DNA from: Diaminobutyricimonas aerilata
GTDB taxonomy: Bacteria > Actinomycetota > Actinomycetes > Actinomycetales > Microbacteriaceae
Reading direction: 5' to 3'
Length of the DNA: 64,000 nucleotides
NCBI RefSeq assembly: GCF_002797715.1
Contig: NZ_PGFF01000001.1
Location: forward strand, 2,627,304-2,691,303
A model generated the notes under the pieces. The model was not told the DNA's origin and made no database searches. It was given only the letters and a program-made list of their open reading frames with translations. The translations under genes were made by a program, and so were the position numbers. Position 1 is the stretch's first letter. Every line of letters begins with the position of its first letter. Positions 1 through 64,000 of this stretch are shown here, piece after piece.

Positions 1-3000
1 TACCGCGAGGCCGCTGCCGACATCGATGAGCTGCCCGGCGAGTGGGCGCAGTCGTGCGTACACCTCGTCGAGCCGTGGCGAGCCGAGCAGCAGAGCCGTC
101 TCGGCCGCCTGCGCCCACTCGAGCTCGCTGCCCCAGTGCGTCACTCCGGGCAGCCGGCGGATGTTCCAGCGCGACTGCCGCTCGCGGGCCTCGTCCGGCC
201 GACCGGCCTGGGCGAGGGCGAGCACCGCGGTCCAGCGCAGCGGCGTGTGCTCCGGGGCCGCGGCCGCCTCGACGAGGGGGTCGGCGAGAGCACCGGGGTC
301 GCCGTCCATCCGTTCGAGGGAATAGGCGTGGATGAGCCGCACCCATTCCGCGCCCCACAGGGTGGTGCGCGCGAAACGGTCGGCGGCGTCCGCGGCGAGC
401 TCGCGGGCGAGCCGGAACTCGCCGCGCAGGATGGCGCGCCCCGTCACCTGGGTGGCGAGCTGGCTGTCGAGCTCCTCACGCAGCAGCCGGGGCACGAGGC
501 GGGCCAGCCGGTCGAGGTCGTCCTCGTATCCGGCGATGTCGGCGTGACGCAGTCGCAGACTGACCCGGTGCATCCGCGCGACCGCCTCGGTCAGCGGCGG
601 CAGCCCGTGCCCGGCGAGGGCGAGTGACTCGTCCAGGGCGGCGAGACGGATGGCATCGCGGCCGGGGAACCAGTTCGCGATGAAGAGGTTGTTCAGCACC
701 CGCCCCCGCAACACCGGGTCGCCGACCTGGCGCGCGAGTTCCGCCGCACGCTCGGCCTCGCCGACACCGCGCAGGCGTTCGTCGCCGTAATAGCGCTCCA
801 CCGCGAGGGTGCCGAGCAGCTCCGCTCGCGCGCGCCATTCCTCCGGGGGCAACTCGGACACGAGACGCTCGAGCAGCGCGATGGTGCCGGCGTCGTGTTC
901 GTCGAACTGCCGCCAGTTCCAGAAGGTGACCCCGCCGTACATGGTGACGGCGCGTACCAACAGCTCCCGGTCGTCGAGGAGTTCCGCCAGTTCGATCGCC
1001 CGACCGAGCGCCTCGGCGGCGCGCAGGACATCGCCGTCGAGCCGGCGTTCCTCGGCCAGGGCGAGCAAGGTCGCGAACCTCTCGGGGCGCGTCCCGGCGC
1101 TCACCTCGAGCATCTCGAGAGCCCGTTCGCGGTGGGTCGCCGCCCGCGGGTAGGCGTGCGCTGCGCGGGCGTGGTCGGCCGCGGCCACACTGGCGCGATA
1201 CGCGTCACGCGACGGCATGCCCGCCGCCGCCTCGTAACGGTGGTTCGCGTACTGCTCGAGGTCGCCCGTGCCCTCCGGGTCGCGGCGCGCCATGGCGTCG
1301 GCGAGTCGCCCGTGCAGAGCGGCGCGTCGTTCGTCGCCCAGTTCAGCGAGTACCGCCTCCCGCGCGAGGTCGTGGGTGAAGCTCCATTCCCGGCCATCGC
1401 CGTGCACGAGCCCGCGCTCGCGGGCCGCATCGAGCAGCTCCGGCACGCGCGCGGGCACCACCTCGGCGGCATCCGCGAGCAGCGCCGTCGCGCATCGTCG
1501 TCCGCCCACCGCCATGAGCTGCAGCGCCCCGCGCGTGTCGTCGTCGAGGTCGGCCATCCAGCTGCGCAGCAACTCGATGGCGGACGAGGGCACGACGGTG
1601 CGCGGGCCCGCGGCGATCATCTGCCGCAGGAAGTAGGGGTTGCCACCGGTCCAGTCGAGCAGCTGCTGCACGACCACGGGCGAGGTGCCTGCCGGAAGCA
1701 TGGCGCCGACCTCCGCCCGCCCGAACGGGTCGAGGTCGAACGCGTTCGTGTGCGGCAGACGGGCGATGTCCGCGAGCCGACGCGCGATCACCCCGTCGGG
1801 CGCGAGCCCCGAACGGCTCGCGAGCACGAGCGTGCAGGCACGGCGGGCGATGCCGGAGGCCAGCGCGAGCGTCGTGAGCACGGTGCTCTCGTCGGCCCAC
1901 TGCAGATCGTCGAACACGAGCACGACGGGGCGACGACGCGCGTGCTCGACCACGCGGGCGCAGATCGCTTGTGCAAGGCGGAAGCGCCCTTCGTCCGACC
2001 CTGCGGCTCCGCCCGGCAACCGGTCGATGATCGCCTGCAACTCGCCGGCCCCGTCCCCGCTGCCGAGCGCTCCGAGTACCTCCTCCCACATCCACAACGG
2101 CGGTGTACCCGGGCCCTGCACGCCACGGGCGACCACCGCCGTGACCCCACGGCCATCGGCCGCCGCGACGGCATGCTCGATCAGCACCGTCTTGCCGATT
2201 CCGGGTTCGCCCGAGAGCAGCACCACACGGCCCGCGCCCGCGGCGGCGGAGCGGATGGCGTAGTCGATCGCGCTGAGCTCGGCGCGCCGCGAGATGATCT
2301 CGATGCCCGGCGCGGATGCGGTGGGCACGTCGTCGGACGAGGACTGCAGCAGGCGCTGGTGCAGTCGACGGGTGAGCGGGTCGGGGTCGACGCCGAGTTC
2401 CTCGGCGAGCAGTCGGCGGAACTCGTCGAAGCTCGCGAGCGCGAGCGCGGTCGTTCCCGCCGCGTGCTGTGCACGCATCCGCAGTCGCCATCGCCGCTCG
2501 TTGAGCCGGTCCTCGGTGAGCAGCTCCTCGATCAGCTTCTCGGCATCACCGCCGTGACCGAGTTCGATGAGGGCGGCGGCGCGCGTTTCGCGGGCATCCG
2601 ACAGGCGTGACCCGAGGCGGGTCTGCACGGCACGCAGGTCATCGCCGAGCACCGCACCGCCGAACGGCTCCCCCGTCCAGAGCTCCTCCGCGCTGCGGGC
2701 GGCCTCGAGGGCGGCAGTCCACTCCTGCGCGTCGGCGTGGGTGCGGGCCTCGGTCGATACCTGCACGAACCGGGTGACGTCGATCTGGTGTTGCGGTCCG
2801 AGCAGCACGTACCCGTGCCCGCGGGTCTCCACCTCGAACGGTGTGCCGGCGAGCTGCCTCCGCAGCCGCGAGACATACACATGGAGGGAGGCCTGCGCCG
2901 AGTCGGGTGCGTCGTCGGGCCACAGTTCGGCGATCAGGCGGTCGGTCGGCACGACGCGGCCATCGGCGACGGCGAGCCGGGCGAGCAGCGTGACGACGCG

Positions 3001-3072
3001 ACCGGGCCGCAACACCGCTCCGGACAGCGAGATGGTGCCCAGCAGACGGAGAAGGGGCGGGTCGTCGCTCAC
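1..3072 (-). CDS. SARP/BTAD-AAA-TPR transcriptional regulator, C-terminus cut by window edge
   Basis: About 1,024 codons are visible and the frame is still open at the left edge. Order of domains: OmpR-like winged helix (about residues 1-95), bacterial transcriptional activator domain (about 100-245), AAA/NACHT ATPase with Walker A GEPGIGKT at residues 288-295 and Walker B VVLVFDDLQWADES near 380, then a long alpha-helical TPR-like tail. This is the AfsR/DnrI layout of pathway-specific activators that read a signal through ATP binding. The start is GTG at 3072; its GTGA overlaps the TGA stop of the upstream TetR gene by four bases, so the two are translationally coupled. The target is unknown; the neighbouring monooxygenase is the obvious candidate. 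The last TPRs and any terminal domain lie outside the window. Confidence 0.85.
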   Translation of the reverse strand, partial: MSDDPPLLRLLGTISLSGAVLRPGRVVTLLARLAVADGRVVPTDRLIAELWPDDAPDSAQASLHVYVSRLRRQLAGTPFEVETRGHGYVLLGPQHQIDVTRFVQVSTEARTHADAQEWTAALEAARSAEELWTGEPFGGAVLGDDLRAVQTRLGSRLSDARETRAAALIELGHGGDAEKLIEELLTEDRLNERRWRLRMRAQHAAGTTALALASFDEFRRLLAEELGVDPDPLTRRLHQRLLQSSSDDVPTASAPGIEIISRRAELSAIDYAIRSAAAGAGRVVLLSGEPGIGKTVLIEHAVAAADGRGVTAVVARGVQGPGTPPLWMWEEVLGALGSGDGAGELQAIIDRLPGGAAGSDEGRFRLAQAICARVVEHARRRPVVLVFDDLQWADESTVLTTLALASGIARRACTLVLASRSGLAPDGVIARRLADIARLPHTNAFDLDPFGRAEVGAMLPAGTSPVVVQQLLDWTGGNPYFLRQMIAAGPRTVVPSSAIELLRSWMADLDDDTRGALQLMAVGGRRCATALLADAAEVVPARVPELLDAARERGLVHGDGREWSFTHDLAREAVLAELGDERRAALHGRLADAMARRDPEGTGDLEQYANHRYEAAAGMPSRDAYRASVAAADHARAAHAYPRAATHRERALEMLEVSAGTRPERFATLLALAEERRLDGDVLRAAEALGRAIELAELLDDRELLVRAVTMYGGVTFWNWRQFDEHDAGTIALLERLVSELPPEEWRARAELLGTLAVERYYGDERLRGVGEAERAAELARQVGDPVLRGRVLNNLFIANWFPGRDAIRLAALDESLALAGHGLPPLTEAVARMHRVSLRLRHADIAGYEDDLDRLARLVPRLLREELDSQLATQVTGRAILRGEFRLARELAADAADRFARTTLWGAEWVRLIHAYSLERMDGDPGALADPLVEAAAAPEHTPLRWTAVLALAQAGRPDEARERQSRWNIRRLPGVTHWGSELEWAQAAETALLLGSPRLDEVYARLRPLAGQLIDVGSGLAV

Positions 3073-3701
3073 GATGCCGTCGCGGGCAGCCCGCGGAGGT
3101 AGGCCGCGATCACGGTGGCGGGGTCCGCGCGATGGCCCGAGTCGACCCCGCTGCCGGCCAACCGGTCGAAGAGCAGTCCGTCGACGACCACGAGGAGTCC
3201 CCGCGCGGCCTCGTCCACATCGGGGGCTCCGGCGGCCGACACGACGGCCCGGGCGCCGGCGAGCATCTGTTCGCGGATCGGAGACGAGTTGGTGATGAAG
3301 CGGTGCAGCTCCCGGTCGGAGTGCAGGTCGACCGCGAGCGCGAAGCGGGCGAGCTGGTCATCCGACCGGGCCGCGATGCGTTCGAGAAGCGCCGCGAGCG
3401 CCCCTGCTGCGTCGGTCACGGTCGCGCCCTCCCGTTCGACGACGGCGGATGCGGGGCTCGCGCTCAGATCCGCGCGTGTGCGGTTCGCGAGTCGGTGCAC
3501 CACCAGTTCGATGAGCTGCTTGCGCGTGCGCACGTAGTACGAGGTCGACCCGGTCGGGAGATCGAGTTCCCTGTCCACGGCACGGTGGGTGAGCGAGCGC
3601 AGTCCCTCGCGGGCCACGATGCGGATCGCCGCGTCGGCGATGGAGGCGCGGCGGTCGGATGCGGCCTCGCCGGGGCGATTATCCGGCTCGTTTCTCGTCA
3701 T
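3069..3701 (-). CDS. TetR-family repressor
   Basis: 210 residues. The N-terminal helix-turn-helix (about residues 14-60, ending LPTGSTSYYVRTRKQLIELV) is a TetR DNA-binding domain; the rest is an all-helical ligand domain. An upstream in-frame start at 3824 exists, but ATG at 3701 is preceded by AGAAGGGGAC at good spacing and gives the usual family length. It lies head to head with the FAD monooxygenase. Three copies of the palindrome CTCTAC-N4-GTAGAG lie in the shared promoter region, so it very probably represses both itself and that enzyme. Its stop overlaps the start of the large SARP regulator, so both regulators share one transcript. Confidence 0.9.
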   Translation of the reverse strand: MTRNEPDNRPGEAASDRRASIADAAIRIVAREGLRSLTHRAVDRELDLPTGSTSYYVRTRKQLIELVVHRLANRTRADLSASPASAVVEREGATVTDAAGALAALLERIAARSDDQLARFALAVDLHSDRELHRFITNSSPIREQMLAGARAVVSAAGAPDVDEAARGLLVVVDGLLFDRLAGSGVDSGHRADPATVIAAYLRGLPATAS

Positions 3702-3737
3702 CGTGGTGTCCCCTTCTCGCGCCACCGAGGGTAGATG

Positions 3738-3753
3738 CTCTACGTCCGTAGAG
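3738..3753. promoter_or_regulatory. TetR operator copy 1
   Basis: Perfect inverted repeat CTCTAC-GTCC-GTAGAG, 37 bases upstream of the TetR start. It is the first of three copies between two divergent genes. Assignment to the adjacent TetR protein is inferred from position. Confidence 0.7.
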
Positions 3754-3793
3754 TCAACGGCGCCGCGTGCAGGCTCGGGTCTTCCACTCGATC

Positions 3794-3809
3794 CTCTACG
3801 GATGTAGAG
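3794..3809. promoter_or_regulatory. TetR operator copy 2
   Basis: Perfect inverted repeat CTCTAC-GGAT-GTAGAG, start to start 56 bases from copy 1 and 32 bases from the core of copy 3, roughly whole helical turns in the second case. Confidence 0.7.
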
Positions 3810-3820
3810 TACGCATGCAA

Positions 3821-3846
3821 TCATCCTCTACACAAGTAGAGGATGA
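3821..3846. promoter_or_regulatory. TetR operator copy 3, extended
   Basis: The longest copy: 11-base perfect arms TCATCCTCTAC and GTAGAGGATGA around ACAA. It ends 15 bases before the monooxygenase start and reaches its ribosome binding region, so a bound repressor would block that gene directly. Confidence 0.72.
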
Positions 3847-3861
3847 GATCGAGGAGGAGTC

Positions 3862-5007
3862 ATGAGGGTCGGAATCATCGGGGCCGGGATCGGCGGTCTG
3901 GCGACCGCCGTCGGCCTGCAACGAGCGGGAGTCGAGACGCACGTCTTCGAGCAGGCATCGAGACTGCAGCCGATCGGCTCCGGCCTGTCGATCTTCGGCA
4001 ACGGTCGCACCGCGCTCCGTTCGATCGGGCTCGGCGACGGGTTCGACCGCATCGCGGCGGCGAGCGCCGCGAAACTCACGGCGGGGCAACGACGTCCCGA
4101 CGGCGCCTGGCTCTCGGTCACTCCCGCTCGCGCGGTCGCCCCGTTGCGCATCGTGCACCGCGCGGACCTGCACGACCTCCTGGTCGGCGCCGTCGACCCG
4201 TCGACCCTGCACCTCGGATCGGCCGTCGAGGCGATCGGCACCGATGGTGCCGTCGCCAGCGCGGATCTCGTCGCCGAGCGATTCGACGTGGTCGTCGCGG
4301 CGGACGGCATCCGCAGCCGTACCCGGGCCGCGCTATGGCCCGACGATCCCGGTGTGCGCTACTCCGGATACAGCACGTGGCGTGGCGTCACGGACGTTCC
4401 CGTGGCGCTGGATGCGGCCGGGGAGACCTGGGGCGACGGGTTGCGCTTCGGCCTGGCACCACTGGTCGATGGGCGGGTCTACTGGTTCGCGGTCGCCACG
4501 ATGCCGGAGGGGGCGCCCGCCGCGGGCGAGAAGGAGCGGGTGCAGGAGCTGTTCGGCCGCTGGCACGCGCCCATCGCCGATCTGATCGCGGCAACCGACG
4601 CCGCGGCGATCGTGCGGCATCCGATCTCCGACCTCGCCGGACCGCTGCGCACGTTCGTCCGCGACCGCACCGCGCTGCTCGGCGACGCCGCCCACGCCAT
4701 GACACCCGACCTCGGTCAGGGCGCCAACCAGGCCCTCGAAGATGCGGCCACCCTGAGCGCGCTGCTCGCCGCATCCGCCCGTGGCGACGGCGACCTCCAG
4801 GGCGCGCTGACGAGCTACGACGCCCTGCGCCGCCCGCGCACCCAGCAGATCGCGAAGCGCGCTCGGATGGTGGGCCGGCTGGCGCAGTCGTCGGGCCGTG
4901 TGCGCACCGCCCTGCGCGACGCGGTCACCCGTGCCACCCCGCCCTCGACGTTCGAGAAGCAGCTCGACGGCATCCAGTCGTGGCGGGCACCGGCCGGACT
5001 CAACTGA
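3862..5007 (+). CDS. FAD-dependent aromatic-type monooxygenase
   Basis: 381 residues of the class A flavoprotein hydroxylase family (salicylate hydroxylase/UbiH-like). Visible marks: the N-terminal Rossmann GAGIGG at residues 7-12, the conserved VVAADGIRSRTR block near 150, and the FAD-ribityl motif LLGDAAHAMTPDLGQGAN near 272-290. Such enzymes use NAD(P)H and O2 to hydroxylate a small aromatic or polyketide-like substrate in the cytoplasm; the substrate cannot be told from sequence. The ATG has a strong GAGGAGG site seven bases upstream. The three operators in front suggest induction by a ligand of the divergent TetR protein, possibly the substrate itself. Confidence 0.9.
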   Translation: MRVGIIGAGIGGLATAVGLQRAGVETHVFEQASRLQPIGSGLSIFGNGRTALRSIGLGDGFDRIAAASAAKLTAGQRRPDGAWLSVTPARAVAPLRIVHRADLHDLLVGAVDPSTLHLGSAVEAIGTDGAVASADLVAERFDVVVAADGIRSRTRAALWPDDPGVRYSGYSTWRGVTDVPVALDAAGETWGDGLRFGLAPLVDGRVYWFAVATMPEGAPAAGEKERVQELFGRWHAPIADLIAATDAAAIVRHPISDLAGPLRTFVRDRTALLGDAAHAMTPDLGQGANQALEDAATLSALLAASARGDGDLQGALTSYDALRRPRTQQIAKRARMVGRLAQSSGRVRTALRDAVTRATPPSTFEKQLDGIQSWRAPAGLN

Positions 5008-5069
5008 ACCGTGGCACGTCGGAAGCGCCGGTGCGACCTGGTCGCACCGGCGCTTCGTGTGTCAGGGGG

Positions 5070-6929
5070 TCAGGCGCCCGCGCCGCACTCCTCCGGCGTC
5101 GCTCGCCGCAACGGCAGCTCGGGCACCGGCTGGATGTCGTCGGCGGCGGCGGTGACCCCGTCGTAGGTGATCGTGCCCGAGGTGTAATCGATCGTGAGGA
5201 ACGCGCCCCCGTGCTCGGTGCGTTCGAACGACACGTCGCCCTCCCACGTGCCGAACAGCGTGTCGCCGCCGAAGCTCAGGGTCGCCTTCTCGGTGACGAA
5301 GCCGATGCCGCCGACCGGGTCGAGGCTGAAGGCGATTTCGCCGCGGAGCGTGCCGCCGTTGCCCGCGGGAACGCCCTCGCGGTGGATGACCCAGTCGCCC
5401 TCCATCCCGTCGCACTTGACGCCCGAGTACGTGACCCCGTCCTCCTCGACGTCGACGACCCATCCCTCCGCGACGGCATAGTCGAGTTCGAGCAGCCCGA
5501 TGCCGCGATTGGACGTGACCGTGTAGAGCACGGTTCCGGTGCCGTCGCGATCCTCGGGCCCGGTGTAGGTGACGACGGCGGGCGTCGGCTTCGGGAAGCT
5601 CTCCGGCTCGACCTTCGCCCCGCCTTCCGTCAACGCGGCCGCGGCCATGCCCTCGATCTCGGCGGAGTCGACACGGCTCGTCGCCGTGATCGACTGCTCG
5701 AGCTGCTGGCCCGGTCGGGTGAGCGCGTCGGGCCCGGGAGTGACGGCGACCGTGAGGCACGATCCGCCGCGCAGGAACTCCTCGACCAGTTCGAGGATGA
5801 GCTGCGCGGATTCGTTCCCGGAGTCGCGCTGGGCCGCTTCGAAGTCAGCAGCCTGCTCGGAGGTGACGTGCTGACTTCGCCGCACCACCTCCCACTCCCC
5901 CTCGACCTCGAAGTCCCCGGCGGAGACGTCTCCCACCGATTCGAAGCTCCCGGCGCCCTCGATGTAGCTGCCGGTGCCCGCGTCTCCCCGGCTGGAGAGG
6001 GCGCCGCTCACCTCGACCGTGAACGCGCTGATGCGCGCGTCGTCGTTCACCCGCGCCGTGAACGCCACGCTCTGGTCGTAGTCGCCGGTGAATCCCGGAG
6101 CCGCGGTCGCGGCGCCCAGCGACACGTTGCCGGCCAGGCGACCATCCGCATCCGGGCAGGCCTGCACCTCGATGTCGCTCTGCAGGTCGAGGGAGCCTCC
6201 CGCGTCGTTCACGCGAGTGCTCCCGGATGCCGTCAGCGCTCCCCCGGTGAAGCTTCCCGTGAGGCTCGAATCGCCGAGCGCGAACGACAGGTCCGCGTCG
6301 AGCGCGCCCGCTCCGATGCGCCCCGCGTCGGCCGCGGCGACGAGGGCCTCCTGCACGGTCCACGGGGTGTGCAGCAGACCGAGGTAGGCGCCGCTGAAGT
6401 CGTGGCCGGTGACTGGGTTGTCGACGACGGTGTCCATGGTCGCCGTGCCGAGTGCCGAGGGCGGCGACCCCGCATCCGCGAACATCGCGGCGAGCGAGGC
6501 GTCGGCCCGCTCGGCGAGCGGACGCAGTGCGTCCCGCAGGGTGCCGGCGGCGGCACGTTCGCCGAGTTCGTACATGAGGTCGTCGAGTCGCGCCGACGCG
6601 TCGGTGATCGCGGCGATCCGGTCTCGGGCGTCCCGCGCGGTCGGAGTGGGTGCGGGCGGGGGCGCCGCGCAACCGGCGAGCAGTGTGAGCAGCAGAACGC
6701 CCGCCGGGAGCGCGACGCCGCCGATGCCGAGCAGGAGCAGTCCGCTCGGGGTGATGCGGCGGCCTCGCGTGGTCACCGTCCGGAGCGGGATGTGCGAGCT
6801 GCGGCGCACCCGTCCGAGTTCGACCCCGCGGAAGGCGAGACGCGCACGGAGGCGACGCCGTCCGCCCACACCGCTCACCCGCACCCGCACGCCACGGGCG
6901 AGTTGGTGCGACTCCTCCGGCGCGGTCAT
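5070..6929 (-). CDS. Secreted lipoprotein of unknown function
   Basis: 619 residues from ATG 6929, whose ATGA overlaps the stop of the upstream SDR gene by four bases. About 55 arginine-rich residues precede a hydrophobic segment ending in the lipobox LLAGC (near residue 84), followed by a proline-rich linker. That is unusually long for a lipoprotein signal, so GTG at 6776 (52 codons in) may be the true start, giving a normal signal peptide. The mature part is acidic and Gly/Ser/Thr-rich with alternating hydrophobic residues that suggest beta structure. I recognise no domain. Two cysteines (RGGSCLT and GVKCDG) lie in the second half, and a third is in the terminal PEECGAGA. Confidence 0.8.
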   Translation of the reverse strand: MTAPEESHQLARGVRVRVSGVGGRRRLRARLAFRGVELGRVRRSSHIPLRTVTTRGRRITPSGLLLLGIGGVALPAGVLLLTLLAGCAAPPPAPTPTARDARDRIAAITDASARLDDLMYELGERAAAGTLRDALRPLAERADASLAAMFADAGSPPSALGTATMDTVVDNPVTGHDFSGAYLGLLHTPWTVQEALVAAADAGRIGAGALDADLSFALGDSSLTGSFTGGALTASGSTRVNDAGGSLDLQSDIEVQACPDADGRLAGNVSLGAATAAPGFTGDYDQSVAFTARVNDDARISAFTVEVSGALSSRGDAGTGSYIEGAGSFESVGDVSAGDFEVEGEWEVVRRSQHVTSEQAADFEAAQRDSGNESAQLILELVEEFLRGGSCLTVAVTPGPDALTRPGQQLEQSITATSRVDSAEIEGMAAAALTEGGAKVEPESFPKPTPAVVTYTGPEDRDGTGTVLYTVTSNRGIGLLELDYAVAEGWVVDVEEDGVTYSGVKCDGMEGDWVIHREGVPAGNGGTLRGEIAFSLDPVGGIGFVTEKATLSFGGDTLFGTWEGDVSFERTEHGGAFLTIDYTSGTITYDGVTAAADDIQPVPELPLRRATPEECGAGA

Positions 6930-7867
6930 CGATTCTGCTCGCGATACCAGGCGATCGTGCGGGCCGCGGCCTCGCGATACGAGGTCGGATCGGTGCCGAA
7001 CACGCCGGTGAAACGGGACGCGTCGATGGTGAACGGCTGCTCGAACTGGTACAGCATCTCCGCGCCCTCCCGGGCCAGCGGCCACACGGCGCCGAGCGCG
7101 CGTCCCGCCCGGCTGCTGAGCGTGCGGTACCGCATCCGTGACCCTGCCGCGGCGTAGGCGATCGACATGAGCTCGCGACCCGTGATCGCCGGCGGGGTCG
7201 GGATGTGCCACGCCGCGCCGTCCGCGCGGTCGTCGTCGGCGAGCACGATGAGCCCGCGAGCGAAATCGTCGATGTAGAGCGGGGAGAACGGCAGCGTCGG
7301 ATCGCCGAGGTAGGTCGCGGTGCGCCCGCGCGCGGCGGCGCCGAACAGGTTCGCCCCGAGGAGCGATCCAACGCCAGGACCGAAGAGCTCGGGGGCGCGA
7401 CCGATCACGACGCGCACCGTGCCTCGGGCGTGCGCGTGCAGCAGCGACTCGGCGAGGAAGGCACGCAGCGCGCCCTTGTTACTCACCGGCAGCGACGGCA
7501 GGTCCTCCCGCATGGGGCCGTCGACGCGACCGTACATCCAGGTGTCGTCGGCGAAGACGAGCTTCGCGTCGGAAGCGGCAGCGGCTCGGATGAGGTGGTG
7601 CGTGATCCGCGGGAAGTCGACGAGCCAGCGCGCGAACGTGGGCATTGCACAGTGATAGACGACATCCGATCCGGCGATCGCCGCGCGCAGCCCGCGCTCG
7701 TCGAGCGCGTCGGCGTGCACCTGCTCCACATCGCTCGGGGCGTTGCGTAGCGGGCCGCGCGTGACCGTGCGCACGCGGGAACCGCGCGCCGTCAGCTCGC
7801 GCAGCAGCACCCGCCCGGTGGCGCCGTTCGCGCCGACGATCGTGTGAACGGGGATGTTCGTGGTCAT
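6926..7867 (-). CDS. NAD(P)-dependent epimerase/dehydratase-like (extended SDR)
   Basis: 313 residues with the extended-SDR nucleotide motif GANGATG at residues 13-19 and the helper segment FADDTWMYG near 108-116. The family's catalytic Tyr-x-x-x-Lys is not intact: the matching region reads PVSNKGALRAFLAE, keeping a lysine but not the tyrosine, so it may bind NAD(P) without classic dehydrogenase chemistry or may be NmrA-like. A GGAGGACACC site precedes the ATG. Its stop overlaps the lipoprotein start, so the pair is likely co-translated. Confidence 0.85.
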   Translation of the reverse strand: MTTNIPVHTIVGANGATGRVLLRELTARGSRVRTVTRGPLRNAPSDVEQVHADALDERGLRAAIAGSDVVYHCAMPTFARWLVDFPRITHHLIRAAAASDAKLVFADDTWMYGRVDGPMREDLPSLPVSNKGALRAFLAESLLHAHARGTVRVVIGRAPELFGPGVGSLLGANLFGAAARGRTATYLGDPTLPFSPLYIDDFARGLIVLADDDRADGAAWHIPTPPAITGRELMSIAYAAAGSRMRYRTLSSRAGRALGAVWPLAREGAEMLYQFEQPFTIDASRFTGVFGTDPTSYREAAARTIAWYREQNR

Positions 7868-7898
7868 GGTGTCCTCCCGGACGGTCGTTGAGGCGGGG

Positions 7899-8111
7899 TC
7901 AGAACATGCCGCCGTGGGCGCGTTGCAGCGCGGCGAACATGTCGGTCCGCCGGTGTTCCCCCGGGTTGCGGTCGTCGAGCGACCGGCTCGTGTCAGCGGT
8001 CGCGGGGCGAATCACCGCCGGCACGATGGCGGGCGACACACCGATGCGGGCGGCGGGGCGGAGGCGCGGGATGCGGGCCAGCGCCCGGGTGGTGATCGCG
8101 GTGAGCGACAT
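7899..8111 (-). CDS. Small hypothetical protein, 70 residues
   Basis: ATG 8111 has a clear GGAGG five bases upstream; an in-frame ATG at 8123 lies before that site and is less likely. The protein is Arg/Ala-rich at the N-terminus (ITTRALARIPRLRPAARIG) and ends in a short polar helix ending AALQRAHGGMF. No signal peptide or membrane segment is evident. It lies 96 bases after the flavoprotein gene and just before the SDR gene on the same strand, so it may sit in their transcript. Function unknown. Confidence 0.6.
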   Translation of the reverse strand: MSLTAITTRALARIPRLRPAARIGVSPAIVPAVIRPATADTSRSLDDRNPGEHRRTDMFAALQRAHGGMF

Positions 8112-8207
8112 GTGGTCCTCCAAGGCGGAGCACGTCGGCCGCGCTCATCGCCCCGAAGGTAGGAGGAACAGTGCAGGGGCACATCCCATAAAGCCGGGGT
8201 CTTCGAC

Positions 8208-9389
8208 TCACCGCAGCTGCGCCGTCATGATCGACCGACGCGGGCGCGGCTCGCCCTCCCACCCCCGCTTCCACCGGTACGACCCGGCGCGCCGCGCCTC
8301 CCGCGGCATCGACCCGAGGGCGTACCGACTGGTCAGCTCCTTGATCGCGGCGGCCAGCAAGCCGACGTACACGGTGCGCTTCGGTCGCCCGTCGCCATCG
8401 GTCAGCTGCACCACGCCATGGCCGCGGCCGAGGCTCATACTGAGCCCGATGTACCGGTTGCTGAACGGCTCCGCGGATCCGCCGGCGAACTCCGCCGCGA
8501 TCATCTCCGCGACATGCGCCCCCATCGGCAGCGCGGTCGCGCACGCCATCCGCAGCACGGCCTGCCGTTCCGCGGGCATCGCCACCGCATCCCCGGCGCC
8601 GAAGATCCTCGGGTGCGCGACGCTCGCGAGGCGCTCGTCGACGAGCAGGCGTCCGAGGCGATCGACGGTCAGACCGCTCTCGGCGGCGAGCTCCGGAACC
8701 GCGAAGGAGCCCGACCAGATGGTGAGATCGCTCGCCAGTCGGCGGCCATCGGCGAGCAGGAGATGCCGCTCGAGTTCGGCCTCCACCCGCGCGTGTTCGA
8801 GGACTCCGACGCGCAGGCGGCGGAGTCGCGCACGGACGACGCGACGAGCGACGGGCCCGAGCATGGGCGCCACCACGCCGGAGGTGACGAGGGTGACGCG
8901 TAGGGGCCGGCGGTCCGCGATCTCGGCGGCGGTCTCGATGCCCGTCGCGCCGCCCCCGACCACCGTGACCGTCGCGCCGGGCGGAAGGCGTCGCATCCGC
9001 TCGCGCACATCGTGCGCGGCTTCCAGGTCGTTGAGCGATGCGCGCCGTGCATCCGCCGCCCCGCTGCCCACGGCGTAGACGAGGTAGTCGTAGTCGGTGG
9101 TGGTGCCGTCATCGAGGAGCACGCGATTGCCGGCGGCGTCGATGCGCTGCACGCGACCGAGCCGGTGGCGGATGCCAGGGGTCAGCATCGCCGTGAGGGG
9201 CACTTCGGCGCTCCGGCCGGTTGCGACGTGCTCGTGCAGGCGGATGCGGTCGACGAACGTCGCCCGCGGACTCACCACCATCACCTCGACGTCGGGAGGG
9301 CACAGATGGCGGAGGCGGTTCGCCGCCATGACGCCGGCGTATCCGGCGCCGATCACGACGACGCGGCGAATGGGTGCGGAGGTTGACAT
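8208..9389 (-). CDS. NADH dehydrogenase-like (NDH-2 type) FAD/NAD(P) oxidoreductase
   Basis: 393 residues of the pyridine nucleotide-disulphide oxidoreductase fold. The FAD dinucleotide motif is GAGYAGVMAA near the N-terminus, the second (NADH) motif is GGGATGIETAAEIA in the middle, and FGAGDA near residue 280 is the FAD-closing motif. The family includes membrane-associated type II NADH:quinone oxidoreductases and ferredoxin-type reductases; the basic C-terminus could hold it at the membrane. The chosen ATG has no Shine-Dalgarno but lies 13 bases after a TACCGT -10 box, so it is probably leaderless. It is divergent from the GNAT gene. Confidence 0.87.
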   Translation of the reverse strand: MSTSAPIRRVVVIGAGYAGVMAANRLRHLCPPDVEVMVVSPRATFVDRIRLHEHVATGRSAEVPLTAMLTPGIRHRLGRVQRIDAAGNRVLLDDGTTTDYDYLVYAVGSGAADARRASLNDLEAAHDVRERMRRLPPGATVTVVGGGATGIETAAEIADRRPLRVTLVTSGVVAPMLGPVARRVVRARLRRLRVGVLEHARVEAELERHLLLADGRRLASDLTIWSGSFAVPELAAESGLTVDRLGRLLVDERLASVAHPRIFGAGDAVAMPAERQAVLRMACATALPMGAHVAEMIAAEFAGGSAEPFSNRYIGLSMSLGRGHGVVQLTDGDGRPKRTVYVGLLAAAIKELTSRYALGSMPREARRAGSYRWKRGWEGEPRPRRSIMTAQLR

Positions 9390-9396
9390 GCGGCGC

Positions 9397-9402
9397 ACGG
9401 TA
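9397..9402 (-). promoter_or_regulatory. Leaderless -10 box (TACCGT)
   Basis: TANNNT hexamer 13 bases before the ATG of the NDH-2-like gene; it places the transcript start at or next to the start codon. Confidence 0.55.
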
Positions 9403-9466
9403 GTGGCGCGGCACCCCGCAGGGATCCCGCAAGTCTGGTGCAACCGCTCCGGCGGAGGGTGGCGGG

Positions 9467-10087
9467 ATGACGAACCCTTCGACGACTGTCACGGCGCGCC
9501 CCGCCACGCGTGACGATGTGCCACAGCTCGCGGCGGCGCTCGGCGCCGCCTTCCAGACCGATCCCGTCATGTCGTGGATCTACCCCGATCCGGGTCACCG
9601 GGCACGGCGCGTGGCGCCGATGTTCGAGGTGCTCGCACGGCGCTTCCACCTCCGACACGGGCACACCCAGGTCGCTACTGACGGAGCACGCACGCTCGGC
9701 GGCGCCATGTGGGACCCGCCGGAACACTGGCAGGTGGGCGCGGTCCGCACCCTTCTCGCGCTCCCTCAGGCCGTCGCGGCGATGGGCGGCGCGACCGGAC
9801 GCGGCCTCGCGGTGACGAACGCCTTCGAGGCCGTGCACCCGTACGAACCGCACTTCTACCTCGCCTACATCGGCGCACGCCCCGAGGCGCAGGGTCGCGG
9901 CGTCGGCTCGACGCTCATGCGTTTCGCCCTCGCCGAGGCGGACCGGCTCCGGATGCCCGCGTACCTCGAGTCGAGCGACGAGGCCAACGTCGGGTACTAC
10001 GAACGGTTCGGTTTCCGCGTCGTCGGGGAGGTACGCCTCCCGCACGGACCGCTCGTACCGACAATGTGGCGCCCAGCGCAGAGCTGA
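9467..10087 (+). CDS. GNAT-family N-acetyltransferase
   Basis: 206 residues. The acetyl-CoA pyrophosphate loop reads EAQGRGVGSTLMRFAL near residues 143-158 and the C-terminal beta strand region is YYERFGFRVVGE, both typical of GNAT enzymes. Such proteins acetylate amines on small molecules, antibiotics or proteins; the acceptor is unknown. A GGAGGGTGGCGGG site leads the ATG. It is divergent from the NDH-2-like gene and convergent with the TetR gene. Confidence 0.9.
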   Translation: MTNPSTTVTARPATRDDVPQLAAALGAAFQTDPVMSWIYPDPGHRARRVAPMFEVLARRFHLRHGHTQVATDGARTLGGAMWDPPEHWQVGAVRTLLALPQAVAAMGGATGRGLAVTNAFEAVHPYEPHFYLAYIGARPEAQGRGVGSTLMRFALAEADRLRMPAYLESSDEANVGYYERFGFRVVGEVRLPHGPLVPTMWRPAQS

Positions 10088-10166
10088 GCGACCGTATCGT
10101 CGACATACCGGGGCGCCGGCTGGGAACGCGCGACGCGCGGCGACCGGCTCAGCGATCGGGCCGCCG

Positions 10167-10802
10167 TCACCTGCCGAGGTGCGCGAGCGACGTCACGAGT
10201 GTGTCGGGCAACCCCTCGGGCCACACGAACAGCGGCGCCGCCTCGCGCTGCTGCGCGAAGCCGTGCAGCGCCACCCACAGTGCCGTCGCGTCGCGGAAAG
10301 GGTCGGTGCTCGCCGACACGCCCTCGGCGACACACGCCTCGATGGCTTCGACGAGCACGGCGAGCGCGTTCAGGCCGAGCTGGTTCAGCCGCTCGGCACG
10401 CTCCGGGTGCTCGTCCACCACCTTCGCCGCGTTCCACACCCCGCCGAACATCAGTGCGTAGTGCTGCGGATGCTGCTGGGCGTAGTCGAGGTAACGTGCG
10501 GCGATCTCGCGCAACCGCCGCTCGGCGGGCAGGTCGTCGAGGTCGGCGCGGAGGGTTGCCGCGAGGTCGGCGAAGGCGTCCTCCGCGACCGTCGCCATGA
10601 TCGAGTCGACGTCGGGGAAGTGCCGGTAGATCGACGGGGCGGCGAAGCCGGCGCGACGGGCGATCGAGCGCAAGGTGATGGGCTCACCCTCCCCCAGCAG
10701 CTCGCGTGCGGTGTCGAGGATCTCGTCGCGCAGGCGGACGCCCTGGCCGCGCGGGTTGCGCGACCGCTCCACCTGTCCGACGGTTCCCGAGGTCACGGCC
10801 AT
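10167..10802 (-). CDS. TetR-family regulator
   Basis: 211 residues. The TetR helix-turn-helix reads TLRSIARRAGFAAPSIYRHF near residues 42-61; the C-terminal half (YLDYAQQHPQHYALMFGG) matches the TetR_C type common in Streptomyces-like regulators. Start at ATG 10802 behind a GGGGG stretch, 13 bases after the stop of the MDR oxidoreductase, so it is the last gene of a three-gene unit with that enzyme and a small membrane protein. It probably binds the palindrome in front of the unit. Confidence 0.9.
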   Translation of the reverse strand: MAVTSGTVGQVERSRNPRGQGVRLRDEILDTARELLGEGEPITLRSIARRAGFAAPSIYRHFPDVDSIMATVAEDAFADLAATLRADLDDLPAERRLREIAARYLDYAQQHPQHYALMFGGVWNAAKVVDEHPERAERLNQLGLNALAVLVEAIEACVAEGVSASTDPFRDATALWVALHGFAQQREAAPLFVWPEGLPDTLVTSLAHLGR

Positions 10803-10815
10803 GAGGTTACCCCCG

Positions 10816-11910
10816 TCATCCGCCGGCGGCGTCGTGAGCACCGCCGAGCAGCACGATCTTGCCCGCGTGGCTGCGCGACTCCACCGCGTGCATCGCCTCC
10901 CGAACCTGCGACAGCGGATACCGCTCGGCGATTTGCGGACGGATGGCGCCCAGCCGCACGAGCTCCAGCAACGCATCCACCGCCTCCCGCTGGCCGGCGT
11001 TGAAGCGCGACCGGTCGCGTCGGCCCGCCCAGAAGTCGAAGAACCCGCCCGAACGCCCGTCAGGCAGCGCGCTCCACAAGGCGAGCCGCAGGATGAGCTT
11101 CAGCACCGGGATGCGCGGGTTGCCGCGGTCGTTCACCGTCGCGACGCTGCCGTACGAGACGAGCCGCCCGCCGCGGCGCAGCAGCCGCCACGACTCGCGC
11201 AAGCCGGGTCCGCCGATGTGGTCGAAGACCGCGTCGACGCCCTCGGGCGCAAGCAGCCGCAGCTGGTCGTACGCGTCGGGGGCGCGATAGTCCACCGGCT
11301 CGACGCTGCGGGCGCGCAGCGCCTCGTGGTGCTGCGGCGACGCGGTGCCAAGCACACGCAGCCCGTCGTGCCGGGCGAGTTGCACGAGCAGGTCGCCCAC
11401 TCCCCCGTTCGCGCCGAGCACGACGACGGTTCTGCCGGCGCGCGGTCGCGCCATGGCGTGCAGCATCTTGTATGCCGTGATGCCGTTGACGAGCAGCGCC
11501 TCGACGGTCGCGGCGTCGATGTCGTCGGGGACGGGCAGCAGGTCGGCTGCGTCCACCACGACCCGGCTCGCCCATCCGCCGGTCTTGGTGACCGCGGCGA
11601 CGCGACGGCCGAGCGTGGACGGGTCGACGCCGGCGCCGACCGCCTCGACGCGACCGACGAGGTCGTAGCCGGGCACGAAGGGGAACGCGGGCTGGTCGTA
11701 GTACCGGCCGCGCATCATCTGCTGCTCGGCGAAGGAGATGCCGGTCGCCTCCATCCGCACGAGCACCTGGCCGGCGCCCGGGGTGGGCGGCGTCTGGTCG
11801 CGGAGTTCGAGTCCGTCTGGATCGGTGATGCGCGGCAGCACCACCTCGATCGACTCGGTGGTCGACGGAGCGCTCGTGGTCGCGGCATCCGTGTTCTCGG
11901 TCGCGGGCAT
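10816..11910 (-). CDS. Zinc-independent quinone oxidoreductase-like MDR
   Basis: 364 residues of the medium-chain dehydrogenase/reductase superfamily. It has the GroES-like N-terminal half (FVPGYDLVGRVEAVG), the Rossmann motif LGANGGVGDLLVQLA near residue 165, and lacks the structural-zinc cysteines of alcohol dehydrogenases, as quinone oxidoreductases do. It reduces quinones or enones with NADPH. The start codon shares one base with the upstream stop (TGATG) and GAAGGG lies upstream. A Ser/Thr-rich 20-residue N-terminal tail precedes the domain. Confidence 0.9.
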   Translation of the reverse strand: MPATENTDAATTSAPSTTESIEVVLPRITDPDGLELRDQTPPTPGAGQVLVRMEATGISFAEQQMMRGRYYDQPAFPFVPGYDLVGRVEAVGAGVDPSTLGRRVAAVTKTGGWASRVVVDAADLLPVPDDIDAATVEALLVNGITAYKMLHAMARPRAGRTVVVLGANGGVGDLLVQLARHDGLRVLGTASPQHHEALRARSVEPVDYRAPDAYDQLRLLAPEGVDAVFDHIGGPGLRESWRLLRRGGRLVSYGSVATVNDRGNPRIPVLKLILRLALWSALPDGRSGGFFDFWAGRRDRSRFNAGQREAVDALLELVRLGAIRPQIAERYPLSQVREAMHAVESRSHAGKIVLLGGAHDAAGG

Positions 11911-12257
11911 CAGCGGCGACCCTTCCAGTAGAGGCGCACCAGCAGCGCGACGGCGGCGAGCACGATGAGGGTGAGGAACGCCGGATGCATGTCCTTCGAC
12001 AGGCTCGGCGCCGGGTCGTCGCGCAGGTTGAGGACGGCGAGCGGGATCGCGTACAGGGCGGCGACGGCGGTCGCCCACCAGCGTGCAAAGTGCACGCGGG
12101 CGTCGGTGAAGCTGCCGATCAGCACGACGAGCACGGGCACGAGGGCGATCATCGCGAACTCGGTGAGCAGCAGCACGGGCACGGCCCACGCGGCGACGTG
12201 GAAATAAAGCGGCGCGCGCCGCGTCGAGGTCGTCGGAGGGGCGGCAGTGGTGGTCAT
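11910..12257 (-). CDS. Small membrane protein, three predicted TM helices
   Basis: 115 residues. A Thr/Pro-rich cytoplasmic start is followed by hydrophobic segments at about 20-46, 61-76 and 91-108. No catalytic motif is seen. It is the first gene of the operon with the MDR oxidoreductase and TetR regulator, which suggests a role in an electrophile or quinone response, but this is only context. A GGAATCTC site precedes the ATG. Confidence 0.75.
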   Translation of the reverse strand: MTTTAAPPTTSTRRAPLYFHVAAWAVPVLLLTEFAMIALVPVLVVLIGSFTDARVHFARWWATAVAALYAIPLAVLNLRDDPAPSLSKDMHPAFLTLIVLAAVALLVRLYWKGRR

Positions 12258-12279
12258 GAGATTCCGTTCCGTAGTTTGC

Positions 12280-12291
12280 TTACGGGCGTAA
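12280..12291. promoter_or_regulatory. Palindrome TTACG-GG-CGTAA, likely TetR operator
   Basis: Perfect 5-base arms 23 bases upstream of the first gene of the membrane protein/MDR/TetR operon. Form and position fit an autoregulatory TetR site. Confidence 0.55.
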
Positions 12292-12384
12292 ACCTACTCC
12301 TTAAGTGAACGGGTGTAAAGCGATCGTTGCGGATGCGCGAACGAACTGGGTGATCGGCGCCTCCGCGCCGGAGCCGCGCTCCGC

Positions 12385-12431
12385 GGGGGTCTCGATACGG
12401 CGGGCTTCGCCGCGCCTACTCGACCAGCGAG
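12385..12431. repeat. Dispersed palindromic intergenic repeat, copy A
   Basis: Contains CGGCGGGCTTCGCCGCG, which can fold as a hairpin, flanked by CTCGAT on the left and CTACTCGACCAGCGAG on the right. The core recurs at 16003-16027 and 28206-28244. The rest of the 12258-12496 gap holds only the operator above and the CPBP leader. Confidence 0.7.
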
Positions 12432-12496
12432 GGCGGCTTGACCCTGTGGCGAGCACACGGTGTCCGATGGGCTGGACCCGAGGGGAAGGACGCCCG

Positions 12497-13216
12497 ATGA
12501 CCGACCACATGTATGCCGAGCAGCACGCCCGCGATTCCACCAGGAAACGACCCGGCTGGGTCGAGATCGGTGTCGGGCTCGGCGTCGGTGTGCTCGTGCT
12601 GATCGCGATCGCACTACTGACCCCGCTCGCGAGCGGCTCCGACCCGGTCGTCTACGGACTGCTGCTGGCCGCGGCATCCGGCGCTCTCGGGCTCATCGGA
12701 TTCGCGGCAGCCTTCGCCGTGCGCCTGCGCTCGTGGGGCGCCTTCAACGTGCGCCGCACGACGTGGAAGTGGATCGCGCTCGGGGCGCTCGCGGGAGTTG
12801 TCGCCCTGCTGCTCAAGGGACTCGTGAACTTCGGCGTCATCGCGCTGACGGGCCTCGACGACTCCCCGCAGGCGCCGTACGGCGACGCGGCCGGCGGCGG
12901 CGTGCTGCCGCTCATCCTCACCTTCGCGTTCCTCACGATCCTGACGCCGCTCGGCGAGGAGTTCCTGTTCCGCGGCGTGATCGCCACGGCGCTGCTGCGC
13001 TACGGCTGGTGGGCCGGCGTAGTGGGCAGCTCCGTCGTGTTCGCGCTCTTCCACGGCATCAGCCTCGCGCTGCCGTCGGCCCTCGTCGTCGGGATCATCG
13101 CGGCCGAGATGATGCGGCGCAGCCGGTCGATCTGGCCCGCCGTGATGGTGCACGTGGTCAACAACGCGGCGTTGCCCCTCTTCGTGCTGATCGCGGGGAG
13201 CGCCGCGGTCGCCTGA
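12497..13216 (+). CDS. CPBP-family intramembrane glutamic endopeptidase
   Basis: 239 residues with about seven hydrophobic segments. The family's active-site motifs are present: PLGEEFLFRGVI (EExxxR), FALFHGIS (HxxxS) and MVHVVNNAA (HxxxN). These Abi/CAAX proteases cut within the membrane and act in bacteriocin immunity or signalling; the substrate is unknown. ATG 12497 has AGGGGAAGGA eight bases upstream; earlier in-frame starts run through the intergenic repeat and are rejected. It appears to be a single-gene unit. Confidence 0.87.
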   Translation: MTDHMYAEQHARDSTRKRPGWVEIGVGLGVGVLVLIAIALLTPLASGSDPVVYGLLLAAASGALGLIGFAAAFAVRLRSWGAFNVRRTTWKWIALGALAGVVALLLKGLVNFGVIALTGLDDSPQAPYGDAAGGGVLPLILTFAFLTILTPLGEEFLFRGVIATALLRYGWWAGVVGSSVVFALFHGISLALPSALVVGIIAAEMMRRSRSIWPAVMVHVVNNAALPLFVLIAGSAAVA

Positions 13217-13360
13217 ACCTGCGGCGCGCGGTACCCGTCGGCCGGGCCGGGCGCTTTGGCGCCCGTATCGACCTCCAGCAGCGAGGGCACCGACCACGGA
13301 TTCGCGCACACGGCGTCGGCCGACTTCGCGTCGCCGATGCGTGAGTTTCCCTCCGGCCGG

Positions 13361-13366
13361 TATTGT
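13361..13366 (+). promoter_or_regulatory. Probable -10 box (TATTGT)
   Basis: The only strong TANNNT hexamer in the 221-base gap between the CPBP gene and the membrane/propeller gene. It would give a leader of about 65 bases. Confidence 0.4.
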
Positions 13367-13437
13367 CATGGGGCCTGCCTGCCTCGTGGGGGACGTGCTG
13401 AGCAGGTCGACTTGTGTGCTTGCGAACGGGGGCTCCA

Positions 13438-15630
13438 GTGGGCGAAGCGATGGACGGCGTGGGCACGGGTACCGGCCCATCGGAGGCATCGGGGGCGTAC
13501 GTCGCGGAGCTCGGGCCGACGCTGAGCAGCTCGTTTGGAAATCCCGCGGCAGTCACCGCACTGGTGATCCCGCCTGCCGTCATCTCGGTGCTCGCGTTGG
13601 TGCCCGTGTCGCTGCTGTCGCCGAACGCCGCGTCGCTCCTCAACGGCGCGATCGTGCCCGTCGACCCGCCGACTTGGTTTCCCGTCGTTCAATCGACGCT
13701 GCTCGTGCTGTGGGCGATCGCGCTCGCCTTCGGTTCCGCGGCGGCGGCGTTCGCGGTCGCGGCGCGCGCCGGAGGGATTCGTGCGAGCGTGACCGACGCC
13801 TGGCGCGAGGCCGGTCGGCGGGCACTCCCGCTGTCGATCGTGTTCATCGTGCTCGGCATCATCGGCGCGGCAGTGACGGGGGCGACGCTGGCACTGGCGG
13901 CGGTCTCGCATGTTGCGGTGGCGCTGGTGTTCATCGCGGTCGCCATCGTCGTGATCGCTCCGATCCTGGCGGCACCCTCGACGGCACTTCTCGCTCGGCG
14001 GGGGCCTTTCGCGGCCCTTCGTCACGCCGCATCCGTGCCTCGGTGGAGCCGAGACGCCGTGGTCGCACGCACCCGCATGTCGCTCGGCGTGGGGCTCGGC
14101 GTTGCTCTCGCGCTCGGCACCGTGTGGCTCACCCGCGATCTCGAGGGCTCCGTGCTCGCTGTGCTGCTCCGCGATGTCCTCCGCGCTGCGGCGCTCTACG
14201 CGGGTGTGCTCTTCGCAATCGGATGGCTCACGACTGTGGCGGTTGAGGCGCGGGAGATCGGGCGTTTCCCCTGGCAGGTGACACCGGTGCGGGTCCGACA
14301 CCCCAGTCGGGCTCTCGCGTTGATCGGACTGGTGGCGGTGGTCGCGGCACCGATCTTGGGCGGACTCGTCGCCGCTGTGAATCCCGGCGGGCTTGCGCGA
14401 ATCACAGTCGCGGAGGCCGGCAGGCATTGGGAAGACATCGAGGCGGTCCCTCTCGGTGATGGGGCCGCGGTGTTCAGTTCAATCGGCGACGAGGGCGGGC
14501 GAACGAGCATCTGCTTGGAGGCGACGTGCCGCGACTTCGACAGTCCGCACTACGGCGGCGTGTCGGCGGTCGGCCTGCCGAACGGGTCGGTTCTGTACGT
14601 GCGTGTCGGCCCGGTGCTCAGCGACGGCCACAACTTCGAACAGATCGAGGTCGTCGCGGCGAAGTTCGAACCGTCCGAGGCCGCGGGCGTCCCCGAGCGC
14701 GACGAACATGATCAACCCGTCCAGCTGCGGTTGACTGCCGACGATGATCCGCTCGGCACCGCTTCGACGCTCTGGACCGAGGACCTCGACGAGGATGCGT
14801 ACGGCGACCCGGATCAGGTCGATGACACGGTCACCACCATCGGACTCGACGCGCGCGGATTGCCGGTGGTCGCTCTGCTGACCGCCTCGGAGGTGGCCGA
14901 CTACGGCACGCTGAGGGTCTTCCGCTGCTCCGACGACGCGTGCACGGACTCGAAACTCTCCGCCCAGGCCGACGTGCTGTGGCAGTACCCGTTCGCGTCC
15001 GCGGAATGGGCGATGGCGGACATGGTCGTTCTCCCCGACGGCACCGTCGGGGTCGCCGTCGTGCATCCTCACAACGGACCGGCACCCCTGCAGTTCGTGG
15101 CGTTCCCTCCGGAAGGTGATCCGACGGTGACCGTGCTCGACGACATGCCGCGGGAGATGGGCATCGGCGACCGGGATCGCAGCTCCGGAGTGCGCGCCGC
15201 GGTCAACGGCGAGGGCACCGCGACACTGGCCTGGCGTGCACTCGGCGAGATGACAGGGCATCTGCTGACCTGTGGTGACGCCACCTGCTCCACGCACACG
15301 ACAGTCGACACGCTGCCGTCGGGGTCGGATCCGTACTATCCCTCGGCGACCCTCGCCATCGACGACAGCGGCCGACCGCTGTATCTGCGCCGCGACGTGA
15401 GCGGGGTGGTCCGCCTGGTGTCATGCGAGGACGTCACCTGCGCGACGACCAGCGAAACCGCGCTTGCGATGCCTGAGTACCCCGGCGGGCCGATGGCGCT
15501 GACCCTTGGGGTGGACGGCCGGCCCATCATCGTCGCCGCTGCTCCGCCCGTCGATCGCGAACTGGAGCGCAGGATCACGGAGCGCTCCTTGGTGCTGGAG
15601 TGCGCCGATCTGCGCTGCGGACTGAATTGA
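13438..15630 (+). CDS. Membrane protein with C-terminal CxxxxC beta-propeller-like domain
   Basis: About 730 residues. The first 310 hold six or so hydrophobic helices in a six-TM-like arrangement (for example LALIGLVAVVAAPILGGLVAAV just before the outer domain). The rest is a predicted extracytoplasmic domain in which one pattern recurs: a strand, then C-x4-C. Pairs read ICLEATCRD, FRCSDDACTD, LTCGDATCST, VSCEDVTCAT and ECADLRCGLN, the last at the very C-terminus. This suggests propeller blades, each closed by a disulphide. GTG 13438 behind GGGGG is my start; GTG 13414 and ATG 13450 are alternatives. I do not know its function. Confidence 0.8.
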   Translation: MGEAMDGVGTGTGPSEASGAYVAELGPTLSSSFGNPAAVTALVIPPAVISVLALVPVSLLSPNAASLLNGAIVPVDPPTWFPVVQSTLLVLWAIALAFGSAAAAFAVAARAGGIRASVTDAWREAGRRALPLSIVFIVLGIIGAAVTGATLALAAVSHVAVALVFIAVAIVVIAPILAAPSTALLARRGPFAALRHAASVPRWSRDAVVARTRMSLGVGLGVALALGTVWLTRDLEGSVLAVLLRDVLRAAALYAGVLFAIGWLTTVAVEAREIGRFPWQVTPVRVRHPSRALALIGLVAVVAAPILGGLVAAVNPGGLARITVAEAGRHWEDIEAVPLGDGAAVFSSIGDEGGRTSICLEATCRDFDSPHYGGVSAVGLPNGSVLYVRVGPVLSDGHNFEQIEVVAAKFEPSEAAGVPERDEHDQPVQLRLTADDDPLGTASTLWTEDLDEDAYGDPDQVDDTVTTIGLDARGLPVVALLTASEVADYGTLRVFRCSDDACTDSKLSAQADVLWQYPFASAEWAMADMVVLPDGTVGVAVVHPHNGPAPLQFVAFPPEGDPTVTVLDDMPREMGIGDRDRSSGVRAAVNGEGTATLAWRALGEMTGHLLTCGDATCSTHTTVDTLPSGSDPYYPSATLAIDDSGRPLYLRRDVSGVVRLVSCEDVTCATTSETALAMPEYPGGPMALTLGVDGRPIIVAAAPPVDRELERRITERSLVLECADLRCGLN

Positions 15631-15728
15631 CGCCGTCCGACCCATGACATCGATCGAAGCGGCGAACGACGTCGAGGGGGTCGGGCACGGGCGAGAGCAA
15701 CGCATCCACCGTGTCCTGCTGTCCGGCG

Positions 15729-15950
15729 TCACCCCTCCTCGTGCAGCTGCTCCCACGTCCCGTACCGGTCCTCGAGCACCTCAGTCGTGCCACCGATGTG
15801 ACCGCTGACATACGCATCGCGGATCGCCGGGTGAGCGGCGACAACGGCCTCGCTCACGTCGTGGGCGAAGCGATCGGGATTCGGCCCGCACCCGACCAGC
15901 GCCAGTCCCACCGCGAGGGCGGCGGTGACCGCCGCGAGCATCCGTCTCAT
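15729..15950 (-). CDS. Small lipoprotein, possibly truncated
   Basis: 73 residues: a short basic start, hydrophobic stretch LAAVTAALAVGLAL and lipobox LVGC, then a soluble part of about 55 residues. ATG 15950 lies 13 bases after TAGCGT, so it is likely leaderless; a GTG nine bases upstream is the other option. The protein ends abruptly at GTWEQLHEEG, while another frame just downstream stays open and protein-like (DTVDALLSPVPDPLDVVRR), so an older, longer lipoprotein may have been shortened by a frameshift. Confidence 0.6.
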   Translation of the reverse strand: MRRMLAAVTAALAVGLALVGCGPNPDRFAHDVSEAVVAAHPAIRDAYVSGHIGGTTEVLEDRYGTWEQLHEEG

Positions 15951-15957
15951 GCGACTC

Positions 15958-15963
15958 ACGCTA
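15958..15963 (-). promoter_or_regulatory. Leaderless -10 box (TAGCGT)
   Basis: TANNNT hexamer 13 bases before the ATG of the small lipoprotein gene; supports the 15950 start. Confidence 0.5.
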
Positions 15964-16002
15964 TCGCCGAGTGATGCTCGGTGTGGTGGCTGGGCCGGGG
16001 GG

Positions 16003-16027
16003 GCTCGATGGGGCGGGCTTCGCCGCG
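16003..16027. repeat. Dispersed palindromic intergenic repeat, copy C (partial)
   Basis: CTCGATGGGGCGGGCTTCGC followed by CGCG matches the left half and hairpin core of the copies at 12385 and 28206, but lacks the CTACTCGACCAGCGAG right end. Confidence 0.55.
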
Positions 16028-16077
16028 GATGCCCGACCGGCGGTCGGCGGACGGTACGCCGGCGGGCGCGGCCCCGG

Positions 16078-16833
16078 TCAGCGCCCGGGGAGCTGCTGCA
16101 GCGCTTGCGAGCGCTGCGCCACGAGGTCGGCGTACCGCCCGTCGCGTTCGGCCCAGCGGTGCATCTGCACGCCCTGCACGAGCACCTCGTTCGGCGTCGG
16201 CTCCTGAGCGAGCAGGCTGAGCACCTCGTCGAGGAAGCCGTCGAGCGGCAGCGCGTGCGGGTTCACCTTCTCCTGCCCGGCGGTCGCGACGGCCGGCGGT
16301 ACGAGCTCGACGACCTCGACCCCCGTGCCGGCGAGCTGCGCCCGCAGCGCCTCGGTGTAGGCATGCACCCCCGCCTTCGACGCCGCATAGCTCGCCATGA
16401 GCGGGAACGGCAGGAACGCGATGCCCGAACTCACCGTTACGAGCGCGCCCGCGCCGCGCGCGATGAGGTGCGGCGTGAACGCATCCGTCACCCGGATGGT
16501 GCCGAGCAGGTTCGTCTCGATCGACCGTTGCGCCGCGTCGAAGTGGGCGGGGTCGCGCAGGTCTTCGGTGAGCATGACGCCGGACATCGCGACGACGAGA
16601 TCGAGCTGCGGATGCTGTGCGAGCACGTCGTCGCGGGCATCCGTGACGGATGCCCCGTCGGTGACGTCGATCTCGACGGTGCCGAGGCCCTCGGCCTCGA
16701 GGTCGGAGAAGCGGTCGCGGCGGCGCCCGCCGACGACGACGGTGCCGCCGAGGTCGCGGAGCCGGCGGGCGAGTCCGAGGCCGATCCCGCTCGTGCCGCC
16801 GACGATGAGCGCGGTGCGGTTCTGCAGTTCCAT
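16078..16833 (-). CDS. Classical short-chain dehydrogenase/reductase
   Basis: 251 residues. GGTSGIGLGLA near residues 12-22 is the TGxxxGxG cofactor motif, SSGIAF the catalytic serine region, and YAASKAG the YxxxK active site near 151-155. Oxidises or reduces a hydroxyl/carbonyl with NAD(P)(H). AAGGAGACCCC precedes ATG 16833 at ideal spacing, which settles the start despite a much longer upstream open frame. It is divergent from the XRE/MmyB-type regulator, the usual arrangement for a regulator and its SDR target. Confidence 0.92.
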   Translation of the reverse strand: MELQNRTALIVGGTSGIGLGLARRLRDLGGTVVVGGRRRDRFSDLEAEGLGTVEIDVTDGASVTDARDDVLAQHPQLDLVVAMSGVMLTEDLRDPAHFDAAQRSIETNLLGTIRVTDAFTPHLIARGAGALVTVSSGIAFLPFPLMASYAASKAGVHAYTEALRAQLAGTGVEVVELVPPAVATAGQEKVNPHALPLDGFLDEVLSLLAQEPTPNEVLVQGVQMHRWAERDGRYADLVAQRSQALQQLPGR

Positions 16834-16949
16834 GGGGTCTCCTTCGTTTTCGAATGACGGGAACCACGATCCGCCCGCCCCCGGAATGGCGGGAGATCCC
16901 CGCTGGTCCGGGGAGTGGGAGGACCCCCTCTCGCGACGGCGCACGCGAC

Positions 16950-16955
16950 TACCGT
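16950..16955 (+). promoter_or_regulatory. Leaderless -10 box (TACCGT)
   Basis: TANNNT hexamer 13 bases before GTG 16963 of the XRE/MmyB-type regulator; the same hexamer and spacing as at 9397-9402. Confidence 0.55.
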
Positions 16956-16962
16956 GGGCCGG

Positions 16963-17778
16963 GTGGACGACGAGCAGAACCGGCTGGGCAGCTACCTGCG
17001 CGCCCGCCGCGGGCTCGTCACCCCGGAGCGCGCGGGCATCCCCGCGGGACCGAACCGGCGCGTGCCGGGACTCCGCCGCGAAGAGGTCGCGATGCTCGCC
17101 GGCATCAGCGCCGACTACTACCTGCGCCTGGAGCGCGGGCGCGACTCCAACCCCTCGCCGCAGGTGATCGCCGCGCTCGCGCGGGTACTGCAGCTCGACG
17201 AGGTCGAGCACGAGTATCTGCTGCGCCTCGCGACACCGGCCCCGCGCATCCGCCCACGACGCCGAGCGGAACGCGTGCCGCCGCGACTGCACCACCTGCT
17301 CGCCGCGCTCGAGGTGCCGGCGTTCATCGAGGGTCGCGCCTTCGACGTGCTCGCCTCGAATCCGCTCGCCGTCGCGCTCTCCCCGCGGCTGCAGCCGGGC
17401 CACAACCGGCTGCGCTCGCTGCTGCTCGACCCGGAGGAGCGGGAGTTCCAGTCGGATTGGGAGGCCGCCACCGAGGGGTTCGTCGGCGCGTTCCGTCGAT
17501 CCATCGAGGGCGGGGCGGACGACGCGCGCGTCGTCGAACTCGTCGGTGAGCTGTCGCTCGCGAGCGCCCGGTTCCGCACCCTGTGGGCGCGGCAGGACGT
17601 GCGCCCGCTCACCGGCGGCACCACGACCGTGCACCACCCGGTCGTCGGAGAACTGCGGCTGCACCGCGACAAACTCCCGGCCGACGACGTCGTGCTCGTC
17701 GTCTACTACGCGGATGCGCACAGCGAGAGCGCGGAGAAGCTGCGCGTGCTCGACTCGCTCGCCGCTCAGTCGGCCTGA
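16963..17778 (+). CDS. XRE-family regulator with MmyB-like ligand domain
   Basis: 271 residues. The helix-turn-helix (PGLRREEVAMLAGISADYYL, about residues 28-47) is the actinobacterial XRE type, followed by LERGRDSNPS. The C-terminal domain (about 100-265), with RPLTGGTTTVHHPVVGEL, matches the MmyB-like receptor domain that may bind fatty acids or similar ligands. No Shine-Dalgarno is seen; GTG 16963 is probably a leaderless start. Divergent from the SDR gene, which it probably controls. Its 3' end overlaps the convergent MarR gene by 13 bases. Confidence 0.9.
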   Translation: MDDEQNRLGSYLRARRGLVTPERAGIPAGPNRRVPGLRREEVAMLAGISADYYLRLERGRDSNPSPQVIAALARVLQLDEVEHEYLLRLATPAPRIRPRRRAERVPPRLHHLLAALEVPAFIEGRAFDVLASNPLAVALSPRLQPGHNRLRSLLLDPEEREFQSDWEAATEGFVGAFRRSIEGGADDARVVELVGELSLASARFRTLWARQDVRPLTGGTTTVHHPVVGELRLHRDKLPADDVVLVVYYADAHSESAEKLRVLDSLAAQSA

Positions 17779-18254
17779 GTCGCGGCGTCGGCGTCGCGCG
17801 CCGTCACCGCCGCGGCGATGCGCTCGAGCAGTCCGGGCAGCCGGTCGAGCACCTCCCGTTCCCGCTCGTCGAGGGCCTCGCGGATGGCCAGCGCGATCGT
17901 GCCCGCCCGCAACCGCCGCTCCTCCTCGATCGCGGCGACGCCCGCATCCGTCGCGGCGATGAGCAGGCCGCGCGCATCCGCGGGATCGGGTCGGCGTTCG
18001 ACGAGCCCCCCGGCCTCGAGTTCAGCGACGGCGCTGCTCATGCTCTGGTGCCGCACGCCCCGTCGGCGGGCGAGGGCGGCGATGCTGTGCTCGCCGTCGC
18101 GCACGAGGAACCCGAGCGTCTCGATCTGCCCTTGCGGCAGCGGATGCGGGGCGGCCCGCACCGCACGCACGGCGACCCCGACGGCGTTGCGGAGACGCTC
18201 GGCGCGCTCGAGTTCCTCGGGCGTCAGGGTCGAGATCGAATCGAAGGAGTTCAT
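17766..18254 (-). CDS. MarR-family regulator
   Basis: 162 residues. The winged helix reads SIAALARRRGVRHQSMSSAVAELEAGGLVERR near residues 58-88, followed by the wing DPADARG. Long N- and C-terminal helices form the dimer interface. It is divergent from the metallo-hydrolase at 18336. The 80-base gap is AT-richer than its surroundings and carries TACAG/CTGTA half-sites, so autorepression and control of the hydrolase are likely. Confidence 0.9.
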   Translation of the reverse strand: MNSFDSISTLTPEELERAERLRNAVGVAVRAVRAAPHPLPQGQIETLGFLVRDGEHSIAALARRRGVRHQSMSSAVAELEAGGLVERRPDPADARGLLIAATDAGVAAIEEERRLRAGTIALAIREALDEREREVLDRLPGLLERIAAAVTARDADAATQAD

Positions 18255-18261
18255 GTTCCGA

Positions 18262-18300
18262 ATATACAGTCCACCTGTGTACTATGCAGTTTGCCTGTAC
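18262..18300. promoter_or_regulatory. Divergent MarR/hydrolase promoter region with TACAG half-sites
   Basis: Contains TACAGTCCACCTGTGTA (inexact inverted repeat) and a following CCTGTACAA. AT-rich against flanking GC; the probable MarR binding region. No exact consensus can be claimed. Confidence 0.45.
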
Positions 18301-18335
18301 AACTCGGCGCAACGCCGGATCGATCGGAGACGACC

Positions 18336-18974
18336 ATGCAACTCACCAAACACACCCACGCGACCATCACCCTCGAGAAGAACGGCCGTACTCTGCTGAT
18401 CGATCCGGGCGCCTACACGCCCGACGCGCGCGAGCTCATCGGCACGGCGGATGCGGTGCTCGTCACGCACGAGCATCCGGATCACCTCGACGTCGACGCC
18501 GTGCGCGACGGACTCACGTCCCGCCTCGAGCTCGAGGTGTTCGCACCGGCGTCCGTGACCGCGACGCTCGACGGGTTCGGCGATCGCGTGCACACTGTGA
18601 GCGCCGGAGACGCGTTCGAGACCGCCGGATTCCGCGTCGCGGTCTACGGCGACGCGCACGAGCTCATCCACTCCGACATCCCGAACATCGACAACGTCGG
18701 GTACCTCGTCGACGGCGCCGTGCTGCATCCGGGCGACGCCTATCTCGTTCCCGGCGTGCCGGTCGACACGCTCCTCGTGCCGACGAGCGGACCGTGGACC
18801 CGCACCGGCGCCGCGATCGACTTCGTGCGGGCGGTCGCGCCGCGACGTACCGTCCAGATCCACGACCTGATGCTGAGCCCGGTCGGCACCGCGTCGGCGG
18901 AGATGTTCCTCGGCGAAGCGCTCACCGGCGTGCCGCTCACGACGCTCGCGGTGGGCGAGTCCGTGCAGGTGTGA
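18336..18974 (+). CDS. MBL-fold metal-dependent hydrolase (UPF0173/UlaG-like)
   Basis: 212 residues. The metallo-beta-lactamase signature is VTHEHPDHLD near residues 45-54, with further metal ligands in LHPGDAY near 130 and a late histidine in QIHDLML near 178. The family includes L-ascorbate-6-phosphate lactonases and many uncharacterised hydrolases. GGAGACGACC precedes the ATG. It is divergent from the MarR gene, its likely regulator. Its last 38 bases overlap the convergent isomerase gene. Confidence 0.9.
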   Translation: MQLTKHTHATITLEKNGRTLLIDPGAYTPDARELIGTADAVLVTHEHPDHLDVDAVRDGLTSRLELEVFAPASVTATLDGFGDRVHTVSAGDAFETAGFRVAVYGDAHELIHSDIPNIDNVGYLVDGAVLHPGDAYLVPGVPVDTLLVPTSGPWTRTGAAIDFVRAVAPRRTVQIHDLMLSPVGTASAEMFLGEALTGVPLTTLAVGESVQV

Positions 18975-19899
18975 CACCCGGTTCGGGCGCATCCCACCCG
19001 GCGGAGAACATGCCCCGGACGAGCTCGACCGCCGCGCGGGTGTGCTCCCACGGGTCCCCGTCCTCACCTTCGTACTCGATCGTGATGGGGCCGCGGTAGC
19101 CGGAGTCGCGCACGATGGTGAGCGCCGCCGTCACATCGAACGGCGACCCCGCGGTGGCGGTGAGCGGCCCGAACGACTTGGCGTGCACGAGCTCCGCATG
19201 CGGAGCCAACTCGCGCACCGCGTCGTAGAGCGGGGCGAAGTCGACGGTGGACGCGTCCACCTGCTGTCCCGCGAACGCGGCCTGACTGAGTCCGACCATC
19301 GGCTCCAGGTTGCCCAGGTCGAGGAGCAGACCGAGTCGGTCGGTGCCCACCGCCTCGAGAAGGTCGAGCAGATAGGCCGGGCTCGAGCTGATTCCGCCGT
19401 GGTTCTCGACGAGCAGGCGCATCCCCTGCGACGCCGCCTGGTCGCCGAGCTCCCGCAGTGTAGCCACCAGCACGGTCTCGTCGCGCGAGGTCCCCGCGAT
19501 CGGCGACCCCGCGTTGACCCGCACGAAACCCGCCCCGAGCGTGGCTGCGATCTCGAACCAGCGGAGCGTCGCCTGCACGTCCGCTCGTCGACGCGAGTCG
19601 TCGGGGTCGGCGAGATCGCCGACATCGATCGGTACGGTCAGCAGCTCGACTCCGGCCGAAGCCAACGCGTCGGCCATCCGCTGCACGTGCTCGTCATCGG
19701 GATCGGTCCACTGGATCTGGCAGATCTCGACCGCCTCGACGGCGAAGGCGTCGCGCGCACGACCAGGTAGTTCGTCGAGCGGCCACACGGCCGGATACGG
19801 CACGACGAACTCGGCGGTGCTTCCGTCCGGTTGCCGGTAGTCCAGCCGAAGGGGTCCGAGCTCACTGCGGAGGCTGAAGCTCGAGACGGCGATCGTCAT
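18937..19899 (-). CDS. Sugar phosphate isomerase/epimerase-like TIM barrel
   Basis: 320 residues of the xylose-isomerase-like AP-endonuclease-2 fold. Conserved metal-ligand segments are visible: LLVENHGG near 160, LGLLLDLGN near 190, a histidine in ELVHAKSFG near 235, and TIEYEGEDGDPWEH near the end. It would interconvert a sugar or inositol derivative. Its ATGA start overlaps the stop of the GH2 gene by four bases, so it is co-translated with the glycosidase and likely acts on the released sugar. Confidence 0.87.
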   Translation of the reverse strand: MTIAVSSFSLRSELGPLRLDYRQPDGSTAEFVVPYPAVWPLDELPGRARDAFAVEAVEICQIQWTDPDDEHVQRMADALASAGVELLTVPIDVGDLADPDDSRRRADVQATLRWFEIAATLGAGFVRVNAGSPIAGTSRDETVLVATLRELGDQAASQGMRLLVENHGGISSSPAYLLDLLEAVGTDRLGLLLDLGNLEPMVGLSQAAFAGQQVDASTVDFAPLYDAVRELAPHAELVHAKSFGPLTATAGSPFDVTAALTIVRDSGYRGPITIEYEGEDGDPWEHTRAAVELVRGMFSAGWDAPEPGVTPARTRPPRAS

Positions 19900-22508
19900 C
19901 GTTGACCGGCGTACACGTCGACGACGAGTCGCTCGAGGTCGAATCCGTCGGGGAGACCGCTCACCTGCACCACCCGCGCCTCGCCATCGCGCAGGTCGAA
20001 GTAGTTGTCGCTGAGGCGGACGCCGGGCGCAGGCGAGAGCACCCGGACGAGGTAGGCGTACCCGTGCGCCGTGATCGACACCGTCGCCGCGCCCGGCCCA
20101 TCAGGCTCGGCCCGGGTCTCCAGCGTCACGTTGCCGAAGTGGGTGTCCTTCACCTCGGAGAAGAACAGCCGGTTCGGCGGGAAGGCGTCGTCGGGACTCG
20201 ACACCCAGGCAAGCCTGTCCGGACCGCGCTCGTAACTACCGGGCTGGGCGCGCCACGCGACCCGCGATGCGCCGGCGGGAAGGTGCTCCTCCACGGACTC
20301 GACGCGGTCGGCGGCACCTTCGAACCTTGCGAGGGTGACGACGGCACGCACGATGCGCGAGTGCCTGCCGCTGTTCGACAGCCACAGCTCAAGCGCGCCG
20401 TCGTCGGACTCTCGGAAGCTCGCGAGCACGGGCGAGTAGGCGCGCTTGGCGAAGTAATAGCCCGCTTTCGGCACCAGGTCGTAGTCGATCACCGACCAGC
20501 TGAACCCCGGCCAGACGTCGTTGAACTGCCACACCAGGGTGCCGCTGCAGTGCGGGAAGCGGCGTCGGTAGTGCTCGATGCCGAACTTCAGCCCCTCGCC
20601 CTGCGACACCATGGTGAAGTCGACGTACTCGCCGATCGTCTCCGGAAGGCCGGTGACGATCTCGAGCACCGGGTCGTGCTTGTCCTTGGGGTTGTCCTTA
20701 TTGTGGTGGTCGAACGACTCGCTGTGCACAGTCAGGTCGTCCGGGCGGATCCACCGCTGCAGCGTGCTCAGTTCCGGCGCGGCGTGGATGCCGAACTCGC
20801 TGATGAACTTGCCCTTGTCGAGCGCGTACCGTCGGTAGTGCCGCGACTCACCCACGGACTCGAACGGCCCGCCGCCGGCGCCGAAGTCGAAGCCGTGCCA
20901 CACCTCCCACGCGTGACGGTCTCCGTCGAGCACACCGTTGACGGCCATGAAACCCTCTTCCGGGGCTTCACCCCACGGGCTTCCGGGCCAATAGGGCGTG
21001 CCCCCGTCGAACCGCTCGACCGCATCGGGGAGGATGCGGTAAAAGAAGTCGTAACCCCAGTCTCCCGGCTCGTAGTTCTGCCAGGCGAAGCCGTGGATGA
21101 GCTGCACCTCGTTGTTCCCGCTCCAGAGCGCCATGGACGCGCGATTGCGCAGCCTTTTCACCTGATACTCGGCCTCGGCAGCAACTTCGCGCTGCAGCGT
21201 CGGGTCCTCGCTGGGGTAGTCGATGCAGGCGAACATGAAGTCGTGCCAGACGAGCACCCCGGCCTCGTCAGTGGCGGCGTAGAACGCGTCCTGTTCGTAG
21301 ATGCCGCCACCCCAGATGCGCAGCATGTTCATGCCGCCGTCCCGAGCCAGTCCGACGAGGTCGCGGTGACGCTCCGGGCTCACCGAGCCGACGAACATGC
21401 TCGCGGGCAGCCACGCCGCGCCACGCGCGAAGAGGGGCACGCCGTTGAGCACGAAGCGGAACTGCCGACCCCCCTCCTCGAAGTCGGCCGGCTGCTCGAT
21501 CTTCACCGTGCGGAGCCCGACACGGTCCGTGACGCGGTCCAGTTCGATGTCGTCGGCGCTGAGCACCACAGCCACGTCGTAGAGCGCGGGGTCGCCGAGG
21601 TCGTGCGTCCACCACAGCCGTGCGTCGTCGACCTCGACCCTGGCGCGAGCCTCGCTCTCCCCGGCCGGAATCACGAGCGGCACGCGCTTCGCACGACCGT
21701 CGGGCGCCGTGAGGGTCACCTCCGCACGCAGCGGTCCCTCCCCGGCGAACCGGTCCACCTCGACGAGCACGCTCAGTGCGGCCCGCGCGCCGTCGACGTC
21801 CACGTGGTCCGTGCGCACGTGGTGCCCGGAGATCACGGCCCGCTTCTCCCTCACGAGCTCCACCGCGCGCCAGATGCCGATCGACGGCACACGCGGGCCG
21901 AAGTCCCAGCCCCACGAGAAGGTCGCCTTGCGCCGGAGTGTCGACAGCGGGAGGTTCTCCGACATCATCCCCTCGCCTTCGGCGGGCGCGTCATCCGGCC
22001 CCGGCTCCGGCGCGAGCTGGCTGAACGCGTCACCGAGCCGGCGACCCATCTCCGTGACGCTCTCGGGCACCTCGAGTCCGGCCAGCGGCGGGGAGAAGCG
22101 CAGAGCCAGCTCGTTGTCGGCGAGCGCCCGGCTCGTCACATCGAAGACGGCGGGGCGGAACATGTTCTCGTGCGAGCCCAGCTTCTCGCCGTTGAGCCAA
22201 ACGTCGACGACCGTGTCGAGACCGTGGAACACCAGCCTCAACCGCTCGTCGTCGGCGAGGTCGACGGGGGCGGCGAACCGTCCGCGGTACCACCAGTCCC
22301 GCTCCTCGACCCAGCGGATCTCGGTCTCGTTCCGGTCGCGGTAGGGGTGCGGGATGCGCTCGGCGGCAAGCAGGGATTCGTGCACGCCGCCGGGCACGAT
22401 CGCCGGGATCCAATCGTGGGCGGCGTCGAGGGCGACGCGCGGGTCGGCGATGCCGGGCTCGGTCGCGGCGATGGCGAACTCGTGTATGGGCGTGCGGGTG
22501 CTGGTCAC
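19896..22508 (-). CDS. Glycoside hydrolase family 2, beta-mannosidase type
   Basis: 870 residues with the GH2 layout: N-terminal jelly roll (about 15-200, including WYRGRF), Ig-like domain, TIM barrel (about 330-640) and C-terminal beta domains. The acid/base glutamate is in LWSGNNEVQ near residue 465 and the nucleophile glutamate in ISEFGIHAAPE near 569. The motif GNNE and the overall length fit beta-mannosidases better than beta-galactosidases. No signal peptide is seen, so it should act in the cytoplasm on short imported manno-oligosaccharides. It lies between an MFS carrier and a TIM-barrel isomerase in one operon. Confidence 0.92.
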   Translation of the reverse strand: MTSTRTPIHEFAIAATEPGIADPRVALDAAHDWIPAIVPGGVHESLLAAERIPHPYRDRNETEIRWVEERDWWYRGRFAAPVDLADDERLRLVFHGLDTVVDVWLNGEKLGSHENMFRPAVFDVTSRALADNELALRFSPPLAGLEVPESVTEMGRRLGDAFSQLAPEPGPDDAPAEGEGMMSENLPLSTLRRKATFSWGWDFGPRVPSIGIWRAVELVREKRAVISGHHVRTDHVDVDGARAALSVLVEVDRFAGEGPLRAEVTLTAPDGRAKRVPLVIPAGESEARARVEVDDARLWWTHDLGDPALYDVAVVLSADDIELDRVTDRVGLRTVKIEQPADFEEGGRQFRFVLNGVPLFARGAAWLPASMFVGSVSPERHRDLVGLARDGGMNMLRIWGGGIYEQDAFYAATDEAGVLVWHDFMFACIDYPSEDPTLQREVAAEAEYQVKRLRNRASMALWSGNNEVQLIHGFAWQNYEPGDWGYDFFYRILPDAVERFDGGTPYWPGSPWGEAPEEGFMAVNGVLDGDRHAWEVWHGFDFGAGGGPFESVGESRHYRRYALDKGKFISEFGIHAAPELSTLQRWIRPDDLTVHSESFDHHNKDNPKDKHDPVLEIVTGLPETIGEYVDFTMVSQGEGLKFGIEHYRRRFPHCSGTLVWQFNDVWPGFSWSVIDYDLVPKAGYYFAKRAYSPVLASFRESDDGALELWLSNSGRHSRIVRAVVTLARFEGAADRVESVEEHLPAGASRVAWRAQPGSYERGPDRLAWVSSPDDAFPPNRLFFSEVKDTHFGNVTLETRAEPDGPGAATVSITAHGYAYLVRVLSPAPGVRLSDNYFDLRDGEARVVQVSGLPDGFDLERLVVDVYAGQR

Positions 22509-22551
22509 GACGGTGCTTCCTTGTCGGGTCGAGTGGGTCGGTGGTGTTCGG

Positions 22552-23865
22552 TCAGGAGCGCGTGAGGGGAGCCACGCCGGGGGCGCCGTGCTCCTGCCCG
22601 ATCTCGGGCACGCGCAACACGGCCACGGCCCCGAGCACGCCGAGAACCGCGAGGAAGCCGAAGAAGAGTGTGTAGCCGCCCAGCATCAGCAGCACCGGTG
22701 CGAGGAAGGGCACGACCGACTGCGGCAGCGAGTTGGCGATGTTGATGATCGCGAGGTCTTTGCCCGCATCCTTGCTGCTCGGGAGCACGCGAACGCACAT
22801 CGCCAGGTCGATCGCGAAGAACGCGCCGGTGGCGAGACCGATGATGGCGGTGGCGACGTAGACGACGGTGACAGAGGGCGCGAACGCCATCAGCAGGAGG
22901 CCCGTGGCGCCGAGCAGTCCCGCGCCGACCACGAACGGCTTCTGCCGCTTGACGAGGTCGGAGAGGTAGCCGGCGACGACGCTCGAGACGGCGAGGAGGG
23001 CGACGGAGAGCAGCGAAAGACCCAGCACGATGGCGCCGACATCCGCGGTGCTGATGCCGAATCGCTGGATGAGGAAGAACGCGTTGTACGTGCCGCTCGC
23101 GAAGACGCAGGTGATGAGGAAGCGCACGAGCCAGGCCCAGCCGAAGGCGGGGTGTCGACGCGGGTTGATCCAGAAGGTCTGCGCGATCGCCCGCAGGTCC
23201 AGCCGCCTCGCCGCCCGGTCGATGTGCTGGCGCGGGTCGCGCACGAGCAGCACCGCGATCACGCCCGCGACGGCCGCGACGGCAGCGATTACGTGCCACT
23301 GAGTCGGGGAACCGGCCTGCACGCTGTTCGCGATGCCGATGCCGAGGAGCGGGCCGATCGCGATCGTGAGGCCGAGCAGACCCGAGACGCCGCCACGTCG
23401 CAGCGGTGGCACCTGGTCTGGCACGAGCGCGGTGGTCGCTGCGGACTGGAAGTTGAACAGCGCCTGGATCACGCACCAGAGCACGACGACCTGCCACACT
23501 TCCGTGGTGAAGCTGATCGCCACCAGCGCCACGGCGCCGGCGAGCGCGCCGAACAGGATCCACGTGCGTCGCCGACCGAACCGCGCGGTCGTGAGGTCGC
23601 TGATGCGGCCGCCGATCGGGTTGAACAGTAGCGCGCACAGCGCGCCGAACCCGGTGACGACGCCGAATGCGGAGGTCGCGTCGCTGCCGTCGAGCAAATC
23701 CGTGAGGTGCAGTGTGAGGAGGAGCTGGAGCGGGGTCAGCAGCGCGATGTAGTTGCCGATCTGGGACACCATGAGCGCCGGCACGAGGCGACCCATGCGC
23801 GTTCGCGGTTTAGTCGACCAATCCTCTTCGATCGGCGCGATGGTCTGGGGGATGTCGGCGGTCAC
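22552..23865 (-). CDS. MFS sugar transporter
   Basis: About 437 residues with 12 predicted TM helices. The loop 2-3 signature GGRISDLTTARFGRRR (near residue 80) is typical of the major facilitator superfamily and the glycoside-type carriers. It is the first gene of the operon feeding the GH2 enzyme, so it probably imports a beta-mannoside. Two GTG starts are possible: 23865 lies eight bases after AAGGAG and is preferred; 23874 would leave no spacing. Confidence 0.88.
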   Translation of the reverse strand: MTADIPQTIAPIEEDWSTKPRTRMGRLVPALMVSQIGNYIALLTPLQLLLTLHLTDLLDGSDATSAFGVVTGFGALCALLFNPIGGRISDLTTARFGRRRTWILFGALAGAVALVAISFTTEVWQVVVLWCVIQALFNFQSAATTALVPDQVPPLRRGGVSGLLGLTIAIGPLLGIGIANSVQAGSPTQWHVIAAVAAVAGVIAVLLVRDPRQHIDRAARRLDLRAIAQTFWINPRRHPAFGWAWLVRFLITCVFASGTYNAFFLIQRFGISTADVGAIVLGLSLLSVALLAVSSVVAGYLSDLVKRQKPFVVGAGLLGATGLLLMAFAPSVTVVYVATAIIGLATGAFFAIDLAMCVRVLPSSKDAGKDLAIINIANSLPQSVVPFLAPVLLMLGGYTLFFGFLAVLGVLGAVAVLRVPEIGQEHGAPGVAPLTRS

Positions 23866-23900
23866 GGGCGGCACTCCTTCGTGCGGTGATGATGGTGATG

Positions 23901-23938
23901 TGGAAGCTACTCCTAAATGGAAGTGACTACCAAATCAA
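23901..23938. promoter_or_regulatory. MFS operon promoter and direct-repeat regulator site
   Basis: On the minus strand, TTGATT (23938-23933), 17 bases, then TAGGAG (23915-23910). Overlapping it are two direct repeats, TGGAAGCTAC (23901-23910) and TGGAAGTGACTAC (23918-23930) on the plus strand. These are the likely binding sites of the divergent TetR protein. Confidence 0.55.
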
Positions 23939-23958
23939 CGTTGTTCCCACGATCGGTC

Positions 23959-23964
23959 TACTCT
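23959..23964 (+). promoter_or_regulatory. Leaderless -10 box (TACTCT)
   Basis: TANNNT hexamer 12 bases before the ATG of the TetR gene at 23971, with no Shine-Dalgarno between. Confidence 0.55.
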
Positions 23965-23970
23965 CGACCT

Positions 23971-24567
23971 ATGGGACTGCGGACGATCAAGGCACAGCGC
24001 ACGCGCGAGGCGATCATCGACATCGCCATCGATCTGTTCGAGAACCAGGGCTACGACCAGACGACGATGGAGCAGATCGCCGAAGGGGCTGAGGTCGGCA
24101 TCTCGACCCTGTACCGCTACTTCCCGAGCAAAGAGCTCATCGTTCTCGCTCCGATCATGGCCGGCATCGGCGGCCTCGCCGCCGCCCTGCACGCGCGTCC
24201 CCAACGGGAGGACCTCGCCATCGCCCTCGGACACGCGTTGCACGAGGTACTGGACCAGGATGAGTCTTCGGAGCAGCGGTTGCTGGTGCTCCGGGCGATC
24301 CTCGACCGGTCGACGGGTCCTCGGGCACGACTGTGGGACTTGTGGCATCAGGAGCGCAGCCTGCTCGAGGAGGCAATCGCGGCGCGGACGGGCGCCGAGG
24401 TGAGCGAGCCATGGGTCGCCATCACGGCACACACCACCATGACGGTGCTGCAGATGGCACTCGACCAGTGGCGGTCCGAAGTGCCGAGAAGGCATCCCGC
24501 CGAGATCGCCGACGAGCTCATCCGCGTCTACCAGTCAGGCTCGATCGTGATCCCCCGTCTGCCTTGA
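23971..24567 (+). CDS. TetR-family regulator of the mannoside locus
   Basis: 198 residues. The helix-turn-helix reads TTMEQIAEGAEVGISTLYRYFPSKELI near residues 30-56. It faces the MFS-GH2-isomerase operon, with a promoter and direct repeats between them, so it most likely represses that operon until a sugar-derived ligand binds. ATG 23971 is chosen because the hexamer TACTCT sits 12 bases upstream, as in other leaderless genes here; a longer in-frame start at 23917 would cover the promoter region. Confidence 0.9.
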   Translation: MGLRTIKAQRTREAIIDIAIDLFENQGYDQTTMEQIAEGAEVGISTLYRYFPSKELIVLAPIMAGIGGLAAALHARPQREDLAIALGHALHEVLDQDESSEQRLLVLRAILDRSTGPRARLWDLWHQERSLLEEAIAARTGAEVSEPWVAITAHTTMTVLQMALDQWRSEVPRRHPAEIADELIRVYQSGSIVIPRLP

Positions 24568-24623
24568 TGCATGCCGGGCCCCGAGCGGCGCCTCGACCGG
24601 CCGGGCGATCCTTCCGCTCTCCA

Positions 24624-24653
24624 TTGACGTGTGGGCGCCGTGCCACCTATTTT
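24624..24653 (+). promoter_or_regulatory. Sigma-70-type promoter TTGACG-N18-TATTTT
   Basis: The -35 hexamer TTGACG (24624-24629) and -10 TATTTT (24648-24653) are 18 bases apart, upstream of the SnoaL-MarR gene pair. The expected transcript start falls inside the palindrome that follows. Confidence 0.6.
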
Positions 24654-24655
24654 GA

Positions 24656-24667
24656 GTGATAAATCAC
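24656..24667. promoter_or_regulatory. Palindromic operator GTGAT-AA-ATCAC
   Basis: Perfect 5-base arms directly downstream of the -10 box and covering the likely transcript start, an ideal repressor position. The MarR gene at 25074 in the same unit is the likely binder. Confidence 0.6.
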
Positions 24668-24690
24668 GCAATCGGTGACCAGGAGGATTC

Positions 24691-25044
24691 ATGGCTTCCC
24701 TCGACGCGCTCATGCGCGCCAATCTGCTCGAGGTGTTCGGCGAGCGCGATGCTGACAGGCGGCTCGACGCGATCCGCCGCACTTACACGGATGACGTGGT
24801 CTTCGCCGACGCGGAGGGTGGCGTGGAGGGTCACGACGCGCTGAACGCCAAAGCGCAGAGCATCCTCGACGGCGCGCCCGGCTTCGTGTTCCGTCCCGCC
24901 GGCGACGCCTACGAGATCCAGGACATGGGCTATCTCGCGTGGGAGTTCGGCCCCGAGGGCGCCGATCCCGTCGTGCGCGGCGCCGACATGGGCTTCGTGC
25001 GCGACGGCGCGCTCGCCAAGGTCTACACGGTCCTGTTCCACTGA
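24691..25044 (+). CDS. SnoaL-like (NTF2-fold) protein
   Basis: 117 residues of the SnoaL/nuclear transport factor 2 superfamily: an N-terminal helix with RRLDAIRRTYTDDVVFADAE, then strands forming a cone-shaped pocket (GFVFRPAGDAYEIQDMGYLAWEF). Members are isomerases, hydrolases or binding proteins for hydrophobic small molecules; the ligand is unknown. A strong AGGAGGATTC site precedes the ATG. It forms an operon with the MarR gene 29 bases downstream, under one promoter-operator. Confidence 0.85.
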   Translation: MASLDALMRANLLEVFGERDADRRLDAIRRTYTDDVVFADAEGGVEGHDALNAKAQSILDGAPGFVFRPAGDAYEIQDMGYLAWEFGPEGADPVVRGADMGFVRDGALAKVYTVLFH

Positions 25045-25073
25045 CCGGTGGGGCCCGGCGCCGGCGGAACGAC

Positions 25074-25586
25074 ATGAGCGACTACGACGTCTCGAGCGAG
25101 TCGCCCTACGCCTTCCTCGATGACCGCGAGGTCCGCGCCTGGTACGCCTACATGAAGGTGCACCTGCGGCTGCGTTACGAGATGAACCGGCAACTGCGCG
25201 CCGACCACGGCATCTCCCTCGCCGACTACGACGTGCTCGTCGCCCTCGTGAGCGACGAGCACGGCACCCTCACCGTCTCCGACCTCGCCACCCGCATCGG
25301 CGCAGAGCGCAGCCGCGTCTCGCACCACGTGCAGCGGATGGCCGGGCGCGACCTGCTCGAGATGCGACCGAGCAGCACCGATCGCCGGGCGACGGACGTG
25401 GTGCTGACAAATGCGGGACGCCGGCTGCTCGCGGACGTCTCGCCGAGTCACATCGCCTTCGTGCGGTCGGTGTTCCTCGATACCCTGACGCCCGGGCAGC
25501 TCGACCAGATGGCCGAGTCGTTCGAGGGCGTGTACGAGCGGCTCATCGCCAAGGGCACGCTGCCCCGCCCCGCCGACCACCCGTAG
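25074..25586 (+). CDS. MarR-family regulator
   Basis: 170 residues. The winged helix reads LTVSDLATRIGAERSRVSHHVQRMAGRDLLE near residues 65-95 with wing SSTDRRATDVV. The N-terminal helix YAYMKVHLRLRYEMNRQL is typical of MarR proteins that sense phenolic compounds. Start ATG 25074 behind GCGGAACG; the earlier in-frame start lies within the SnoaL gene. It probably binds the GTGATAAATCAC palindrome ahead of the operon. Confidence 0.9.
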   Translation: MSDYDVSSESPYAFLDDREVRAWYAYMKVHLRLRYEMNRQLRADHGISLADYDVLVALVSDEHGTLTVSDLATRIGAERSRVSHHVQRMAGRDLLEMRPSSTDRRATDVVLTNAGRRLLADVSPSHIAFVRSVFLDTLTPGQLDQMAESFEGVYERLIAKGTLPRPADHP

Positions 25587-25598
25587 CCGCGGTATCGC

Positions 25599-25735
25599 TG
25601 ATCGAGTAAACGCGGAAAGTCGCCGTAGCGAGATTCCGTGGGCGCTTCGACCGGCTCGCTTCGACGGGCTCGCTTCGACAGGCTCAGCGAGCGTGCCTGC
25701 CGAAGATCCCGTGCCCGGAGCCTGTCGAAGGGCAC
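25599..25735. repeat. Intergenic repeat cluster (GCTTCGACAGGCTCAGCGAGC family)
   Basis: Fills the 154-base gap after the MarR gene. Holds three degenerate copies of a CGCTTCGAC-GGCTC unit in tandem (25643-25688), an inverted copy GAGCCTGTCGAAGGGCAC (25719-25736) and a decayed TCGAGTA-type element (25602 on). The same unit forms the larger array at 48467-48730. Confidence 0.7.
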
Positions 25736-25740
25736 ACCTG

Positions 25741-26373
25741 CTACGCCGGCCTGACCGGCTGGCGCAGCACCGTCTTGAGCTTCTCCGGCGCGGTGCGCCG
25801 CGGGTCGCTCAGGTAGATCTCGTGGTGGTGCCCGTTGAACGTCAGCCCGTGCTGCGGCAGGTACTCGTGGTGCAACCGGTCGAGAGTCGGGCCCTCGTCG
25901 TCGTAGGCACCGATGTGCAGGATCTGCGCGCTCGTACCCTCCGAGATGCGGCGGAGCTCGACGGGCGGCAGCTGCTTCTTCCCCTCCGCCTTCTCGATCG
26001 CGGTGTGCACCATCTCGGCGGTGATCCAGTCGGGCTGGACGATGAGCATGGTCCAGTCCCAGGCGCTCTTGTCGCGGGTGAGGAAGGTGGACATGTCCTC
26101 CGCCCACCACAGCCCCTCGAGCGGACCGACCACGAAGTCGCGGTCGAGCTCCCGCTTGCTCGCGAACTTGATCCCGTACGACACCGAGTACAGCGCCTCG
26201 ACCGCATCCGCATATCCACTCGACGTGTTGGGGTCGCCGTGGCCGTCCACCGCCAGGTAGCTCAGCTCCGGCACCTCGACGACCTCGAAGCCCTTCGCGC
26301 TCGGCGCGTACAGACGCTTGTGCGCCTTCTTGATGTCGTACTTCGCGGGCGCGTCGCTGGCCATGCGTCGCAT
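25741..26373 (-). CDS. GyrI-like small-molecule binding domain protein
   Basis: 210 residues, soluble. The start (KYDIKKAHKRLYAPSAKGFEVVEVPELSYLAVDGHGDPN) and the late segment QILHIGAYDDEGPTLDRLHHEY match the stand-alone GyrI-like (YdhK/TipAS) family seen in Firmicutes and Actinobacteria. The two-lobed GyrI fold binds hydrophobic or cationic small molecules; a few members are cyclopropanoid hydrolases. Start ATG 26373 behind GGGGAG; ATG 26364 is an alternative. Monocistronic, divergent from the Tdi1-like gene. Confidence 0.85.
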   Translation of the reverse strand: MRRMASDAPAKYDIKKAHKRLYAPSAKGFEVVEVPELSYLAVDGHGDPNTSSGYADAVEALYSVSYGIKFASKRELDRDFVVGPLEGLWWAEDMSTFLTRDKSAWDWTMLIVQPDWITAEMVHTAIEKAEGKKQLPPVELRRISEGTSAQILHIGAYDDEGPTLDRLHHEYLPQHGLTFNGHHHEIYLSDPRRTAPEKLKTVLRQPVRPA

Positions 26374-26424
26374 GGTAACCACTCCCCATCGCGTTCGACA
26401 GGTACGCGACGGGAAGATGAGCAC

Positions 26425-27312
26425 ATGACCGCTTTCGCGCAGTTCACCCCCGTCGCTCCCATCGACGCGACGACGATCGACCGCTACGCCGCCTCGGTGC
26501 CCCCGGAGATCGTCGCCGCGTGGCGCGAGCACGGCTCCGGGTACGTCGGTGACGGTTTCTTCCGCTTCGTCGATCCGGCTCGCGCGGACCAGATGCTCGC
26601 GGGCATCGGGCTGCCCGCCGGGTCCGTCGTCCTGTTCACGACCGCCCTGGCCGACGTGATCGCCTGGGCGAACGGCATGGTGCTCGTGGTCAAGTTCCGA
26701 TGGGGCGTGATGGACGTGGCGCAGAACCTGACCTTCCCGCGGCTCGCCGCGCTCGTGTCGGATCCGATCGCGCGCGACGCGACGTGGGAGTGGCAGCCGT
26801 ACCCGGCGAAGGTCGCGAGCGACGGGGTGCCGCACTTCGAGCAGTGCTACGGATTCGTTCCGCTCCTCGCGCTCGGCGGGCCGCCGGCACCGCAGAACCT
26901 GCAGCTCGGCGGGCTGTACGAGCACATCGCGCTCATCGCGCAGCTCGCCGGCGCACCGAAGCTCCGCGGGTTCCTGCGGATGCCCGACGCAGAGGGGCGG
27001 CCCATCCCGCCCGCGGTGCCCGTCGACCGCACGTCGCTGCCCGTCGCCCAGCAGGAGCTCGCGCAGTGGGGCGAGGACCTGTTCCGGCGCATCGCGGAAG
27101 GCGCGGGCCAGCAGCTCACCGAGCCGATCCACGTCATCCCCGTCGATGACGGTGTGGCGGTCATCCGCGCGATCCGCGGTGGCGGCACCATCTTCGTCGC
27201 CGCGGACCGGTCCGCGCTGTACCAGGGGTCATCCGTCGGCTTCGACCAGGGCGTCGGCGCATTCCGGGCCGGCCAGCGCACGCCGATCGAGAAGTTCGGC
27301 GGCGCGCGGTAG
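26425..27312 (+). CDS. GAD-like/DUF1851 protein (T6SS immunity Tdi1-type)
   Basis: 295 residues. The N-terminal third (RYAASVPPEIVAAWREHGSGYVGDGFFRFVDP) is the GAD-like domain; the rest, including CYGFVPLLALGGPPAPQNLQ and WGEDLFRR, matches the DUF1851/Tdi1 C-terminal domain. In Agrobacterium, Tdi1 neutralises a type VI DNase, but actinobacteria lack T6SS, so this is probably a stand-alone immunity or housekeeping relative. No toxin gene lies next to it. Start ATG 26425 follows GGGAAG; ATG 26416 is out of frame. Confidence 0.8.
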   Translation: MTAFAQFTPVAPIDATTIDRYAASVPPEIVAAWREHGSGYVGDGFFRFVDPARADQMLAGIGLPAGSVVLFTTALADVIAWANGMVLVVKFRWGVMDVAQNLTFPRLAALVSDPIARDATWEWQPYPAKVASDGVPHFEQCYGFVPLLALGGPPAPQNLQLGGLYEHIALIAQLAGAPKLRGFLRMPDAEGRPIPPAVPVDRTSLPVAQQELAQWGEDLFRRIAEGAGQQLTEPIHVIPVDDGVAVIRAIRGGGTIFVAADRSALYQGSSVGFDQGVGAFRAGQRTPIEKFGGAR

Positions 27313-27378
27313 CGCATCCGACCTGGCTCGCTGCGGTCTGCGCCGATCTGTGTCGCGATCGCGTCGCTTTCCAACTGA

Positions 27379-27395
27379 GAAAGTCATATGCTTTC
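27379..27395. promoter_or_regulatory. Palindrome GAAAG-N7-CTTTC overlapping a leaderless -10 box
   Basis: Perfect arms around TCATATG. The hexamer TATGCT (27387-27392) lies inside it, 13 bases before ATG 27400. A repressor bound here would cover the promoter; the winged-helix protein encoded in the same unit is the probable binder. Confidence 0.6.
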
Positions 27396-27399
27396 CCAC

Positions 27400-27870
27400 A
27401 TGGAAAACGACTTCGAGCACGGGCAGCCGTCGCCGGCCGACGCGCGCGCCGCTCTCTCGAGCCTCGACGCCGACGGCGCCCGCCTCGCGCAGCACGTCGT
27501 CACCCCGTGGTGGTATCACCCCGCGCTCGGCGCGGTCGTGGCACTGCTCACCGGGGCCCAGGCGCTGCCGATGCCCGTGGCGATCGTGCTGGTCGCGGTC
27601 GGAATCGCGGCGCTCCCAGTGCTCACGACCACCTACAGCCGGCGCTACGGAGTCGCCGTCAGCCAGCCTGCCGGTCCGCGCAGCCGCCGCCTGTTGCACC
27701 TCGCCCTGGCGATGGTGATCGCGGCAATGGCCGCCTCGCTGACCATCCGACTCGGAGCGCTGCCCACCTGGTGGGCGCTGGCACCGACCACCCTTGCGTT
27801 CGCCATGACCGTCGTCCTCGGCCGCCGCTACGACGGAGCGCTCCGCGACGAGCTCGCACACCGCGCATGA
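27400..27870 (+). CDS. Four-TM membrane protein
   Basis: 156 residues. A polar start of about 35 residues is followed by hydrophobic segments near 44-60, 62-78, 99-118 and 122-139, with the loop YSRRYGVAVSQPAGPRSRRL between pairs. It matches the small integral membrane proteins usually paired with PadR- or MarR-like winged-helix regulators. It overlaps the regulator gene by four bases (ATGA). Probably leaderless; the in-frame ATG at 27388 lies in the -10 box and is rejected. Confidence 0.82.
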   Translation: MENDFEHGQPSPADARAALSSLDADGARLAQHVVTPWWYHPALGAVVALLTGAQALPMPVAIVLVAVGIAALPVLTTTYSRRYGVAVSQPAGPRSRRLLHLALAMVIAAMAASLTIRLGALPTWWALAPTTLAFAMTVVLGRRYDGALRDELAHRA

Positions 27871-28193
27871 CGTCACCCGTCGCCCCCGCGTTCAACGAGG
27901 TCATCCACGCGCCCATCCGCCTGCGGATCTGTGCCCTGCTGCGCCGCGTCGACGAACTGGAATTCGCCGTCGTGCGGGATGCCCTGCAGGTGACGGATGC
28001 GACCCTGTCGAAGAACACCAAGGTGCTCGGCGATGCCGGCCTGCTCACGGTACGCAAGGAGAGGTCGCCCGCTCGGGCGGACGCTCGCCGACTCACGTGG
28101 CTCGCACTGACCGCGGAGGGGCGCACCGCTCTCGAATCGCACCTCGCCGCGCTCGGCCAGATCGCCGAAAGCAGTCCGACACCCGCTCAGTGA
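27867..28193 (+). CDS. Winged-helix regulator (HTH_27/PF13601 type)
   Basis: 108 residues. The single winged helix (FNEVIHAPIRLRICALLRR ... EFAVVRDALQVTDATLSKNTKVLGDAGLLTVRK) covers nearly the whole protein and matches the small MarR-like family with a conserved N-terminal LRIC segment. It is translationally coupled to the membrane protein before it. Likely binds the GAAAG-N7-CTTTC palindrome that overlaps its own promoter. Confidence 0.87.
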   Translation: MTSPVAPAFNEVIHAPIRLRICALLRRVDELEFAVVRDALQVTDATLSKNTKVLGDAGLLTVRKERSPARADARRLTWLALTAEGRTALESHLAALGQIAESSPTPAQ

Positions 28194-28205
28194 TTCGCAC
28201 GCGCC

Positions 28206-28244
28206 CGATGCGGCGGGCTTCGCCGCGCCTACTCGACCAGCGAG
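28206..28244. repeat. Dispersed palindromic intergenic repeat, copy B
   Basis: GCGGCGGGCTTCGCCGCGCC followed by TACTCGACCAGCGAG, identical to the copy at 12385 over the core and right end. It sits between the convergent winged-helix and HNH genes. Confidence 0.7.
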
Positions 28245-28248
28245 CACC

Positions 28249-28746
28249 TCACGCGGCAGGCGCGAGGAACTCCTCCCACTGCGGTTGCGCGCGCTCGACC
28301 CCGCGCACCAGCCAGTAGGCGCCGTGCGGGGCGCGCGGCTTGATCCGCAGCGTCCAGCCCATCTCCTGCGGGGTGCGGTCGCTCTTGATGTTGTTGCACT
28401 TGAGGCAGCAGGCGACCAGGTTCTCCCAGCTGTCCGCTCCCCCGCGCGAGCGCGGCTGCACGTGGTCGATGGTGGTCGCGGAGGCCCCGCAGTACGCGCA
28501 CCGGTTGCTGTCGCGGCGCAGCACGCCGCGGCGCGAGACCGGCACGGCCCGCCCGTTCTGGATGCGCACGTAGCGTCTCAGCACGATGACCGACGGGCGG
28601 TCCCAGCTGCCCGAGGTGCCGAACACGGGGTGCTCGGAATCCTGGGCGACGATCGACGCCTTGCCGTTCATCACGAGCACGAGTGCTCGCTTGAACGACA
28701 CGACCGCGAGGGGCTCGTAGCCCGCGTTGAGGACGAGTGTGCGCAT
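28249..28746 (-). CDS. HNH endonuclease family protein
   Basis: 165 residues. The first 75 (LVLNAGYEPLAVVSFKRALV ...) are a conserved N-terminal domain; the HNH motif follows as CAYCG, TIDHVQPRSRGG, WENLVACCLKCNNIKSD, giving two zinc-type CxxC knuckles, the catalytic histidine near residue 94 and the structural asparagine/histidine. This short HNH type is widespread in actinobacterial chromosomes and is not restricted to phages. AGAGG precedes ATG 28746. An intrinsic terminator and a 33-codon ORF lie just upstream, suggesting attenuation. Confidence 0.9.
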   Translation of the reverse strand: MRTLVLNAGYEPLAVVSFKRALVLVMNGKASIVAQDSEHPVFGTSGSWDRPSVIVLRRYVRIQNGRAVPVSRRGVLRRDSNRCAYCGASATTIDHVQPRSRGGADSWENLVACCLKCNNIKSDRTPQEMGWTLRIKPRAPHGAYWLVRGVERAQPQWEEFLAPAA

Positions 28747-28827
28747 GGTCAGCCTCTCGAAAGGGCCTGGACGGCTTCCAGACATTCGAACCGGGGTGGT
28801 GCAAGCGGAACCGCCGTACCCGGGAGG

Positions 28828-28862
28828 CAAACAAAAAGGCGCCGTCGCGAACGACAGCGCCT
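28828..28862 (-). terminator. Intrinsic terminator upstream of the HNH gene
   Basis: On the minus strand: stem AGGCGC-(T)-GTCG, loop TTCG, CGAC-(G)-GCGCCT, then TTTTTGTTTG. Its first base is the last base of the small ORF stop. It lies 82 bases before the HNH start, so transcripts from further upstream must read through it to express HNH. Confidence 0.8.
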
Positions 28863-28963
28863 CAGAGGTCACGAGCGTGCTGGTGCACACTCGCGAGAAT
28901 GCAGTGCCGTATGTGGAACAGAACGCGCGCATCCACGGGTTGGATGTTGCGCTCTCTGAGCAT
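28862..28963 (-). CDS. 33-residue small ORF, possible leader peptide
   Basis: ATG 28963 has GGGAGAG at good spacing. The peptide is rich in His and Arg (VLFHIRHCILASVHQHARDL at the end). Its TGA shares its last base with the first base of an intrinsic terminator. Upstream, TACCCT (29004-28999) could be the -10, and a hairpin (29002-28973) reaches into the ribosome binding site. This fits either a tiny gene or a regulatory leader for HNH. No homologue is known to me. Confidence 0.45.
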   Translation of the reverse strand: MLRERNIQPVDARVLFHIRHCILASVHQHARDL

Positions 28964-28972
28964 CCGGCTCTC

Positions 28973-29002
28973 CCTGGTCTCGAGTTTCCGAGAGCACCAG
29001 GG
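28973..29002 (-). promoter_or_regulatory. Hairpin at the 5' end of the small ORF transcript
   Basis: Stem CCTGGT/ACCAGG with inner CTCG/CGAG and a three-base bulge. It ends next to the GGGAGAG site, so folding could limit its access. The putative -10 TACCCT overlaps the outer stem base. From here to the NlpC terminator (about 29005-29216) I see no gene. Confidence 0.4.
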
Positions 29003-29216
29003 TAAACCACATCCGCGGCACGCCATACCACAGGCGCGCCGGTTCACCTGCCGTTCAGCGAGCGGATGCCCGGGGCGGCGTTCCGCTCGGGTTTCCGTGG
29101 AGGGCGGCATTGAGCGCGGACATCCTGAGCGACGCGCCGTTACGAGGGCGCGACGACTGGGGTGTCGCGGAAGAAGTCCGCTCTCAGTGCCGGACACCTC
29201 CCGCCCGGGCACAACA

Positions 29217-29254
29217 AGAAGCGGCGCACCCGATCACTCGGATGCGCCGCTTCT
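29217..29254 (-). terminator. Intrinsic terminator of the NlpC/P60 gene
   Basis: Perfect 12-base arms AGAAGCGGCGCA and TGCGCCGCTTCT with an inner CCGA/TCGG stem and TCAC loop; followed on the minus strand by TTGTTG. It starts 14 bases after the stop codon. Confidence 0.85.
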
Positions 29255-29267
29255 GCAGTTCAGTACG

Positions 29268-30044
29268 TCAGATGCCGTACCGCACGAAGTAGTGGTTCGA
29301 CGTGTAGATCGGACGCTCGTTCACGACGCGGCCCGGCATGGGGGCGTCGATGAAGTTGCCGTTGCCGGTGTAGATGCCGACGTGTCCGCCGCCGTCCGTG
29401 ATGACGAGGTCGCCCGGAAGCGCGTCGGCCGGCGCGATCTTCGTGCCGTTGGCTCCCTGGCGGGCCGAGGAGTGCGGCAGCGAGATGCCGAACTGCGCGT
29501 ACACGTACATCGTGAGGCCGGAGCAGTCGAAGCCGGCCGGGGTCGCGCCGCCGTAGACGTAGGGGACGCCGAGGTACTGGCGGGCGACGTTGACGACCTG
29601 GTTGCCGTCGAAGCTCGGGTAGGGCGGGTTCGCGAGGAAGTCGGATGCGCCGGGTCCGCTGTAGGAGGCGAGCTGCGTGCGCTGCTGCTCGCGCTGGGCG
29701 GCGATCTGGCGGGCCTGTTCGGCGGCGCGCGCCGCGGCGAGCTCCTCCGGGGTGGTCGCGGTGAAGTTGTCGCGGGTGGCGACGTTCGCGGCGGCGTCGG
29801 CCGGCACGATCACGTTCTGCGAGTTCGACTCGCGGAACTCGGCGGCCGCGGCATCCGATTCGGCGTTCGCCGTCGTGGTGGTGCTGAACGCGTAGGCCGG
29901 GAGGGCCAGCGTGGCGACCAGGCCGGTGGCCAGGGTCATCACGGCCACGTTCTTGGCGACGCCCTTGCGGGTGGACTTCGCGGTCACGGGGGTGGTCTTC
30001 TTCAGGTCGCCCGCCGGTCGGCGCGGTTCCATGGCTCGGGTCAA
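29268..30044 (-). CDS. Secreted NlpC/P60 peptidoglycan endopeptidase
   Basis: 258 residues. A long basic N-region precedes the signal helix (VAVMTLATGLVATLALPAYA, cleavage near AYA), then an Ala/Gln-rich coiled-coil-like linker (EELAAARAAEQARQIAAQRE) and the NlpC/P60 domain from about 145. Catalytic cysteine is in TPAGFDCSGL, histidine in GGGHVGIY, third polar residue in GNFIDAP. It cleaves wall peptides, probably between D-Glu and the diamino acid. Start is TTG 30044, chosen because GGAG lies eight bases upstream; ATG 30032 has no such site. A long leader precedes it. Confidence 0.9.
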   Translation of the reverse strand: MTRAMEPRRPAGDLKKTTPVTAKSTRKGVAKNVAVMTLATGLVATLALPAYAFSTTTTANAESDAAAAEFRESNSQNVIVPADAAANVATRDNFTATTPEELAAARAAEQARQIAAQREQQRTQLASYSGPGASDFLANPPYPSFDGNQVVNVARQYLGVPYVYGGATPAGFDCSGLTMYVYAQFGISLPHSSARQGANGTKIAPADALPGDLVITDGGGHVGIYTGNGNFIDAPMPGRVVNERPIYTSNHYFVRYGI

Positions 30045-30185
30045 GAGGGAGTCTCCAGGCCTCAGCAGCTCTAGGGAGCCACCCCATCCAATCGTGTCGA
30101 GTTCACGTCGCGACCCGGGAGATGAGCGGATGAGGCATCCCGGACCCGGTCCTGTCGGCCGTGTGCTGGCCTGTAGGACTCCCCC

Positions 30186-30214
30186 ACGCTACGTGAAGGT
30201 AACGAAATTGTCAC
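30186..30214 (-). promoter_or_regulatory. NlpC/P60 gene promoter GTGACA-N17-TAGCGT
   Basis: On the minus strand -35 GTGACA (30214-30209) and -10 TAGCGT (30191-30186), 17 bases apart. Predicts a start near 30179 and a G-rich leader of about 135 bases before the TTG codon. The leader lacks conserved c-di-AMP riboswitch blocks that I could recognise. Confidence 0.55.
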
Positions 30215-30249
30215 GCCCGTACCCCGATTGACCCCCGAACGGGGCGTCG

Positions 30250-30267
30250 GTCCTCCTTGAGGAGGAC
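30250..30267. other. Perfect hairpin GTCCTCC-TTGA-GGAGGAC in gap
   Basis: Lies in the 240-base stretch between the NlpC promoter and the end of the DtxR gene. No T-tract follows on either strand, so it is not a classic terminator; it may protect the DtxR mRNA 3' end. Nothing else is seen in this gap. Confidence 0.45.
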
Positions 30268-30456
30268 AGGCGATCCGGGATGCGGCAGGGCCGAAAGTCC
30301 CGGAATCCCGCGGAATCCTGCCGGGTCGCGCGAGCTCGAGCGACTTCCCGTCCCATAGTGCGGGTGAAACGCGTCCGCACCCGCAATTCGCGACGGGAAC
30401 TCGGGCGCGACGCGGCGACGGAAGGACCCGGCGAGCGCCGTGACCGGCGCCGACGC

Positions 30457-31149
30457 TCAGGCGGCGAGGTAGATGTGCGTCGCGACCTCGACGGGCAGCT
30501 CGAGCCCGGACTCGACGCCGTCGACCTGCACGAGCACGTAGGTGCCGGCGGCGGAGACGCGGGCGGTCGCGCCCGGCTTGACGCCCGCATCCTGCAGCTG
30601 CTGCAGCAGCTCGGGGTCGAACTGCACCGGCTCACCGAGGCGGCGGATGACGCCGACGGCTCCGTCGGGCGACTGGGCCACCACCCGGGTGAGGCTGATG
30701 ACACCGTCCATGAAGCGCGGGGTGGGGCTGTCGCCGAGCTCGTCGAGGCCCGGGATGGGGTTGCCGTACGGCGACTCGGTGGGGTGGTTCAGCATCTCGA
30801 GCAGGCGGCGCTCGACCTGCTCGCTCATCACGTGCTCCCAGCGACACGCCTCTTCGTGCACGTACGCCCAGTCGAGGCCGATCACGTCGGCGAGGAGGCG
30901 CTCCGCGAGGCGGTGCTTGCGCATCACGTGGGTCGCCTTGCGGCGACCGTCCTCGGTGAGGGCCAGGTGGCGGTCGCCTTCGACGACGACGAGGCCGTCA
31001 CGCTCCATGCGGCCGACGGTCTGCGACACGGTCGGGCCCGAGTGCCCGAGACGCTCCGAGATACGGGCGCGCAGCGGAACGATGTTCTCCTCCTCGAGAT
31101 CGAGGATCGTGCGCAGGTACATCTCGGTCGTGTCGACGAGATCCGTCAT
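30457..31149 (-). CDS. DtxR/IdeR-family metal-dependent regulator
   Basis: 230 residues in three domains: winged helix (RARISERLGHSGPTVSQTVGRMERDGLV, about 27-54), metal-binding/dimerisation domain with the conserved HVMRKHRLAERLL and EACRWEHVMSEQVERRL blocks (about 75-115), and a C-terminal SH3-like/FeoA domain. The Cys-Glu-His-Met set (CRWEHVM) is the iron-type site of DtxR and IdeR, not the MntR type. ATG 31149 follows GGGAGGGC. It is divergent from the anchored-repeat transporter operon. The control sites in between look like Zur boxes, not iron boxes. Confidence 0.93.
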   Translation of the reverse strand: MTDLVDTTEMYLRTILDLEEENIVPLRARISERLGHSGPTVSQTVGRMERDGLVVVEGDRHLALTEDGRRKATHVMRKHRLAERLLADVIGLDWAYVHEEACRWEHVMSEQVERRLLEMLNHPTESPYGNPIPGLDELGDSPTPRFMDGVISLTRVVAQSPDGAVGVIRRLGEPVQFDPELLQQLQDAGVKPGATARVSAAGTYVLVQVDGVESGLELPVEVATHIYLAA

Positions 31150-31203
31150 CGGTGCCCTCCCTCTGGCGTCGTCACAGCCTACCCAATTGAGGGTCGCCTT
31201 ACC

Positions 31204-31218
31204 TGATAACGATTCTCG
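31204..31218 (+). promoter_or_regulatory. Zur-like box 1
   Basis: TGATAACGATTCTCG, resembling the actinobacterial Zur consensus (TGA-TAACGATTATCA type). It shares 13 of 15 bases with box 2 on the other strand. Lies 55 bases upstream of the DtxR start and upstream of the transporter operon promoter. Confidence 0.55.
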
Positions 31219-31236
31219 CCTGTGCGCCATTCCGAA

Positions 31237-31266
31237 TTGACAGCGGTTCACGAAGCGCGCTAGTTG
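31237..31266 (+). promoter_or_regulatory. Promoter of the anchored-repeat transporter operon
   Basis: -35 TTGACA (31237-31242, a perfect consensus) and a TAGTTG-like -10 (31261-31266) 18 bases on. Zur-like box 2 begins four bases later, covering the likely transcript start. Confidence 0.55.
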
Positions 31267-31270
31267 TTAA

Positions 31271-31285
31271 CGACAATCGTTTTCA
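31271..31285 (-). promoter_or_regulatory. Zur-like box 2
   Basis: On the minus strand TGAAAACGATTGTCG; it also contains the plus-strand palindrome AACGA-CAA-TCGTT (31269-31281). Its place on the transcript start of the seven-gene operon suits a zinc-dependent repressor. Confidence 0.6.
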
Positions 31286-31323
31286 ATACGGCGTGCCGCC
31301 GTGCTTGCAGTAGAGAGTCCGCC

Positions 31324-33678
31324 ATGTCCGAGGGTCGACGCCGTGCCCTGTCATCCCGCGCCGCCGCGACGATCGCCGCCGCTCTCGTCGTCGGGGCGGG
31401 CGCGTCCGCCCCGGTGCACGCGGTCGGGCTGCCCGACGTGAACGCCCACGGGGCCGTCGTGCTGAACGGCGGCACTCTCACCCTCGCGTCCACTCTCGAG
31501 GGCGGCCACCTCTCGACCCGGGTCGAGACCACGGATGCACGACACTGGGCGCCCGAGAACGTCATCGTGCACGCTCCGCCGAGCACCGCCACGACCGTCG
31601 GCGCCGAGCAGCCGCACCTCGGGGATCCGGGGACGCCGATCTGGACCCTGCCGTCGGAGCCGACCGTCGACGCCCCCACCCTGGGCTGGAGCATCGCGGG
31701 CGCGACCGCCCACGAGGACGTGCTCTGGACGCTCGAGGCCGCCGAGGGTGCCGGTGACGTCGTGCTGACGGCGCAGCCGGCGAGCACCGAACCCCTCTTC
31801 TCGACCCGCGACGGTGTCGACGACACCGATGCGTTCCCGATCCCCGCCGGCACGACGGCGGCGGGGCCGTGGGCGTTCACCGCCGAGGGCGTCTACTGCC
31901 TCTCGTTCACCCGCTCGGTCACCCCGACCGGCGGGACGACCACGACCGACGCCTTCCCCCTCACGATCGCGGTCGGCGATGTGGACGTGGACGGCATCGA
32001 CCCGGCCGACTGCACCGCGGAGGAGCCGCCGGTCGAGGAACCGACGGACCCCGTCTGGGACGTGCCGAACGGCGCGGTCAACGCCGCCGGTGCCACCGTG
32101 CTCAACGACGGGCACGTCGACGTCGCCGCACTCGTCGACGGCGGCGCGCTCGTCACCCGCGTGAAGGACACGACCGAGTCGTCCACCCCGACCTGGCGCG
32201 ACCCGGACGCGACGGTGCTGCAACTGCTGCCCGGCTCGCGGACCACCGTGCCCGACCTGCCGGCGTTCTCGTTCCTCGGGGTGCCGGGTGCCGACCTCTG
32301 GCAGCTCTCCCACATCCAGCAGCCGGGTCTGTTGTGGCCCGGCTGGTCGACGGAGGCGATCCCGGCCGGCTCCCTGGCGGGCGGGGTCAGCTGGGCGCTC
32401 ACGGGGGCCGACGGACCGGGCGATTTCCTGCTCTACCAGCCCTCGGCGCAACTGGGCGCGGTCGACGTGCTGTTCTCCACCCGCGACGGCATCACGGCCG
32501 CCGACGGCTTCGCCATCCCGCAGGCGACCCACGCGCACGGCGCGTGGTCGTTCACCGCCGAGGGCGACTACTGCCTCGCCTTCCAGCGAGCCGCGACTCT
32601 GCCTTCCGGCGCCGTGGTGCGGGACGACTTCACCCTCGCCGTCGCCGTCGGCACGGCCGACGTCATGGGCCTCGACCCCGCGGATTGCGCCGATCGCGTC
32701 GGTGGCGATCCCGGATCGACTCCCCCGCCGCCCGCGCCGGGGCCCGCCCCGCAAACGCCGGACGCGACGGCTCCGGTGCGCGAGGTGCCCGCCGCACAGT
32801 GCACGGCGAGCGCCACGATCCTCTCCGCCGGTCACATCGACTACGCCTCCCGGATCGTCGACGGCGGGCTGCGCTCCCTCATCGGCGACGACACCTCGGG
32901 CACGAAGGTGTACCGCGATCCGGAGGGCGTCATCCTCTGGCTCAAACCGGATGCCCGACTCACCCTTCCCGGCGGTTACGGTGCCGTCGGACCGGCCGGA
33001 TCCACCGTGTGGCAGGTACCCCAGTCGCAGAACCCGGCGCTCATCTGGCTCGGCTGGAACACCGAGTCGCTCAACTCCGGCAACGCCCGCGGCACCGTCT
33101 CGTGGTCGCTCGACCGCGTGCAGGGACCGGGCTCGGTCAAGGTGTACCTCACGGGCGCGTTCGGCGGTGTGCAGACGATGGTGTTCGACGGCGGCGGCCG
33201 CTACGAGATCCCGCTCGGCGTGCACGCGCACGCCAACTGGGCGTTCAGCACGGAGGGCGTCTACCGGCTCACGATGACGCAGGCGGTCACCCTGTCCGAC
33301 GGGCGCCGCACGAGCGACACGAGTACCGTCACCGTCGCCGTCGGCGCCGTCGACCCCGCCTCGGCCGCCGCCGGCACCGCGTGCGGCGCCGTCTCCCGCC
33401 CGCTCTCCCTCCCCCACGAGAAGGCCGGCACGCTGCGGTCGGCGTCGCAGGTGTCGGCGGATGCGGCGAGCGCCGACGCCCGCCCGGTGCGCATCGAGCG
33501 CGAGGGCGACGACCCGGTCGCCGCCCCGTTCGCCGCGCTCACGAGCGGCGCCCCGGTGCCGCTGCTGCTGAGCGTGCTCGGCGCGCTGCTGCTCGCGGGC
33601 GCGGTGTTCACCGGTGCGCTCTGGTGGACCCGGTCGAGCGCGACCCGGTCGGGCGTGAGCCGACGGGCCGCGAGGTGA
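31324..33678 (+). CDS. Surface-anchored protein with three choice-of-anchor M repeats
   Basis: 784 residues: signal peptide (TIAAALVVGAGASAPVHA), three copies of the actinobacterial wall-repeat domain (choice-of-anchor M, TIGR03769 type), a proline-rich spacer near 470, and a C-terminal TM helix (LLLSVLGALLLAGAVFTGALWW) with a basic tail. Each repeat has GHVDVAALVDGG-like and WLGWNTES-like blocks and ends in a pattern like HANWAFSTEGVYRLTMT. Repeats are about 200 residues. It starts an operon of seven genes with a metal ABC transporter; ATG 31324 is chosen as it starts the signal peptide. Likely binds or displays metal at the surface. Confidence 0.88.
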   Translation: MSEGRRRALSSRAAATIAAALVVGAGASAPVHAVGLPDVNAHGAVVLNGGTLTLASTLEGGHLSTRVETTDARHWAPENVIVHAPPSTATTVGAEQPHLGDPGTPIWTLPSEPTVDAPTLGWSIAGATAHEDVLWTLEAAEGAGDVVLTAQPASTEPLFSTRDGVDDTDAFPIPAGTTAAGPWAFTAEGVYCLSFTRSVTPTGGTTTTDAFPLTIAVGDVDVDGIDPADCTAEEPPVEEPTDPVWDVPNGAVNAAGATVLNDGHVDVAALVDGGALVTRVKDTTESSTPTWRDPDATVLQLLPGSRTTVPDLPAFSFLGVPGADLWQLSHIQQPGLLWPGWSTEAIPAGSLAGGVSWALTGADGPGDFLLYQPSAQLGAVDVLFSTRDGITAADGFAIPQATHAHGAWSFTAEGDYCLAFQRAATLPSGAVVRDDFTLAVAVGTADVMGLDPADCADRVGGDPGSTPPPPAPGPAPQTPDATAPVREVPAAQCTASATILSAGHIDYASRIVDGGLRSLIGDDTSGTKVYRDPEGVILWLKPDARLTLPGGYGAVGPAGSTVWQVPQSQNPALIWLGWNTESLNSGNARGTVSWSLDRVQGPGSVKVYLTGAFGGVQTMVFDGGGRYEIPLGVHAHANWAFSTEGVYRLTMTQAVTLSDGRRTSDTSTVTVAVGAVDPASAAAGTACGAVSRPLSLPHEKAGTLRSASQVSADAASADARPVRIEREGDDPVAAPFAALTSGAPVPLLLSVLGALLLAGAVFTGALWWTRSSATRSGVSRRAAR

Positions 33679-35300
33679 CCCGCCGGATCGCCGTCGCGGC
33701 GGCGGGTGCCCTGCTGCTCGCCGGCTGCGCGAGCCCGGCCGCCCTCACCCCCGACGACGGACGGCTGCAGGTGGTCACGACGACGGGACTGCTCGCCGAC
33801 CTCGTGCGCAACGTCGGCGGCGACCTCGTGCGCGCCGTCGCGCTCGTGCCCGACGGCGCCGACCCCCACGGCTACGAGCCGACCCTGCGCGACGCGGCGG
33901 ACGCGGCGCACGCCGACGTGGCGTTCAGCAACTACGCCCTGCAGGAGCCGCGGGGCGTCATCCGCACGCTCGAGGCGAATCTGCGACCGCAGGCGACGCA
34001 CGTCTCGCTCGCGGAGGAGTCCGCGAAGTACGCGGCCGAGCTCATCCCCCTGATCGAGAACGCGAACCTCGACACGATCTGGCTCGGGGTGCGCGCCCAG
34101 GGTGCCGGCGCGGCCTACGGGGCCGACCCGTCGTCGGAGGTGCTGTTCACCGTCACCGCCGTCGACGGGCCGGGCGACGTGTTCGCCTACCTGACCGGCA
34201 CGTTCGGCGACACCGACGTCTACCTCGACTCGAGCGACGGCTTCGACGCGGCGGGCGGCTACCTCGACGACACGATGACGCTGCCGCTCGACGCCCACAC
34301 GCACCTCTCCTGGGCGTTCACCGAACCGGGCGTCTACACGCTCGACGCGCAGGCGCGCGTGCAGGCCGGGCAGAGCGCACGCCCGGTGCCGGTGGATGAG
34401 GCGCGCTTCGTCTTCGCCGTTGGCGTCGACCCGGCGCGCGCACAACGCCCCGACGCGGCCGTGCTCGACTCCGGCCACGCCGACCTCACCGTCGACCTCG
34501 ACGGCGGACGTCTCGAGGTGCGCTACGACGCGCAGGGCGGCACGACGCGCAGCGCCACGGCGGCGGATGCGCACGGCCACAGCCACGGCGGGGGGATGCC
34601 CTTCGCGCCCGACGAGGTCGTCATCGCCGTGCCCTCCCGCGCCCTCGACGAGGTACCGGACGGCCGCCAGTTCGCCTTCCTGGGGGCGCCGGGGTCGCGG
34701 CTCTACCAGTTGCCGCAGGCGGTGCTGGGGCGCAACGTGCACGGCGAGATCGATCCGCACCTGCTGCAGAACGTGCGCAACGCGATGGCGTACACGCAGC
34801 TGATCCGCGACACCCTCGTCGACGCCGACCCCGAGCACGCGCGGGAGTACCGCGCGAACGCCGACGCGTACCTCGCCGAACTCACCGAGCTCGACGACGA
34901 CGTGCGCGAGCGCCTCGCCGACATCCCCGAGGAGCACCGCGACGTGGTCACCACCCACGCCGCGTTCGGCTACCTCGCGGACGCGTACGGGTTGCGGGTC
35001 GCCGGCACCGTGACCCCGACCCCGTCCGTCGAGGCGTCGCTCGCCGACCGGCGCAAGCTCGCCGAGACGATCCGCACCCTCGAGGTGCCCGCGGTCTTCC
35101 TCGAACCGCACCGCGCCGGCCGCACCTCGACCCTCGCCGACATCGCCCGGGGACTCGGCATCGCCGTGTGCCCGCTCTACGGCGACACCCTCGACGGCAC
35201 CGTCGGCTCCTACATCGAGCTCATGCGGTTCAACGCGGAGAGCCTGCACGACTGCCTCACCCCTGTTCACAGCACCAGCACCGACCCGGAAGCACGATGA
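33675..35300 (+). CDS. Anchored-repeat ABC transporter metal-binding lipoprotein (ZnuA-like)
   Basis: 541 residues from a GTG that overlaps the previous stop (GTGA). Lipobox LLLAGC lies at about 13-18. The protein is a cluster A-I metal-binding protein split by a wall-repeat insert: N-lobe with the first ligand in DGADPHGYEPTL (His near 66), an insert of about 230 residues with the choice-of-anchor M signature (LDTIWLGVRAQG to HLSWAFTEPGVYTL), a His-rich loop AHGHSHGGG, then the C-lobe with ligands in GEIDPHLLQN, VTTHAAFGYLADAYGL and LYGDTLDG. The ligand set suits zinc or manganese. It delivers metal to the permease. Confidence 0.92.
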   Translation: MTRRIAVAAAGALLLAGCASPAALTPDDGRLQVVTTTGLLADLVRNVGGDLVRAVALVPDGADPHGYEPTLRDAADAAHADVAFSNYALQEPRGVIRTLEANLRPQATHVSLAEESAKYAAELIPLIENANLDTIWLGVRAQGAGAAYGADPSSEVLFTVTAVDGPGDVFAYLTGTFGDTDVYLDSSDGFDAAGGYLDDTMTLPLDAHTHLSWAFTEPGVYTLDAQARVQAGQSARPVPVDEARFVFAVGVDPARAQRPDAAVLDSGHADLTVDLDGGRLEVRYDAQGGTTRSATAADAHGHSHGGGMPFAPDEVVIAVPSRALDEVPDGRQFAFLGAPGSRLYQLPQAVLGRNVHGEIDPHLLQNVRNAMAYTQLIRDTLVDADPEHAREYRANADAYLAELTELDDDVRERLADIPEEHRDVVTTHAAFGYLADAYGLRVAGTVTPTPSVEASLADRRKLAETIRTLEVPAVFLEPHRAGRTSTLADIARGLGIAVCPLYGDTLDGTVGSYIELMRFNAESLHDCLTPVHSTSTDPEAR

Positions 35301-36276
35301 CCCGCACCCGTTTCCTCACCCGCGCCCTGCCCGCCGCCGCCCTGCTGCTCGCCGCGGCGTCGCTGCTCGCGCCGACCGCCGCATCCGCGACCGGCACCGA
35401 CCTCGATCAGACCCTCGACGAGAACATGGCGGTGGTGGGCGGCGAGCGCGTGCTCGACGTCGGCCACGTCGACATGGGCCCGAAGTTCGTCGACGGCGAG
35501 TGGAGGTTCCTCATCCACGACGACGTCGCCAAGGCCGATGCGAACGCGACGAGCGTGTGGCGCTACCCCGACGAGACGGTGCTGCACGTGAACGACGCAT
35601 CGCAGCTCACGGTGCCCGACGACCCCGCCTACGCGTTCCTCGGCGCCGAACCGGGTTCGCCGGTGTGGGTGGTGCCGCAGACGCAGAACCCCGACGTCGT
35701 CTGGCTCGGCTGGAACACGCAGGACCCGGAGGTCATGCAGAGCATCGACCGCGGCATCACCCTGTCGCTCACCGGCGCGGAGGGACCGGGCACCGTGACG
35801 GTCTACCTGCAGTCCGGCTCGTTCGGCGAACCGCAGGTGCTGTGGGACTCGCGTGTGACCGAGCCGCAGGCGGCATGGGTCGACGTCAACACGCACACCC
35901 ACGCCAACTGGGTGTTCACGCAGCCGGGCGTCTACCTGCTCGAGCTGACCGCCGAGGCGGACCTCGTCGACGGGTCCACCGTCTCCGACACGCAGGTCGT
36001 ACGGTTCGCCGTCGGCTCGTCCACCCCGCCCGTCGACGCCTTCGCGGCGACGTGGGGCGGCACGGGCGCGGCGGCAGCGGCGGACGCCGACCCGCGGGCC
36101 GCGACCGAGCCCGCCGCGGTCCCGGCCGAGGCCGGCAGCGATCCGCTCGTGCCGATCCTGCTCGGGGCGATCGCGGTCGTCGCGCTCGCTCTCGTCGCGG
36201 GCATCGTCGTCGCCGTCGTGCGCGGCAACCGCGCCAAGCGCGCGGTGCTCGCGGACCGTGGTGAGGAGTCGGCCGG

Positions 36277-36280
<4 letters not shown>
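35297..36280 (+). CDS. Choice-of-anchor M domain protein with C-terminal TM anchor
   Basis: 327 residues. Signal peptide with LLLAAASLLAPTAASA, a single wall-repeat domain (VLDVGHVDMGPKFVDGEW, WLGWNTQDPEV, then THTHANWVFTQPGVYLLEL), an Ala-rich spacer, TM helix VPILLGAIAVVALALVAGIV and a basic cytoplasmic tail. It overlaps both neighbours by four bases (ATGA). Sits between the binding protein and the ATPase, so it is likely an integral part of the transporter surface assembly. Confidence 0.88.
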
Positions 36281-37025
<745 letters not shown>

Positions 37026-37026
<1 letters not shown>

Positions 37027-37952
37027 TGAGTCCGCTCGACTTCCTCTCCGACCTCCTCGACCCCGACCTGGCGTTCCTCGGCAAGGCCCTCGCGGTCGCC
37101 GTCATGTCGTCGATCGTGTGCGGCGTGGTGGGCACCTTCGTGGTGCTGCGCGGCATGGCGTTCATCGGCGACGCCGTCGCGCACTCCGTCTTCCCCGGGC
37201 TCGCGATCGCGTTCGTCGTCTCGGGCAACCTCGTGCTCGGCGGCACGATCGCGGGGGTGCTCACGGCCGTGCTCGTCGCCGTGTTCGCGCAGAACCGTCG
37301 CGTGAAAGAGGACTCCGTCATCGGGGTGTTCTTCGTCGGCAGCTTCGCGCTCGGCATCGTGATCCTCGCGCAGGCGCCCGGGTACGCCGGCAGCCTGCAG
37401 CAGTTCCTGTTCGGGTCGATCACCGGCATCCCCGACAGCGACCTGCTCGTGGTGGGCGGCATGGGCCTGCTCGTGCTGCTCGTGCTCTCCGCCGTGCACA
37501 AGGAACTCGTCGCCGTGAGCCTCGACCGGGAGTCGGCGCGTGCGATGGGGCTGCCCGTGTTCGCGCTGGATCTGGTGCTCTACGTGCTCGTCACCCTCGC
37601 CGTGGTGATCAGCGTGCAGACGATCGGCAACATCCTCGTGCTGGCCCTGCTCATCACCCCTCCCGCGACCGCGCGGCTGCTCACCGACCGGCTCGGCGTC
37701 ATGATGCTGCTCTCCCCCGTGATCGGCGGACTCGGCGCGCTCGTCGGTCTCTACCTCTCGTGGGCGTGGGAGGTGCCCACCGGCGGCACGATCGTGCTCG
37801 TGCTCACGGGCGGGTTCCTGCTCGCCTGGTTCCTCGCGCCGCGCGGCCTGCTCGGCAGGCGCCTCGCCCGGCGACGTGCGGATGCGCACACCGAGGACGC
37901 GCTCGCACCGGGAGCGGACGACGCCCCTGTGCCGGCGGAGGCGCGCGCATGA
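37026..37952 (+). CDS. Anchored-repeat ABC transporter permease (ABC-3/ZnuB-like)
   Basis: 308 residues with eight or so TM helices of the ABC-3 family. Typical segments: VLRGMAFIGDAVAHSVFPGLA near 40, SVIGVFFVGSFALGI near 97, and the cytoplasmic coupling region ESARAMGLPVFALDLVLYVL near 175. TGATG overlap with the ATPase gene. The permeases of this class import Zn, Mn or Fe. Confidence 0.94.
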
Positions 37953-38725
37953 ACGCCGGCCACCGCGGCCGCACGGGCTGGCTGCTGCCCTCCGCCACCG
38001 CGCTGCTCGCTGCCCTCGGCGCAGGTGCGCTCGTGGCCGCGGCTCTCCTCCCCGCCCCGCAGCAGGCGGCCGCGCCGACTCCCGAGCGGAGCGCCCCGAC
38101 CGACACGGCGCAACCGGTGCCGGAACGGCGGCACGACGCGCAGGCGGCGACACCCGTCGCGGACCTCGCCGACCCGGCATGGCTGGCCCGCACCTCCGTC
38201 GCGACGGACATCCCGCCCCGCGCGCTCGCCGCCTACGCCGGCGCCGCGCTGGATGCCGAACAGACCCATCCCGGGTGCGGCCTCGGCTGGAACACCCTCG
38301 CCGCGATCGGCCTCGTCGAGTCGGGACACGGCACCCTCGGCGGCGGCGCCCTCGACGGCGACGGTGTCGCGTCGCCGCCCGTCGTCGGCGTTCCGCTCGA
38401 CGGTCGCGGCGTCGACGCCGTGGCCGACACCGACGGCGGCGCGCTCGACGGCGACGGCACCTGGGATCGCGCCGTCGGACCGATGCAGTTCATCCCGTCG
38501 ACCTGGGCGTCGACCGCCCGAGACGGGGACCGCGACGGCCGCACCGACATCCACGACCTCGACGACGCCGCCCTCACCGCTGCGGAGCACTTGTGCGACG
38601 TGGGCGGCGACCTCACCGAGCCGTCTGCGTGGATCGCGGCGATCGGCGCCTACAACTCCTCCGTTGACTACAACAACCGCGTCGCCGCCGCGGCCGACGA
38701 CTACGCCGCGCGCGCCTCCGCCTGA
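37949..38725 (+). CDS. Lytic transglycosylase-like protein
   Basis: 258 residues. Signal anchor TALLAALGAGALVAAALL, then a Pro/Ala-rich linker and a lysozyme-like domain from about 90. The catalytic glutamate is in AAIGLVESGHGTLGG near residue 122; VGPMQFIPSTWAS and SVDYNNRVAAAAD match MltB-type transglycosylases. It overlaps the permease gene by four bases, so it is made with the transporter and may open gaps in peptidoglycan for the wall-anchored proteins. A transglycosylase is not usual in metal importer operons. Confidence 0.85.
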   Translation: MNAGHRGRTGWLLPSATALLAALGAGALVAAALLPAPQQAAAPTPERSAPTDTAQPVPERRHDAQAATPVADLADPAWLARTSVATDIPPRALAAYAGAALDAEQTHPGCGLGWNTLAAIGLVESGHGTLGGGALDGDGVASPPVVGVPLDGRGVDAVADTDGGALDGDGTWDRAVGPMQFIPSTWASTARDGDRDGRTDIHDLDDAALTAAEHLCDVGGDLTEPSAWIAAIGAYNSSVDYNNRVAAAADDYAARASA

Positions 38726-38760
38726 CCTCCCCCCAGCACCCCGAAGAAAGGAACACCCCC

Positions 38761-41700
38761 GTGATCACTTCCACCCGAAGGCGGCGGCCCGCCGCCTTCC
38801 TCACCGCCGCGGCGGTCGCGGCAGGAGCACTCCTGCTGCCGGCCCTCCCCGCGGCGGCGGCCGACGGACCCGCGCCCCAGCCGCGCGAGCATCGTCTGCT
38901 GCAGGACATCCACACCGACGCGATCTCGACCTTCCTCGAGAACGGGCAGCTGTCGCTCGGCACGAAGGCCGACGTGCCCGAGGGCAACGGCACCCGCTTC
39001 GCCGCCGACGATGTGTGGTTCCACGTCGATCACGACGCCCGGATGACGGCCCCGGCCGGCATCGAGTTCGTCGCGCCCGCCGGCGCGGAGATCTGGCTCG
39101 CGCCCATGACCCAGAACCCGGAGACGATCTGGCCGGGCTTCTCGACGGAGTCGGTGCCGAACAACGCGATCGACGGCAACAACACCACCTTCCGCCTCGT
39201 CGACGTCGAGGGACCGGGCAAGTTCGAGCTGTTCACGTTCGGCTCCTTCGGCCAGCCCAACCGCCTGTGGTCGTCGACCGAGGACCTGAAGTCGTTCACC
39301 GTGCAGCGCACCCACATGCACGCGAACTGGGCGTTCACGGCGCCGGGCATCTACCGGATCACGATCGAGGGGTTGGTGACCATCGGCGGCATCCCGTCGA
39401 CGTCGACCGCGACGTACACCTTCGTGGTGGGCGACGCGCCGGTGCTGGCGGAGACCTCGGTCGCGCTCGAGACGTCCGCGACGGACCTCGTGCTCGGCGA
39501 TCCCCTCACCCTCGACGCGACGGTCGAACCGGCCGCCGTCGACGGGTTCGTGGAGTTCCGCGCCGGCGGGAGCGTGATCGGCCACGAGCGCGTGGCCGAC
39601 GGACGCGCGAGTCTCACCGTGCCGCAGCTCGGCGTCGGAGTGCACGCGATCACCGCGGCGTTCGTGCCGGAGACCCTGAACCTCGCCACCGCATCCGTGT
39701 CGGCGCCCGTGCAGGTCACGGTCACCGAAGAGGCGGGCGGCGACGTCTTCGCCATTCGCGGCATCGCCGAGGCGTACGCGCCCGGCGGCCTGCTGACCGC
39801 CCGCGTCGTGGGCGCCACCCTCGACCAGGGTGAGGAGTTCGAATGGCTCATACGTCCGATCGGCGCCTCCCATGGCGGCGACCCCGTCACCGGCACGGGA
39901 ACCGACGCTTCCGCGGGGCGACTGGAGCTCCCGGTCGACATCTCGCACGACGGTTTCGAGCTCAGCGTGCGGCTCCTCTCCGGCGACCCCGTCGAGCAGC
40001 AGACCGTGTGGGTGCCCATCGAGGTGACCCCGGCGGCTCAGGCCGTCACGGCGGTGCTGGAGACGGCGACCCCGACGTACCTCGGCGACCCGTCCGTGCT
40101 CGCCATCGACGGTGCACCCGGGGAGGGCGAGAGTCTGCAGCTCGTGTTGAGTTACGGCGGCTTGTGGTACCCCACACCCGACGGCGTGAGGGTCGAGGGC
40201 TCGCGCATCGTCGTCGACAGCCCGTTCGCCTTCACGGGTGAGTGGGCGGTGCAGACCGTGCGCGACGGCGTCGCGGTCGCCCAGTCCGCTCCGATCGCGG
40301 TCGAGGTGCGCGAGCGCGAGGTTCTGATCGCCGGCGTGCAGGGCGTCTACCGCGACGGGGCGACGCTCCGCGCCACCGGCGAGGTGTACCCGCAGCGGGA
40401 CGACCTCTACTACGTGTGGCAGTACATGAACCTGAACACCGATCCGTGGACGAACCGCATCGTGAAGGAGGGCTCCGGTGCCGAGGCGCTGAGCGTCGAG
40501 ATGCCGCTCACCGTCGCTGACGACGACGGGATGCTGTTCCTCATCGCCCACGTGGGCGACGCGGCCGGGCCGATGGTCGGGCAGACCAACGTGCCGGTGC
40601 TCGTCTCCGACGCCGACCCCGACACCCAGCTGTTCTTCTTCCAGGGTCTGAGCGGTCACTACCACCAGGGCGGCGCGATCGACCTCGTGCTCGCCGCCGA
40701 CCCCGCCCTCGCGGAGGGCGACACGGTGGCGTGGGACTGGCGCTGGCCCGGACAGGAGTGGACCACGGTGCCCGGCGCCTCGGGCCTCAAGCACCGCCTC
40801 ACCGCGGAGCAGGCACTCGACGGCGTCGAGGTGCGGGCGACGCTCGCGTTCGCGGGCGGAGGTGAGCCGATCGTCGCCGAGCCGGTGACGATCCACGTCG
40901 ACGACCACGGTGCCGCGCCGCGGCAGAAGCTGAGCATCACCGGTCTCGCCGAGCAGTACACCGCCGGTGACGAGGTGACTCTCGATGCGACCGTGACTCC
41001 CGCATCCGTCATCGACCGGTACGACTGGTTCGTGCAGCGCGCGGGCGAGAGCACCCCGATGCTGGTCGAGGACCAGCACGACTCGACGCTCACCTTCGCC
41101 GCGACCGAGGATCTCGACGGGGCCGCGGTCTTCGCCCGGCTGACCCTGCCCGACGGCACGCCGTACGTGGAGTCGACCCCGGTGTCGCTGAACATCGTCG
41201 AGGCGCCGCCGGTCGAGACCGAGATCACCGTCTCGGGCCTCGAGGAGTCGTACACGGCCGGGGACGCACTCACCCTGACCGCCGCGCAGGATCCGGACAC
41301 CGGCGAGGACCACTGGCACTGGTTCATCCGTGCCGCGGGCTCCGAGGAGTTCGTGGTCATCCCCGGCCAGGCGACCGCCACCCTCACCCGCACGGTGTCG
41401 GAGGCGGACGACGGGGCCGCGATCATCGCGCGGCTCTACGGCCACGATCACGCCGTGATCGGCGAATCGGAGCCGGTCGTGCTGAACGTCGAGCCCGTCG
41501 ACCCGGGTCCGGGCCCGGGTGAGCCCGGTCCCGACGCGAAGCCGACCGGTGCTCCCGCACCGCGCACGGCGGCGGACGTCGACGGATACGCGGAAGGCGG
41601 GCTCGCGCTCGACTCCGCCACGGTGAAGCAGGGTCAGGTGCTCACGGTCGGGCTCGGCGAGGAGCGCGCGGGCGAGTGGACGGCCGCGTGGCTGCTCTCC

Positions 41701-41991
41701 ACCCCGACGCTGCTCGGCGGCGACTGGGCGCAGGCCGACTCGGCCGGGGCGCTCACCGTGCGCATCCCCGAGGACGCGGAGGTCGGGGCACACCGCCTCG
41801 CGGTGTTCGATGCCGAGGGTGAGCTCGTCGGGTGGGCGTCCCTCACCGTCACGGCCGCCGACGGCACGGTGCCCACCGGCACGCTCGCGCAGACCGGCGG
41901 CGAGCTCCGCCCGGAACTGCTCGTGCTCCCGCTGCTGTTCGGGGTCATCGGCACGCTGCTGCTGCTGCGCCGCCGCGCCAGCACGCGGTAA
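38761..41991 (+). CDS. Large wall-anchored protein with LAXTG sorting signal
   Basis: 1,076 residues from GTG behind AAAGGA. Order: signal peptide; an N-terminal choice-of-anchor M domain (GQLSLGTKADVPEGN, PGFSTESVPN, THMHANWAFTAPGIYRITIEG); an Ig-like domain (EPAAVDGFVEFRAGG); about five further beta-rich repeats, several starting in a form like GLAEQYTAGDEVTL or GLEESYTAGDALTL; then a Pro/Gly linker and the sorting signal LAQTGG, TM helix (VLPLLFGVIGTLLLL) and RRRASTR. LAXTG is the class E sortase motif common in actinobacteria. Final gene of the operon, followed by a strong terminator. Confidence 0.9.
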   Translation: MITSTRRRRPAAFLTAAAVAAGALLLPALPAAAADGPAPQPREHRLLQDIHTDAISTFLENGQLSLGTKADVPEGNGTRFAADDVWFHVDHDARMTAPAGIEFVAPAGAEIWLAPMTQNPETIWPGFSTESVPNNAIDGNNTTFRLVDVEGPGKFELFTFGSFGQPNRLWSSTEDLKSFTVQRTHMHANWAFTAPGIYRITIEGLVTIGGIPSTSTATYTFVVGDAPVLAETSVALETSATDLVLGDPLTLDATVEPAAVDGFVEFRAGGSVIGHERVADGRASLTVPQLGVGVHAITAAFVPETLNLATASVSAPVQVTVTEEAGGDVFAIRGIAEAYAPGGLLTARVVGATLDQGEEFEWLIRPIGASHGGDPVTGTGTDASAGRLELPVDISHDGFELSVRLLSGDPVEQQTVWVPIEVTPAAQAVTAVLETATPTYLGDPSVLAIDGAPGEGESLQLVLSYGGLWYPTPDGVRVEGSRIVVDSPFAFTGEWAVQTVRDGVAVAQSAPIAVEVREREVLIAGVQGVYRDGATLRATGEVYPQRDDLYYVWQYMNLNTDPWTNRIVKEGSGAEALSVEMPLTVADDDGMLFLIAHVGDAAGPMVGQTNVPVLVSDADPDTQLFFFQGLSGHYHQGGAIDLVLAADPALAEGDTVAWDWRWPGQEWTTVPGASGLKHRLTAEQALDGVEVRATLAFAGGGEPIVAEPVTIHVDDHGAAPRQKLSITGLAEQYTAGDEVTLDATVTPASVIDRYDWFVQRAGESTPMLVEDQHDSTLTFAATEDLDGAAVFARLTLPDGTPYVESTPVSLNIVEAPPVETEITVSGLEESYTAGDALTLTAAQDPDTGEDHWHWFIRAAGSEEFVVIPGQATATLTRTVSEADDGAAIIARLYGHDHAVIGESEPVVLNVEPVDPGPGPGEPGPDAKPTGAPAPRTAADVDGYAEGGLALDSATVKQGQVLTVGLGEERAGEWTAAWLLSTPTLLGGDWAQADSAGALTVRIPEDAEVGAHRLAVFDAEGELVGWASLTVTAADGTVPTGTLAQTGGELRPELLVLPLLFGVIGTLLLLRRRASTR

Positions 41992-42002
41992 GGCACACGA
42001 CG

Positions 42003-42033
42003 ACGGGGCGGCCGGGTACTCCGGCCGCCCCGT
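42003..42033 (+). terminator. Intrinsic terminator of the transporter operon
   Basis: Perfect 13-base arms ACGGGGCGGCCGG and CCGGCCGCCCCGT around the loop GTACT, 11 bases after the stop. It is GC-rich with a short T/C tail, so it may act on both strands. Confidence 0.8.
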
Positions 42034-42058
42034 TCTCGCGCCTGAGCGTGGGCACTCC

Positions 42059-42064
42059 TAGACT
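42059..42064 (+). promoter_or_regulatory. Leaderless -10 box (TAGACT)
   Basis: TANNNT hexamer 12 bases before ATG 42071, right after the operon terminator. The same hexamer and spacing serve serC (43937). Confidence 0.6.
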
Positions 42065-42070
42065 CCGAGC

Positions 42071-42727
42071 ATGGTCGCCCCCGCCGCTCCCCGCGCAGCG
42101 GATGCGCGACTCACGTGGATCGTCGGCGGTTCGCTGCTCCTCGCCACCGTCGTTATCGAGGCCGTGCTCATGTCGGTGCCGATGGGATTCTCCGCGGTCG
42201 CCGCCACGACCTCCTCGGCCGCCTTCTCTGCCGCGCTCCTCGTCTTCGCCTTCGGCATCCGCCGCGCGGGCAGCGTCACCCACCGCCGCCCGCTCGGAAC
42301 GACGGCGATCACCGTGCTGGCCCTATGGACGCTGCTCTCCCCGCTGCTGAGCGAGCTGCTCTACACGCCGGGACCCGATTCGCCCGCGCTCTTCGCCTAC
42401 GGCTACGCCGACGCCCTCATCCAGGCGCTCGCCTCGCTCATCGCGGTCGCGCAGATCGGGCGCATCGGCGTCATCCCCCACCCGTGGCGGTGGGCACCGG
42501 CGTGGGTGCTCGCCGCGACGGCCGTGCCGACTCTGCTCACGCAGACGTTCGTGTTCGGCGACGCGTTCCGCGATCCCGGGCTGCTGTCCGCTGTCGTCGC
42601 CCTCCAGGGCCTCGTGCATGTCGGCGGCACGATCTTACTCGGCGTGCTCGCGCTCGTGCTTGCCGAGCGCATGCGCCGGCCGCGCACGGTGCCGGTGTTC
42701 CGCGGTCAGGACAGCAGCGCCTCGTAG
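42071..42727 (+). CDS. Integral membrane protein of unknown function
   Basis: 218 residues, with hydrophobic segments near 15-35, 40-62, 75-95, 110-130, 140-160 and 178-200. No conserved catalytic motif is seen. Probably leaderless with its own promoter, so it is not part of the transporter operon upstream. Convergent with the gene at 42781. Confidence 0.78.
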   Translation: MVAPAAPRAADARLTWIVGGSLLLATVVIEAVLMSVPMGFSAVAATTSSAAFSAALLVFAFGIRRAGSVTHRRPLGTTAITVLALWTLLSPLLSELLYTPGPDSPALFAYGYADALIQALASLIAVAQIGRIGVIPHPWRWAPAWVLAATAVPTLLTQTFVFGDAFRDPGLLSAVVALQGLVHVGGTILLGVLALVLAERMRRPRTVPVFRGQDSSAS

Positions 42728-42780
42728 GGAGCCGTCGGCACGACGCCGTCGCGTTCACGGAGGAGCCGGCCGTCGAGCGC

Positions 42781-43875
42781 TCAGAGCGCGAGCATGCCGA
42801 ACATCAGCATCGTGAACGGCGCAAGGATCATGAGCGGCACCCCGACTCCCGCGATGACGGCGGTCCGCCGCTTGCGGGTGCCCATCCGGCGACCCGACTC
42901 GTCGACCAGGTTCAGCTGCGCGTCGCCGACGCGGCTGTCGCGGTAGCGCGACGCCTGCTTCGTCAGCTCTGCCGCGGTGCGCTCGACCAGCAGGAACGCG
43001 CGTCGCACATCGGCGGAGAACAGAAGGGCCGGGAACGAGTTGATCGGGAAACGGAAGAAGAGTCGGTCATCGAGCACCTCCGCCCCGAACTGCGCCGCAC
43101 CGGCGTCATCGAGCATCGCCGCCATGACGTCGGGTGTGAACAGGTAGAGGGCGTCCCGCTCGTAGCCGGGCGGGCAGAGCAGGGTGAACGTGCGATCGAA
43201 CTCGAGCCCCATCGAATAGCGCGCACCGTGGTCGAGATCGGAGTCGTCGACATCCTCGCGGCGCAGCAGGGCGATGTGCGGCAGACGGCGCGGCAACGGC
43301 ACCGCGACGTACCAGCCGTACTCGAGCGTCACCGGGTACGGGGTCTCGGTCGTGGGTCGGAAGTCCGCCGGAACCGGGCGGTGGAAGAAGCGGTAGCCGA
43401 TCTCGAACGGCGGGAGCGGTGAGTCGGGCGCCGGGTGCAGCCGGTGGCGGACCCGCTGCGTCATGCCCTCCTGCCCGGCCGGGGCGGGAAGCTCGCCCTC
43501 CTCGATCGTCTGCGGCCGGTAGTCGAAGGCGTTCGCTTCGGCGAATCGGCCGAGCTTGCCGGCCGCGTCGATCATGGGCCGTCCATGGAGGCGGTTCCAC
43601 ACGAGGAAGGCCAGCATCGGCCCGACGAACGCGGCGAGCGCCAGCACACCGCACACCGCGAAGAAGAGGCGCTGCGAGTCGCTGTCCGCCACGAACAAGC
43701 CGACGGGCGCGAACACCACGACCGCTCCCGCGGCGAACATGAGCACGATGAGCGCCGTCCCGAGTCGGCTCGGGAACGGGCGGGTCAGACGTCGGAAGGT
43801 CGCCCGACCTGTCTCGAGCGCCGAGAAGTCGACATCCCGGAACAGTCGCAGCTCCGGCTCGCGTGGCATCCGCAC
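42781..43875 (-). CDS. Membrane protein of unknown function, N-terminal two TM plus C-terminal TM
   Basis: About 364 residues. Two helices near 40-60 and 70-95 (TALIVLMFAAGAVVVFAPVGLFV and the next) are followed by a soluble domain of about 200 residues and a terminal helix (VIAGVGVPLMILAPFTMLMFG). I do not recognise the soluble domain. Start: GTG 43875 lies 12 bases after TACAGT, a leaderless pattern; ATG 43869 is two codons on. Divergent from serC. Confidence 0.75.
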   Translation of the reverse strand: MRMPREPELRLFRDVDFSALETGRATFRRLTRPFPSRLGTALIVLMFAAGAVVVFAPVGLFVADSDSQRLFFAVCGVLALAAFVGPMLAFLVWNRLHGRPMIDAAGKLGRFAEANAFDYRPQTIEEGELPAPAGQEGMTQRVRHRLHPAPDSPLPPFEIGYRFFHRPVPADFRPTTETPYPVTLEYGWYVAVPLPRRLPHIALLRREDVDDSDLDHGARYSMGLEFDRTFTLLCPPGYERDALYLFTPDVMAAMLDDAGAAQFGAEVLDDRLFFRFPINSFPALLFSADVRRAFLLVERTAAELTKQASRYRDSRVGDAQLNLVDESGRRMGTRKRRTAVIAGVGVPLMILAPFTMLMFGMLAL

Positions 43876-43881
43876 GCTCCG

Positions 43882-43887
43882 ACTGTA
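43882..43887 (-). promoter_or_regulatory. Leaderless -10 box (TACAGT)
   Basis: TANNNT hexamer 12 bases before GTG 43875 of the three-TM membrane protein gene. Confidence 0.5.
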
Positions 43888-43936
43888 GGGATGAGCTGCG
43901 CTCCGCTCGACTTCGACGCGCACCCCCGGACGCAAA

Positions 43937-45061
<1,125 letters not shown>

Positions 45062-45063
45062 CA

Positions 45064-45294
45064 ATGCGACTGTGGCTCAAGGACTCGGAGCGCCGCCCCG
45101 ATCCGGAGCCGGTGAACACGGATGACCGGCGAGCGCTGCTCGCCGGCACCGCACTCTGGCTGGTCGCCCTAGTCGTCGTTCTTGCGGCGCCGGCGCTGAC
45201 GGCGGACGGGCGCGGCTGGTTCGTCTGGACCTGCATCGTCGGCCTCGCGCTCGGGCTGCTCGGCCTGCTCTACGCCCAGCTCACCCGCCGCTGA
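45064..45294 (+). CDS. DUF2530 small membrane protein
   Basis: 76 residues. A polar start (WLKDSERRPDPEPVNTDDRRAL) precedes two TM helices (WLVALVVVLAAPAL and FVWTCIVGLALGLLGLLYAQL). This is the DUF2530 family, conserved in actinobacteria and often next to serC. It starts three bases after the serC stop. Its last 126 bases overlap, on the opposite strand, the end of the DUF3027 gene. Confidence 0.88.
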   Translation: MRLWLKDSERRPDPEPVNTDDRRALLAGTALWLVALVVVLAAPALTADGRGWFVWTCIVGLALGLLGLLYAQLTRR

Positions 45295-45906
45295 CCCCTC
45301 GACGGCGACATCCGCGTCGTCGTCCTCGTCGTCGTCGTCCGACTCGTCGTCGTCGTCGTCGTGCTCGTCGTCGTCGTCGTGCTCGTCGCCCGTGACGGCG
45401 AGCTCCGGATCGACGCCGTCGTACACGTCGTCGCCCAGGTCGTCCGCCTCGTCGGCGTCCGCGTCGAGCTCGTCGTGCTCGTCGTCGTCATCATCGTCGT
45501 CGTCCGACTCGTCGTCCTCGGCTTCCGCGGCGGCGGCCGCGGCAGCGGCCTGGGCCGCCTGCCACTCCTCGAGACGCTCCGACCACGGCAGCCACTCCGG
45601 CGCGAGCAGCGAGCCCTCGCCGGGCATGAGCTCGGACTCCATCACGGTCGGTTCGGCGTCGCCGACGGTCGCGATGCTGACGGTCCACTTCCATCCGGGG
45701 TACCCGGGCAGGGTCGACTCGAACAGCACGGAGACGACGCCGTCGCCCTCGTCGAGCGTGCGCACGTACGGACCGATGTTGCGGGCGTCCGTGTTCTCGA
45801 GCAGCGCCTCGCGGGCGAGCGCCGTGATGCTGTCGTTCGTGGGCGCGAGTCGGGGTTCCGGGGTCGGTTCCGTCGCGGAGACGTCCGCCTCGGCCGGCTC
45901 AGACAT
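45169..45906 (-). CDS. DUF3027 protein with acidic tail
   Basis: 245 residues. The first 125 form the DUF3027 domain (LAREALLENTDARNIGPYVRTLDEGDGVVSVLFE, GYPGWKWTVSIATVG, LLAPEWLPWSERL), found next to cold-shock and helicase genes in actinobacteria. The rest is an Ala run, then an Asp/Glu-rich tract of about 75 residues with repeated DDDDEHDE, and a basic end RRQRRRRKNDD. The acidic part may mimic nucleic acid. It overlaps the upstream cold-shock gene by eight bases. Confidence 0.88.
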   Translation of the reverse strand: MSEPAEADVSATEPTPEPRLAPTNDSITALAREALLENTDARNIGPYVRTLDEGDGVVSVLFESTLPGYPGWKWTVSIATVGDAEPTVMESELMPGEGSLLAPEWLPWSERLEEWQAAQAAAAAAAAEAEDDESDDDDDDDDEHDELDADADEADDLGDDVYDGVDPELAVTGDEHDDDDEHDDDDDESDDDDEDDDADVAVEGSAAGELGVEQAEQPEREADDAGPDEPAAPVRRQRRRRKNDD

Positions 45907-46279
45907 CCAGCTCGTCGGCCACTCGGCGCAGCAGGGCCGCGATCTTGCGGCTGTGCGCGTTGTCGGGGTACCGGCCGCGCTTGAGGTTGCCGCCGATGCC
46001 GTCGAGGAGCTTCACCAGGTCTTCGACGATGATCGCCATGTCGTCCGCGGGCTTGCGGTTCATCTTCACCACGCTCGGCGGCGACTCGACGATGCGTGCG
46101 GAGAGCGCCTGAACGCCGCGCTTGCCGTCGACGATCCCGAACTCGAGCTTCGTACCGGCCTTCACCTTCGCCCCCGCGGGCAGCGCCGAGGCGTGCAGGA
46201 AGACCTCCTGGCCGTCGTCGCTGCTGACGAAGCCGAAGCCCTTGTCTTCGTCGTAGAACTTCACTCTGCCGGTGGGCAT
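45899..46279 (-). CDS. Cold-shock domain protein with C-terminal extension
   Basis: 126 residues. The cold-shock domain (VKFYDEDKGFGFVSSDDGQEVFLHASAL, RNP1 KGFGFV and RNP2 VFLHA) fills the first 66 residues and binds single-stranded nucleic acid. The remaining 60 (MNRKPADDMAIIVEDLVKLLDGIGGNLKRGRYPDN...) are helical and absent from CspA. This longer form is characteristic of actinobacteria and sits with DUF3027. AGAGGTG leads ATG 46279. Confidence 0.92.
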   Translation of the reverse strand: MPTGRVKFYDEDKGFGFVSSDDGQEVFLHASALPAGAKVKAGTKLEFGIVDGKRGVQALSARIVESPPSVVKMNRKPADDMAIIVEDLVKLLDGIGGNLKRGRYPDNAHSRKIAALLRRVADELDV

Positions 46280-46339
46280 GGCAAACACCTCTTGTGATCT
46301 CGGTAACTCTCGATTGTAAGGGGCGGGGCCTTCGGGCCG

Positions 46340-46345
46340 TATCCT
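46340..46345 (+). promoter_or_regulatory. -10 box (TATCCT) 12 bases before ATG 46352
   Basis: TANNNT at leaderless spacing. The bases between also read GGAGGA, but at that distance from a transcript start they could hardly serve as a ribosome site on their own. Confidence 0.5.
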
Positions 46346-46351
46346 GGAGGA

Positions 46352-46624
46352 ATGAGCACCCCGAGCCCGGTCACCGCGCATCGTGCCGAGCGTGTGCTCG
46401 CGTACATGATCGCGGCCATCGTCGCGCTCTCGCTCATCTGCTTCATCGCGATCATCGTCGCGACCGCGGCGGGCATGCAGCAGACGCTCCTCAGCGGCGG
46501 CATCTGGAGCATCATCGCCGTGCTGCCGATGATCGGACTCCCCTTCGCCTTCGTGCTCATCATCGTGCTGCTGCTGGTGAGCCTCACCCGACGCAGCCGG
46601 GCCGCGAAGGATGCCCGTAGCTAG
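46352..46624 (+). CDS. Small two-TM membrane protein
   Basis: 90 residues with TM helices near 18-40 (MIAAIVALSLICFIAIIVA) and 52-78 (IIAVLPMIGLPFAFVLIIVLLL), then a basic tail. Function unknown. Its 3' end overlaps the helicase-associated gene by 14 bases, a stable arrangement in related genomes as far as I recall. Divergent from the cold-shock gene. Confidence 0.8.
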   Translation: MSTPSPVTAHRAERVLAYMIAAIVALSLICFIAIIVATAAGMQQTLLSGGIWSIIAVLPMIGLPFAFVLIIVLLLVSLTRRSRAAKDARS

Positions 46625-48461
46625 CGGGTCCGCCCTTTCGCTCGCCGGGCGTCTGAGAGCGATGGACGACCAGGCGCTCACCCGGTTGCTGCACGACCGT
46701 GAGGTGAAGCCGAACGGCATCCGCGATGTCTTCGATCTGGCGGATGCGCTGCTCGATCGCTCTTCGGTGCAGCAGGCGCTCGCGCGACTCGACCGACCCA
46801 CCCTCGCCGTGCTCGCCGCGGCGAGCGCCGGAACGCTCGACGACATCGACGACCCCACCCAGAGGCTGCAGCGCCTGCACGGCCTCGCCCTGCTCGACGC
46901 CGAACCCGAAGCGCCCGCCACCGCGCCCCTCGTCTACGACTCGGTGAACGAGCAGCTCGATTCCTGGCCGTCGCTCGGCCTGCCCTCACGCGACGACCTC
47001 ATCTCGGGCAGCGCGCCGGCCGCCCTCGAGTCCGTGTCGACCACGGACCGCCGATTCATCGACCGCGCCGCCGCCGATCACGCGTTCGGCGCGACGACGG
47101 CGGTCGCCGAACTGCTCGCGGCGCTCGAGCTGCAGCCCGCGCGCGAGCTGCACCGCGGTGGCATGTCGCTGCCGGATGCGAAGCGCCTCGCGGCGAGCGC
47201 CGGCGTCGAACTCGACGCGGTGCCCGCGGTGCGCCGCATCGCCGAGAACGCGCAGCTCGCGCAACTCGCCGGCGGACTCTGGTCGGCCGCGCCCCTCGCC
47301 GCCGAGTGGGCCGACCGCGCCACCGCGGCCCGCTGGACCCACCTCGCCTCCGCCTGGCTCGACCGCCTGCCCCCGGAACTGCGCGAGGTGCTCGTCGAGC
47401 GTCTCCACGCCGTGTGGGGCGAGGGGTTCGCCGACTACGTCGACTGGTTCTTCCCCGCGGGCGGCGACCGGATGCGCGAGCGCGTCTCCGAGCACCTCGC
47501 CGACGCGGAGCGGCTCGGCATCACCGCATCCGGTGCCCCGTCGACGGCGGGCATGCACCTGCTGCGCGGTGAGCCCGCCGAGGCGGAGGCCGCGATGGCG
47601 GAGCTGTTCCCCGGCGAGGTCGAGAAGGTCTACCTGCAGCACGACCTCACGATCGTGTCGCCCGGACCCCTGGCCCCGGCGATCGACGCCCGGCTGCGGC
47701 GCATCGCCGATGTGGAGTCCCGTTCGCTCGCGTCGAGCTACCGCGTCACCCGGCAGAGCCTCACCCGCGCGCTCGGCGGCGGCGAGACGGCCGAGTCGCT
47801 GCGCCGGTTCCTCGCGAGCATCTCGCTCACCGGCATCCCGCAACCGCTCGACTACCTGATCGGCGAGACGAGTTCGCGCTACGGAGCCCTGCGCGTCGGC
47901 GCGATCGACCCGTCGGCGGCGACACCGGGCACGGCGGACGCCTCCGCCCGCAGCTACGTGCGCTCCGACGACACCGGGCTGCTGGGCACGGTCGCTGTCG
48001 ACCAGGAGCTCTCCGCCATCGCGCTCGAACCGGTCGGACCGCACCGCCTCATCAGCCGGTTCCCCGTCGAGGTGGTGCTGTGGAGCCTGCACGACGCCCG
48101 CTACCCGGTCGTCGCGGAGGATGCGGAGGGCCGCACGATCGAGATCGAGCGTCCGCGCACCCGGCAGCCGGCCCCGGAACCCACCGACCCGGTCGCGGCG
48201 CTGCTCACCCGACTGCGCGACACCCGCACCGTCGAGCCGGAGGAGACCGGTCAGGCGTGGATCGCACGCCAGCTCGAGCAGGCCGTGAAGGCCCGCACGA
48301 TCGTCGACGTGACGGTGACCCTGCCGAACGGGTCGGAGGCGGTGTACCGCGTCGAGCCGACCGGACTCGCCGGCGGCCGCGTGCGCGGCCGCGACGCGAA
48401 GGCCGACATCGAGCGCACGCTGCCCCTCTCCCACATCAGCGCGGTCACCCCGCTCCCCTGA
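46611..48461 (+). CDS. Helicase-associated (XPB/Ssl2-like, helicase C-terminal) protein
   Basis: 616 residues. The family is a fixed neighbour of bacterial XPB in actinobacteria. It has an N-terminal winged-helix region (LAGRLRAMDDQALTRLLHDREV) and a C-terminal part with the XPB/Ssl2 N-terminal-like domain (EVEKVYLQHDLTIVSPGPLAPAID...SYRVTRQSLTRALGGGETAESL). It has no Walker motifs, so is not a helicase on its own. Probably helps XPB in DNA repair. Start 46611 overlaps the previous gene; ATG 46662 is the alternative but would cut into the domain. Confidence 0.87.
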   Translation: MPVASGSALSLAGRLRAMDDQALTRLLHDREVKPNGIRDVFDLADALLDRSSVQQALARLDRPTLAVLAAASAGTLDDIDDPTQRLQRLHGLALLDAEPEAPATAPLVYDSVNEQLDSWPSLGLPSRDDLISGSAPAALESVSTTDRRFIDRAAADHAFGATTAVAELLAALELQPARELHRGGMSLPDAKRLAASAGVELDAVPAVRRIAENAQLAQLAGGLWSAAPLAAEWADRATAARWTHLASAWLDRLPPELREVLVERLHAVWGEGFADYVDWFFPAGGDRMRERVSEHLADAERLGITASGAPSTAGMHLLRGEPAEAEAAMAELFPGEVEKVYLQHDLTIVSPGPLAPAIDARLRRIADVESRSLASSYRVTRQSLTRALGGGETAESLRRFLASISLTGIPQPLDYLIGETSSRYGALRVGAIDPSAATPGTADASARSYVRSDDTGLLGTVAVDQELSAIALEPVGPHRLISRFPVEVVLWSLHDARYPVVAEDAEGRTIEIERPRTRQPAPEPTDPVAALLTRLRDTRTVEPEETGQAWIARQLEQAVKARTIVDVTVTLPNGSEAVYRVEPTGLAGGRVRGRDAKADIERTLPLSHISAVTPLP

Positions 48462-48466
48462 CCACC

Positions 48467-48730
48467 GGTCGCTCAACCCGCCGAAGCGCGGTCGCTGAGC
48501 CCGTCGAAGCGCGGTCGCTGAGCTTGTCGAAGCGCGGTCGCTGAGCTTGTCGAAGCGCCCACACGGAGTTCGCTTCGACAGGCTCAGGGAACGCCGCTCG
48601 CTGAGCCCGTCGAAGCGCGGTCGCTGAGCAGTTCCGCGGGGCAACTCGCATCCGCGGTAGGAAATACCGGCGCGGATGAGACTTATGCCGCGAAAGCGCC
48701 GCGCGGGGTTCCCTTCGACAGGCTCAGGGA
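48467..48730. repeat. Array of 23-base GCTGAGC-TGTCGAAGC repeats
   Basis: Four tandem copies of about 23 bases (form CGGTCGCTGAGCTTGTCGAA) from 48467 to 48559, two inverted copies (CGCTTCGACAGGCTCAGGGA near 48570 and CCCTTCGACAGGCTCAGGGA near 48712), and two more direct ones (48597-48635). There are no unique spacers. It fills most of the 385-base gap between the helicase-associated and XPB genes. Confidence 0.85.
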
Positions 48731-48832
48731 ACGCCACCGGAATACCCCCACCCGCGCCGGCGTTCGATTCCGAGCGGCAGACGCCTGCCGCGCGACGACG
48801 AGCGGGTCGGCGGGCGCGACGTCCGGCTGACC

Positions 48833-48838
48833 TAGACT
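48833..48838 (+). promoter_or_regulatory. -10 box of the XPB gene (TAGACT)
   Basis: TANNNT hexamer 14 bases before ATG 48847, with GGAAGG between. Either leaderless or very short leader. Confidence 0.5.
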
Positions 48839-48846
48839 GGAAGGTC

Positions 48847-50487
48847 ATGACCGGCGGACCCCTGATCGTGCAGAGCGATCGCACCGTACTGCTCGAGGTG
48901 GCGCACCCCGATGCGGAGGACGCGCGCCACGAGCTCGCGGTCTTCGCCGAGCTCGAGCGCGCCCCCGAGCACATGCACACCTACCGCATCACGCGGCTCG
49001 GCCTGTGGAACGCGCGCGCCGCCGGACACGAGGCCGCCGACATGATCGGCACGCTCGAGCGCTGGTCGAAGTTCCCGATCCCGCAGTCCGTCGCCGTCGA
49101 CATCGACGAGACCGTCGGCCGCTACGGCCGCCTCGTGATCGAGCGCGACGACGAGGGAGAACTCGTGCTGCGCAGCACGGATCCCGCGGTGCTCAGCGAG
49201 GTCACGCGCAACAAGCGGATCGGACCGCTGCTCGGGGTGCGCCGCACCTCGCAGGTGTGGACGCTCATGCCGTGGGCGCGCGGGCAAGTGAAGCAGGAGC
49301 TCGTGAAGATCGGCTGGCCCGCCGATGATCTCGCCGGCTACACCCCCGGCACACCGCATCCGATCGACCTCAAGGAAGACGGCTGGCACCTGCGTGACTA
49401 CCAGCTGAAGGCGGTCGACAACTTCTTCGAGGGCGGCTCCGGCGTCGTCGTGCTGCCCTGTGGCGCGGGCAAGACGCTCGTCGGCGCGGGCGCGATGGCG
49501 AAGGCCGACACGACGACGCTCATCCTCGTCACCAACACCGTCTCGGCGCGCCAGTGGCGCAGCGAGCTCCTCAAGCGCACGAGCCTCACCGAGGACGAGA
49601 TCGGCGAGTACTCCGGTCAGCTCAAGGAGATCAAGCCGGTCACCATCGCGACGTACCAGATCCTCACGGCGAAACGGAAGGGCGAGTTCGCCCACCTCGC
49701 GCTGCTCGACGCGCTCGACTGGGGTCTCGTGGTCTACGACGAGGTGCACCTGCTGCCCGCGCCGGTGTTCAAGCTCACCGCCGAACTGCAGGCGCGACGT
49801 CGCCTCGGGCTCACCGCGACCCTCGTGCGCGAAGACGGACGCGAGTCGGATGTGTTCAGCCTGATCGGTCCGAAGCGGTTCGATGCGCCGTGGAAGGAGA
49901 TCGAGGCCCAGGGCTACATCTCCCCCGCCTCCTGCTACGAGGTGCGGGTCGACCTGCCGCAGCAGGAGCGGCTCGAGTACGCGGCGTCCGCCGACGACGA
50001 GCGGTACCGCCTCGCGGCGACCGCGCCGGCGAAGATGCAGGTCGTGCGCGACCTCGTCGAGAAGCACCAGGGCGAGCGCATCCTCGTGATCGGCCAGTAT
50101 CTCGACCAGATCGAGCAGCTCGCCGAGACCCTCGACGCCCCGCAGCTGACCGGCGCGACGCCGGTGCCGGAGCGCGAGCGCCTGTTCCAGGAGTTCCGCG
50201 ACGGCGTGACGAAGGTGCTCGTCGTCTCGAAGGTCGCCAACTTCTCGGTCGACCTCCCGGAGGCGACCGTCGCGATCCAGGTGTCCGGCTCGTTCGGCTC
50301 CCGGCAGGAGGAGGCTCAGCGCCTCGGCCGGCTGCTGCGTCCGAAGGAGAGCGGGCTGCCGGCGAACTTCTACACGCTCGTCGCGCGAGACACCGTCGAC
50401 CAGGACTTCGCGCAGAACCGGCAGCGCTTCCTCGCCGAGCAGGGCTACAGCTACACGATCCTCGACTCCGACACGATCGCCGCCTGA
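48847..50487 (+). CDS. Bacterial XPB-type DNA repair helicase
   Basis: 546 residues of superfamily 2. N-terminal XPB domain (ELERAPEHMHTYRITRLGLWNARAAG), Walker A LPCGAGKT near 204-211, DEVH box in VVYDEVHLLP near 297, LGLTATLVREDGRE with the RED motif near 325, and C-terminal helicase motifs GTQ..-like QVSGSFGSRQEEAQRLGRLLRP near 480. It unwinds DNA 3' to 5', as mycobacterial XPB does. Start ATG 48847 is right after the promoter; an upstream frame would run into the repeat array. Confidence 0.93.
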   Translation: MTGGPLIVQSDRTVLLEVAHPDAEDARHELAVFAELERAPEHMHTYRITRLGLWNARAAGHEAADMIGTLERWSKFPIPQSVAVDIDETVGRYGRLVIERDDEGELVLRSTDPAVLSEVTRNKRIGPLLGVRRTSQVWTLMPWARGQVKQELVKIGWPADDLAGYTPGTPHPIDLKEDGWHLRDYQLKAVDNFFEGGSGVVVLPCGAGKTLVGAGAMAKADTTTLILVTNTVSARQWRSELLKRTSLTEDEIGEYSGQLKEIKPVTIATYQILTAKRKGEFAHLALLDALDWGLVVYDEVHLLPAPVFKLTAELQARRRLGLTATLVREDGRESDVFSLIGPKRFDAPWKEIEAQGYISPASCYEVRVDLPQQERLEYAASADDERYRLAATAPAKMQVVRDLVEKHQGERILVIGQYLDQIEQLAETLDAPQLTGATPVPERERLFQEFRDGVTKVLVVSKVANFSVDLPEATVAIQVSGSFGSRQEEAQRLGRLLRPKESGLPANFYTLVARDTVDQDFAQNRQRFLAEQGYSYTILDSDTIAA

Positions 50488-50631
50488 GTCGGTCCCAGCC
50501 GCCGTCCCCGGAGGCACACAGCGCACTCGGACCCGGCGGGCAGCGCGCCCGCACGCGCCCCGGATGATGCACATCCGCCCCGCTGACACGACATACAGGC
50601 GGCGTCCAGCAAGCGTGCAGATACTTGGGGC

Positions 50632-51324
50632 ATGGCTGACGGACCCAAGATTCTCATCGTCGACGACGAGCCCAACATCCGCGACCTCCTCACCACGTCG
50701 CTGCGATTCGCCGGCTTCGCCGTGCGCGCCGTGGGGAACGGGGCCGCCGCCATCTCGGCAGTGCTCGAAGAGGAGCCCGACCTCATCATCCTCGACGTGA
50801 TGCTGCCCGACATGAACGGCTTCGGCGTCACCAAGCGCCTGCGCTCGAGCGGCTACACCTCGCCCATCCTGTTCCTCACCGCGAAGGACGACACCGAGGA
50901 CAAGATCACCGGCCTCACGGTAGGCGGCGACGACTACGTCACCAAGCCGTTCAGCCTCGACGAGATCGTCGCCCGCATCAAGGCCATCCTGCGCCGCACG
51001 ATGCAGGACGACGAAGACGCGATCATCCGCGCCGGCGAGCTCACGATGGACCAGGACACCCACGAGGTCACCATCGGCAACGAGCAGGTCGAGCTCAGCC
51101 CGACCGAGTTCAAACTGCTGCGCTACCTCATGCTCAACCCCAACCGGGTGCTGTCGAAGGCGCAGATCCTCGATCACGTGTGGGAGTACGACTTCAACGG
51201 CGACGCCGGAATCGTGGAGAGTTACATCAGCTACCTGCGGCGTAAGCTCGACCAGTACTCGAGCGAGCCGATCATCCAGACCAAGCGCGGTTTCGGATAC
51301 ATGCTCAAAGCCAACAAGGTCTAA
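50632..51324 (+). CDS. OmpR-family response regulator
   Basis: 230 residues. Receiver domain with the acidic pair DDE near 11-13, phosphoacceptor aspartate in LIILDVMLPDMNG near 55, switch threonine in FLTAKDD and lysine in TKPF near 105. C-terminal winged helix (LSPTEFKLLRYLMLNPNRVLSKAQILDHVW, about 150-180). It pairs with the sensor kinase nine bases downstream. A GATACT hexamer 12 bases before the ATG suggests a leaderless or near leaderless transcript. Confidence 0.95.
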   Translation: MADGPKILIVDDEPNIRDLLTTSLRFAGFAVRAVGNGAAAISAVLEEEPDLIILDVMLPDMNGFGVTKRLRSSGYTSPILFLTAKDDTEDKITGLTVGGDDYVTKPFSLDEIVARIKAILRRTMQDDEDAIIRAGELTMDQDTHEVTIGNEQVELSPTEFKLLRYLMLNPNRVLSKAQILDHVWEYDFNGDAGIVESYISYLRRKLDQYSSEPIIQTKRGFGYMLKANKV

Positions 51325-51333
51325 CCCTCACCC

Positions 51334-53046
51334 ATGCACCGTCACCTCTCCGCGTGGTGGAACGGGATCTCCCTCCGCACCAAGATCACGGGAGTGACGG
51401 TCCTCCTCCTCACGCTCGGCCTGCTCGTCGCGGGCGCGGGCACGATGTCGCTGCTCAACGCGTACCTCCTGCAAGAGGTGGACTCGCGGGTCGCGACGGC
51501 GCGTGACTCGCTCGCGAACGAGTCCATCGAGCGCACGAGCGAAGGGTGCAAGGTCAGCACCGGGCCCACGGAGGAGTACTACATCGCGGTGATCTCTGCC
51601 GATGGCGACGACGTGCTGTGCGACAACCGCGGAGTCGGACAGCCCGCCCCGGACCTGTCGAAGCTCTCCTTCGAGCGCACCCAGGACTTCGAGGGGCAGG
51701 CGTTCACCGCCTACTCCCCCGGCAAGGTCGCGCAGTGGCGGGTGATCGCGAGCGAGGGCCGCATCGCCGGCACCGACGCCGACGTCTCCGTGGTCGTCGG
51801 CCTCGACCTCACCAGCACGAACGACGTCGTCGCCCGCTTCGCCGCGATCTTCATGTTCTTCGCCATCGCCGTCGTCGTGCTCGGCGGTGCGCTCACGCGC
51901 CTGCTCGTCATGACCACGTTCGCGCCGCTGCGGGATGTGGAGGAGACGGCGGCGCGCTTCGCCGACGGCGACTTCAATCAGCGCATGTCGGGAGCACTCC
52001 CGAACACGGAGGTCGGCCGCCTCAACCGCTCCCTCAACGCGATGCTCGCCCGCATCGACCGCGCGTTCGCCGATCGCGCCAAGACGATCGAGCAGATGCG
52101 CCGCTTCGTCGGCGACGCGAGCCACGAGCTGCGCACCCCGCTCGTGTCGGTGCGCGGCTACGCCGAGCTCTACCGGATGGGCGCGATCGCCTCCGAGCAC
52201 GACGTGGCGCAGGCGATGGACCGCATCGAGAAGGAGGCGATCCGCATGTCGGAGCTCGTCTCCGACCTTCTGGAGCTGGCCCGGCTCGACGAGGCGCGCC
52301 CGGTCTCCCTCGCCCCCGTCGACCTCGTGCCGATCGCCCACGACGTCGCGCTCGACGCGACCGCCCAGTCCCCCGACCGCACCGTGACGGTGGTGCCGCT
52401 CGAGTTCGAGCCGGCCGAGGTCGAGGCCCCGACCGACGACGAGGCGACTCCGGATGCGGACGCCGGCCCGACCCGCCGATTCGGTCTGCGGTCGACCGGG
52501 GCGAACGCCACCGGTCCGGTCGTCTTCTCCGGCGAACGCTGGGCCCGCCTGCGCAACCGTCGCGGTCGCCCGCAGAAGCAGGAGGAGGCGCCGCTCGCGC
52601 CCCGCACGATCATCGACGACGAGGTGCGGGCGAGCGTCAGCGGCGACGAGAACAAGATCCGCCAGGTCGTGACCAACCTCATGGGCAACGCCATGCGGTA
52701 CACCCCCGACGGCAGCCCGATCGAGATCGGTGTCGGCGCGGACCGCGAGCGCGGCTACGGCGTCATCGCCGTCATCGACCACGGCCCGGGCATCCCGCCC
52801 CAGCTGCGCGAGAAGATCTTCCAGCGCTTCTGGCGCGCCGACAGCTCGCGCACCCGTGAGACCGGCGGCAGCGGCCTCGGACTCGCGATCGTCTCGGCGA
52901 TCGTCCGGTCGCACAACGGCGTCGTCGAGGTGGACGAGACACCGGGGGGCGGCGCGACCTTCCGCGTGCTGCTGCCCCTCCTCCCCACCGCCGAGCCGTC
53001 CCCAACCACACAGTCCACCCCGGCCGGGAGCGTCGCGGGCTCGTAG
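51334..53046 (+). CDS. Sensor histidine kinase
   Basis: 570 residues. TM1 near 17-42, extracytoplasmic sensor of about 120 residues with two cysteines (EGCKVS and LCDNRG), TM2 near 170-190, HAMP (FAPLRDVEETAARFADGDF), DHp with the phosphorylated histidine in DASHELRTPLVSVRGYAELY near 264, and the ATPase with N box VVTNLMGNAMRYTP near 442, then GPGIPP and GGSGLGLAIV. An insert of about 70 polar residues (from about 350) separates DHp and ATPase helices; it is not typical. It forms an operon with the response regulator. Confidence 0.95.
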   Translation: MHRHLSAWWNGISLRTKITGVTVLLLTLGLLVAGAGTMSLLNAYLLQEVDSRVATARDSLANESIERTSEGCKVSTGPTEEYYIAVISADGDDVLCDNRGVGQPAPDLSKLSFERTQDFEGQAFTAYSPGKVAQWRVIASEGRIAGTDADVSVVVGLDLTSTNDVVARFAAIFMFFAIAVVVLGGALTRLLVMTTFAPLRDVEETAARFADGDFNQRMSGALPNTEVGRLNRSLNAMLARIDRAFADRAKTIEQMRRFVGDASHELRTPLVSVRGYAELYRMGAIASEHDVAQAMDRIEKEAIRMSELVSDLLELARLDEARPVSLAPVDLVPIAHDVALDATAQSPDRTVTVVPLEFEPAEVEAPTDDEATPDADAGPTRRFGLRSTGANATGPVVFSGERWARLRNRRGRPQKQEEAPLAPRTIIDDEVRASVSGDENKIRQVVTNLMGNAMRYTPDGSPIEIGVGADRERGYGVIAVIDHGPGIPPQLREKIFQRFWRADSSRTRETGGSGLGLAIVSAIVRSHNGVVEVDETPGGGATFRVLLPLLPTAEPSPTTQSTPAGSVAGS

Positions 53047-53049
53047 CGT
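53044..53049 (+). promoter_or_regulatory. Leaderless -10 box (TAGCGT) at the end of the kinase gene
   Basis: TANNNT hexamer 13 bases before ATG 53057; overlaps the kinase stop codon (TAG). Confidence 0.5.
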
Positions 53050-53056
53050 CGACGGC

Positions 53057-53347
53057 ATGACCCGTTACCACGTCGATGCCGATGCCGTCCTCTCCGTCAC
53101 CGCCGCCGTCCGCGGCTCGATCAGCCGCATCCAGAGCGAGGTGAGCGGCCTGCACGGTCAGCTCACCAACCTGCAGGGGTCGTGGGGCGGTCAAGCCGCG
53201 ACCGCCTTCCAGTCGGTCATCACCGACTGGCGCGCCACCCAGCTGCGCGTCGAAGAGAGCCTCGCGCAGATCACCACCGCGCTCGGCCAGGCCGGTCAGC
53301 AGTACGCCGACATCGAGTCGGCGAACGCGCGACTGTTCGGCCGCTAG
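53057..53347 (+). CDS. WXG100-family (ESAT-6-like) protein
   Basis: 96 residues, two helices separated by the turn SWGGQAA (the WXG motif near residue 43) as in ESX substrates. The C-terminal helix (VEESLAQITTALGQAGQQYADIESANARLF) carries the YxxxD/E secretion signal (YADIE). ESX genes such as EccC are not in this window, so it may be a solitary substrate or chaperone. Ends four bases into the convergent oxidoreductase gene. Confidence 0.87.
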   Translation: MTRYHVDADAVLSVTAAVRGSISRIQSEVSGLHGQLTNLQGSWGGQAATAFQSVITDWRATQLRVEESLAQITTALGQAGQQYADIESANARLFGR

Positions 53348-54480
53348 GCGCCGAAGCGCTCCAGGCGGCAGCCGCGGAGTTCGAGCGAATCGACGCCCTC
53401 GCTCGCACCGGCGTCACCGTCGCCGGGATGACCGGCGATCTCGTCGGCCACGAGGCGCCCCACCGCGGCGGCGAGAGTGACCCCGGAGTGCATGACACTC
53501 ACGTACAGGCCCGGCCGACCCGGCACGGCGCCGACGATCGGTTCGCCGTCGATCGGCATCGGCCGCCAACCGATGTCGACCGACACCAGCCTCACGTCGC
53601 GGGTGCGGTCGAGCTCCGCACGCAGCCGATCGACGGCCCGCCGGGCGGTGCGGGCGAGATCGTGTTGGGACTGCTCTCCGGTGTACTCGAGCGGCAGGAG
53701 CAGCACGCCCTCGCGGTCCTGACGCACCTCGAAGTCCGGGCCCGCCACGATGCCGTGCACGACCCGCCGGGCGCTGCGCGCCCGCACGAGCACCGCCGGG
53801 GAGGAGTGCACGGGCACATGGACACCGACCGCGGCGCACAGCGCAGCCGTTCCGACCCCGGCCGCGACGACGACGGTGCCCGCGCGCACGTCGCCGCGCG
53901 GGGTACGCACCCCGATCACCAACTCCCCCTCGATAAGCAACCCGGTCACGGGGGTGCCGACGTGCACGCGCGCGCCCCGCGCGACGGCGGCATCGACGAG
54001 CGCCTCGGTCGCCGCCACCGGGTCGACCGCGCCGTCCTCCGGCGAATGCACGGCCCCGAGCGGCGGGGTGCGCAGCCCCGGCTCGACGGCCGCGATCGCC
54101 GCCGCGTCCAACCATCCGTTCGTCGCTGCCGGCGGCCAGGTGAGCGAACCGGACCACGTGACGTCGAGCTCGGGCACCTCGCTCTCGAGGCGGCGGTATT
54201 CGTCGACCGCGATCCGTCGCAGGGGCGCGGAGGGGACATCCGGCACCTCGGTCGCGCCGATCCACGCGAAGGACGCTCCGGTCGCGCCGGATGCAGGGAG
54301 ACCGGCATCGAAGATCGTCACCGCGAGCCCGCGGGAGGCGAGGTGATACGCGATCGACGCGCCGACGATGCCGGCGCCGACCACGGCGACGTCGACGGGC
54401 GCGTCGGAGTGTGCGTGCGAGTCGGCGGGAAGGTGCGAGTCGTCAGGCGCGTCATGGGAGACGGGCGATGAATGAGCCAC
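53344..54480 (-). CDS. FAD-dependent DAO-type oxidoreductase
   Basis: About 378 residues of the glycine/D-amino-acid oxidase family. The FAD motif VVGAGIVGASIAYHLA is near residue 30; SGATGASFAWIG follows; C-terminal VSVMHSGVTLAAAVGRLVADEI closes the fold. It oxidises an amine or amino acid using O2 or quinone. Start is uncertain: GTG 54480 begins a 25-residue His/Asp-rich lead (SHLPADSHAHSD) with no clear ribosome site; no nearer start codon before the FAD motif is convincing. Confidence 0.85.
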   Translation of the reverse strand: MAHSSPVSHDAPDDSHLPADSHAHSDAPVDVAVVGAGIVGASIAYHLASRGLAVTIFDAGLPASGATGASFAWIGATEVPDVPSAPLRRIAVDEYRRLESEVPELDVTWSGSLTWPPAATNGWLDAAAIAAVEPGLRTPPLGAVHSPEDGAVDPVAATEALVDAAVARGARVHVGTPVTGLLIEGELVIGVRTPRGDVRAGTVVVAAGVGTAALCAAVGVHVPVHSSPAVLVRARSARRVVHGIVAGPDFEVRQDREGVLLLPLEYTGEQSQHDLARTARRAVDRLRAELDRTRDVRLVSVDIGWRPMPIDGEPIVGAVPGRPGLYVSVMHSGVTLAAAVGRLVADEIAGHPGDGDAGASEGVDSLELRGCRLERFGA

Positions 54481-54638
54481 GGGGAAGACATCCGATTCTG
54501 AGCAGGGGGAGACGATCGCCGCGTGAACGCGGAGGGGCCGGAGTCCTGCTACAAGCTCATGTCTCCGACAGTAGCGGCCGCCGCCGGAGGACGACAAGGG
54601 CTCTGGCGCCTCGGCTTCCGTCGCGGGGTCCGCGCCGT

Positions 54639-54644
54639 TACGGT
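54639..54644 (+). promoter_or_regulatory. Leaderless -10 box (TACGGT) before the micropeptide
   Basis: TANNNT hexamer 13 bases ahead of ATG 54652 and 148 bases ahead of the PheS-like gene. Confidence 0.5.
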
Positions 54645-54651
54645 GGTCGGC

Positions 54652-54726
54652 ATGACGTATCGCGCCGCACGATTTCTGCGCCCCCGACCGGTCCCCGGTC
54701 GTGTGGGCCTGATCGCGCGCGCGTAG
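54652..54726 (+). CDS. 24-residue Arg/Pro-rich micropeptide upstream of the PheS-like gene
   Basis: The peptide starts MTYRAARFLRPRPVPGR and ends in VGLIARA, with 6 Arg and 3 Pro in 24 residues. TACGGT 13 bases before the ATG matches other leaderless starts in the window. Its stop lies 60 bases before the PheS-like gene and a small hairpin (CCGAG-CCG-CTCGG) intervenes. It could be a leader peptide controlling that gene or a substrate of the ligase. No homologue known to me. Confidence 0.45.
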   Translation: MTYRAARFLRPRPVPGRVGLIARA

Positions 54727-54786
54727 GTCCCGCGCCGAGCCGCTCGGGGGTGTCTCCTCGAACCGACTCGACACGAAGGACCTGCC

Positions 54787-55914
54787 ATGCCCCACCTCTC
54801 CTCCCGCGAACTCGCGGACGCCCTCGCCCTGCGTGACCTCAGCGACCCTGCCCGTGGGGCCCACGCGATGCAGACACTGCTCGACGCGGTCATCGATGCG
54901 GCCGCATCGGTGACCGTCGACCGGCCGCATATCCGTCTCGTGAGGGACTCGCCGCTCGTTCCCGTGGCCGACAATTACGACCGGCTCGGATTCCCGATCG
55001 CCGACGTCACCCGAGACCGCCGCTACACCCGGTACGTCAGTGACCGGGTCATGCTCCGCAGCCACACGTCCGCCGCGATCCCCGGTCTGCTCGACCGGCT
55101 GGCGACGCTGCCGGAACCGGCGCACGACGACCTCATCGTGCTGCCCGGGCTCGTCTACCGCCGGGACTCGATCGACCGCACCCACGTCGGCGAGCCGCAT
55201 CAGGTGGACCTGTGGCGCCTGTCGTCCCGCGCCCGCTTCGGCGTCGACGAGTTGCTCGCGCTGGCCGGCGCGATCGTGCAGGCCGTCTTCCCGGGCGCCG
55301 AGTGGCGCGCGGAACCCGCCACCCACCCGTACACCCGGGACGGGCGGCAGATCGACGTGCGCATCGACGGGGAGTGGCTCGAGCTCGCCGAGTGCGGAGT
55401 CGTCGCCGACCACCTGTGGACCGGTGCGGGGCTCGACCCTGCCCGGTGGTCCGGCCTCGCCCTCGGGATGGGACTCGACCGTGCGCTCATGCTGCGCAAG
55501 GGCATCCCCGACATCCGGGTGCTGCGGTCGGTCGATCCGAGGGTGCAGCGCCAGCTGCTCGACCTCGAGCCGTGGCGACCGGTCTCGATCATGCCGCCGT
55601 TGCGGCGGGATCTCTCGATCGTGGTCGACGGGCTCGACGACGCGGAGACCCTCGGCGATCGCGTGCGGTCCGCGCTCGGCGCAGACGCGGACGACCTCGA
55701 ATCGATCGAGCTGCTCGCGCTCACCCCGTGGGCGGACCTGCCGGAGTCCGCTCGGGACCGCCTGGCCCTGCGGCCCGATCAGGCGAACGCGCTCGTTCGT
55801 CTCACCCTGCGTCCGCTCGACCGCACGCTCACCGATCCGGAGGCCAACCGCATCCGCGACCGGGTGTACCGGGTGTTGCACCGCGGTCCCGTGCTCGAGC
55901 TGATCGCCGGGTGA
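54787..55914 (+). CDS. Stand-alone PheS-related ligase with ferredoxin-fold anticodon-binding domain
   Basis: 375 residues. The N-terminal 260 match the catalytic core of phenylalanyl-tRNA synthetase alpha: motif 1-like MLRSHTSAAIPGLL, motif 2 LVYRRDSIDRTHVGEPHQVDLW, EWLELAECGVV and motif 3 LGMGLDRALMLRKGIPDIRVL. The last 100 (MPPLRRDLSIVVDGLDDAETL ... NRIRDRVYRVLHR) are the FDX-ACB domain normally at the end of PheT. Only mitochondrial PheRS has this fused, single-chain form; the missing coiled-coil and B-domains mean this is probably not the cell's main PheRS. I recall NCBI names a related family the PheS-related mystery ligase SrmL. GAAGGACC precedes the ATG. Confidence 0.85.
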   Translation: MPHLSSRELADALALRDLSDPARGAHAMQTLLDAVIDAAASVTVDRPHIRLVRDSPLVPVADNYDRLGFPIADVTRDRRYTRYVSDRVMLRSHTSAAIPGLLDRLATLPEPAHDDLIVLPGLVYRRDSIDRTHVGEPHQVDLWRLSSRARFGVDELLALAGAIVQAVFPGAEWRAEPATHPYTRDGRQIDVRIDGEWLELAECGVVADHLWTGAGLDPARWSGLALGMGLDRALMLRKGIPDIRVLRSVDPRVQRQLLDLEPWRPVSIMPPLRRDLSIVVDGLDDAETLGDRVRSALGADADDLESIELLALTPWADLPESARDRLALRPDQANALVRLTLRPLDRTLTDPEANRIRDRVYRVLHRGPVLELIAG

Positions 55915-55933
55915 CGTGCGGGCGGGTTAACGC

Positions 55934-55969
55934 CGTGTGGGCGGCTCCCCGAAGGGAACCGCCCACACG
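55934..55969 (+). terminator. Bidirectional intrinsic terminator
   Basis: Arms CGTGTGGGCGG and CCGCCCACACG (11 bases) with an inner CCC/GGG pairing and a GAA loop. Lies between the convergent PheS-like and groEL genes and can end both. Confidence 0.8.
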
Positions 55970-55985
55970 TGGTGTTGCGACTGGA

Positions 55986-57800
<1,815 letters not shown>

Positions 57801-57817
57801 TCAGTCGGGGTTCGCGC

Positions 57818-58021
57818 TCAGGCGAGGCGAACCGACTCGGCCTGCGGCCCCTTCGATCCGGTACCCACCTCGAAGACGACCTGCTGGCCCTCTTCGAGGA
57901 CCTTGTAGCCGCTCATGTCGATCGCGGAGTAGTGGACGAACACGTCCTGGCCTCCGCCCTCGACGGTGATGAAGCCGAAGCCCTTCTCTGCGTTGAACCA
58001 CTTCACGGTCCCAGTCGCCAT
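57818..58021 (-). CDS. cspA: Cold-shock protein CspA type
   Basis: 67 residues, a single cold-shock domain: [29 protein letters not shown] carries RNP1 (KGFGFI) and RNP2 (VFVHY), and [10 protein letters not shown] ends it. It binds RNA and single-stranded DNA and melts mRNA structure in the cold. GGGAGCAACACC precedes the ATG. A leader of about 150 bases separates its likely promoter (TAGCAT, 58182-58177) from the start, as is usual for cold-induced csp mRNAs. Confidence 0.95.
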
Positions 58022-58176
58022 GGTGTTGCTCCCTGCTGCTGCGGTGCTGCGTAGTGCGTGCGGCCCGTGCGGAATCGCCAGTGCCGGGTCGACGCGGGCC
58101 GCAACCCGCACCCCTCCGGCCCGCTGGCGGATGCGGGTGCTCTGCCTTTCGCGCGCCGGATGGGCGACCAAGCCAG

Positions 58177-58182
58177 ATGCTA
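58177..58182 (-). promoter_or_regulatory. Probable cspA -10 box (TAGCAT)
   Basis: TANNNT with a CTGTTG-like -35 17 bases upstream on the minus strand; start near 58170, so a leader of about 150 bases. The rest of the gap (58183-58290) shows no other feature. Confidence 0.45.
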
Positions 58183-58290
58183 ACGGAGCGATGTGTCGCC
58201 AACAGGCCCGAAAACCCCAGATGACGCCGTGCTCACGACAATTCAACAAGAATTAAACACGGGCGTAACACCCGGGCCATGAAGCGGCGC

Positions 58291-58851
58291 CTATTCGGCT
58301 CGATCGGCGCCTAACACGACGGTCACCGGGGCACCGGGGTACGCGTCGGAGAGCTGCACGTCGCCCGGTTCGCCGATCGCCGCGAGGATGCCGCGGGCGA
58401 TGCCCTCGAACTGCTCGCCGTTGTAGAAGACGATCGTGTCGGGGAAATCGCGGTCGGCCGCCGTGTTGCGCGCGCCCACGGGCCAACCCTGCTCCTCGAG
58501 GGTGTCGCCGATCTGCTCGTCGAGCTCGTCGACGGGGCTCGCGTTGAGCACGGTGATGGTGAGTCCGAGCGCGGGGTCGATCGCCGAAGGATCCGTCACC
58601 GGCTCCGCGGTCGCAGGCGGAGCCTCGGTGGGGGGAGGCGAACTCTCCCCCGCGAGGGAGGGCAGGTCGAACCGGAAGCTGTCGTTGACGAGCGCGAGTC
58701 CGATGACGCCGACGAGCACGAGCACACCGGTCGCGAGCGCCGCCCAGGCGAACCGGATCCATCCGCGCCCCTTGCGCGCCGGCGCCCGATGAGCGCCCAC
58801 CCGCGGCAGGGTCGGGATGTCGTCGAATTCGTCTCTCGGGAACTTGGCCAT
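58291..58851 (-). CDS. LytR C-terminal domain membrane protein
   Basis: 186 residues: a cytoplasmic basic tail (VGAHRAPARKGRGWIR), one TM helix (AWAALATGVLVLVGVIGLALV near 33-53), a Pro/Thr linker and the LytR_C domain (LTITVLNASPVDELDEQIGDTLEEQGWPVG...VFYNGEQFEGIARGILAAIG) outside. LytR_C is the partner domain of wall-teichoic-acid-type ligases, but the catalytic LCP domain is absent. GAGGACC precedes ATG. Follows DUF3263 by five bases in one operon. Confidence 0.9.
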   Translation of the reverse strand: MAKFPRDEFDDIPTLPRVGAHRAPARKGRGWIRFAWAALATGVLVLVGVIGLALVNDSFRFDLPSLAGESSPPPTEAPPATAEPVTDPSAIDPALGLTITVLNASPVDELDEQIGDTLEEQGWPVGARNTAADRDFPDTIVFYNGEQFEGIARGILAAIGEPGDVQLSDAYPGAPVTVVLGADRAE

Positions 58852-58856
58852 GGTCC

Positions 58857-59162
58857 TCAGCGCTCGTCGAAGGGGCGACCCGCGCCGCCGTCGGCACCGA
58901 ACACGCGGGTGCCGCGGGCGGCGGTGCGGGCATCGCGAAGGCGACGCAGCCGTCCGACGAGCATCGGGTCGTAGCGAACGGCGTCGACGTCGTCGATCAG
59001 GCCGTTCAGCAGTTGATAGTAGCGGGCGGGCGTGAGAGAGAACCGCTCGCGGATGGCCGCCTCCTTCGCCCCGACGTGACGCGACCACTCGCGTTCGAAG
59101 TCGAGGATGCGGCGGTCGCGCTCACTGAGCGTGTCCGGCGCGCGTTCGGGTACGGCTCCCAT
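58857..59162 (-). CDS. DUF3263 protein
   Basis: 101 residues. The domain (LSERDRRILDFEREWSRHVGAKEAAIRERFSLTPARYYQLLNGLIDD) resembles a helix-turn-helix and is found across actinobacteria next to LytR_C proteins. Start 59162 is picked because TACGAT lies 13 bases upstream (leaderless); ATG 59171 and 59189 are alternatives. Cotranscribed with the LytR_C gene. Confidence 0.85.
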   Translation of the reverse strand: MGAVPERAPDTLSERDRRILDFEREWSRHVGAKEAAIRERFSLTPARYYQLLNGLIDDVDAVRYDPMLVGRLRRLRDARTAARGTRVFGADGGAGRPFDER

Positions 59163-59169
59163 CCGCGTC

Positions 59170-59175
59170 ATCGTA
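59170..59175 (-). promoter_or_regulatory. Leaderless -10 box (TACGAT)
   Basis: TANNNT hexamer 13 bases before ATG 59162 of the DUF3263 gene. Confidence 0.5.
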
Positions 59176-59227
59176 GAACCGCTCGACATCCCCGTCGCGG
59201 CGGCGCGCCCGCGCGCCCCGGATGCGC

Positions 59228-59346
59228 CGCGCTACAGCTCCATCCGCGCTACAGATCCGCGCTCACGCGACAACGTCGATCCGACGCGCTACACAACCGT
59301 GCGTGCGCCACACCTTCTTCTGCCGCACGAGCGCGATTGTGTAGCG
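59228..59346. repeat. CGCGCTACA direct repeats and a long inverted repeat
   Basis: The 9-mer CGCGCTACA or its close form occurs three times (near 59228, 59247 and 59285), and CGCTACACAA (59287-59296) faces TTGTGTAGCG (59337-59346) with perfect 10-base arms and a 40-base loop. Lies in the 270-base gap between DUF3263 and DUF2332, where no gene is seen. Confidence 0.65.
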
Positions 59347-59432
59347 GCACCGGTCAGCGCCGTGGCGGGATCGGGCGGCCCGGTCAGTCGAGGGTGCGGC
59401 GGCCCGACTCCGGCGGGGCGGCGGCGCGCGGG

Positions 59433-60404
59433 TCAGGCGGGGATGCGGCGCAGGGTCTCGCCGTGCGGTTCCGCGAAGGCGAGCGGATGCCCGTCGAGCG
59501 CGAGCAGGAACGGCGCGTCGGAGGGCGGTACGGCGGCCGGCGCCGTGTCGGGGTAGAGGCCGGCGAACTCGAGGCTCACCCAGTGCACCCCGAGTCGGCG
59601 CACCTCCTCCCGGAACCGCTCCCGGCGAGCGCGCGGCAGGTAGGCGAGCACGCCCGTCGTGACGACGACGGGCGCCGCGTCGTCCGGCACCTCGGCGACG
59701 AGCCGGGCGAGGTCGTCGACCGCGTCGCCGCGCTCGACCACCACCGGATCCTGTGCGGCGATGCCGAGCGCGGCGTCCAGTCGCCCCCGCCGCTCCGGCT
59801 CGTCCGCCGGCAGCAGCGCACGCAGCCACGCCGCGTCGGCCGGGTCGGCCGCGTCGAGCGGCGCGCGGTCGATGCCGCGCCGCCACACCACCTGCGGCAA
59901 CCCCGCCGGCGGCGCGACCGCGCCGTCCGTCGCGCAATCGAGCACCAGTCGGGAGTCGCCGACCACGGGCCCGCCGATCACGGGCCCGCCGATCACGGGC
60001 CCGCCGTCGTAGCGGTAGGCGTAGCGGTCGAGCTGCAGGCACAACCCGGCCGCGGCGCCGACCTCGATGATTGCGAGCGGCCAGTCGATCCGCGCGAGTG
60101 CGGGCAGCAGCGCGGCGCACCGACCCGGTTCGTTCGTCTGCGTCGCGCGCACGAGCGCCTCCGCCTCGACCTCCGCCCACCGCGTCAGAAGCCGCTCGCG
60201 CAGCTCCGGCCACGAGGCATCCGCCCAGCCGCGCAGCCGCGCGCACGCGAAGACGAGCGCGGGCTGTCGACGCTGGTCCGGCAGCCGGTCGATGAGCGCG
60301 AGCACCTCGTCGTCGGCCGCGACACCCTCCGCCCACGCCGCGGTGAGCGGCGAACGGCGTCGCATCTCGTCGGCGAACCGGCGGTACCACGCCGCGGTCT
60401 CCAT
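59433..60404 (-). CDS. DUF2332 family protein
   Basis: 323 residues of DUF2332. IIEVGAAAGLCLQLDRYAYRYDG near 112-134 looks like a nucleotide or SAM-binding loop, and late DAPVVVTTGVLAYLPRARRERF supports a methyltransferase-like fold; no activity is known. Three tandem copies of a 15-base unit encode GGPVIGGPVIGGPVV near 133-147, a local duplication. Shares one base (TGATG) with the GNAT gene upstream. Confidence 0.88.
   Translation of the reverse strand: METAAWYRRFADEMRRRSPLTAAWAEGVAADDEVLALIDRLPDQRRQPALVFACARLRGWADASWPELRERLLTRWAEVEAEALVRATQTNEPGRCAALLPALARIDWPLAIIEVGAAAGLCLQLDRYAYRYDGGPVIGGPVIGGPVVGDSRLVLDCATDGAVAPPAGLPQVVWRRGIDRAPLDAADPADAAWLRALLPADEPERRGRLDAALGIAAQDPVVVERGDAVDDLARLVAEVPDDAAPVVVTTGVLAYLPRARRERFREEVRRLGVHWVSLEFAGLYPDTAPAAVPPSDAPFLLALDGHPLAFAEPHGETLRRIPA
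59970..60008 (-). repeat. 15-base tandem repeat within the DUF2332 gene
   Basis: On the plus strand GATCACGGGCCCGCC and a close first copy run in three units, giving GGPVI-GGPVI-GGPVV in the protein. In-frame, so length variation would keep the reading frame. Confidence 0.7.
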
Positions 60405-60877
60405 CAGCGGGGAAGCGTCGAGTCGGCGGGACGGTACATCGAGATGTGCTGGATACCCGCCTCGTCATAGGCCTCGCCGAAGGCCGCGAACCCGAACCGT
60501 TCGTACACCCCGCGCACCGCGACTTGCGCGTGCAGCATCATCGCGAGGCGTCCATGACGCCGTATTACCTCGTCGAGCAGGTCGCGCGCGAGGCCCTCGC
60601 CGCGCCGATCGGCGCGCACGACGACCCGCCCGACGACGAGGTGCGCGTCACGGTGTTCGGGCACCGGATCCACGAGAACCCGCAGGTAGGCGGCCGCTCC
60701 CTGGTCGTCGGCGATCCACACGTGCTGCGTGGCGGGTTCCAGATCGCGGAAGTCGAGCTCGGTCTCGTCGACCCTCTGCTCGACCAGGAACACATCGGTT
60801 CTCAGTTTGAGGATCGAATAGAGTTCCCGGGTCGTGAGTTCGCTCCACGGGCGGACCATGAGGGAACGTTCGGGCAC
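60404..60877 (-). CDS. ElaA-family GNAT acetyltransferase
   Basis: 157 residues. ElaA marks: YSILKLRTDVFLVEQR near the start, LEPATQHVWIADD, and the acetyl-CoA loop VRADRRGEGLARDLLDEV near 95. The end segment QVAVRGVYERFGFAAFGEAYDEAGIQHISMYR is highly typical. Start GTG 60877 lies 13 bases after TAAACT (leaderless); ATG 60859 would be the alternative. Divergent from msrB and coupled to DUF2332. Confidence 0.92.
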   Translation of the reverse strand: MPERSLMVRPWSELTTRELYSILKLRTDVFLVEQRVDETELDFRDLEPATQHVWIADDQGAAAYLRVLVDPVPEHRDAHLVVGRVVVRADRRGEGLARDLLDEVIRRHGRLAMMLHAQVAVRGVYERFGFAAFGEAYDEAGIQHISMYRPADSTLPR

Positions 60878-60884
60878 GCCCGCG

Positions 60885-60890
60885 AGTTTA
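60885..60890 (-). promoter_or_regulatory. Leaderless -10 box (TAAACT)
   Basis: TANNNT hexamer 13 bases before GTG 60877 of the ElaA-type GNAT gene. Confidence 0.5.
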
Positions 60891-60935
60891 TTCTGACGAA
60901 GGATGTCCCTTCGCTAGGAGAGGAAACCGACCACC

Positions 60936-61334
60936 ATGGGTTACAAGGTCGAGAAGAGCGAGCAGGAGTGGCGCGAGGAGCTGTCCCCGGAGCAGTTCGC
61001 GGTGCTGCGCCAGTCCGCCACCGAGCGGGCATGGACGGGTGAGCTGCTCGACGAGTCGCGCGCCGGTCTCTACACGTGTGCCGCGTGCAACGCGGAGCTG
61101 TTCAAGAGCGGCACGAAGTTCGATTCCGGATGCGGTTGGCCGAGCTTCTACGAGTCGGTGCGGCCGGAGGCGGTTCAGCTCATCGAGGACACGAGCCTCG
61201 GCATGGTCCGCACCGAGGTGCGCTGCGCGAACTGCGGTTCGCACCTGGGTCACGTGTTCGACGACGGATTCGGCACGCCGACGGGTGACCGCTACTGCAT
61301 GAACTCCCTCGCGCTGAACTTCGAGGCCGAGTAG
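60936..61334 (+). CDS. msrB: Methionine-R-sulfoxide reductase
   Basis: 132 residues. Repairs methionine-R-sulfoxide using thioredoxin. Zinc cysteines come in pairs CAAC and CANC; CGWPSFYESV is the family signature near 66; the catalytic cysteine is in GDRYCMNS near 123. AGGAGAGGAAACC lies upstream of the ATG. One codon after its stop the nitroreductase gene begins, a redox operon. Confidence 0.95.
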   Translation: MGYKVEKSEQEWREELSPEQFAVLRQSATERAWTGELLDESRAGLYTCAACNAELFKSGTKFDSGCGWPSFYESVRPEAVQLIEDTSLGMVRTEVRCANCGSHLGHVFDDGFGTPTGDRYCMNSLALNFEAE

Positions 61335-61880
61335 GTGACGGCCGCCGAGGCGATGCTTCGGCGCCGGTCGCAATCCCGTGTGACTCCGGACGCCCCGGAC
61401 ACCGCGGAGATCGTGCGCCTCACCGAGGTCGCCGCGACGATGGCCGACTACGGCTCGCTGCGGCCGTGGCGGTTGATCGAACTGCGCGGTGACGCCCGGG
61501 CACGCCTCGGCGCCGCTTTCGTGGAGGCGTCGTCGGCCGAGGGCAAGCACGCGGAGAAACTCGCGGGCAAACCGTTGCGCGCGTCCCTGCTCATCGCGGT
61601 CGTCGCGAGCCGGCAGGAGAACTTCAAGGTGCACGCGTGGGAGCAGGACATCGCCGCGGCCGGCGTGGGCCACGCGCTCAATCTGCTGCTGCACGAGGCC
61701 GGCTGGGGCGCCATGTGGCGTTCCGGCCCGCTCACCCGTACCGATCCGGTGCGCCGGATGCACGGACTGGCCGACAACGAGGAGCTGCTCGGCTGGCTCT
61801 ACGTCGGCGGTCTGACCGAGAAGCCGAGCCCCGACCGAAAGCCGGCGCCGGTGGAGAGCCTCGTCACCACCCTGCGGTAG
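61335..61880 (+). CDS. YdjA-type nitroreductase
   Basis: 181 residues of the small FMN nitroreductase family. Marks: RRRSQSRV at the FMN-phosphate site, SLRPWRLIELRGDAR, AGVGHALNLLLHEAGWGAMWRSG near 111-133 and a Pro-rich end. Uses NAD(P)H to reduce nitroaromatics, quinones or flavins. GTG start follows the msrB stop directly. Convergent with the GntR gene, six bases between. Confidence 0.9.
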   Translation: MTAAEAMLRRRSQSRVTPDAPDTAEIVRLTEVAATMADYGSLRPWRLIELRGDARARLGAAFVEASSAEGKHAEKLAGKPLRASLLIAVVASRQENFKVHAWEQDIAAAGVGHALNLLLHEAGWGAMWRSGPLTRTDPVRRMHGLADNEELLGWLYVGGLTEKPSPDRKPAPVESLVTTLR

Positions 61881-61886
61881 CGCGCG

Positions 61887-62600
61887 TCACCCGGCGGTCG
61901 GGTCGGAGTCGGTGAGCGAGAGCGACGGCTCCTTCTCGAATGACCGCTCACCGTGCACGGCGAGTTCGGCGAGCGCCGCCTCCTTGTCGCCCGACTCGAC
62001 GAGTCGGAGCAGGTGGCGGTGCCGGCCGACGTGCTCGTGCAGGTCTTCGTAATAGCGCTCCCGCGCGATGAGGTTGCGCGACATGCACAGCAGCAGCTGC
62101 TGCTGCACGGAGGCGTAGAGCTCCTCGAGCCGCCGATGACGGGCGATGCGGATGAGCGCGGAGTGGAACAGGTAGCCGGCCTGCACGAGCGCACCCCGGT
62201 CCTCGGCGTCCGCACACCGCTCCATCTCGTCGAGCGCGCGCCGGGCGGGATCCAGCAGCGCGTCATCGGCGACCGGGATGCCGAGTTCGAAGGCCATGCG
62301 TTCGAAGGTGGAGCGCAGGGTGAGGATCTCGAAGACGTCTTCCTCATCGAGCGTCGCGACGAACGCACCACGCCGGGGCCGCGTCGAGACGAGACCCTCG
62401 GTCTCGAGCACCCGCAGTGCCTCGCGCAGCGGGGGCCGGCTGATGGCGAGGTCCTCGGTGAGCCGCTCCTCGATGAGCCGCTCCCCCGGTTGCAGCTCGC
62501 CCGCGAGGATCTTCTTGCGGATGGCGTCCGCGGCGAGCACCACCAGACTCGGTGCCTCCAGGCCCACGCCCGGATCCCTGCCTACGTCGCTGCGCCTCAT
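61887..62600 (-). CDS. GntR-family regulator (FadR/FCD type)
   Basis: 237 residues. The winged helix (LIEERLTEDLAISRPPLREALRVLETEGLV, about 40-70) is followed by an all-helical FCD domain with metal-type histidines (LFHSALIRIARH near 150, EHVGRHRHLL near 195, ELAVHGERSFEKE). FCD regulators bind organic acids or sugar acids. AGGAGGAACC precedes the ATG. Divergent from the dehydrogenase-permease operon, its likely target. Confidence 0.93.
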   Translation of the reverse strand: MRRSDVGRDPGVGLEAPSLVVLAADAIRKKILAGELQPGERLIEERLTEDLAISRPPLREALRVLETEGLVSTRPRRGAFVATLDEEDVFEILTLRSTFERMAFELGIPVADDALLDPARRALDEMERCADAEDRGALVQAGYLFHSALIRIARHRRLEELYASVQQQLLLCMSRNLIARERYYEDLHEHVGRHRHLLRLVESGDKEAALAELAVHGERSFEKEPSLSLTDSDPTAG

Positions 62601-62694
62601 GGTTCCTCCTCGGGGCTCACAGCCTCCCGGATGGGAGCGCTCCCCTTCAAGAGGCGCTCCCGAAATCGGACTATTGCATTCTGACTACGGTCTG

Positions 62695-62704
62695 TTGTAG
62701 ACAA
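62695..62704. promoter_or_regulatory. GntR/FCD operator TTGT-AG-ACAA
   Basis: Perfect arms in the 165-base divergent region; very near the TTGTATACAA form seen for FCD regulators. It lies 95 bases from the GntR start and 61 from the dehydrogenase start, so likely controls both. Confidence 0.65.
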
Positions 62705-62765
62705 TATACGCCGCACCGCGTCCGTCGGGCAGCACCGTAGCAACACTCAAAGTCGAGGAGAAGCG

Positions 62766-63635
62766 TTGACATCGTCGTCCGCCGTGATCGTGGGTCTGGG
62801 TAACCTCGGCTCCCCGCTCGCCTCCCGACTGCTCGAGGTCGGGTGGGATGTCGCCGTGCTCGACACGGCCGAGGAACGCGTCGCCGAGCTGCGCGGCGAG
62901 GGCGCCCGCGAGATCGACGTCGCCGACCTCGGCCGCGAACCGCTCGTCTGCTTCGTCGTGCCGGGCGAGCAGGCGATCCGTTCGGTGCTCGAGCGCGTCG
63001 AGGGCCCCCTCGAGGGACTCGTCGTCGTGATCAGCACCCTCGCCCCGCAGACGGCGATCGACGTGGCAGCGACCCTCGCCGAGCGCGGTGCGCGGATGAT
63101 CGACGCGCCCGTCAGCGGCGGGGCCGACCGGGCCCGCGCCGGCGAACTCACCGTGCTCGTCGGCGGCGCCGACGAGCACGTGGCCGACGCCCGACCGCTG
63201 CTCGACGCGATCGGGGACACCGTGCTGCACGTCGGACCGGTCGGCGCGGGATCGGCGGCCAAGCTCGCCAACCAGCTCGTCACGTTCGCGTCGCTCGGCG
63301 CCGTGCTCGAGGCCGCCCGGCTCGCGGACGCGTACGGCGTCGCCGAGTCGACCGTCATCGAGGCCCTCGGCACCGCGACCGGGGACACATGGGTCGGCCG
63401 CACGTGGGGGTTCTACGACGACCTCGCCGCCGACTACGACCGACGCGACGTGCCCGACGACGACCGGCCGTGGGTGAAGGACCTCGCCGCCGTGCGAGCC
63501 GCGGCCTCCGGCGCGGGACTCGAGGTCCCGGTCGCCGACGTGCTCTCCCGCACGCTCGCCGACGACATCCGCACCCACGCGCAGCGGTCCCGGCAGACCG
63601 ATTCCGAAGGCGCACAGGAAGGCGCAGACGCATGA
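62766..63635 (+). CDS. NAD(P)-dependent beta-hydroxyacid dehydrogenase
   Basis: 289 residues of the 3-hydroxyisobutyrate/tartronate-semialdehyde reductase family. Nucleotide motif GLGNLGSPLASRL near 10-22, substrate-binding DAPVSGGADRARAGELTVLVGG near 117, and catalytic lysine in GSAAKLANQL near 166. Start is TTG 62766, chosen for GAGGAGAAGCG just before it. The next gene overlaps by four bases. Probably oxidises or reduces the acid imported by the ABC transporter that follows. Confidence 0.9.
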   Translation: MTSSSAVIVGLGNLGSPLASRLLEVGWDVAVLDTAEERVAELRGEGAREIDVADLGREPLVCFVVPGEQAIRSVLERVEGPLEGLVVVISTLAPQTAIDVAATLAERGARMIDAPVSGGADRARAGELTVLVGGADEHVADARPLLDAIGDTVLHVGPVGAGSAAKLANQLVTFASLGAVLEAARLADAYGVAESTVIEALGTATGDTWVGRTWGFYDDLAADYDRRDVPDDDRPWVKDLAAVRAAASGAGLEVPVADVLSRTLADDIRTHAQRSRQTDSEGAQEGADA

Positions 63636-64000
63636 CCGAACGACTCGCCCCGGGCATCATGGCCGATGCCCCCGGACGCCGCTGGAGCCGCGGCACCAAG
63701 AACGCCGCGAAACGGCGGGAGGCCGGCGTCGCCGCGCTCTTCCTCACCCCGTGGATGCTCGGCCTCGTGCTGCTCACCCTCGGACCGATGCTCTACTCGC
63801 TCTACCTCGCGTTCACCGACTACGACCTGCTCTCGCCGCCGCGCTGGGTCGGGCTCGACAACTTCACCGCGATGGCGAGCGATCCGCGCTTCCTCGCCTC
63901 GGCGGGGGTCACGTTCGCCTACGTCGCCGTGTCGGTGCCGCTGCTGCTGGTCATCTCGATGCTCGTGGCGCTGCTGCTCAACACGAAGATGCGCTTCCTC
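63632..64000 (+). CDS. Sugar ABC transporter permease (partial)
   Basis: The first 123 residues are in the window and the frame runs off the right edge. KRREAGVAALFLTPWMLGLVLLTLGPMLYSLYLAF, a TDYDLLSPPRWVGLDNF loop and a second hydrophobic region match MalF/UgpA-type CUT1 permeases. ATGA overlap with the dehydrogenase gene. It suggests a sugar or sugar-acid uptake operon continuing to the right under the GntR regulator. Confidence 0.88.
   Translation, partial: MTERLAPGIMADAPGRRWSRGTKNAAKRREAGVAALFLTPWMLGLVLLTLGPMLYSLYLAFTDYDLLSPPRWVGLDNFTAMASDPRFLASAGVTFAYVAVSVPLLLVISMLVALLLNTKMRFL

Follow-up and report, generated by a model that had tools for sequence, protein, structure and literature searches.

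A conserved leader ORF that meets an intrinsic terminator and carries a conserved AUA codon: a probable ribosome-occlusion attenuator of a PLMP-HNH nuclease gene in Microbacteriaceae

In a stretch of 64,000 nucleotides from the Diaminobutyricimonas aerilata genome, here called the window, a short leader ORF ends on an intrinsic terminator that stands ahead of the gene for an HNH nuclease. We consider that this leader is probably a cis-acting, translation-dependent attenuator of HNH transcription, in which occlusion of the terminator by a ribosome is combined with a slow AUA codon that acts as a gate, such that the nuclease would probably be made only if the ribosome clears the rare codon before the terminator folds. 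Ribosome-occlusion attenuation is known mainly from enterobacterial pyrBI, and the best reading of the present leader is as a pyrBI-like occlusion attenuator with a rare-codon gate, differing from pyrBI in the gene that it would control and in the signal that it would use. Sequence comparison shows the order of the elements, the overlap of ORF and terminator, the selection on AUA and the absence of a promoter from the spacer; translation, termination and the coupling between them are inferred.

All features of the locus lie on the minus strand. The leader promoter has its likely -10 box, TACCCT, at 28999-29004, and is followed by the ribosome site GGGAGAGCCGG (28964-28974; an GGGAGAGCC-like site is conserved before the ORF) and by a 33-codon ORF at 28862-28963 with the product MLRERNIQPVDARVLFHIRHCILASVHQHARDL. 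The TGA stop codon (28864-28862) overlaps the first stem bases of the terminator (28836-28863), a 12-bp stem followed by TTTTTG, with the U-tract reaching to about 28828. An earlier note on this DNA had picked out the 33-codon ORF with its good ribosome site, the meeting of its end with the start of the terminator, and a distance of 82 bases to HNH; all of these hold, the last as the interval from the end of the U-tract at 28828 to the HNH ATG at 28746. The same note had called the peptide His/Arg-rich, which is true of the window peptide (4 His and 5 Arg among 33 residues) but not of its relatives, in which the His/Arg content is not conserved. The hairpin that it had placed ahead of the ORF is not supported, since the strong form needs bases of the -10 box (29004-28999) that are likely untranscribed, and only a weak one is left from the likely start site (z -0.55). 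When the window leader is folded, the terminator stem alone reaches -21.9 kcal/mol (z -4.6), a hairpin within the final third of the ORF (28869-28896) reaches -20.9 kcal/mol (z -6.1), and the whole 181-nt leader is far more stable than its shuffles (z -6.7). The HNH gene itself occupies 28249-28746 and is preceded by the ribosome site GAGAGG (28753-28758), an TCGAGAGG-like site being conserved here in the alignment.

Upstream regions were gathered from 162 loci, 80 of them named, including loci of Microbacterium, Curtobacterium, Cryobacterium, Leifsonia, Clavibacter, Subtercola and Agromyces. Of the genomes sampled, 210 of 249 in the family and 114 of 148 in the class carry the HNH gene. Nearly every Microbacteriaceae locus has the same order of an GTTANCCT -10 box, an ORF with a Shine-Dalgarno sequence, a terminator, a spacer and HNH, and a terminator was detected in nearly all Microbacteriaceae leaders. 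The ORF frame is open in 61/61 gapless aligned leaders, with stops in 25 of them in the +1 frame and in 17 in the +2 frame. The leader is found once per genome, at HNH only, and no regulon sharing such leaders emerged, as the strong matches of the models R1 and R2 lie only at HNH in each genome. Rfam gave no match in the window at the gathering threshold, and at an E value of 10 it gave only sub-threshold, chance-level matches in the leader region, none of them credible. A limited literature search found no prior description of the leader or of AUA-gated attenuators, an absence that is not proof of novelty.

Among 109 Microbacteriaceae leaders the stop codon abuts the terminator in 46 and lies inside it in 32, and the ORF runs through the terminator in 30, so that ORF and intrinsic terminator overlap or abut in 108; the one ORF call that ends upstream is probably a wrong choice of ORF. 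The control frames +1 and +2 (n=218) behave quite differently, with 10 abutting, 11 inside, 119 running through and 78 upstream, and stops at or inside the terminator thus number 78/109 for the leader frame against 21/218 for the controls. The earlier note had proposed looking for the ORF-terminator pair in related genomes, and had named a lack of conservation of the ORF as one outcome that would speak against it; the pair proves to be kept throughout Microbacteriaceae and to recur in f7 and f15, two further families of Micrococcales whose leaders differ in sequence from those of Microbacteriaceae. There the leader ORF reads across a terminator and into the beginning of HNH, with an overlap of 4 nt in 19/28 cases in f7 and of 19 nt in 11/11 cases in f15.

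TANNNT occurs ahead of the ORF in 108/109 leaders, against 42 expected from shuffling, and the extended form G.TANNNT in 85/109, against 13.6 expected; typical -10 forms are GTTAGCCT, GTTAACCT or GTTACCCT, some 37-46 nt before the ORF start. The spacer between terminator and HNH carries TANNNT in just 6/109 leaders, fewer than the 40.7 expected from shuffling. A promoter between 28828 and 28746 serving as the only HNH promoter had been named in the earlier note as what would speak against its proposal; the window spacer holds no promoter-like element, and the depletion there, together with the near-universal TANNNT ahead of the ORF, indicates that HNH has no second promoter of the TANNNT type.

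By these comparisons, AUA codons are the strongest conserved feature of the leader. In 76 non-redundant leaders there are 73 in-frame ATA triplets and only 5 in the two alternative frames together, the strongest bias of all 64 triplets; the leaders with at least one ATA number 57 for the ORF frame and 3 and 2 for the alternatives, counts to be read in the light of codon 18 being one inherited motif in many leaders and thus not phylogenetically independent. Where isoleucine is encoded at codons 17-19, it is by ATA in 61 of 62 cases and by ATC in 1. In the window the AUA is codon 18 (28910-28912), the proposed translation-speed gate, and codon 18 is its position in most genera; overall it is found at codons 4, 17-19, 24-25 or 28-29, differing between clades (Microbacterium has it at codon 4 and Subtercola at 19 and 25, and still others at 28-29). 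The f7 leaders, which are unrelated in sequence and contain two to four ATA each, are the cleanest independent case of the bias, with 60 ATA in frame against 12 out of frame, and ATA is there the most phase-coherent triplet (63/87 pairs). AUA is one of the least used codons in the two backgrounds taken for comparison, with 0.8 per 1000 in the genes of the window (13 of 521 isoleucine codons) and 0.4 per 1000 in the HNH genes. The frame bias, the varying positions and the independent bias in f7 argue that selection acts on the codon AUA, and neither on the amino acid that it encodes nor on a single nucleotide motif.

The peptide itself is not what is conserved. The pN/pS ratio is about 0.9 in frame 0 and the same in the other frames, so there is no visible constraint on the amino-acid sequence of the leader, and a conserved arrest peptide was rejected as the main reading on the same ground. 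About a quarter of the Microbacteriaceae leaders are without AUA, and many of these are His-rich (3.9 His codons per leader without ATA, 2.2 with it); the f15 leaders (L030, L227-L237) have few AUA and up to 12 His, as in HHHCVHHHHVH. AUA alone is therefore not the whole signal, and His codons may fill its role in the leaders that lack ATA and in f15. The Ser codons AGT/AGC and the His codon CAC are also raised in frame.

Two RNA structures lie within the ORF. The first (28930-28946 in the window: CAUCC, loop AACCCGU, GGAUG; general loop NNACCNN) covaries, with four pairs changed on both sides and 21 both-side-change cells against 5.3 in shuffles. The second, in the last third of the ORF between the AUA and the terminator, is strong in the window but on average less stable in other leaders (median z -1.5 across 83, 24 of them below -2), and may be a pause hairpin for RNA polymerase. 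Constrained folding of 13 leaders with a ribosome footprint at successive codons left the terminator near its free value with the ribosome at early codons, and brought its probability to about zero in all 13 with the ribosome near the stop or on the last few codons; no antiterminator was predicted in these leaders at the different ribosome positions. Since in these folds only a ribosome on the last few codons abolishes the terminator, and one further upstream does not, the proposal of the earlier note that ribosome occupancy decides whether HNH is transcribed is the best-supported reading of the leader.

A model for how such an attenuator would operate can be given on this basis. According to the model, a promoter of its own drives the leader ORF, which is also translated, as its ribosome site and conserved open frame suggest. 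When no ribosome occupies the stop or the few codons before it, the terminator is predicted to fold and RNA polymerase to stop before HNH. A first ribosome that follows closely behind the polymerase would instead already cover the 5' arm of the hairpin as the polymerase makes the 3' arm, the terminator would be kept from forming, and HNH would be transcribed. The rare AUA would slow the ribosome and so set a threshold, efficient decoding relative to the polymerase leading to HNH expression and slow decoding to termination. The direction of this effect follows from two precedents: in E. coli, termination dropped from about 90% to less than 10% when the distance between a stop codon and the terminator behind it was shortened from 28 bp to 5 bp (PMC4824070), and in pyrL a ribosome-stalling motif upstream of the terminator raised termination in the absence of EF-P (PMC5021804). 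Ribosomes are reported not to repress terminators that lie less than 100 bp into a coding region, except where the polymerase pauses (PMC4824070), and the window terminator begins 100 bp after the leader start codon; pausing of the polymerase at the leader hairpins is therefore probably needed, and these hairpins may serve to synchronise polymerase and ribosome. The input that the cell reads may be the supply of tRNA-Ile2, the overall rate of translation or the speed of the polymerase; TilS, the maker of the AUA-reading tRNA, is present in the genome. The only tRNA gene in the window is one for tRNA-Arg (anticodon tct; 37716-37811, plus strand).

Among the known systems close to this leader is E. 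coli pyrBI, in which the pyrL ORF likewise runs into the terminator and a close ribosome blocks the hairpin with no antiterminator involved (PMC4824070, PMC5021804). There, pausing of the polymerase reports on UTP and the genes controlled are those of pyrimidine synthesis, whereas here a rare AUA is conserved, the gene encodes a nuclease and a U-rich pause tract is not evident. Since the window leader has no U-run between promoter and terminator, we regard it as pyrBI-like in its working and do not file it as a member of the pyrBI type. An alternative is that occlusion operates as proposed but that what is sensed is the speed of the polymerase, as altered by NTP shortage, DNA damage or pausing, with the AUA merely keeping the default state off. 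This we hold to be possible though doubtful: it has the precedent of pyrBI, the ORF hairpins could serve as pause sites, and a single AUA, as found in many leaders, suits a fixed delay better than a graded sensor, but the lack of a visible U-rich tract in the window leader tells against it, and the clusters of two to four AUA in f7 suggest that decoding itself is read. In a classical attenuator, by contrast, a ribosome stalled at AUA or His codons would favour an antiterminator, and HNH would be induced by a shortage of charged tRNA-Ile2 or tRNA-His. Slow regulatory codons are indeed the hallmark of the his, leu and ilv attenuators, whose leader ORFs likewise hold regulatory codons sensitive to tRNA supply, and the His runs of f15 resemble a his leader. 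Those attenuators, however, need antiterminator helices, an ORF that ends before the terminator and codons that match the product of the operon, none of which is seen here: folding of the 13 leaders predicts no structure that competes with the terminator, which persists for every ribosome position ahead of the last few codons, the ORF does not stop well short of the terminator but on it or past it, and HNH is not a biosynthetic gene. We therefore judge this mechanism quite unlikely.

The remaining alternatives concern the nature of the ORF and of its codon. ATA might be conserved as a piece of an RNA or DNA motif, CATACGGCACAGC, instead of as a codon signal. In favour of this, one group of genera shows nucleotide-level conservation around codon 18, but other genera carry ATA elsewhere and still in frame, and the f7 leaders show the same phase preference in unrelated surroundings, which leaves this explanation very unlikely. 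The ORF could also be a free-standing gene for a small protein, to which its ribosome site, its start codon and the terminator at its end would be suited, HNH then having another promoter. This is most improbable given the pN/pS ratio, leader sequences that are unrelated between families, the depletion of -10-like sites in the spacer and the occurrence of the leader only with HNH. The antibiotic-responsive uORFs of actinobacteria (ABC-F, WhiB7) share with the present leader a conserved uORF and a terminator ahead of the gene, but their arrest depends on drug and peptide, whereas here the peptide is not conserved and the gene is not one of resistance.

The geometry known from pyrBI is thus found across Microbacteriaceae and in two other Micrococcales families, with a selected rare codon in place of a nucleotide signal. 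Selection on a rare codon independently of amino acid and position would be direct evidence that decoding speed serves as a regulatory input. Knowing when HNH is switched on would also provide a first handle on its role, a literature search having found no report on the function of this conserved PLMP-HNH nuclease.

The HNH protein (165 aa) matches PF01844, and the NCBIfam entry that fits it best is that for the HNH part of IscB. In an AlphaFold2 model (mean pLDDT 86) residues 1-66 superpose on the PLMP domain of HfmIscB with a VIA-align Z of 7.8 and an rmsd of 1.4 over 52 residues, and residues 65-141 match the HNH domain of Cas9/IscB (67-141 against Cas9 HNH, Z 8.3), Z values near 8 being moderate and an IF3-N-like fold being shared more widely. 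On the strength of these model matches, we assign it as a PLMP-HNH protein without RuvC, an architecture that we take to be the one called IshB in the OMEGA literature. The PLMP-HNH architecture is thought to be ancestral to IscB and Cas9. IshB-like proteins have been mentioned as a possible source of the HNH domain of IscB (PMC12477157). What it shares with IscB, IsrB and IshB is the PLMP-type domain at its N-terminus and the HNH domain of IscB/Cas9 type; it differs from the OMEGA proteins in being without RuvC, bridge helix and TI domain and in its single-copy, syntenic, housekeeping position. Nearly every genome has one full-length copy of the gene in conserved synteny, and no mobile context of the IS200/IS605 type was found among the 80 loci. 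A DtxR-type regulator lies upstream in 69/80 loci and NlpC/P60 in 54/80, this neighbourhood falling in the window at 29268-31251 on the minus strand, the same strand as HNH. Two other identities were considered and set aside: MSMEG_1275 of a report on mycobacterial cell death, whose catalytic residues lie near 258-281 (PMC9416677), and membership of a defence system, as only the HNH domain aligns to the PtuB, PDC-M01B and Cas9 models.

A further structure stands at the ribosome site of HNH itself. In the window it is a two-helix hairpin (28756-28790) with the loop AGCCG, whose outer helix enters the ribosome site, and a hairpin with an AGCC[G/A] loop 17-20 nt before the HNH start is present in 110/162 loci, against 0.5 in shuffles. 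Nine of its pairs are changed on both sides, a number that 0/500 shuffles reach. The covarying hairpin is the RNA in evidence at this site, where no longer conserved RNA or guide came to light. The PLMP domain of IsrB contacts the hairpins at the end of the omega RNA, one of which contains the Shine-Dalgarno sequence just upstream of the IsrB ORF (PMC9581776), and this analogy suggests that the HNH protein may bind its own leader hairpin. Such binding by the PLMP domain, which is speculative, would form a second layer of control separate from the attenuator. A more far-reaching combination, in which AUA decoding senses the supply of lysidine-modified tRNA-Ile2 and so gates HNH, and in which PLMP binds its own AGCC[G/A] hairpin as a relative of the omega RNA terminal hairpin, we consider unlikely; if it were true, an IshB-like housekeeping gene would illustrate a way for a guide RNA to have arisen from a 5' leader. 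The AGCC hairpin was not seen in f7 or upstream of viral relatives of HNH. Many viral contigs (L262-L341) encode full-length relatives of the PLMP-HNH protein at 35-50% identity, with a full-length match to phrog_16726. Hairpins with an AGCCA loop also occur outside the family, at L065-L067, L070-L071, L073, L082, L175 and L180.
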